A stretch of 25,194 nt of DNA, taken from IMG/VR virus record IMGVR_UViG_3300031566_000337, positions 1-25,194 of that record. One strand, written 5' to 3'. This DNA comes from a virus. This document shows positions 1-25,194 of this stretch, in pieces. Under the pieces are notes generated by a model. That model saw nothing but the letters and a program-made list of their open reading frames with translations. It did no database searches and had not been told where the DNA came from. The position numbers and the translations under genes were made by a program. Position 1 is the first letter of the stretch, and each line of letters opens with the position of its first letter.

Positions 1-9
1 AGATTGCAT
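1..9 (-). CDS. Start of next leftward gene (only first three codons in window)
   Basis: A minus-strand ATG (positions 9-7) is preceded by an AGGAG ribosome binding site on the minus strand at 22-18, eight bases upstream. This gene would begin 14 bases after the stop of the virion protein gene to its right, so it continues the same leftward late operon. Only three codons lie inside the window and the product cannot be named. A tail fibre or other late protein would fit the position, but that is a guess. Confidence 0.5.
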
Positions 10-23
10 GGTCAAGGCTCCTA

Positions 24-599
24 TCAGGCGATTGCATTCCAGGACAAAATCGCCGTGGCATCTGCCAAGACGTGAAGGTAGGTGCAACCTGAAACGGGAA
101 GTCTAAAGTTTAGATTCGGCGAGTAGGTTACCCCATGATTCGTTCCAAACGGCGTAGTGGCCGTAGCATTGGCGATAACGTGACAAGCCACGTCCAACAT
201 GAAGTCAATAAAGGTCGTGCCAGCGGGAATGGCTGCAGCGGCCCACGCTCCACCAGCCACAGTAGATAGCGCGGCTTGTGGAACGCCGACACCGCTCTTG
301 ATGGCGGCAGCAATCGCGGCGGCGGTGGGACCAGTGAACGTGCCAGTGACAGTGGCAGAGTTGAAGGCGATGTATTCACTGGTCGCGTCCGGGTTCGTCG
401 TCCAGTTGGCCGTCATGGTTAAGACCGTGGCGGTATTGGTGGATACTTCCCCTAACTGGCCGACGCCCGTTCCGCTAATAATGCGAACGAGCGCCCCGGC
501 CAAGAGGTCTGTACCCCACACCTTCGTCGCATCGGTCAACGTGGCCGCACCGCCCGCAGACGCCCGGCCAGAGTCCAAAACGCTTCCCACCGTGAACAT
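24..599 (-). CDS. Putative virion protein with G-x-G-Q module
   Basis: A 191-aa protein with no named family that I recognise. It is rich in Ala, Thr, Val and Gly, as is usual for beta-structured phage surface proteins. It has no signal peptide and no clear membrane segment. Residues about 19-79 contain a module (I-I-S-G-T-G-V-G-Q, then a Thr/Val strand, then N-P-D-A-T-S-E-Y) that closely resembles segments of the tail tubular A homologue and of the 457-aa virion protein in this window. The ATG at 599 has GGAG six bases upstream. It is the last complete gene of the leftward late operon here and is separated from the 1338-aa gene by a rightward small membrane gene. A role in the tail or capsid surface is inferred from the shared module and position only. 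Confidence 0.75.
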   Translation of the reverse strand: MFTVGSVLDSGRASAGGAATLTDATKVWGTDLLAGALVRIISGTGVGQLGEVSTNTATVLTMTANWTTNPDATSEYIAFNSATVTGTFTGPTAAAIAAAIKSGVGVPQAALSTVAGGAWAAAAIPAGTTFIDFMLDVACHVIANATATTPFGTNHGVTYSPNLNFRLPVSGCTYLHVLADATAILSWNAIA

Positions 600-645
600 G
601 GCTTACTCCTTTAGTGTGTTTCCTGTCCTTTATATTATCGCCCAT

Positions 646-673
646 TTGACTTCTTCGTTTTCCGTGGTATACT
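646..673 (+). promoter_or_regulatory. Sigma70-type promoter reading rightward
   Basis: TTGACT at 646-651 and TATACT at 668-673 are separated by 16 bp, each one mismatch from consensus. Transcription would start near 680, just ahead of the GGAGG ribosome binding site (688-692) of the 50-aa gene. It points against the surrounding late operon. Confidence 0.65.
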
Positions 674-699
674 TCGCACGGCCAATTGGAGGATTCAGA

Positions 700-852
700 A
701 TGACTGGCAAGGTTTGGCAGATCGCGCGTTGGATTCTGGTGGTCGAGTTGATCGTTTTGCTCCTCAGCCTAAACTGGATCGCGTTCAAGGTGGCGACAGA
801 CTGGTGTCCGCGCCTGTGGCACGAGACCCAAGTAATAATGAGGCACATCTAG
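700..852 (+). CDS. Small single-pass membrane protein, lone rightward gene
   Basis: A 50-aa protein starting at ATG 700, with TTGGAGGA seven bases upstream and a near-consensus promoter directly before it. After a short basic N-terminus (M-T-G-K-V-W-Q-I-A-R) comes one hydrophobic helix, roughly residues 11-29, then a short Trp/His-containing tail. No family is recognised. It is the only rightward gene in more than 21 kb of leftward late genes. It lies in the gap between the 1338-aa gene and the 191-aa virion gene, the typical arrangement of a moron (a small independently expressed phage gene). Candidate roles are superinfection exclusion or a holin-like function; neither is shown. A minus-strand reading frame over the same bases (630-848) has no comparable start signals. 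Confidence 0.6.
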   Translation: MTGKVWQIARWILVVELIVLLLSLNWIAFKVATDWCPRLWHETQVIMRHI

Positions 853-880
853 TAGCACTAGGGTTGCCAACACTTTTTCC

Positions 881-3800
881 TCACTTCCCAACTTTGGCCG
901 GGCGAATCAACCCTTTCTTTTTTGGAGTTTTCTGATAAGTCTGAACGCCGACTCCAGTCCACGAGATTCCCGTGGCCCCCACGCCCCAAAGCAACGCCTT
1001 CGTAATATCGGGATTTTCCGCGTAGGCATCCTTAAAAGCATCCACGCCATCGTTCAACCACATGAAAAGGAATTGGTTGCGCGCTTCTTCGCCCCAACCT
1101 TCCCATCCCTTGATTTCCTTGCCAAATGCGTCCCGCCCCGTGGTGACTTTCCAGATGCCACTGATTAGCGGGGCCGCCTTGCCCTTGGCCGCCATCATAA
1201 TGATTTGACTTCGGTCCTCGGCCTTCTCTTTCGGCGCACCGAATCCCTGAAGATAGGCCGAATAACCCAATCGGGCCATCAGGCGAATGACGATGCCGTG
1301 GCCGCCAGTCAAATCCATGCGCGTATTACCCTTTTTGGCTTTCAGAAAATCCGGTGATAGGGGATTCGTGTCCGTATCCCAACCCAGCGCCCTTAAAACC
1401 AAGGCCAAGGCCGCTACCTTAAGAGTTCCACCGGCCAGGGTTTCAAGCCCCTGGCGTCGGATAACGGGGTCCGTGGAAAGTGTCCCGAAAAGCGTAGCCA
1501 CACTATGAACCCGGCTCCATGTGTAGCGTGTTGAATAAAGCAGCGCGTTGGATATTTCCGTGGCCGAGCGGACGATTTTCGCGTCCGGCAACACGCCACG
1601 ACCAATCATGTCGCCAATCCATACGGCGGCTTTGCGTTGTTGTTTGGCAGTGCTAAAACGTCCTTTTGCCTCTAGTTTGGGAACGAGTTCCTGATACATC
1701 ATGTGGGCCGCCAGGTTGGTCCCCGTCACCGCAGCGCGGTTCCCGGCCCGGATAATGGGAATCTTGTTTAATTTACCAGAAGGATAAAACTCTTCTCGCC
1801 GTGCAGCGGGCGTGTCAATGCCCGTTTCTGTGGTCAAGGCATATTTATCCAGCAAGGCCCTTTCGGGAAGTGTTTTCATCCAGGCATCTATCTCATTGAA
1901 CTTCCTTTCGCTGAAGAAGGTCACAAGTTCCCACCAAGCCAAACGCGGGAAGTTGGCCGACGGCTTGAGTAAGGCAAGATTTTTCGCGTCAATCCAGGCC
2001 GTCTTTTCAAGTTGTCGACCCACGTTGGAAATATCTCCGGCGGCCTGTAACATTCTGAAAATGGCCCCGACTTCAAGGAAATTACGCCAGGCCCGTTCCA
2101 GGCCGGACATACGGAGTTGGTCCAGTTGCCATTTGATGTGGTTAACCTCTTCCCTGAGATGAGTTTCTTCCGGACTCAATTTACGCACGGGCCGTTCTTC
2201 AACGGAATAGTCGCCCTTAGCGAGTTTTTCTTGTAGGACGGCCAGTTCGTTCGTCTTGCGCGTGATATAGGATTTCCGGGCGCGCTCTTCGGGCGTAGCC
2301 TTCGGATTCGCCAAGGCCCGGAGTTCGTCGTACTCGGCCCGCAACGCATCCCGCCGTGAACGCAAGGCTTCAAGTTCTGGGCTTGTCGGTCCCGGTTGGC
2401 GGGTCTTGGCCGCCACGTCGCCTTCACGGATACGCCGTTCGTATTCCGCGATGGACTTTTCGGTGGCGCGAATCGAGGTATTGAGTCGGGCTTGAGTTTT
2501 GGCGGGCTTGACGGGCTTTGCTTCTTTTGCTGGAACCGTCGGCCGAAGCAGTTCACGCCGATTCATCAAGGCCATTTTCCAGGCATCTTCAAGGAACGGC
2601 CTTATTTTCTCACCCAATTTCTTAATGATCGGCGCGGCGGCATCTGCCAGTTTAAAGAACCCGTTTTCTATCTGCCGACCCAATAGAACACTCAGGTCGG
2701 TCACGATGGCAGGGTCCACGCCGACATTGAGGCGCGACAATCGCGTTTTCAGGTTGGCCTCGGCCCGCGATACCATTTCGTCCGTGAATAAACGAGAGCG
2801 TGGTGCGGTCCCTCGAACCGTGGCTTCCAATTCGGCCACTGTCGTTTCTAATTCGGTTATCGTGGGTCCACGACGGGCCGTTTCGAGTTCGCGCACTTTG
2901 GCTTCGAGTTCCGCGATGCGTTCGGTCTTGGCCTTGAGATTAGCCAACACTTTCGGCGGCGGCTCGATGCCGCCATGCTTATCCGCCCAGTCGCGCGTAA
3001 CGCGAGCCAGGCTGTAATCGGCCTTAAGTTCCGTGTTACGGAATTGCAGCGCCCGGCCAGCCGTTGTTCCACTGGCCCGCGTGGCTTCGATGACGCGGGT
3101 TTCCTCGCCCCGAAGTCTGGCGATGGTCTGTTCCGTTTCCGCCTGGGTTGCCGTGTCGCTGGTTTTCGATTGAGCGATTTTCTTGTCCAACGCCGAATCC
3201 AGTTGATTCCGCACTTCGCGGAGCCGGACCCCAAGAAGGGCCTCGTCTCGAAGCGTCGGAGGCTTGGAAGGATCGGCGGCGATACTGTCTATGACTTTCT
3301 CGACGGCCTGCGGGTCTTGGCGGTGTTCGGCCAAGGCAAGATCGGCGACTTCCTTATTGGGCAACCGCTCGGGCGTTGCGCGCTCGGCATAACCCATTTC
3401 GGCGGCCCGCTGGTCAGTGTAGGCATTCTTGATAGATGTGGTTTCAGGGACCTGCCCTGCTTGCGCCTGGGCCTCTACGGCTTCGCCAGGGACGCGCGGA
3501 GCCTCGCCCTTGACCTCCGGGGCCTGTTTTGCCGTCGGCGTCGTTCCTGGGGCCTCTGGCACAGGCAATGTGGGCTTCCCCGGCTGCCATTCCGCCAAGG
3601 TCTTGGCAGGCGTACCAGGAGGCTCACCGGGCCGCACGGGGGGTTTAGCACCGGGAGCCTCCTGGGAGGTGATAGCCCGCCCCGCCACTTCAACCGCCCG
3701 CACGGGGGGTGTAGCGGTTTCAACGGCGGGCGCGGGCAACATCTTGGCGATGGCCGTATCCATCTCGGCGAACGACCTATCTCCCAACTCCGGCCTTATT

Positions 3801-4897
3801 GTCTTTATGGCCTGGATAATAGCCTGCTTATTCTTGGGTTTGGCGAGTGCCCATGCCTTGCCGGTCATCTCCATGCCCATGAAGACAACGCCAATTCCCG
3901 AATTGATGATAATTTCTTCCGTGTCTCCACCCGTGGCGGCGGTAGTGCCTCCGAACAAACCGGCCGTGACGACCCCACGTTTAGCCATCGCACCGAACGT
4001 CTTGCCGGGAAACAGTTCACCGACAGTTCCGAACGTTACCTCCATCAGCGCCCCGGTTCCTGGGAATCCGCCGCCGATCTGATTGGGTATTTCCCACGTT
4101 AAGGATTTCCGAAAAGGAATATTGCTCGGCAAGATTTTCCTTAAGATAATTGTCTGTGCTATAAAGACGGAAAGTCCTGCCACGCCATCTACTGTTTTCT
4201 CCGCAAAGGTTTCGGCAGGAGTCAGTTTGACCGAAGGCGCATAGAGTTCTACTTCATGAACAGTGGATTCCGTCCTTTTCCTCCAGTTGGCCCACATCTC
4301 GTCAACTTTTTCCAGATTTTCTTCGGTATATGGGATGTGAAAGAAATCGTCGAGCGCCTTAATCATATTCACGACCCGGCCTGGCGTATTTAACAATTCA
4401 ATGACACCTTGGTTCCAGATAACGCCCCCAAATCGTTTCAACAGTCCGGGTTTTGCCACATGAACCGCCGCCTCAATGTCGGCCTGAAGTTGGGCCAGTT
4501 CGATGGGTTTATTATCCCTGACCGCAATCCCCATACCGGCTTTGTGCCGGGCGCTGACTTCCGGCAGAGCGTTCCAATCATTAAAGGCATTCTCCGGCGA
4601 CGTGCTTTCGTAGATGTACGCCATGTCTTCGGGCGTGATCTTCCGCATCCCGGTCGTGTCGAGTTCCGGTTGCGTCAAGTCCGATACGCCGAACGACAGG
4701 GCGCGACGACCGAACGTAGTCTCGCTGGAAAAGGGTTCGGCGGGCGGCTCTGGCACAAAACCGGATTCAGTAGGCGTCAGCGTCGGCGCGGGGGCGGCAG
4801 GCGCGGCAGGTTCGCCGAGAACCTCCGCGTCGGACAATCCGCGCTGCGGTTGCGGCGCAAGGCCCAAAACTTCCTCATCGGTTAATGCTAGTGTCAT
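881..4897 (-). CDS. Very large internal virion / ejection protein candidate
   Basis: A 1338-aa protein, the largest in the window. The N-terminus has two copies of an eight-residue motif (L-T-D-E-E-V-L-G at 5-12, L-S-D-A-E-V-L-G at 21-28). A Pro/Ala-rich linker spans about 385-490. Helical and coiled-coil-prone stretches lie at about 590-700 and 800-930, including E-L-E-T-T-V-A-E-L-E-A-T-V near 682. Weakly hydrophobic segments occur near 235-260, 305-350 and 1155-1175. The C-terminal 400 residues resemble the C-terminal module of large polyvalent phage proteins (a T-G-R-D-A-F-G-K motif near 1253), judged by eye. Its ATG overlaps the stop of the preceding gene by 4 nt. T7-like phages place large DNA-ejection proteins (gp15, gp16) at this end of the late region, so an ejected internal protein is the best inference. 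No catalytic motif was identified. Confidence 0.7.
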   Translation of the reverse strand: MTLALTDEEVLGLAPQPQRGLSDAEVLGEPAAPAAPAPTLTPTESGFVPEPPAEPFSSETTFGRRALSFGVSDLTQPELDTTGMRKITPEDMAYIYESTSPENAFNDWNALPEVSARHKAGMGIAVRDNKPIELAQLQADIEAAVHVAKPGLLKRFGGVIWNQGVIELLNTPGRVVNMIKALDDFFHIPYTEENLEKVDEMWANWRKRTESTVHEVELYAPSVKLTPAETFAEKTVDGVAGLSVFIAQTIILRKILPSNIPFRKSLTWEIPNQIGGGFPGTGALMEVTFGTVGELFPGKTFGAMAKRGVVTAGLFGGTTAATGGDTEEIIINSGIGVVFMGMEMTGKAWALAKPKNKQAIIQAIKTIRPELGDRSFAEMDTAIAKMLPAPAVETATPPVRAVEVAGRAITSQEAPGAKPPVRPGEPPGTPAKTLAEWQPGKPTLPVPEAPGTTPTAKQAPEVKGEAPRVPGEAVEAQAQAGQVPETTSIKNAYTDQRAAEMGYAERATPERLPNKEVADLALAEHRQDPQAVEKVIDSIAADPSKPPTLRDEALLGVRLREVRNQLDSALDKKIAQSKTSDTATQAETEQTIARLRGEETRVIEATRASGTTAGRALQFRNTELKADYSLARVTRDWADKHGGIEPPPKVLANLKAKTERIAELEAKVRELETARRGPTITELETTVAELEATVRGTAPRSRLFTDEMVSRAEANLKTRLSRLNVGVDPAIVTDLSVLLGRQIENGFFKLADAAAPIIKKLGEKIRPFLEDAWKMALMNRRELLRPTVPAKEAKPVKPAKTQARLNTSIRATEKSIAEYERRIREGDVAAKTRQPGPTSPELEALRSRRDALRAEYDELRALANPKATPEERARKSYITRKTNELAVLQEKLAKGDYSVEERPVRKLSPEETHLREEVNHIKWQLDQLRMSGLERAWRNFLEVGAIFRMLQAAGDISNVGRQLEKTAWIDAKNLALLKPSANFPRLAWWELVTFFSERKFNEIDAWMKTLPERALLDKYALTTETGIDTPAARREEFYPSGKLNKIPIIRAGNRAAVTGTNLAAHMMYQELVPKLEAKGRFSTAKQQRKAAVWIGDMIGRGVLPDAKIVRSATEISNALLYSTRYTWSRVHSVATLFGTLSTDPVIRRQGLETLAGGTLKVAALALVLRALGWDTDTNPLSPDFLKAKKGNTRMDLTGGHGIVIRLMARLGYSAYLQGFGAPKEKAEDRSQIIMMAAKGKAAPLISGIWKVTTGRDAFGKEIKGWEGWGEEARNQFLFMWLNDGVDAFKDAYAENPDITKALLWGVGATGISWTGVGVQTYQKTPKKKGLIRPAKVGK

Positions 4898-6753
4898 GGT
4901 GCTTTATGCCAACCATCCTTTTGCCATTCGTACCGCGTGCCCCGAATCTCGTAGGTCTTTCCAACAACTCGCTCGGCGACGGGTGGAAGTGTTGCCGTCG
5001 CCGACTCCGCGCTCGGCCACCCCGCTATCCACGGCGGTTCGCCTTTAAGGTATTCCTCGAACGCCGCAACATCACCGGCGCTCCGCTTAGCCGCCTCCAC
5101 GTCCTTCTTGTTCCACCTGTTTCCTGATGGCGTCGGCGCGGTCAACCCGCTATCTTTGTCCACCACGGCGTCTTTCAGCGCCGCCAAGTCCTGTTTCTTG
5201 ATACCCGCATCAAGGTCGTTCCACTCAAGATACGGAATATCCGCCTTGTCGAACGCCTCGGCCGCATCGGAATAATTCTCGGCAATGATTTTGACGGCTT
5301 CCGGCGCATGGTCCTGCCAGTCCTCGCCGAGGCGGTCTATCAAGGCTTCAATGGCCGCCGTCGCCGTCGCCTTGTCGTCCTTGTCAACATATCGCTTATT
5401 CCGCAACTTGCCGTAAATCGGCAACAGCACCTTTTGCGAAAAAACGGGGGCCTCTTTCTTGGCACGGTTGGCCCGCCACGACACATAGACCGTGGGAACC
5501 AAGACGTGAACCTCTTCATCTGTCAGTTTCTTCCCGCCGTTCGCCTTTTCCTTCTCGGCTATCATATCGTGAACGTATTTTAGGAATGGCCCCCGTTCCT
5601 GAAGCGGGTCGGTTCCAAGGGTAAGGTTAACGGAAGCCGTGATCGCCTCATACGCGCCTTTGCCCTTACGGTTGTAGAGTTCTTTCACGCGCTGGTCGTA
5701 GGTCGAACCGAACGCCTCGATATTGCCCCTCATCCACTCGCGCAAATCCTTGAAGTCCTGTTCGGACTGTGCACGGTCCATGCGGTCATAGAACTCCGCC
5801 TGAATCTTCATGTCGGGCTGTGGCTTAATAGTGGCCTTGGCCATGTTGTCCAGAGTTCTTAAGGCATTCAGCGCCACCTTGCCTTTCGTGCCGTCAATCT
5901 CTCCTGACCGTATTTGGGCATCAGCGCCCCTGCGGAGCGCCGCCGTCGCCGTGAACACTTCGGCCGGAGTAAGACTTGTGTCGGCGGCCACCTTATCAAT
6001 CTCGACGGCCAGCGCATCGTAGTTCTTCCCTTGGAAAAACGTGGTCTGCGCCTTGGCCTGATCCAGCAATGTATCCAACTGTGCCACGAGTTCGGTTCGC
6101 AGACCTTCCCGTTTAATGCCACCCAGAATCCCGGTTCCCCGCACCACGTCAACCGGATTTTCACTTCGCACAAGGTTGGCGGCCTGGGCCAGCGCGCTGG
6201 CTGTATCAAATTCCGCGTCTTGCTGGTCATAGAGCACGGCATTTTCTGGATGCAGTCGCCTAAGAGCCGCATTGGTTGTGACTGCGAGTTGCAGGTTTCC
6301 GGTTTCGAGTGCGCGCTGGCGGTTCTGGTCAGCCAGGGCGTCGGTCTGTTTCATCTTGACCGCGTGAACGTGCGCCGCCACGTTTTCGTCCATCTCCGTT
6401 TCCATGCCCTGATACGACGCGCTGTAGGCTGTCTGAATGCGCGGGTTCTTTGATTGAGTCGGTATGGACTGGGCAACCTTCTTGGCCTGATCAAGAACCG
6501 CCGGGTCGTTCGTCTCGGCGTAGGCCCTCATCCCCGCATTGAGTGTCTCTTGTGCCTGTAACCGCATGGCCGAGAGTTCAATGGCGTCCTGGGCGGCCTG
6601 ATGTTCTTCCAGCGTCTCGCGCTGATCTTGCGGGATAGGCCCCGGAGCGACCGGCGCGCGGTAAGGTATATCTTTGCCACCGATACGCCGTGGAGTCCGA
6701 TAAGGAGCGGGCGGCGACGGCTCTTGGTTTTGTCTGTAAGGGAATTGCGGCAC
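4894..6753 (-). CDS. Internal virion protein candidate, helical, 619 aa
   Basis: A 619-aa protein that is mostly charged and Ala/Gln/Glu-rich, with predicted long helices after a Pro/Arg-rich N-terminus of about 50 residues. Its C-terminal 25 residues form a small module, Y-E-I-R-G-T-R-Y-E-W-Q-K-D-G-W, of a kind seen at the ends of phage structural proteins. No signal peptide or membrane helix is evident. The start is a GTG at 6753 with GGAGG nine bases upstream, two bases after the stop of the 168-aa gene. Its stop overlaps the ATG of the 1338-aa gene by 4 nt, so the two are probably translated together. Length, composition and order match the internal core proteins of T7-like virions (gp14-gp16 region). 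No residue-level match is claimed. Confidence 0.7.
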   Translation of the reverse strand: MPQFPYRQNQEPSPPAPYRTPRRIGGKDIPYRAPVAPGPIPQDQRETLEEHQAAQDAIELSAMRLQAQETLNAGMRAYAETNDPAVLDQAKKVAQSIPTQSKNPRIQTAYSASYQGMETEMDENVAAHVHAVKMKQTDALADQNRQRALETGNLQLAVTTNAALRRLHPENAVLYDQQDAEFDTASALAQAANLVRSENPVDVVRGTGILGGIKREGLRTELVAQLDTLLDQAKAQTTFFQGKNYDALAVEIDKVAADTSLTPAEVFTATAALRRGADAQIRSGEIDGTKGKVALNALRTLDNMAKATIKPQPDMKIQAEFYDRMDRAQSEQDFKDLREWMRGNIEAFGSTYDQRVKELYNRKGKGAYEAITASVNLTLGTDPLQERGPFLKYVHDMIAEKEKANGGKKLTDEEVHVLVPTVYVSWRANRAKKEAPVFSQKVLLPIYGKLRNKRYVDKDDKATATAAIEALIDRLGEDWQDHAPEAVKIIAENYSDAAEAFDKADIPYLEWNDLDAGIKKQDLAALKDAVVDKDSGLTAPTPSGNRWNKKDVEAAKRSAGDVAAFEEYLKGEPPWIAGWPSAESATATLPPVAERVVGKTYEIRGTRYEWQKDGWHKAP

Positions 6754-6754
6754 G

Positions 6755-7261
6755 TTAGAATCTCCCTCCGAACCCTGTCAGGAACGTTCGTTTCCGTTCG
6801 GCCGCGCTCGAGGCTTGGCGCATCGGCTTCGGCTTGAGACTGTCCAACTCGGCCTGCGCCGCCTGTTGAGCCTGTTGAAGCAAAGTCGGTTGCTGCCCCG
6901 CGATGCGTTCCTTGTTGCGAGCCATCGCGGCGGCGTAACCCTCATAGGGTGGGGTCAAATCTTGTCCCAACGACGCATTTGCGTCTCTCTCGATACGACG
7001 CTGGTTTCGCTTCATCGTGTCGGCGTAGGATTCCGTTGTGGGATCAAGTCCGCCCAGGAGCGTCTGACGTTTTTCCGCCGACGCTGCGATGCTCCTGGCC
7101 CGGATGTTGCGAGCCGCAGCCGTCAGTCCCGTCACAGGATCAAGGCCGAACTGCCCGATGCGCTTTCCGCTGTCAGGAACAGTCGGCGCGCTTGGCGTGG
7201 GCGACTTGGGCTTCTGTTGCGGATTCAGAAAGTTTAGAAACGTCGCGGCCATGTCGCCCAT
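6755..7261 (-). CDS. Small virion-associated protein with internal repeat
   Basis: A 168-aa, Gln/Ala/Arg-rich, probably helical and soluble protein. Two related segments of about 16 residues occur in tandem: T-E-S-Y-A-D-T-M-K-R-N-Q-R-R-I near 76-91 and Y-E-G-Y-A-A-A-M-A-R-N-K-E-R-I near 105-119, which share Y-x(4)-M-x-R-N-x-x-R-I. The ATG at 7261 follows AAGGGG by eight bases; a second in-frame ATG nine bases later is possible. It sits directly before the two long ejection candidates, where T7-like phages encode the smallest internal core protein (gp14). That role is an inference from position only. The downstream GTG gene starts two bases after its stop. Confidence 0.7.
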   Translation of the reverse strand: MGDMAATFLNFLNPQQKPKSPTPSAPTVPDSGKRIGQFGLDPVTGLTAAARNIRARSIAASAEKRQTLLGGLDPTTESYADTMKRNQRRIERDANASLGQDLTPPYEGYAAAMARNKERIAGQQPTLLQQAQQAAQAELDSLKPKPMRQASSAAERKRTFLTGFGGRF

Positions 7262-7272
7262 GTCAGTCCCCT

Positions 7273-7902
7273 TTACGAAGTGCGAAGTGCGCGAGTGTAT
7301 TCGATCCAGGCCCCATACAGATAAATGGAATCGGTGTCGTGGGCGTCTGGCAATAGCGACAGGTTCAATACGCCCGGCGATCCTGCAATGTCGCTGGCAC
7401 TTAATGTCACGGTAGATTCGACGACAAGGTTCGCGGCCGACGATAGCGCCGTTATCTTGCCGCCCATTTCGGTGTCTGCGCCATAGGCCCCTGCGCCGTT
7501 CTCATAGGCCAGAACGTCAATCTGGATACCGTTCGTGGTCCCGCTCCGCGCAAGCAACAGGTGGACTACCACATTCTCGGCGGGGTCCAGGTCCGGCGGC
7601 CAGGGGATAGGCGGACACGCCACTTCCGCCACGTCGTTGGCAACCCATGTGAGGCGAAGTGCCCTATCCGTGGCCCCATTGACGCGACTAAGGGTCGGCG
7701 TCGAATCAACGGCCATAATCCCGCCGTGCGCCGCGAGGTTCTGGACGGCGTTCGTGGCGATTTCCCGGAAGGCCGTGATGTCCAGCGGAATGATACACTG
7801 GGCCGATTGCAAGTCGGCCTGGAGTGTCGCATTCATGTCGGCAATATCGAGAAGTTCGCCAAAGAAATCTTCATAACTGTAAAGTGTCACCGCTGCGGCC
7901 AT
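7273..7902 (-). CDS. Putative virion protein, beta-rich
   Basis: A 209-aa protein of unrecognised family. The first 60 residues are acidic and probably helical. The rest alternates hydrophobic and polar residues with Thr/Ser/Val-rich strands and ends in an aromatic strand (Y-L-Y-G-A-W-I-E-Y). This pattern fits a jelly-roll-like phage surface domain. AAGGAGAA lies eight bases before the ATG at 7902. It lies one base after the stop of the cysteine-rich 130-aa gene and 11 bases ahead of the 168-aa gene, within the leftward late operon. Function is unknown; a tail or decoration component is the simplest reading. Confidence 0.7.
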   Translation of the reverse strand: MAAAVTLYSYEDFFGELLDIADMNATLQADLQSAQCIIPLDITAFREIATNAVQNLAAHGGIMAVDSTPTLSRVNGATDRALRLTWVANDVAEVACPPIPWPPDLDPAENVVVHLLLARSGTTNGIQIDVLAYENGAGAYGADTEMGGKITALSSAANLVVESTVTLSASDIAGSPGVLNLSLLPDAHDTDSIYLYGAWIEYTRALRTS

Positions 7903-7903
7903 G

Positions 7904-8296
7904 TCAGTTCTCCTTTAACTGTTTCGTCCAATATCCCATCGGGCACGTTGACTCCTGCGCCGCGATGTATTTTCTAAACCAGCATTCGACGCCGCGCGTC
8001 TCTTGCAACATGCGGCGGTATCTCACCGAGCAATCCAGTCCGTCGCCCGTACACGCGTCGCAGGCGGCCCGGCGTTCGGCGACGTAGGACGGAACCGGCC
8101 TCACCTGCACGGTCGCCTTCCCTTCCGGCACGAATCCCCACGCCTTCCCGTGCGGACAAACGAAGTCAGGTGCGCCTTCTGGCAACGTGAACGCCGTCGC
8201 CAGCCCCACCCGCCATACTCGACCACCTTCCAAAGAGCGGCAGACCCGACAGTGAACATTCGCTTGGCAGTTTAGACTGCTTGTAAAATCCCTCAC
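7904..8296 (-). CDS. Cysteine-rich protein, possible metal binder
   Basis: A 130-aa protein with nine cysteines: C10, C16, C19, C47, C79, C82, C89, C105 and C118. The C-x-x-C spacings (16/19, 79/82) and two C-P-x-G-x-x-W-like motifs (C47-P-H-G-K-A-W and C118-P-M-G-Y-W) suggest two zinc or iron-sulfur binding units rather than secretion, since there is no signal peptide. The start is GTG at 8296, overlapping the stop of the preceding gene as GTGA; the ribosome binding site is weak, so translation probably depends on coupling. No family is recognised. Its place among tail genes suggests a minor virion component or assembly factor. Confidence 0.65.
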   Translation of the reverse strand: MRDFTSSLNCQANVHCRVCRSLEGGRVWRVGLATAFTLPEGAPDFVCPHGKAWGFVPEGKATVQVRPVPSYVAERRAACDACTGDGLDCSVRYRRMLQETRGVECWFRKYIAAQESTCPMGYWTKQLKEN

Positions 8297-8802
8297 GATA
8301 ACACCACAGTTGCAACATCAGGCGCACACGCACCGTCACCGTTCAATGTAAATGTTCCAGTAAGGCGTCCATTAACACAAGAGACCAGCCCGGTAATGTC
8401 CGTCGCCTTTGTTACCACACGCTGAATGCAAGATGCCCAACAAAGACAGGTATCGTCGTTGGCTCCATAGGTGGGGCCTGCGACATTAACCACCAAAACG
8501 GCACAAAAGGTTTTAGTCTCGGAGCAATATCCTATACACAAGACCCATCCATTAGTGGGGAACGTAACATCGCCAAACCACTCACAGCCGCAAGGTCCAT
8601 GGTCGTAAGTGCTAGACAAAATTGCCGTTCCTTCTGGAGTCCAACAAGTACCTCCTCCTGAATGAGTTATCGTTGCAACATAATCTGTCCCAGTACATTC
8701 CACACAGACATCGCCGCAGCAGCAGTCATCCGCCGTGGCGACTTTGCCCGCCGCGCTCACCAGCACCTTGCCGCCGACGAGTTGAACTTTACCGTCGCTC
8801 AT
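8293..8802 (-). CDS. Cysteine-rich putative virion protein
   Basis: A 169-aa protein from ATG 8802, chosen because it overlaps the upstream stop as ATGA (a GTG six bases earlier is also open). It carries 16 cysteines, including a C-C-C-G cluster at 27-30 followed by C33 and C36, and a C-G-C at 71-73. The N-terminal 20 residues hold a short K-V-x-L-V-G-G-K-V-L repeat-like strand pair. The remainder is Thr/Gly-rich with beta character. No signal peptide or membrane helix is seen. Such a cysteine load is rare in a cytoplasmically made phage protein and points to metal binding or to disulfides formed after release. Function is not recognised. Confidence 0.65.
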   Translation of the reverse strand: MSDGKVQLVGGKVLVSAAGKVATADDCCCGDVCVECTGTDYVATITHSGGGTCWTPEGTAILSSTYDHGPCGCEWFGDVTFPTNGWVLCIGYCSETKTFCAVLVVNVAGPTYGANDDTCLCWASCIQRVVTKATDITGLVSCVNGRLTGTFTLNGDGACAPDVATVVLS

Positions 8803-9374
8803 GGGCACACATCCGTTTGCTCTATCTCGCTGAAACAGACGAGGAGTTTCAGTGTCTCTCCATCATACGCCGCGAGGCCGTAGGAATTGTCCGGCGCTTG
8901 CGTGTAAATGGTTTTCGTGTACCGGGCGCGCTGCGGAGCAACCGTCGTTCCTAGTGAGTTCCCGTACAAGTCCTTGACGGTGTAGGTCCACGAACAGTTA
9001 GAGCCACCGGGGTCTGGCGCTCCGGCATAACCGCCATCTTTCGTGACCTTGACGGCGAACACTTCCAATCGCAACAACAATCCGTCGTCGCGCAAGTCGC
9101 CTGAGCGCGGTCCGGCATCCCCTCCTACCTTGTCGCGGAGTTCTTTAATCTCCTGGTCCACGGACTCGGCAAATCGCGTCAGGCTGTCGGGGTCAGGAAC
9201 CTCCGGCATAGAGGACAGAATGCCCTTGAACGCCTTGTGCCATTCAATGAGTCCCTTGACATCTTCGCTCTCCGCCGGAACAGGTATCTGGCGCAGTTGG
9301 TCCAGCGTGTCGAGCAGGGCCGCGTACCCGCCCTCAAAGTCGGCGATATTTTGCGTGTCAGGCAAGGTAGCCAT
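8799..9374 (-). CDS. Putative virion protein with coiled-coil N-terminus
   Basis: About 191 aa. The first 95 residues are acidic and helical (Leu heptads near 12-25 and E-I-K-E-L-R-D-K-V), suggesting an oligomerising coiled coil. The C-terminal half is a compact beta-type domain with W-T-Y-T-V-K-D-L-Y-G-N and a final strand K-L-L-V-C-F-S-E-I-E. This layout is common for small phage tail or fibre-associated proteins, but no family is named. The ATG at 9374 overlaps the end of the 457-aa gene by 17 nt. A TTG at 9386 with AGGG nearby is an alternative start. Its stop overlaps the next ATG by 4 nt. Confidence 0.65.
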   Translation of the reverse strand: MATLPDTQNIADFEGGYAALLDTLDQLRQIPVPAESEDVKGLIEWHKAFKGILSSMPEVPDPDSLTRFAESVDQEIKELRDKVGGDAGPRSGDLRDDGLLLRLEVFAVKVTKDGGYAGAPDPGGSNCSWTYTVKDLYGNSLGTTVAPQRARYTKTIYTQAPDNSYGLAAYDGETLKLLVCFSEIEQTDVCP

Positions 9375-10731
9375 CCAATAAAGCAAACGAGACCCTAGAG
9401 TCCGTGAACGGCATATCTGTCAAGGCCCCCGTCGGGTTATCGGGCATCCAAAAGGCCGTCGTTATTGACTGTTCCGAAGGCGTCCCATCCACCTTACTAA
9501 TTATGGACCGTTCTATGTCGTACTTTTGCAACTGGACTTGGGTTCTTGTATCCCATCCCGCAGGGTCGTAGGCCAGTCCCATGATGCAGTCAAAGAGAAG
9601 TCCGGTTCCCCATTTTCGCTGATAGAAGTTGAACCTGTTGAACCACAACTTCCCTGCCGTCACCCCAAAGATGTTGGTGCAGGTGTTGCTGTTAATCAGC
9701 CCCACCAAGGCCCGAACCGCATTCAGATTGGAAGTATCCAAGAGCGCACGAATTTGGAAAATGGCCCTGGTCAAGGGTTTTCCATTGTTCCCTAAGACCT
9801 TGACCCACTTCATCGGAACCCGGCCCTTGCCCTCCACGTCTTTGTAATACACTTGGTCAATGCGCACGGCGGGATCGGTATCGGGAACCACGTCATTGTT
9901 CCACAGCACAATCGTCGAGGCTTCGCATTCGAGGATGCCTTTGTTGATAACAATGGTCTCGCCGATGGGCGCGTAGGAATCATACTGACAAGTGATTTTC
10001 GCCAGGCCGACGCGCCAACGACGTTCGACTTGCTTCTCGCGCAGGAGCGCGTACTGCCAGTTGCCGGTCGCCGCCATCGGCGTCAGTTCTGGAAACATGG
10101 ACTCCGCCAACGCCTCGGCCACCGAGTCCACGCAGAGAAACGTCCGCGTTCCAAGATGGCGGCCCTTGCGTCCGGTCAATGGCTTGCGTTCGATCTCCGT
10201 CATCGCCCAAATCTTGTAAGTGATGGTCCCGGTCGGCAGCGGGTCCCAAGCCTTTGCTACTGTGACGACCCCGGCCGTGGTGTGCGACAGGATAGGTCGC
10301 CATTGGCCCGCGCCCGCCGTGGCGGTGACGATGTTGATGGCGTAGTCCACATACAGATTCGCTGCCCAGGTTAGGCCGGTGCTTAACGTCGAGGCCCCGA
10401 CCGCCGTAGCCGTTCCAGACACGGCGGAAATGCCGGTGTCGTAGGGCCGCTTCGGTTTCTGATACTGGACCCCCGTCAGATAGGCCCCATAATCTGGAGC
10501 CTTGGCAGCCAAGGCAGACCCCGTGGCCGTAACGACGTAATCCCACGGAGCGCATTCGCCTTCGCGCGCGTCGCCTAGTTGCGGAACCTGGGCGGGTTGA
10601 TAGGCGGGCGGAAGTCCGAAATCCTGGAAAATTGTGTAATCTTCCAGCGTCTCGTCGTAACGGAGCGATTCGGGGACCGCACGAACGTTCGCCGCCAAAA
10701 TCCCAAGTTGGCCGTCAGTCATCGCGGTCAC
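9358..10731 (-). CDS. Putative tail/virion protein, 457 aa, with G-x-G-Q module
   Basis: A 457-aa protein directly downstream of the tail tubular protein A homologue. The start is GTG 10731, overlapping that gene's stop as GTGA with GAGG about seven bases upstream. Residues about 104-177 form a module (V-S-G-T-A-T, then A-T-A-G-A-G-Q-W-R-P-I, then T-I-T-Y-K-I-W) strikingly similar to residues 68-147 of its neighbour. The remainder is a mixed alpha/beta protein with a Trp/Phe-rich C-terminal third (W-F-N-R-F-N-F-Y-Q-R-K-W-G). In T7-like phages the gene after gp11 is the tail nozzle gp12, but this protein is much shorter and shows no gp12 signature I can identify. A tail component is inferred from position. 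Confidence 0.7.
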   Translation of the reverse strand: MTAMTDGQLGILAANVRAVPESLRYDETLEDYTIFQDFGLPPAYQPAQVPQLGDAREGECAPWDYVVTATGSALAAKAPDYGAYLTGVQYQKPKRPYDTGISAVSGTATAVGASTLSTGLTWAANLYVDYAINIVTATAGAGQWRPILSHTTAGVVTVAKAWDPLPTGTITYKIWAMTEIERKPLTGRKGRHLGTRTFLCVDSVAEALAESMFPELTPMAATGNWQYALLREKQVERRWRVGLAKITCQYDSYAPIGETIVINKGILECEASTIVLWNNDVVPDTDPAVRIDQVYYKDVEGKGRVPMKWVKVLGNNGKPLTRAIFQIRALLDTSNLNAVRALVGLINSNTCTNIFGVTAGKLWFNRFNFYQRKWGTGLLFDCIMGLAYDPAGWDTRTQVQLQKYDIERSIISKVDGTPSEQSITTAFWMPDNPTGALTDMPFTDSRVSFALLDGYLA

Positions 10732-11531
10732 GCGCGCGCCTCATTCCATGTCTCGTCATGGTCAACTCTCGATGTTTCTACAAGATTAACTAACCTGGCC
10801 TGGGCTAATGCCGCCGTCAATTCCGCGTTCAACTGTGGAATCATAACCTTGTCCAACATGAGTGGTCTGCACAACTTGGCCGCCAGTGACAAAACTAACA
10901 CTTCCACGAACAGCGGATCGAACAGGGCGGGGTCGGTGATCTGTTGAACGTACTTAACGTACACATTGTCGTCGTCGGATTTCAGACGAGGGCCGGTCAA
11001 CTCGTAACCTTCATCGGCCACGCTGGTCTTGACGATGCGCAGGCAATCACTCGGCAATGAGTATCGGTAATCGTATGGCGTCGGCGGGTAGTATTGCCAT
11101 ACTTCATAGGTGCTGGTGCTGTCGGGTACAGTAGTGAAGGCATTGGTGACGGTCAGATAAGTCGCGGCGGTGTCGGCGATATCTCGAATCTGCCCCGACC
11201 CCGTGCCGCCCGTTATCCACAAATAGTAGTTGGTGTTGTAGGCATCCGGCGTCCACGACTTTCCGGTGTCGTAGAGCAGGAGCGTCGTGTTACCCGTTCC
11301 CGTGGACGTGCCGGAAACCGTTGCCGAATCTACCGCCAAATTGGCCCAGACGGTCGCAAATCGCCAGGTGTGCGACCGGAGCAACGAATCGCGCGTCTGC
11401 TCGTAAAACAGGGTGCATTGCTCTGCCGCCAGTTTCGCCGCAGGGGGCGTGGTGTCGGTCAAGGTCGTTATCTGTGTGTGCCCCAGCCTACCGAGGCTCA
11501 TGTTGCAGACTGCGACAGCCGTGAGTGCCAT
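10728..11531 (-). CDS. Tail tubular protein A (T7 gp11-like) with inserted module
   Basis: A 267-aa protein. The family pattern of T7 gp11-like adaptors is clear: an N-terminal A-x-x-x-C-N-x-S-L-G-R-L-G, then A-A-E-Q-C-x-x-x-Y-E-Q-T-R-D-S-L-L-R-S-H-x-W-x-F-A through residue 60; then Y-S-L-P-S-D-C-L-R at 157-165; then D-P-A-L-F-D-P-L-F-V-E-V-L and a helical C-terminus ending W-N-E-A-R. Such proteins form the dodecameric ring joining portal to tail nozzle. Residues about 68-147 appear inserted between the W-x-F-A and Y-S-L-P elements and match modules in other virion proteins here. The ATG has AAGGAG nine bases upstream. Assignment rests on motif pattern and on its place downstream of portal, scaffold and capsid. 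Confidence 0.85.
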   Translation of the reverse strand: MALTAVAVCNMSLGRLGHTQITTLTDTTPPAAKLAAEQCTLFYEQTRDSLLRSHTWRFATVWANLAVDSATVSGTSTGTGNTTLLLYDTGKSWTPDAYNTNYYLWITGGTGSGQIRDIADTAATYLTVTNAFTTVPDSTSTYEVWQYYPPTPYDYRYSLPSDCLRIVKTSVADEGYELTGPRLKSDDDNVYVKYVQQITDPALFDPLFVEVLVLSLAAKLCRPLMLDKVMIPQLNAELTAALAQARLVNLVETSRVDHDETWNEARA

Positions 11532-11556
11532 CGGCGGCTCTCCTTATGGTCTATTT

Positions 11557-11826
11557 TCACGCCCCCGCGTGCCGTTCGGGATACCACGCCTGGTCCACAG
11601 TAGCCGTGGTCGCCGACACCGTTCCGGCCCCGTCCTGATCCGGCCATTCGATAGTGTCGAACGTGCCGGGATCGGTTGAAGACGTGATCTCGGTCGTGTT
11701 GGCGGCCTGGAACTTGGCTACCATGTTGTTGAAATCGTCGAACGTCATTCCGCCTGGTCCCTTGAACGGGTTATTGCGGACGTACACGACGAACGCCCAA
11801 AATGCCTGGTTACATGATGCGGCCAT
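11557..11826 (-). CDS. Small conserved-looking phage protein, 89 aa
   Basis: An 89-aa protein. The N-terminal 25 residues are aromatic and hydrophobic (A-F-W-A-F-V-V-Y-V-R) but too short and interrupted for a confident membrane helix. The rest is Thr/Asp-rich. AAGGAG lies seven bases before the ATG at 11826. It lies between the capsid-adjacent 258-aa gene and the tail tubular protein gene, where head-completion or decoration proteins are often encoded. No family is recognised. A strong hairpin (11858-11892) lies just upstream. Confidence 0.65.
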   Translation of the reverse strand: MAASCNQAFWAFVVYVRNNPFKGPGGMTFDDFNNMVAKFQAANTTEITSSTDPGTFDTIEWPDQDGAGTVSATTATVDQAWYPERHAGA

Positions 11827-11857
11827 TGCAAGACTCCTTTCGTGTTCGATGCGGCCC

Positions 11858-11892
11858 GGCAGGAGTCGCCATTAGGCTGGGCGACCCCTGCC
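11858..11892 (-). other. Intergenic hairpin between two late genes
   Basis: GGCAGG (11858-11863) and GTCGCC (11865-11870) pair with GGCGAC (11880-11885) and CCTGCC (11887-11892), with a single A/C mismatch and a 9-base loop. There is no T-run on either side, so it is not a canonical intrinsic terminator. An RNA processing or stability element in the leftward late transcript is more likely. Confidence 0.55.
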
Positions 11893-11907
11893 CTTCCGCA
11901 AGTTTCT

Positions 11908-12684
11908 TTACCGACTGACCGTCAGGAAGATGAACGGCGGGTTATCGCTGCCGTTCCCTGTCCGGTCAATGACGTACCCGGCTACCTGATGCCCCGTCTC
12001 TCCCACGGCATCGTCGTAACCGCGAATCGAGCCGTTGCCCTGGAACACAACCGTGCGCCAGTTGGCCGTATCGGCTACCGGAGTTTCCGGCGTGGCCCAC
12101 GTCGGACCCCACGTCTGAATCCAGCCATAGTGCCCGGCCGCAATCGCGGTCGTCGGGATACCGCCGAACGTGACGTATCCGCCATAGGTGCTGAGGACGC
12201 CCCCGCCGAGACTCGACCAGGGGTTATACATCAACTCGGCGAAACTGTTGACGGCCAACGTCCGCGTGAGCGGACCATCCAGCGTCAGGGTCGTTGCGGC
12301 CCCTGACGTGGCGGCGGTGTTGGCGATGATGCGACGGAACTGTTTGTTCGTCCCGTCCGGTTGACTGTAATACCCGCCGACCAGTTCGTTCTTGGCGAAG
12401 GCCGTGGTCGTCACCGTAATCGTGATCTGGTTGTCGCCGATGGCCTGCGCGGTCGCGGTTGCACAGCCCTTATACTGTGGGAAGAACGCCGCACCGAAAC
12501 CCGGATTCAGGAGTTCAGTGGCATAACCGTACACGAACGAACGCTCGTCAATGTTGTGCCTTGTCCCGATGGCGGCCTGCGCCACGGCTCCCGTCCCGTA
12601 CAAACCGAATTGGGTCGTATCCGTTCGGTTGGGGTCGACCTTCAGTTTGCCGGTAATGGTGTTGAGAAAATTGGTATAAGACAT
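11908..12684 (-). CDS. Capsid-adjacent virion protein (decoration candidate)
   Basis: A 258-aa protein encoded directly after the major capsid protein, with AAAGGAAT ahead of its ATG. It is Gly/Thr/Ala-rich, lacks a signal peptide, and is probably largely beta. Residues about 75-153 (Q-I-T-I-T-V-T-T-T, then Q-F-R-R-I-I-A-N-T, then T-T-L-T-L) are reminiscent of the module found in three other virion proteins here, although the G-x-G-Q core is replaced by G-T-N-K-Q. Phages commonly encode a head decoration or cement protein in this slot. That role is inferred from position and composition. Confidence 0.7.
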   Translation of the reverse strand: MSYTNFLNTITGKLKVDPNRTDTTQFGLYGTGAVAQAAIGTRHNIDERSFVYGYATELLNPGFGAAFFPQYKGCATATAQAIGDNQITITVTTTAFAKNELVGGYYSQPDGTNKQFRRIIANTAATSGAATTLTLDGPLTRTLAVNSFAELMYNPWSSLGGGVLSTYGGYVTFGGIPTTAIAAGHYGWIQTWGPTWATPETPVADTANWRTVVFQGNGSIRGYDDAVGETGHQVAGYVIDRTGNGSDNPPFIFLTVSR

Positions 12685-12747
12685 TGTAGATTCCTTTCAC
12701 TTGTCGTACTGGTTGTCCCTGGCTCCAACGGCCAAGGTTGCATTGGT

Positions 12748-13671
12748 TTACACCGTGTCGAGATTGATTTCGACGACCGCCGGGCCTTCGACCCGCGTCG
12801 CACCGATACTGAGCGTCGAAAACACCTGCGTCGAATTGAGCAGGTCCGCACGACGGTCCACGTTGACCTTCGGTTCCTCGGCCACGGCCAGAACAATGGC
12901 GTCCTGGGCAAAGGCGTAGCAGTTCGTCGCGCCGGTGTCCGTACCGTCGGCCGCAAGCCGCGTGGACTTGATGAACTTGAACCCCATGTAGGTGTCAATC
13001 TGGCCCTGAGCCAACGCCTTGACCGTGTTGTAGTCCGAGGACTTCACTTCGGTCGTGTTCAGGAGTTGGTTCAGGTTGTAGGGGTTCGTGACGAAATACC
13101 GCTGCCGGGCATCGTCAATCTCGGCGTCGTCGAGCAGTTGTTTGCACGTCAACAACTTGGCGATGGTCAACGGCGTTTCCGTCAGGGCGGTGTGATTGCT
13201 GCCTGCGGCCACGATAACGCCGCTGGACCCGACGAGACGGCATTCGCCCACATCGTAGTTGTTGATGGTGGTCGTGCCGGTGTGGCCGCCATAGGCCGGC
13301 CCGCCGAGGGCCGCGATGATCACGTCGTCAATGACGCGATTCAGCGAGAACACCTGATTCTGGACATAGACCGATTGCGGGTCTATGAGGAGTTTCAGGC
13401 GGTCGTCGGTGTCAATGAGGTCGGCCGGCACGACGTAATCGGCCATAGACAACTTACGCCGAGTATGTGACGCATCGGAGATTGGCGTTTCGCCGTGCCG
13501 AGCGCCGCGCAACTGCGCGTCTTTCGGACCCATGCGCTCGACGAACATGGTGTCGCCGGTAATGGATTCCATCCGGCAGGCCTGCCGCAACACAGACTGT
13601 TTCATCTGCGAGAGCAGCAGGATGTTGGCCTTGAACTGGTCAACAAAGGCAATTGGGATTTCGGTACTCAT
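12748..13671 (-). CDS. Major capsid protein
   Basis: A 307-aa protein. It matches, by recognisable pattern, the phage capsid family that begins F-x-x-x-F-K-x-N-I-x-L-L-x-Q-x-K and continues with R-H-G-E-T-P-I-S-D-x-x-H-T-R-R-K, D-Y-V-V-P-A-D-L-I-D-T-D-D-R-L-K-L-L-I-D-P, and R-V-I-D-D-V-I-I-A-A. That is the capsid protein group found in T7-like and related podoviruses with a separately encoded scaffold. It assembles the icosahedral head. It follows the scaffold gene after a 158-bp leader and precedes a decoration candidate. The ATG at 13671 has AAAGGAAT about seven bases upstream. The leader contains repeats complementary to the start region, so expression may be regulated by RNA structure. 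Confidence 0.9.
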   Translation of the reverse strand: MSTEIPIAFVDQFKANILLLSQMKQSVLRQACRMESITGDTMFVERMGPKDAQLRGARHGETPISDASHTRRKLSMADYVVPADLIDTDDRLKLLIDPQSVYVQNQVFSLNRVIDDVIIAALGGPAYGGHTGTTTINNYDVGECRLVGSSGVIVAAGSNHTALTETPLTIAKLLTCKQLLDDAEIDDARQRYFVTNPYNLNQLLNTTEVKSSDYNTVKALAQGQIDTYMGFKFIKSTRLAADGTDTGATNCYAFAQDAIVLAVAEEPKVNVDRRADLLNSTQVFSTLSIGATRVEGPAVVEINLDTV

Positions 13672-13807
13672 GGGACAATTCCTTTCCGATTACTTTTTTG
13701 CTGTTACGGCACTCGGAAGGCTTGTCCCAGTGGGGCCTTTCCTACCTCGCGCGGTTAGCGGGCCGATTACGGCCATCTTCGGGGTCCGCCAGGGGCGGAT
13801 TGTCCCA
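13671..13807 (-). promoter_or_regulatory. Structured leader of the capsid gene
   Basis: On the minus-strand RNA the bases just before the capsid ATG read ATTGTCCCA, with the last A being the A of ATG (13679-13671). Two copies of the complement TGGGACAA lie upstream, at 13806-13799 (extended to nine bases) and 13729-13722. Between them are two small hairpins: TCCGCC/GGCGGA (13785-13799) and GGCCG/CGGCC (13761-13774). Pairing would cover the start codon and adjoin the ribosome binding site. No ORF with start signals is seen in this 158-bp gap. Confidence 0.45.
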
Positions 13808-13829
13808 CGTCACCCACGTTCAAGGGGCT

Positions 13830-14678
13830 TTACACTTGTCCTTGAGCGTTCTTAGACACAAACAACTTCTGGACGGCTTCGACGGCCGCCTTGTGACCGG
13901 GATGATTCTTGTTGGTGTAGGCGTCCTGCATCATCAGTTCGTGAATCTTCACATCAATGTCTGCGGGAGTCGGGATCAACGATCCCTTGACGCCATGCTC
14001 GGCGAACTTGCCGCCAAGCGTCGCCGCAAATCGGATGAAGTCGGGGTCGTTGCCAAACTTCTGCGTCAACCGCTCTTTGAGTTCATCGTTGCCCGCCGTG
14101 CCTTGTTCAATGGCGACGTTGCCGAGATGAACCTTCTGCTCGTAAGCCTTACCCCATTCCTTGTGCAGGCCGTCCTCCAGTTCCCGCATAGCCATTTCCT
14201 GGCCCGTGGTATGATTCTTCAGGGCCGCCATAGCGTTTTCGTTGTTGAAAGCGAACAGGGCTTCGGCTTGTTTCTTGTTCAGGCCAATCTTGTGGAACAA
14301 CTCCTGTGCCTTGGAAACGAGTTCCTTGTCGTAGTATTCTTCGGGCAAGGTTTCGGGCCGTTTCAGGTTGTAGTCGGCGGCGGTCTTGGGCCGACCGCCC
14401 GCATTGTAAAACTCCTCCCATTCCCCGTCCGTCGAACTCTCACTGGGAATCGCCACTTTGTCCTTGCCGAGCATCCGTCTGGCACTGACCCAACTCTTAG
14501 CGAGACCCGTCACGTCCTTGAAATCCCGCAGGCTTTTCTCGCCCCGGATGTCCTCCGGCAAGGTCTCTTGCCAGTTCGTCACAAACTTCCCGTCCTCGCC
14601 GATAATCGGGGTAGGGGTTGTCGTCGCCTCGGCTTCCGCCTCGACTTCGGTCTCTACTTGTCCGGTTTCCTCGCCCAT
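13830..14678 (-). CDS. Capsid assembly scaffolding protein
   Basis: A 282-aa, strongly acidic N-terminus (many Glu in the first 20 residues) and an otherwise charged, helical protein with a basic C-terminal end. The segment T-N-W-Q-E-T-L-P-E-D-I-R-G-E-K-S-L-R-D-F-K at about 34-54, followed by A-K-S-W-V-S-A-R-R-M-L-G, is typical of phage scaffolding proteins encoded just before the capsid gene. It would fill the procapsid and leave on maturation. The ATG at 14678 follows AAAGGAA by about ten bases. It is flanked by the 70-aa Bbp19-like gene and the major capsid gene, the standard portal-scaffold-capsid order. Confidence 0.85.
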   Translation of the reverse strand: MGEETGQVETEVEAEAEATTTPTPIIGEDGKFVTNWQETLPEDIRGEKSLRDFKDVTGLAKSWVSARRMLGKDKVAIPSESSTDGEWEEFYNAGGRPKTAADYNLKRPETLPEEYYDKELVSKAQELFHKIGLNKKQAEALFAFNNENAMAALKNHTTGQEMAMRELEDGLHKEWGKAYEQKVHLGNVAIEQGTAGNDELKERLTQKFGNDPDFIRFAATLGGKFAEHGVKGSLIPTPADIDVKIHELMMQDAYTNKNHPGHKAAVEAVQKLFVSKNAQGQV

Positions 14679-14697
14679 GAGTCACGTTCCTTTCCGG

Positions 14698-14910
14698 TTA
14701 GAGTGCCATTGCCAACAAGCGACGGATGTGTAAAATCACGGCCCGTCGACCCTCATTGAAAGCCGTTCCATGTGGATTATCGTCCACATACGTCATCATG
14801 TTTTCGTAGGTTTGCAGGGACAGGTCCGCCAGAACCCGTTGTCCGTCGGGACTTCCGAACGTGAACTGATAGTCCCGAATCAGTTGCTTCTTCTGTTCTT
14901 CGGGCGTCAT
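14698..14910 (-). CDS. Bbp19-like small phage protein
   Basis: A 70-aa protein. The pattern Y-Q-F-T-F-G-S-P-D-G-Q-R-V-L-A-D-L, then N-P-H-G-T-A-F-N-E-G-R-R-A-V-I-L-H-I, closely follows that of the small family named after Bordetella phage BPP-1 Bbp19, found between portal and scaffold genes in many podoviruses. Its molecular role is not established. The ATG overlaps the stop of the 49-aa gene by 4 nt. It is expected to be soluble and helical. Confidence 0.8.
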   Translation of the reverse strand: MTPEEQKKQLIRDYQFTFGSPDGQRVLADLSLQTYENMMTYVDDNPHGTAFNEGRRAVILHIRRLLAMAL

Positions 14911-15056
14911 TTCTTCCCCGTCAAAAGGGTTTTCTTTTTCTTCCTACGCCAGCCCCTGCTCGACATTATGCCGTAAACGAAATGGTCGGCCCGTTCGCCC
15001 TTAAACCCCTTCTTCTTGGCCTCGCGCTTAAGCGCCCGTTCCATTGCCAGCGGCAT
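14907..15056 (-). CDS. Short basic phage protein, 49 aa
   Basis: A 49-aa, Lys/Arg-rich protein beginning M-P-L-A-M-E-R-A-L-K-R-E-A-K. Its middle, G-E-R-A-D-H-F-V-Y-G-I-M-S-S-R-G-W, resembles small conserved phage proteins with G-E-R-x-D-x-Y-V-Y-G-x-x-R-x-x-G-W. The ATG at 15056 lies three bases after the portal stop, with GAGG in the portal 3' end as ribosome binding site. Its TGA overlaps the ATG of the Bbp19-like gene by 4 nt. The tight packing, overlap and family-like motif support a real gene despite its length. Nucleic acid contact is possible from its charge but not shown. Confidence 0.7.
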   Translation of the reverse strand: MPLAMERALKREAKKKGFKGERADHFVYGIMSSRGWRRKKKKTLLTGKK

Positions 15057-15059
15057 CGG

Positions 15060-16694
15060 TTATTGCCTCGTTCCCGCCATGAGTTCCGCCGCCGGACTGC
15101 CCGGCTGTGGGGCCTGGCTGAGTCCTTTGTTCGCTTTCCCGGCGCTTTCCGCCGCCATCATCGCCTGTTGCGCCTGCATCTGTTCCTGCCGCGCTTGGCG
15201 TTTGGCCGCGACCTCATCCTCGGTCGCCACGTCGTCAATGTTCACGCCGCCCGTCTCGGCCAAGCGCCGGATACCCCGGTCCACGTTGACGAGATCGGCG
15301 GCGTCGGGGAACAGGGGGACCATCGCACCGACCGTACTGACCCAATTCACATAACCTTTGGCCTGCTGGTTGCGCAGGGCCAGGCCGAGTTCGCCCAGGT
15401 ACTCGATGTTGAACATGCCTTGAAGTTCGTCCGGCGGATAAGGTATCCGGCCGTTCTGAATCAAGAGCCACACCGACCGCTCGATAACCGGCGTCAGAAG
15501 TTCGCTCTCGATGCGCGACACGGGCAGAGCAAGACGCCGCAAGCCTTCTCGCAACCGTTCGACCACTTCGACTGTCGTCATGCGCTGTGTCAGGTCGCTC
15601 AGGGCTGAGAAGATGTCGCGGTAAAACGCCTTGTGGATAATCTCCTGTTGCCGGTCGAGCATCTTTTCGGCAAACGGGAAGTTGCCGAGCAACGCCTGGT
15701 CGAGCGCCTTGATCTCGCCATCCTGCCCGATATAGTTCAAGGCCCCCGGCGTCACATTGACCACGCCCTCGAACGTGCCCTTGACCGTCCTGGGCGGGTT
15801 GACCCACTTGTTGCCGCACTCAATCAGGTCGCGCATCATCACCTGGAGAACCTTGACGGCGGATAGGATTTCCGTACCCTGTCCGCGCCCATACTTCTCG
15901 GATGAACTTTTCATCCAGCGAGCGACGGCGAACGGGAACCGCTCGAAGCCGCCTTCACTGACAATCGCCTTCCCCTGCACGTCCACGAAACACGATTGCC
16001 ATTGCATGTTCTTCGCGTCAGTCAACCGTGGATTCCGCTCATTGCGCGGTCCGATGAACTGGATGAACTCAAACGTCTTGGATGAGGATTCTGGTTTGTC
16101 GGCGGCCTCTTGAATCTTCTTCGATACGTTCTCGTAGCCAAACTCCTGAATCGCCTGTTTCGCCGAGAAGGTGAACGTGATGTAAATCGTGTCTACGTTC
16201 CCGTGGTTGTCCTCGCCGATCTGGTACGACGAAATGGGATAGTCCTTGTAGTTCAACCCGCCACTTGCGGAGTCCCATTCCGTGTAGAGGTTGCACGTTC
16301 CGAACACCACCAGGCCCCGCAACGACTCGTTCCACTGGAGCATGAAGTTCGACTCGAACATTTCCTCGTGGCAAATCTCCGTCGCCTGTGAGAGATAACG
16401 TCGAATCGCATCATCCGATTCCACTTGCCGATTCTTCCCCTTCAGGCCGAAGAACTCCTGGCCCGTGGGGATGAGGGCCGAGGACATGCCGGAGGCCATC
16501 TCCTGCGAATCGAGTATGGCCGTGGGGTCGTACACCTTCTGCGACTTGTCTTCTCCCGCCATCGGCATACTCGTAATACGGTTCTCGCGCGGAAAGATGA
16601 GGTCGGCCGTTTCCTGCCAGAGCGTTCGGAAAGTAGATTGCTCAGACAATTCCTTGTCACGCATTTTTACAATGTCGGAAGCCGTGTAGGCCAT
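15060..16694 (-). CDS. Head-tail connector (portal) protein, T7-type
   Basis: A 544-aa protein from ATG 16694, chosen over a longer frame (to 16748) because AAGGA lies seven bases upstream and the family begins here. Recognisable connector elements include T-F-R-T-L-W-Q-E-T-A-D-L-I-F-P near 21-35, D-S-x-x-x-A-S-G-M-S-S-A-L-I-P-T-G near 60-76, and Y-G-R-G-x-G-T-E in the middle, followed by a helical region with T-x-R-M-T-T-V-E-V. The C-terminus is Gln/Ala-rich (about 490-544), as in other members. Twelve copies would form the ring at the packaging vertex through which TerL pumps DNA. It follows TerL after a 117-bp gap that holds a strong hairpin. Confidence 0.9.
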   Translation of the reverse strand: MAYTASDIVKMRDKELSEQSTFRTLWQETADLIFPRENRITSMPMAGEDKSQKVYDPTAILDSQEMASGMSSALIPTGQEFFGLKGKNRQVESDDAIRRYLSQATEICHEEMFESNFMLQWNESLRGLVVFGTCNLYTEWDSASGGLNYKDYPISSYQIGEDNHGNVDTIYITFTFSAKQAIQEFGYENVSKKIQEAADKPESSSKTFEFIQFIGPRNERNPRLTDAKNMQWQSCFVDVQGKAIVSEGGFERFPFAVARWMKSSSEKYGRGQGTEILSAVKVLQVMMRDLIECGNKWVNPPRTVKGTFEGVVNVTPGALNYIGQDGEIKALDQALLGNFPFAEKMLDRQQEIIHKAFYRDIFSALSDLTQRMTTVEVVERLREGLRRLALPVSRIESELLTPVIERSVWLLIQNGRIPYPPDELQGMFNIEYLGELGLALRNQQAKGYVNWVSTVGAMVPLFPDAADLVNVDRGIRRLAETGGVNIDDVATEDEVAAKRQARQEQMQAQQAMMAAESAGKANKGLSQAPQPGSPAAELMAGTRQ

Positions 16695-16710
16695 GTCGTT
16701 GTCCTTGGGG

Positions 16711-16765
16711 CAACAAGAAGCGGCAGCATGAGTGGTATGGGCACCCATACTGCCGCTTCGTTGTT
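16711..16765 (-). other. Strong hairpin between terminase and portal genes
   Basis: AACAA (16712-16716) and GAAGCGGCAG (16717-16726) pair with CTGCCGCTTC (16750-16759) and TTGTT (16761-16765), with a one-base bulge at 16760. Inside, TATGGG (16736-16741) pairs with CCCATA (16744-16749), leaving a 9-base bulge on one side (16727-16735). No T-run follows in the leftward direction. A bulged long stem ahead of the portal ribosome binding site fits an RNase III-type processing or mRNA stability site. Confidence 0.6.
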
Positions 16766-16811
16766 CTTGCGTCGTCCTTCTAGGTGGCCGCCTGAAGGAC
16801 GAACCCGGTTT

Positions 16812-18482
16812 TTAGATTCTCCGGTACTCGCAAATCGCCTGGCGCGGACGTTGAACCGACCCGTAAGGCGACACCACCTGAAGCCCCTGCGCCGCCAGAT
16901 AAAAGTAATTCAGCGCATGACGGTAATGGTCGTCTTCTGGCCCGATGTACCGATACACCTGCGCTCCCGTTTTCTTGTTCGTCTCTAGTATTTTCGCCAT
17001 ACTCGCCACATGCTTTGCATATAATTCCACTTCCGGGCATCGGCGCGGAATCCTGAGCGCTCCTTCCGCCACCAGCCGATGCGTCGCGTCACAGATACCC
17101 GTTCGGTAGACTTTCACCACGCCCGTTTCGTCGTTGACGACGTTTTCAATCAAGGCGTTCTCGGTGTATTCGCACAAGAGGATGCGGTACGGCTCAGACG
17201 CCCTGAACTTTCTGGCATCGTGTTCATAGGGCCGGATGTCCACTACAGCGCTTCGAACGTTGAACGCGCGGGACAGGTCATGTACCGCCGCCCATGCCGA
17301 GTTCATCGTCACCTGATTGGCGGCACAGGGAATCCGGGCCATCCGCAAAATCTCGTACCTGTCCTTGGCCGTCCTGGTCCCGATAACGACGTGGAACTCG
17401 CGGCCGATGTCCACGCCCATCGCACACGGACCGCCGTGGTACGTCGGCATGGCTTCGGACCCGCAGCACTCGAATACCTGGCCTTGCGACAACCGGGCCT
17501 CTTTGGGGGTATGAGGCAGGCCAAGGCGCAAGTGATAGGTGTCCGAGAGATTCGGATTCTGCGGGTCGTTGAACTCTTTCAGGATGTCGGCGGGATCGTT
17601 GTAGGCACTCGACAACTGGCTCCAGTGATACCCGGCCATTTCCTTTACATCAGGTCTCTTGGCTACCCATTCTCCCGTGCCAGGCCCCGCATGGGTCGGG
17701 ACCGGCTTCCCGCATTTCGGACACGCGATGTACCCGCGCCCGTCGTCGCCCAGGCGAATACAGTCAGGGAACCGCTCATCGGCCGAGAACCGTTCACCGC
17801 AAGAACACCGGCGGAACCAATACCGCTGGTCAGATTGCTGGAACAGTTTGTCTATCCCGATCCCCTCGGCCGTGGGATTCGAGATATAGGCTTCCTCCTG
17901 AATCGCCGAGGACCGCGACCGGCCAAGACCCTTGGCAATGGCGTCCTCGTCCATCAGGTCTAATTCATCGAACACCACGCGGTTGACCTGAATCCCCCGC
18001 AACTTCGAGGCTTCCTTGTCGGACGTTCCGCCCTCGATAATCTGCGTCAACCGCGCCCCGCGAAGAAACAGGTTGGCGTCGCCCACCTTCTTCAGGCTCG
18101 TGGTATCCGTTCCCTTGCCACCCGACTTCACGAACTTCCCGATACTGACGGGATTGGCCGCAATCAAGGGACCGAACCTCGACTTGGAATACTCGCCCAC
18201 GTCGTCCGTCGTCGGAAAGAGGTAGAGGACGCCAAGAGGATACCGCCCGTAAATCATCCCGTGCAACGCCCGCAGAATCTCCAACTCCGAAAACCCGCCG
18301 CCCGTGGCCTTCATGTAACAGACCCGACGATGCCGCGAAGTCATGGGTTCCAACTGGTAGGCGTGGTGCGGATAAAGTTCGAACGTGCCGCTCTGAAGGC
18401 GTATCTGGTTAAGACACGCCCAGAACGCGGCATCGTAGGTCGCCACGGTTGCCGGTTTCACCTGTTCAGGCGTCAGGGGCAT
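16812..18482 (-). CDS. terL: Terminase large subunit (GpA-like packaging ATPase/nuclease)
   Basis: A 556-aa protein from ATG 18482, in the duplicated start sequence. The ATPase has Walker B V-V-F-D-E-L-D at 169-175. Its P-loop region is M-K-A-T-G-G-G-F-S-E at 57-66, deviating from the classical form: Phe stands where the usual Lys would be, with a Lys at 58. A zinc-finger-like insertion (C226-x-C228 and C254-x-x-C257) follows, as in GpA-type terminases. The nuclease has candidate metal ligands D358 (G-V-D-I-G), D415 (V-V-D-I-R) and D517/D518 (E-D-D-H-Y-R-H-A). It translocates and cuts the genome at the portal. It overlaps the upstream gene by 10 nt. GpA-like TerL with a T7-like portal is a mosaic arrangement. 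Confidence 0.9.
   Translation of the reverse strand: MPLTPEQVKPATVATYDAAFWACLNQIRLQSGTFELYPHHAYQLEPMTSRHRRVCYMKATGGGFSELEILRALHGMIYGRYPLGVLYLFPTTDDVGEYSKSRFGPLIAANPVSIGKFVKSGGKGTDTTSLKKVGDANLFLRGARLTQIIEGGTSDKEASKLRGIQVNRVVFDELDLMDEDAIAKGLGRSRSSAIQEEAYISNPTAEGIGIDKLFQQSDQRYWFRRCSCGERFSADERFPDCIRLGDDGRGYIACPKCGKPVPTHAGPGTGEWVAKRPDVKEMAGYHWSQLSSAYNDPADILKEFNDPQNPNLSDTYHLRLGLPHTPKEARLSQGQVFECCGSEAMPTYHGGPCAMGVDIGREFHVVIGTRTAKDRYEILRMARIPCAANQVTMNSAWAAVHDLSRAFNVRSAVVDIRPYEHDARKFRASEPYRILLCEYTENALIENVVNDETGVVKVYRTGICDATHRLVAEGALRIPRRCPEVELYAKHVASMAKILETNKKTGAQVYRYIGPEDDHYRHALNYFYLAAQGLQVVSPYGSVQRPRQAICEYRRI
18463..18482. repeat. Direct repeat copy 1, at the start of the TerL gene
   Basis: A 20-bp sequence covering the first codons of TerL. 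It recurs at 19361-19380 with a single mismatch (C/A at the ninth base). The two copies are 898 bp apart and bracket the 290-aa gene exactly. Confidence 0.8.
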
Positions 18483-19345
18483 ACTGTCGCCACTTCCTTT
18501 GCAACCTTCACGGCATAATCCTTGACCACGGTTCCGTATTCCTCCGTCCCACGAACGTGAGGATGCCACCAGTACCGTCCTATGTGCCGGCCCAGTAACG
18601 GAGCATCGGGAGTGTATTCCTTGAAGTGACCGCGAACCGAATGAAGCGGCAGCATCCTTGATTCACTTGTGAGGTCCGAAAGCCGCACCGTTCCGCGCCT
18701 CGGAACTTTGACGGTCAGCACTTTGTAGGTGATGCGATTCCGCTTCCCGCCGAACCGGTAGTTCATTTCCTTGACGGAGCGCCGGTCGTGTTCCACGTCC
18801 TCCGTACCGACGTTCTTGCAACCGAGCATGGCAAGGGCATAAACCACTACCAACATGTTGGTCGCAACCAGAGTATCGTATTCCTCCCCACGACCATGAG
18901 ATGTTTGCCGCGTTTTTTTTAAGAGGTCGCCAAAAGTGAAATCTTCACGCTCTATATCCCAGCCGACCACATGGACTAGCGCGGGTTTTGTTATATTAGA
19001 AGACACAAAAAGATACCAGGTCATCTTCGTCGAGGTTCCTCTTGTATCTTCCAAGCCAAGCACGCCACCCTTCACACCAGATTCTGAAAGCCCACCCAGG
19101 CTGTCGGCCCACTCAAACCAGGTTTTTGTATACGGCAATCTAGGAATTGGAAGTTCCGCAACCTCTTTCTCGCCCAAAGCCTTGTTGTTGAGCATCCTTT
19201 CCACGGGCGATAGATTAAAAGATGTCGTCTTGGACAACGCGTCTCTTATTGCTGCGTGAACCAATCGTGGTTCTTTCCCACCACACGCCGCGATGTTAAG
19301 GTTAAAGCCGTGATAGGCTATCCGCTCTATCAGCATTTGGCTCAT
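18473..19345 (-). CDS. Unknown protein inserted between sigma factor and TerL
   Basis: A 290-aa protein from ATG 19345, with GGAGG seven bases upstream (a TTG six bases earlier is too close to that site). The N-terminal two thirds are relatively AT-rich at DNA level (T-runs near 18912). The C-terminal part holds a conserved-looking His/Arg/Trp block: H-S-V-R-G-H at 235-240, Y-W-W-H-P-H-V-R-G at 258-266, then G-T-V-V-K-D-Y. Similar blocks occur in uncharacterised phage proteins. A hydrophobic stretch lies near 158-174. Both it and the sigma factor end in C-P-stop because each stop lies in a copy of the duplicated TerL start. Function unknown; regulation or packaging are possible by context. 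Confidence 0.7.
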   Translation of the reverse strand: MSQMLIERIAYHGFNLNIAACGGKEPRLVHAAIRDALSKTTSFNLSPVERMLNNKALGEKEVAELPIPRLPYTKTWFEWADSLGGLSESGVKGGVLGLEDTRGTSTKMTWYLFVSSNITKPALVHVVGWDIEREDFTFGDLLKKTRQTSHGRGEEYDTLVATNMLVVVYALAMLGCKNVGTEDVEHDRRSVKEMNYRFGGKRNRITYKVLTVKVPRRGTVRLSDLTSESRMLPLHSVRGHFKEYTPDAPLLGRHIGRYWWHPHVRGTEEYGTVVKDYAVKVAKEVATVCP

Positions 19346-19360
19346 CGGCAAACCTCCGCA

Positions 19361-19380
19361 TGTTCAGGAGTCAGGGGCAT
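19361..19380. repeat. Direct repeat copy 2, remnant of a TerL start
   Basis: This copy encodes, leftward, M-P-L-T-P-E, the same first six residues as TerL, then diverges and stops after 12 codons at a TGA overlapping the ATG of the 290-aa gene. It also contains the stop of the sigma factor gene. It looks like the original or duplicated TerL 5' end left behind on the far side of the inserted gene. Confidence 0.75.
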
Positions 19381-20072
19381 CGCGCCTCCATCCGTTCCCG
19401 TATCCGACCCTTGGCCCGTTCGATTACCTGAAACACCCGCGTCGTGCTGATCCCCACTGTTGCCCCAACTTGCTTCAACGTCAACCCCTGCTGAAAATGG
19501 AGCGACAGAATCAACCGAGTCCGATCTGGAGGCCCCTTCACCAACCTCTCCCATTCATCCTGGTCATCCAACCCCGGCGTCTCCCCCAAACACGAAACCC
19601 CATATGGCTCGTTCCTCGCATCCCCGTCCCGACAATCCGTGAACCGCCGACATCCCGCCAACCGACCCGCCATCATTGCCCTCCGGCTCTCGTCCCCACA
19701 CTCCGCTTTGTTCGCCCACATCCGACCCTGCCGCCCCATCACGTCCTGGCCCCGAAGTTCGTTCATCATCCGACACCACATCTTCCGATAAGCCCACGTC
19801 TTAAACTTCGCCCCATGCCCGTCTTCCCACGTCTCAATCGCCGCCAACAACCCCTCCGCCGCCATCTGCGCCATGTCACCCGCCGTCACGTCAAAACTGT
19901 GATTCATCCGCCGACGCACCTGGCCCGCCAACCCCACCGCCAGCGGATAGTAGTGCTCCCACAGCCGATTCCGGTCCTCCAACCCCCGGCCCCGACGATA
20001 CCGGCCCCATAGCCGCTCAACCTCGGCCTCGCCCATCCCGTTCAACGGAACACTAATCTCGGCGATGTTCAT
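19371..20072 (-). CDS. RNA polymerase sigma factor, FliA/WhiG-like
   Basis: A 233-aa protein from ATG 20072, overlapping the upstream stop as ATGA (an upstream TTG is unlikely). Residues about 19-107 match sigma region 2: L-W-G-R-Y, E-H-Y-Y-P-L-A, then A-A-E-G-L-L-A-A-I-E-T-W, K-F-K-T-W-A-Y and M-M-N-E-L-R, as in the FliA/WhiG group of sigma70 factors. Residues 185-227 form region 4 with a helix-turn-helix (L-T-L-K-Q-V-G-A-T-V-G-I-S-T-T-R-V-F-Q-V-I). The middle is Cys/Arg-rich and not obviously region 3. It would bind host core RNA polymerase and redirect it, presumably to late phage promoters. It lies in the packaging operon, downstream of an intrinsic terminator. Confidence 0.88.
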   Translation of the reverse strand: MNIAEISVPLNGMGEAEVERLWGRYRRGRGLEDRNRLWEHYYPLAVGLAGQVRRRMNHSFDVTAGDMAQMAAEGLLAAIETWEDGHGAKFKTWAYRKMWCRMMNELRGQDVMGRQGRMWANKAECGDESRRAMMAGRLAGCRRFTDCRDGDARNEPYGVSCLGETPGLDDQDEWERLVKGPPDRTRLILSLHFQQGLTLKQVGATVGISTTRVFQVIERAKGRIRERMEARCP

Positions 20073-20335
20073 CTGTTTGGATTGGCCCAAAACCAATCAC
20101 CGGGCTTGCCACCAGCGACCCTCTGCGCGAACCCATTGATCTCGATTCCGGCCATCCTTGTCACCACCCGCTCACCGCCACAACACGGACACCGCTCCAC
20201 GTCCGGCATCGAAAGTGCCTTATACGCGGCCTCGTCCAGCGTCACAGCCAAAACCGCGCCCCCGGCTTCCTCCGCCAACTGACGCAAATCCAAAAGCACA
20301 TTCACAAACTTTACGTGCTGCCTGTTCGACACCAT
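20069..20335 (-). CDS. Small protein with C-x-C-C zinc knuckle
   Basis: An 88-aa protein. The N-terminal 40 residues are probably helical. Residues 49-54 (C-P-C-C-G-G) form a possible half zinc site, with no second Cys pair. The C-terminal portion is Gly/Trp-containing. AAGGAG lies seven bases before the ATG at 20335. Its TGA overlaps the sigma factor ATG by 4 nt, so the two are translationally coupled. It could be a partner or regulator of the sigma factor, such as an anti-sigma, but nothing in the sequence proves that. Confidence 0.65.
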   Translation of the reverse strand: MVSNRQHVKFVNVLLDLRQLAEEAGGAVLAVTLDEAAYKALSMPDVERCPCCGGERVVTRMAGIEINGFAQRVAGGKPGDWFWANPNR

Positions 20336-20471
20336 GTGATTCTCCTTGTCTCGGCAATCTCCATCTCACGAAGCCTCCGCAATCTTGATGGTCGCGTGAC
20401 GGGTAAGGTAGGCGCGGATTTTGTCCACAGAATCCGGTCTTGTTTCTACCCAACCCACCGACCCAACGAAA

Positions 20472-20503
20472 AGGGCAACCTCCCTCGCGCGAGAGGTTGC
20501 CCT
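20472..20503 (-). terminator. Intrinsic terminator for leftward transcripts
   Basis: Arms of 11 bp, AGGGCAACCTC (20472-20482) and GAGGTTGCCCT (20493-20503), enclose a GC-rich loop that can itself pair. Read leftward, the stem is followed by CCCTTTTCG, a short T-run; rightward there is none. It lies in the 256-bp gap between the tail-anchored membrane gene and the sigma operon, which otherwise holds no convincing gene or promoter. Confidence 0.7.
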
Positions 20504-20591
20504 GAATCTTCTGATTCGCGCCCGGCCCGTCAGCCCGACGCTATCGTTGGATTTTACTCAAACCCCGTCCACTCAAGGGCCGGGGAGTGTC

Positions 20592-20816
20592 TCACTTCCA
20601 GAAATGTAATACCACCGCACAGGCCAACAGCACGATCCCGACGACGATAGTCCCAACCATGCACCCCCTGGCGGCTTTATACCAACGGCACGCCGACGTG
20701 CATGACCCCACCGCCTCGCACGCTGCCTGCCGAGCATCGGCCGCGTGCCCCGCTGCCGCCCATGCCAACTCCTGAATGTCCGCCATCGTCGCCTTCGAGT
20801 CTATTCGCTTTGCCAT
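20592..20816 (-). CDS. Small C-terminally anchored membrane protein
   Basis: A 74-aa protein from ATG 20816, with AGGAGG six bases upstream (a GTG three bases earlier is less well spaced). The N-terminal 50 residues are Ala/Cys-rich and helical. Then comes one hydrophobic helix near the C-terminus (G-T-I-V-V-G-I-V-L-L-A-C-A-V-V-L), ending H-F-W-K, so the bulk likely faces the cytoplasm. No family is recognised. A holin or another membrane accessory is possible, but no endolysin lies nearby. It is the last gene before the terminator in the TerS transcript. Confidence 0.65.
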   Translation of the reverse strand: MAKRIDSKATMADIQELAWAAAGHAADARQAACEAVGSCTSACRWYKAARGCMVGTIVVGIVLLACAVVLHFWK

Positions 20817-20917
20817 CACCTACCTCCTATCTTATAGACCAAGTTCAATAACACTACCAAAATCAGAAATATGCCGGAGCAACAGGATACGTACAAGGCC
20901 CCGGCCCCTTTGGGGGT

Positions 20918-21289
20918 TTAGGCTCCCTTGGAATTAAACAGGGGCAGCCTGTCATGCCCAGCGCCCGCCTCTCCCTCAACCCCGACCTGTTCAACGCGCA
21001 ACTCGCCAACATGAATCAGACGATGACAGTTAGGACACACGGCCATTGTGTTTCCTGACTCGTACTGTCCCCCATTACATCCGAACACTATACGATGCAC
21101 GTCACATGGCCCCGCCCACCCGCATAGAGCACACTTGTTTGACTCTAGGCCCTTGTTCTTCCTTTGTCGGTGCATACCGCATTCTCTGCGATAGAACACT
21201 CGGCCCTTATAGCGCCCCTTCTTTTCTTGCAGCCTTGTGCATCCGGGAACCACGCACGTTCCGCGAATGTAACACGACCCACTACCCAT
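20918..21289 (-). CDS. HNH endonuclease downstream of TerS
   Basis: A 123-aa protein. The core is C53-A-L-C56 with D64-V-H65-R, N80, then C85-P-N-C88-H89-x(3)-H93, the zinc-bound beta-beta-alpha metal arrangement of HNH nucleases with H65, N80 and H89 as likely catalytic or metal residues. The first 45 residues carry a further Cys/His cluster (C12, C17, C37, H40) that may bind a second zinc. The ATG overlaps the end of TerS by 8 nt. HNH proteins encoded beside terminases are known to take part in genome cutting during packaging in some phages; a homing nuclease is the alternative. Confidence 0.8.
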   Translation of the reverse strand: MGSGSCYIRGTCVVPGCTRLQEKKGRYKGRVFYRRECGMHRQRKNKGLESNKCALCGWAGPCDVHRIVFGCNGGQYESGNTMAVCPNCHRLIHVGELRVEQVGVEGEAGAGHDRLPLFNSKGA

Positions 21290-22214
21290 TGTGTGTGCCC
21301 TCGTCTGAATCGCTCGACCCTTGATCCTGCGCTACTGGCGGGGGTGCTTGCGCAACAGACTGCTCATTATCGGACCTTGCCGCCTCTGCTGCTGCCCTGG
21401 AGGCCCTGGCCTTGTCGAGCCGCTCTTGCTTGTGCAGTTCGCGCATCCGCTCGTTGTGCCGCCGCCTAAGTTGCCCTTTGCTGCACCCGCGCTTACGCCT
21501 GGCCTTGTGATCGTCTCCAATAGGCTCTACGGCTTGCGCTTGCTCGGCTTGGACCTGGACATCGAGGGCGGGCGTCGGCGCTCCTGCGCAATCCTGGCGC
21601 GTCTCTTGCGGCTGCTCAAGGCTAACATCGCCCATATCCGGCCCTACAACCGGCGCAGCCAGCATCGCTACCGGCTCGTGCTCTACGTCTATCACGGCCC
21701 CCAGCCCCGCCGCCCCCGCTTGCTCAAGTCTCACACGAGCCAGTGCATGATACTCCGCCTCTAACCGCGCGTCGTATTCCACCTTCACACGAACATCAAC
21801 GTGCAACGACTCATCGTACGCACCGCACGTCTTGCCCAAGTCCTCAAGATTTCGCGTCGCATTCGTCAAGTCCTCAGCCAACAGCGCCTTCGCAATCAAC
21901 GTCTCGTGCCCGGCCTGGACCTTAGCCACAGTGACAAGTCCATCAAACTCCAACTTCGCCGCGAATTGCTTTTCAAGGCGCTCGATCTCGGCGCGAACTA
22001 CCTGTTGACTCACCAGCGCCGATGCCGTCTTAACCGCGCTTGTCTCTTTGTATCCTGCGGCTATGGCTGATCTTGTACCATTATGATAAGTATCGGTTCC
22101 TGGCGTAGCGTAGGCTCTGATGAAGGCAGCGCGCCGTTGATTGGCTCGGTAGGTTGCGGGTTTATCTGCTGGCGGTTTTTGGATAGTTGCTGCGCTGGAG
22201 TTGGCTGCTGTCAC
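21282..22214 (-). CDS. terS: Terminase small subunit with long basic C-terminal extension
   Basis: A 310-aa protein, GTG start at 22214 with a weak GGA site; no suitable ATG exists nearby. Residues 26-85 fit the DNA-binding domain of the terminase small subunit family (R-R-A-A-F-I-R-A-Y, A-I-A-A-G-Y-K-E-T-S-A, V-V-R-A-E-I-E-R-L-E-K). It would recognise the packaging site and recruit TerL. Most members are 150-200 aa. Here an additional Ala/Gln/Pro-rich tail follows, including a strongly basic helix at about 236-271 (K-A-R-R-K-R-G-C-S-K-G-Q-L-R-R-R). TerL lies 2.8 kb downstream rather than adjacent. A sigma70-like promoter sits about 75 bases upstream. Confidence 0.8.
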   Translation of the reverse strand: MTAANSSAATIQKPPADKPATYRANQRRAAFIRAYATPGTDTYHNGTRSAIAAGYKETSAVKTASALVSQQVVRAEIERLEKQFAAKLEFDGLVTVAKVQAGHETLIAKALLAEDLTNATRNLEDLGKTCGAYDESLHVDVRVKVEYDARLEAEYHALARVRLEQAGAAGLGAVIDVEHEPVAMLAAPVVGPDMGDVSLEQPQETRQDCAGAPTPALDVQVQAEQAQAVEPIGDDHKARRKRGCSKGQLRRRHNERMRELHKQERLDKARASRAAAEAARSDNEQSVAQAPPPVAQDQGSSDSDEGTHNG

Positions 22215-22289
22215 TGCTTCGTTCCGTTTCTCAGTACCATCGTCACAAAGCGCCTCCGATTTTCAGTAGTCGTTAGAATTATTTGTCAG

Positions 22290-22318
22290 ATTATGGGAAC
22301 GGGCTTGTGCGGTGTCAA
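22290..22318 (-). promoter_or_regulatory. Sigma70-type promoter for the TerS transcript
   Basis: On the minus strand, TTGACA (22318-22313) and CATAAT (22295-22290) are spaced by 17 bp: a perfect -35 and one mismatch in -10. Transcription would start near 22283, giving a leader of about 70 bases before the TerS GTG. It suggests recognition by the ordinary host sigma factor. Confidence 0.7.
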
Positions 22319-22374
22319 GTCTATTCCGTTCACGTTTGCGCTGGATTTTTCTAACCCTTGTGCCGATAATACCA

Positions 22375-22481
22375 GTGTCAATGGAGTGCGTAGCGTGAAC
22401 ACAGAAGAGGAGCCGCAAGATCGCTCACGGGGAAGCCCCTGCCTAACGGCTGCGGATTCCATTGACACCGTGGGCGATCTT
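22375..22481 (+). other. Two crossing inverted repeats over the HNH gene start
   Basis: GTGTCAATGGA (22375-22385) is the exact complement of 22458-22468. A 14-base segment at 22417-22430 is complementary (13 of 14) to 22468-22481. The two right arms are contiguous and the pairings cross, so they are either alternative structures or a pseudoknot. The first left arm covers the GGAG ribosome binding site of the GTG start at 22395. Confidence 0.6.
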
Positions 22482-22862
22482 ACTGCCCCTCAAGAGTGGG
22501 TAGATTTTGTCGCTTGGCGAAACAAGAACCCCGAAAAGATCGCCACGGGGCTGCGAACGGGACTTTCTCGGCGGCCCACGCGCGAAGAAGCATATTGGGA
22601 GTGGAAGCGCAAGTACGATCTTGAATGGACGAGGGAACTACGAGACGAAATCCGCAAACGGGATGGCTGCGTTTGTCAGTTGTGCAGCAAGCCGCAGACC
22701 GAGTGTGCGCGCAAACTAGACGTTCATCATGTGAATTATAACAAGAAAAACAGTGAACCGCTAAACCTCATTTCTCTCTGCCGCAGTTGCCATATCACCG
22801 TCAACGCCCATCGCGCAAATTGGACAAAATATTTTTCGGAATTCCTATTGACAGGGGCCTGA
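22395..22862 (+). CDS. HNH endonuclease, rightward, homing-type candidate
   Basis: A 155-aa protein from GTG 22395 with GGAG eight bases upstream; the frame is open further left but without start signals. Residues 80-150 form an HNH domain: R-D-G-C-V-C94-Q-L-C97, then D-V-H-H112-V-N-Y-N, N124-L, C129-R-S-C132-H133-x(5)-H139, with aromatic residues after it (W143, Y146, F147). The N-terminal 75 residues are Arg/Trp-rich and may contact DNA. It is transcribed divergently from TerS, 180 bp away, and is immediately followed by a promoter for two small genes. A free-standing mobile nuclease is likely. Its first third is overlaid with long inverted repeats, which leaves the exact start uncertain. 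Confidence 0.75.
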   Translation: MNTEEEPQDRSRGSPCLTAADSIDTVGDLTAPQEWVDFVAWRNKNPEKIATGLRTGLSRRPTREEAYWEWKRKYDLEWTRELRDEIRKRDGCVCQLCSKPQTECARKLDVHHVNYNKKNSEPLNLISLCRSCHITVNAHRANWTKYFSEFLLTGA

Positions 22863-22876
22863 TTGTGTCGTATGTT
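22848..22876 (+). promoter_or_regulatory. Sigma70-type promoter for the rightward small genes
   Basis: TTGACA (22848-22853) and TATGTT (22871-22876) are spaced by 17 bp. The -35 lies inside the last codons of the HNH gene. Transcription would start near 22883 and end at the terminator at 23543-23575. Confidence 0.7.
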
Positions 22877-23002
22877 ACGGTTGAAGGGTGCAACATGGAA
22901 TCCAACACACAGAATCCGGGAACGCGGGCAAGCGGGCGGCAGTTGCGCCCTTCAAGCCCACCGTCGTCCGCCCCCGCCCCCGGACAATCTAGGAGATTGG
23001 CA

Positions 23003-23176
23003 ATGGAAACCCGCTACGATTACGAGCATCAGGCGTGGGTCGTAAATGGCCGGTACGAAGCCTGCGGGCATCCGGCCGAAATGGATTGCCGCTGCTACGG
23101 CCGTGTCCACGCGGGCGAGTGTGCGATCCCAGAGCCGGAGATTCACGGCGGCGACGATGATTCAGACCAGACCTAG
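23003..23176 (+). CDS. Small conserved-looking Cys/His protein, 57 aa
   Basis: A 57-aa protein from ATG 23003, with AGGAG eight bases upstream. It contains W-V-V-N-G-R-Y-E-A-C-G-H-P-A-E-M-D-C, then C-Y-G-R-V-H-A-G-E, with C21, H23, C29, C31, H37 and C40 as possible metal ligands, and an acidic C-terminus. This C-G-H-P/C-x-C-Y-G pattern looks like a small conserved phage or plasmid protein, but no function is known to me. The frame is also open from ATG 22895 (93 aa, AAGGG upstream). The extra 36 residues are low-complexity Pro/Ser/Ala, so the shorter form is preferred. Confidence 0.6.
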   Translation: METRYDYEHQAWVVNGRYEACGHPAEMDCRCYGRVHAGECAIPEPEIHGGDDDSDQT

Positions 23177-23220
23177 TGTCCCCCCTCCGCTCGCCCCGGC
23201 GGGCGGCGATGGTGACACTA
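23174..23220 (+). other. Inverted repeat between two rightward genes
   Basis: TAGTGTC (23174-23180) and GACACTA (23214-23220) form a 7-bp stem enclosing a GC-rich region with an internal CGCC/GGCG hairpin. It covers the stop of the 57-aa gene. No T-run follows, so it is not a standard terminator. It could shape the mRNA between the two genes. Confidence 0.4.
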
Positions 23221-23257
23221 AGGGCATCGCGCGGCCGACGCGCGGGAGGTGAGGAAC

Positions 23258-23518
23258 ATGAAAAACGTGCAGTTGTTAGCCTGGGTTAAGCGAGCATCGG
23301 ATAGCCGGGACACCGCGAGCGACACGGCGGCCGCCATTGTTCCACAGGCGGGAGCGCTGGCGGTGGCGCGAGCGGTGGACGGTGGCGACTGCCCGCCCGA
23401 CGTACATTTCGACACAAAGCCACAAATGGCCTATGAGGACGGGCCGCCACGTCTGGCGGTCGGCCACGGTGTAACCATCGTGTACGACAGCGGCCGGATG
23501 CGGACTGTAAGGGCCTGA
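23258..23518 (+). CDS. Small hypothetical protein, 86 aa
   Basis: An 86-aa protein from ATG 23258; GGAGG lies nine bases upstream, and an in-frame GTG at 23249 is too close to that site. It starts with a short hydrophobic and basic stretch (M-K-N-V-Q-L-L-A-W-V-K-R), continues Ala/Asp-rich, and ends with a short beta-like segment (V-G-H-G-V-T-I-V-Y-D-S-G). No family is recognised. It is the last gene of the rightward island and ends 24 bases before a strong terminator. Confidence 0.55.
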   Translation: MKNVQLLAWVKRASDSRDTASDTAAAIVPQAGALAVARAVDGGDCPPDVHFDTKPQMAYEDGPPRLAVGHGVTIVYDSGRMRTVRA

Positions 23519-23542
23519 CCGGACCCGACGGCGGCGTGTCCT

Positions 23543-23575
23543 AAACGGGGTCCGGCGGTTTTCGGACCCCGTTTT
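23543..23575. terminator. Bidirectional intrinsic terminator
   Basis: Perfect 12-bp arms AAACGGGGTCCG (23543-23554) and CGGACCCCGTTT (23563-23574) flank an 8-base loop. The rightward transcript ends in TTTT; the leftward one in TTT. It lies between the convergent rightward 86-aa gene and the leftward RusA-like gene, serving both. Confidence 0.85.
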
Positions 23576-23665
23576 ATGCGCTGGCGTGCGTGAGGGCCGT
23601 CTAGTGTACCAGAGCGACGATTCCCCGCAAGCCACAGCACCTCTACTATCTCGACCTCGACAAAG

Positions 23666-24238
23666 TCAAGGGTTTTCAACTATTTCTACTTCAAGACGAG
23701 GATTTTTGTCTACCCCAACAGCAACGGAACCCACGCGAAACGCGGAATCATCCTTGACGATCCCCGCATCGGCCAGACCATCGCGCGCCGCCTTGAAGGA
23801 GGCCACGAGGTTATCCGAATCCCGACGATTCGCTCGTGAGAAGAAAAAATGCAGGTTCAGCGTGGCGGCGACCATCCGCCTGAACGGAAAGGCTTTAACC
23901 GAGAGGCCCCGCAAGCAAGACGCCTCCCGATACGCCTTGACCGCCCGTCGTTTCGTGCCCCAATGGCCGCGCCAGTTGGGCGAACATTCGCGCGGCGGCA
24001 GCGCGAGCGTCAGGCGCAGAACCCGCATGGTCAAGGGAATGCCTGACGCGCCAGAGGCCATTCCAGCCGCGCGGACGGCCCCGGACGGCCCAGGAGTCGA
24101 ACCGACCCCTCCGCGCGGCTCTACGGCCCTGCCAGACGCCTTCTGCGCGATTCTAGGCCGGTCCCTGAGTTGGCGTTCGACTGCTTCCCGCGCTCGCGGG
24201 TCATGGCTGACCATCCTGCGGAGATCGTCGCGGTTCAT
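23666..24238 (-). CDS. RusA-like Holliday junction resolvase
   Basis: A 190-aa protein from ATG 24238, with GGAGGA six bases upstream (the ATG at 24244 abuts that site). Residues 73-190 fit the RusA family: L-A-L-P-P-R-E-C-S-P-N, then R-R-D140-S-D142-N-L, A-A-R-D153-G-L-A-D-A-G-I-V-K-D163-D164, where the aspartates bind the metal. RusA enzymes cut four-way DNA junctions and are used by phages to resolve recombination or replication branches before packaging. Members are usually about 120-140 aa. Here an additional, basic then Gly/Pro/Ala-rich N-terminus of about 70 residues precedes the domain. It lies upstream of the rightward island in the leftward gene series from the right edge. Confidence 0.8.
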   Translation of the reverse strand: MNRDDLRRMVSHDPRAREAVERQLRDRPRIAQKASGRAVEPRGGVGSTPGPSGAVRAAGMASGASGIPLTMRVLRLTLALPPRECSPNWRGHWGTKRRAVKAYREASCLRGLSVKAFPFRRMVAATLNLHFFFSRANRRDSDNLVASFKAARDGLADAGIVKDDSAFRVGSVAVGVDKNPRLEVEIVENP

Positions 24239-24345
24239 TCGCATTCCTCCAGGATCACGCGGTTCTGCGCCACAGTTAACACTCCAAAAAGCCGAAATAG
24301 GCCCCAGTGGTCACGTTCCGAAAAAGCCTTCGATTTCTGCCCCAA
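24235..24345 (-). CDS. Possible 36-aa peptide coupled to the RusA gene
   Basis: A minus-strand frame from TTG 24345 encodes about 36 residues ending V-I-L-E-E-C-E. Its TGA overlaps the RusA ATG as ATGA, and its end contains the RusA ribosome binding site. A GGGG stretch precedes the TTG but the start signal is weak, and a frame of this length is easily random. It lies in the 215-bp gap between the RusA gene and the zinc-ribbon gene. Confidence 0.25.
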   Translation of the reverse strand: MGQKSKAFSERDHWGLFRLFGVLTVAQNRVILEECE

Positions 24346-24383
24346 AACCCCAATGATTTCATAGGGTATTTTCCGTTAACTGT
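24272..24383. repeat. Inverted repeat pair around GTTAAC
   Basis: ACAGTTAAC (24272-24280) and GTTAACTGT (24375-24383) are exact inverse complements about 94 bp apart, in the gap upstream of the RusA gene. Next to the second is a 5-bp hairpin GCGCG/CGCGC (24385-24399). Operator sites for a regulator are one reading; chance is another. Confidence 0.35.
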
Positions 24384-24435
24384 TGCGCGTCATGCGCGCG
24401 AGGCATTTTCGGCAAACGGAGGTTGTCTCTAACGT

Positions 24436-24513
24436 TCGAACATCGGCGTTCTTGCCTCGCTACTCGTCAAGAGCCTCCAGAATTACGCGGTATCGAACAT
24501 CGGCGTTCTTGCC
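24436..24513. repeat. 21-bp direct repeat at the end of the zinc-ribbon gene
   Basis: An identical 21-bp segment occurs at 24436-24456 and 24493-24513, 57 bp apart. The right copy encodes K-N-A-D-V-R near the end of the zinc-ribbon protein. The left copy lies just past its stop codon (24460-24462), with CTCGC after both copies. It looks like a partial duplication of the gene's 3' end. Confidence 0.7.
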
Positions 24514-24849
24514 GCCTCGCCAGCGTCGCGGATGAAGAATGACCCCGCCTCCCTGCCGGTTCCAGATCACGATAGCCCCGGAAACCAACAGCATAGGCCA
24601 CCCGACGGCCAAAACGATGCTCGGGGCGCGGTCCAGTTCCTCTCGAAACGACTTTCTCGATGCTCGTAACCGCTCCCGGTCGGCCTTCGTTGGCTTGCTC
24701 GCGGCGCGCTTCGGCCACACACGAGCGGCGGCCTTGCGCGACAAGCCTTGTCCGCATTGGGGACAATCTTTGCCGCTCGCCCCTTGCCGCGCACCGCACG
24801 TCATGTCCAGGCGACAGGTTGGACACACAACCTTCTTCGGCTTCTTCAT
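24460..24849 (-). CDS. Zinc-ribbon membrane protein, 129 aa
   Basis: A 129-aa protein from ATG 24849, which has AAAGGG seven bases upstream and overlaps the upstream stop as ATGA; a longer frame to 24957 has no such signals. The N-terminus is a zinc ribbon: C9-P-T-C12, C17, and C29-P-Q-C32-G. A basic linker follows, then one hydrophobic segment (I-V-L-A-V-G-W-P-M-L-L-V-S-G-A-I-V-I-W) around 76-96, and a basic C-terminus. The family is not recognised. The Cys pairs are compatible with a rubredoxin-type or ribbon fold that binds zinc at the membrane face. Its final residues are encoded by a repeated DNA segment. Confidence 0.65.
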   Translation of the reverse strand: MKKPKKVVCPTCRLDMTCGARQGASGKDCPQCGQGLSRKAAARVWPKRAASKPTKADRERLRASRKSFREELDRAPSIVLAVGWPMLLVSGAIVIWNRQGGGVILHPRRWRGGKNADVRYRVILEALDE

Positions 24850-25194
24850 TTCGTTTCCCTTTCTGCAGTCTGTGCTTGTTTCGCGCACCGGAACTCCAGG
24901 TCGGCCACCTGGCGGCGCAGGTCGTCGAAGGCGGCCCAAGCCCAACCCACGCGCCACGCGTCGTAATCTGTGTGACGTGGGGCGTCCTCATAGGCCACGC
25001 CTGCGTTGCGGGCTTCGTATCCCGCATTAAACTCGGCCGCTTCGTCGGCCTCCGCCTTCCGAAGTTGCTTGACCTTCAATTCGAGCGCGGCGATCTCGGC
25101 CTTGTAGTATCGAGCCTCCTCGTATCCCTCTCCATTCTGCTCTGTGGCCTTGACCGCCCTTTTCCGCCAGTCCACCTTCGCCTTCGCCTTCGCC
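24846..25194 (-). CDS. Coiled-coil protein at window edge (5' end probably missing)
   Basis: The frame is open to the right edge, reading A-K-A-K-A-K before V-D-W-R-K. A GTG at 25175 would give 109 aa, but its upstream bases are a GAAGGC triplet repeat and the true start may lie outside. Residues 20-50 (from that GTG) are a charged coiled coil (A-A-L-E-L-K-V-K-Q-L). Then comes F-N-A-G-Y-E-A-R-N-A-G-V, about 18 residues, and A-W-R-V-G-W-A-W-A-A. This spacing recalls the ribosome modulation factor pattern (G-Y-x-A-x-x-x-G, then W-x-x-G-W), a loose resemblance. Its TGA overlaps the next ATG as ATGA. Confidence 0.6.
   Translation of the reverse strand, partial: AKAKAKVDWRKRAVKATEQNGEGYEEARYYKAEIAALELKVKQLRKAEADEAAEFNAGYEARNAGVAYEDAPRHTDYDAWRVGWAWAAFDDLRRQVADLEFRCAKQAQTAERETK

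Follow-up and report, generated by a model that had tools for sequence, protein, structure and literature searches.

The window, a 25,194-nt stretch of viral DNA (IMG/VR record IMGVR_UViG_3300031566_000337), carries a gene for a 290-aa protein directly upstream of the gene for the large terminase subunit (TerL). The gene lies between two copies of a 20-nt sequence that derives from the TerL start, and it looks acquired. One-sided recombination between two phages is the preferred explanation for its gain, with a probability of about one half. The junction is a clear scar of ordinary phage gene acquisition and calls for no new insertion machine.

It is debated how phages gain single genes without breaking reading frames: joins may be targeted by boundary sequences, or they may fall at random and then be sorted by selection. 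Where a stub of the old gene start stays readable, as here, the position of one joint can be seen (about 20 nt into an essential gene), and so can a way for translation to continue on either side.

Gene order and the repeat pair

The features of the junction are as follows.

16812..18482, minus strand: TerL, large terminase subunit of the GpA ATPase type, 556 aa; its start ATGCCCCTGACGCCTGAACAG encodes MPLTPEQ
18463..18482, minus strand: repeat copy 2, native; the first 20 nt of TerL, which also provide the 290-aa gene with its TGA stop
18473..19345, minus strand: gene for the 290-aa protein (P0002), phrog_20769; its stop lies inside the TerL start
18483..19360, minus strand: inter-repeat segment of 878 bp, taken as acquired DNA
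19361..19380, minus strand: repeat copy 1, the TerL-start relic (19/20 identical) and source of the TGA stop of the sigma gene
19342..19380, minus strand: micro-ORF of 12 codons, MPLTPEHAEVCR, which starts inside the relic and whose TGA forms an ATGA overlap with the start codon of the 290-aa gene
19371..20072, minus strand: phage sigma-70-like factor (P0003), 233 aa; Pfam Sigma70_r2 and r4, approximately 2e-8

Further upstream, a 310-aa small terminase and then a small HNH-like protein of 123 aa are encoded at 20918-22214; between these genes and TerL lie an 88-aa gene, the sigma gene and the 290-aa gene. An HNH endonuclease ORF (22083-22862) lies on the plus strand, opposite to the structural genes, and its start overlaps the 5' end of the small terminase gene (21282-22214). 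Four HNH copies related to it occur in the relative L007. An exact 21-bp direct repeat is found at 24436-24456 and 24493-24513, 57 bp apart.

The repeat reads ATGCCCCTGAC[T/G]CCTGAACA on the minus strand. Its two copies, ATGCCCCTGACTCCTGAACA at 19380..19361 and ATGCCCCTGACGCCTGAACA at 18482..18463, are identical at 19 of 20 nt and are spaced 898 bp apart, and a search of the window that tolerated up to three mismatches gave no other copy. The repeat, its positions and the 898-bp unit had been described in a first-pass annotation and are confirmed here, as is the observation that the sigma factor and the 290-aa protein both end in C-P-stop, each terminating inside ATGCCCCTGA. The same annotation held that the repeat brackets the gene exactly. 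This is true of the 3' end, where the stop of the 290-aa gene falls inside copy 2, and not of the 5' end, where the ATG lies 15 nt beyond copy 1 and is preceded by a GGAGG ribosome-binding sequence. The far copy was also read correctly: from 19380 to 19342 it gives M-P-L-T-P-E-H-A-E-V-C-R-stop, and the stop overlaps the start codon of the 290-aa gene at 19345. Through this overlap the micro-ORF, if translated, may couple translation to the 290-aa gene.

A search of IMG/VR for the 20-mer, with any base allowed at the mismatch, returned only the window's genome and IMGVR_UViG_3300031539_000094. Over the 10.4-13.7 kb stretches that were compared, the latter and the window are 100% identical, so the two represent one genome and do not count as separate examples of the repeat. 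Having a single independent genome leaves room for chance or an assembly artefact. Such an origin is extremely improbable, given that none of 100 dinucleotide shuffles held two copies, that the position of the repeat matches three gene boundaries and that a diverged copy would not arise from an assembler.

TerL as the source of the repeat

TerL is identified by a match to Pfam GpA_ATPase (PF05876; 1e-14, above the curated cut-off), which places the GpA ATPase domain in the protein, and to the terminase large subunit family phrog_675 (6.3e-73). Relatives were found on at least 80 viral contigs. Of 60 distinct TerL N-termini of the family, a set that includes the window and one probably mis-called start (L082), 17 have the form M-x(0-5)-[LIVF]-[TSN]-P. 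Examples are MELTPEQ (L048), MDLTPEQ (L068), MALTPNQ (L061) and MPDLTPEQ (L075). The closest relatives, 63-79% identical, differ from the exact start found in the window. N-termini of the form M-x-L-T-P recur in this family, so the repeat sequence belongs to TerL. The copy at 18463 is thus the native TerL start, beyond which the gene continues normally, and the one in which the sigma gene stops is the relic of such a start.

Beyond the 20 nt, the continuation of the relic matched no TerL start significantly (score 16; shuffled 95% value, 19), and the flanks upstream of the two copies shared no significant similarity. A longer relic from another TerL allele was considered, because V-C in the micro-ORF resembles MELTPEQRIVCA of L048, and was set aside because the DNA match did not rise above shuffled sequence. 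The single mismatch does not discriminate between an old duplication and two alleles.

Origin of the 290-aa gene

The first-pass annotation regarded the 290-aa gene as acquired, and its features support this. Its GC content is 52% (0.522), against 59-62% in its neighbours (0.591 in TerL and 0.620 in the sigma gene), and its codon-usage score is among the four lowest of 22 genes scored, the others being the 171-, 123- and 310-aa genes. Relatives occur in actinophages, in plasmids and on about 30 viral contigs, and include Mutaforma13 gp50 and Omnicron gene 54 (detected by profile and tblastn). In annotated phages the homologue sits in non-structural regions and not before TerL, and the gene was absent from the position before TerL in every relative sampled.

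The protein matches phrog_20769 (6.5e-30), and alignment revealed the C-terminal RGHFK...G..G..W....RG...D-Y signature of that family. A 13-residue tail follows the conserved D-Y; its length is within the homologue range and hints weakly at a borrowed stop. Searches of Pfam, NCBIfam, PADLOC and PDB sequences gave no match. The AlphaFold model has a mean pLDDT of 67, and a fold search with it returned no PDB match at E < 0.001 and only viral proteins without informative function. No recombinase, transposase or nuclease was recognised in the protein by Pfam, PHROGs, NCBIfam, PADLOC or PDB sequence and fold searches.

The gene is also not bracketed elsewhere. At 20 homologues the best flanking repeats were 9-14 nt long, mostly inside the shuffled range, so the repeat belongs to the TerL side and not to a mobile cassette. 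A self-mobile cassette was rejected on the same grounds, namely the lack of a recombinase match and of flanking repeats at homologues.

The first-pass annotation had proposed that the gene was inserted at the TerL start with duplication of the junction. In the version of this model considered here, a genome in which the sigma gene met TerL was opened at the TerL start, an 878-bp stop-less fragment was inserted, and 20 nt around the break were copied to both sides by staggered-break repair or template switching. The observed structure would follow in one step, with insert edges that coincide exactly with the repeat, a direct target repeat (19/20 nt) around 878 bp and a C-P-stop on both upstream genes. 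Twenty nucleotides is long for the target duplications made by transposons, which counts against the model. The 878-bp segment has no significant terminal inverted repeat (score 15; shuffled 95% value, 16), and neither a transposase or nuclease match nor repeats at homologues accompany it. Target duplication is therefore considered possible and rather unlikely. The further suggestion, that the structure points to a particular mechanism for inserting genes at start codons, is not supported, as no recombinase, significant terminal inverted repeat or bracketed homologue was found, and nothing supports a dedicated start-codon insertion machine.

The site upstream of TerL in relatives

An all-against-all comparison revealed that the gene directly before TerL differs in most relatives and that few such genes are shared. 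This boundary is thus a good place to seek more junctions of the same kind. Similar Ser/Thr-rich low-complexity proteins of 229-284 aa are encoded directly before TerL in L051, L077 and L093.

The sigma gene is kept in only two relatives, L005 and L007. A sigma alignment search recovered these two and the window's genome and no further carriers, and a genome-contig scan with the TerL alignment added two distant relatives. The sigma factor of the window ends in ...RERMEARCP, with its stop inside the relic, and those of L005 and L007 end in ...VEQRA and ...VESRV respectively. All three proteins end within a residue or so of one another (EARCP, EQRA and ESRV). In L005 and L007, a related gene of 97 or 90 aa, unrelated to the 290-aa gene, stands between the sigma gene and TerL.

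These relatives bear on the earlier claim that the sigma gene once overlapped TerL directly. The relic points to such an ancestor, whereas L005 and L007 carry the intervening gene, and no relative was found in which the sigma gene touches TerL. The 20-mer scan of IMG/VR could have revealed an empty site, that is, a sigma-TerL junction with this sequence, and matched only the window's genome. Nor was a donor phage found in which the 290-aa gene precedes a TerL.

In L061, L068 and L070, upstream genes that do not match each other stop inside the TerL start (...NS-stop, with the stop at +17), because the codons for LTPE hold out-of-frame stops. Genes that borrow their stop from the TerL start thus occur repeatedly in the family, so that the window is not special in this respect, and genomes whose last gene overlaps TerL do exist.

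Proposed one-sided recombination

We infer an ancestor in which the sigma gene was joined directly to TerL, with ATGCCCCTGA serving as overlapping start and stop. This ancestor would have recombined with a related phage whose TerL was immediately preceded by the 290-aa gene. The first joint would be a homologous exchange inside TerL, and the second a non-homologous one about 20 nt into the old TerL, a process known as homology-facilitated illegitimate recombination. Of the old TerL, the six opening codons would stay behind as the relic, which still ends the sigma gene, opens the 12-codon micro-ORF and would pass translation to the ATG of the 290-aa gene via the ATGA overlap. The real TerL start terminates the 290-aa gene. 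A remnant of displaced sequence is present at the proposed non-homologous joint, namely the TerL-start relic at 19361-19380. One-sided recombination is preferred because a single new joint and a donor whose gene overlaps TerL suffice, and genomes with such an overlap are known from the relatives described above.

Campbell-type integration has also been considered, in which a circle carrying the 290-aa gene and a short TerL start duplicated the shared stretch by a single crossover. This would yield direct repeats around the insert, and in Escherichia coli single crossovers of circular molecules gave duplications (PMC3240628). A circle with a TerL start would be needed, RecA-type recombination usually requires more than 20 bp and such a donor was not found, so that this route appears improbable, more so than target duplication. 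Both routes produce the same end product as one-sided recombination.

Start-region repeats in related loci

A survey of 119 related loci (0.9 Mb), with genes called by a simple longest-ORF rule, identified 20 cases in which short direct repeats at successive gene starts bracket a gene, compared with 1.4 +/- 1.2 in a position-shuffled control. In-register start repeats were found in 14 of 908 adjacent gene pairs and in 6 of 1896 more distant pairs of the same cluster (Fisher p 6e-4). Most of these repeats span the ribosome-binding site and the ATG, several share a locus (L082 and L084), and some reflect gene duplication (L082, and an N-terminal duplication in L049). Near-identical blocks of 17-23 nt over the ribosome-binding site and ATG occur at consecutive small genes in L012, L041, L061, L075, L082, L084, L086 and L088. 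In L049, two consecutive genes after TerL have a common start block of about 34 nt (1518-1553 and 2069-2104) and about 30 similar N-terminal residues (MASKTKKMRQ...), after which the first gene runs into unrelated sequence.

Both excesses are a lead rather than a result. It is doubtful that phages of this group repeatedly gain single genes by duplicating some 17-25 bp of a neighbour's translation-start region, with the TerL-start relic as the clearest fossil of the process.

The survey also bears on whether the window's repeat is a functional motif for translation coupling or initiation rather than a scar. At each junction a stop and a start do overlap in ATGCCCCTGA, and related phages have short start-region repeats elsewhere. 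Half of the repeat (10/20 nt) lies outside this overlap and codes for TerL residues, and the repeats of relatives mostly have the opposite polarity, spanning the ribosome-binding site and ATG. The window's repeat runs downstream from the ATG, has no Shine-Dalgarno sequence and occurs only twice; hence the alternative raised in the first-pass annotation, a ribosome-binding or start motif common to many genes, is excluded, and a coupling motif of any kind is very unlikely.

Comparison with known systems

In T4-type phages, PeSL (promoter early stem-loop) cassettes are described as mobile and regulatory, with short repeats that flank exchangeable genes (cited in PMC4503421). The window is similar in having short repeats around an exchangeable gene. 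It differs in that a promoter scan of 18300-20700 gave no sigma-70-type match and RNA folding at the repeats gave no unusually stable structure. The Start-Associated Sequences (SAS) of Cluster K mycobacteriophages are also short repeats adjoining start codons. They precede the start codon and exist in many copies, with one sequence common to many genes (PMC3203893), whereas the repeat in the window has two copies, starts at the ATG and extends into the coding sequence.

Integration that is homologous at one end and illegitimate at the other is an established process (PMC3240628). Homology-facilitated illegitimate recombination has been discussed for bacterial variable segments (PMC2884548) and proposed for Vibrio cholerae T6SS arrays, in which parts of the displaced module stay at the junction (PMC5361080). 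The proposed history of the window would share with it one homologous and one non-homologous joint. The known cases mostly concern bacterial transformation or conjugation, whereas here the process would have taken place between phages, as judged from one junction.

Phage mosaicism at gene boundaries has been explained by two models, homology of boundary sequences or illegitimate recombination followed by selection (PMC3233612). As a single example, the window does not decide between boundary targeting and random joining. As in phage mosaicism generally, unrelated single genes have been swapped precisely at a gene start with the reading frames kept. Unlike the usual mosaic boundary, the joint in the window kept a readable copy of the start of the downstream gene.
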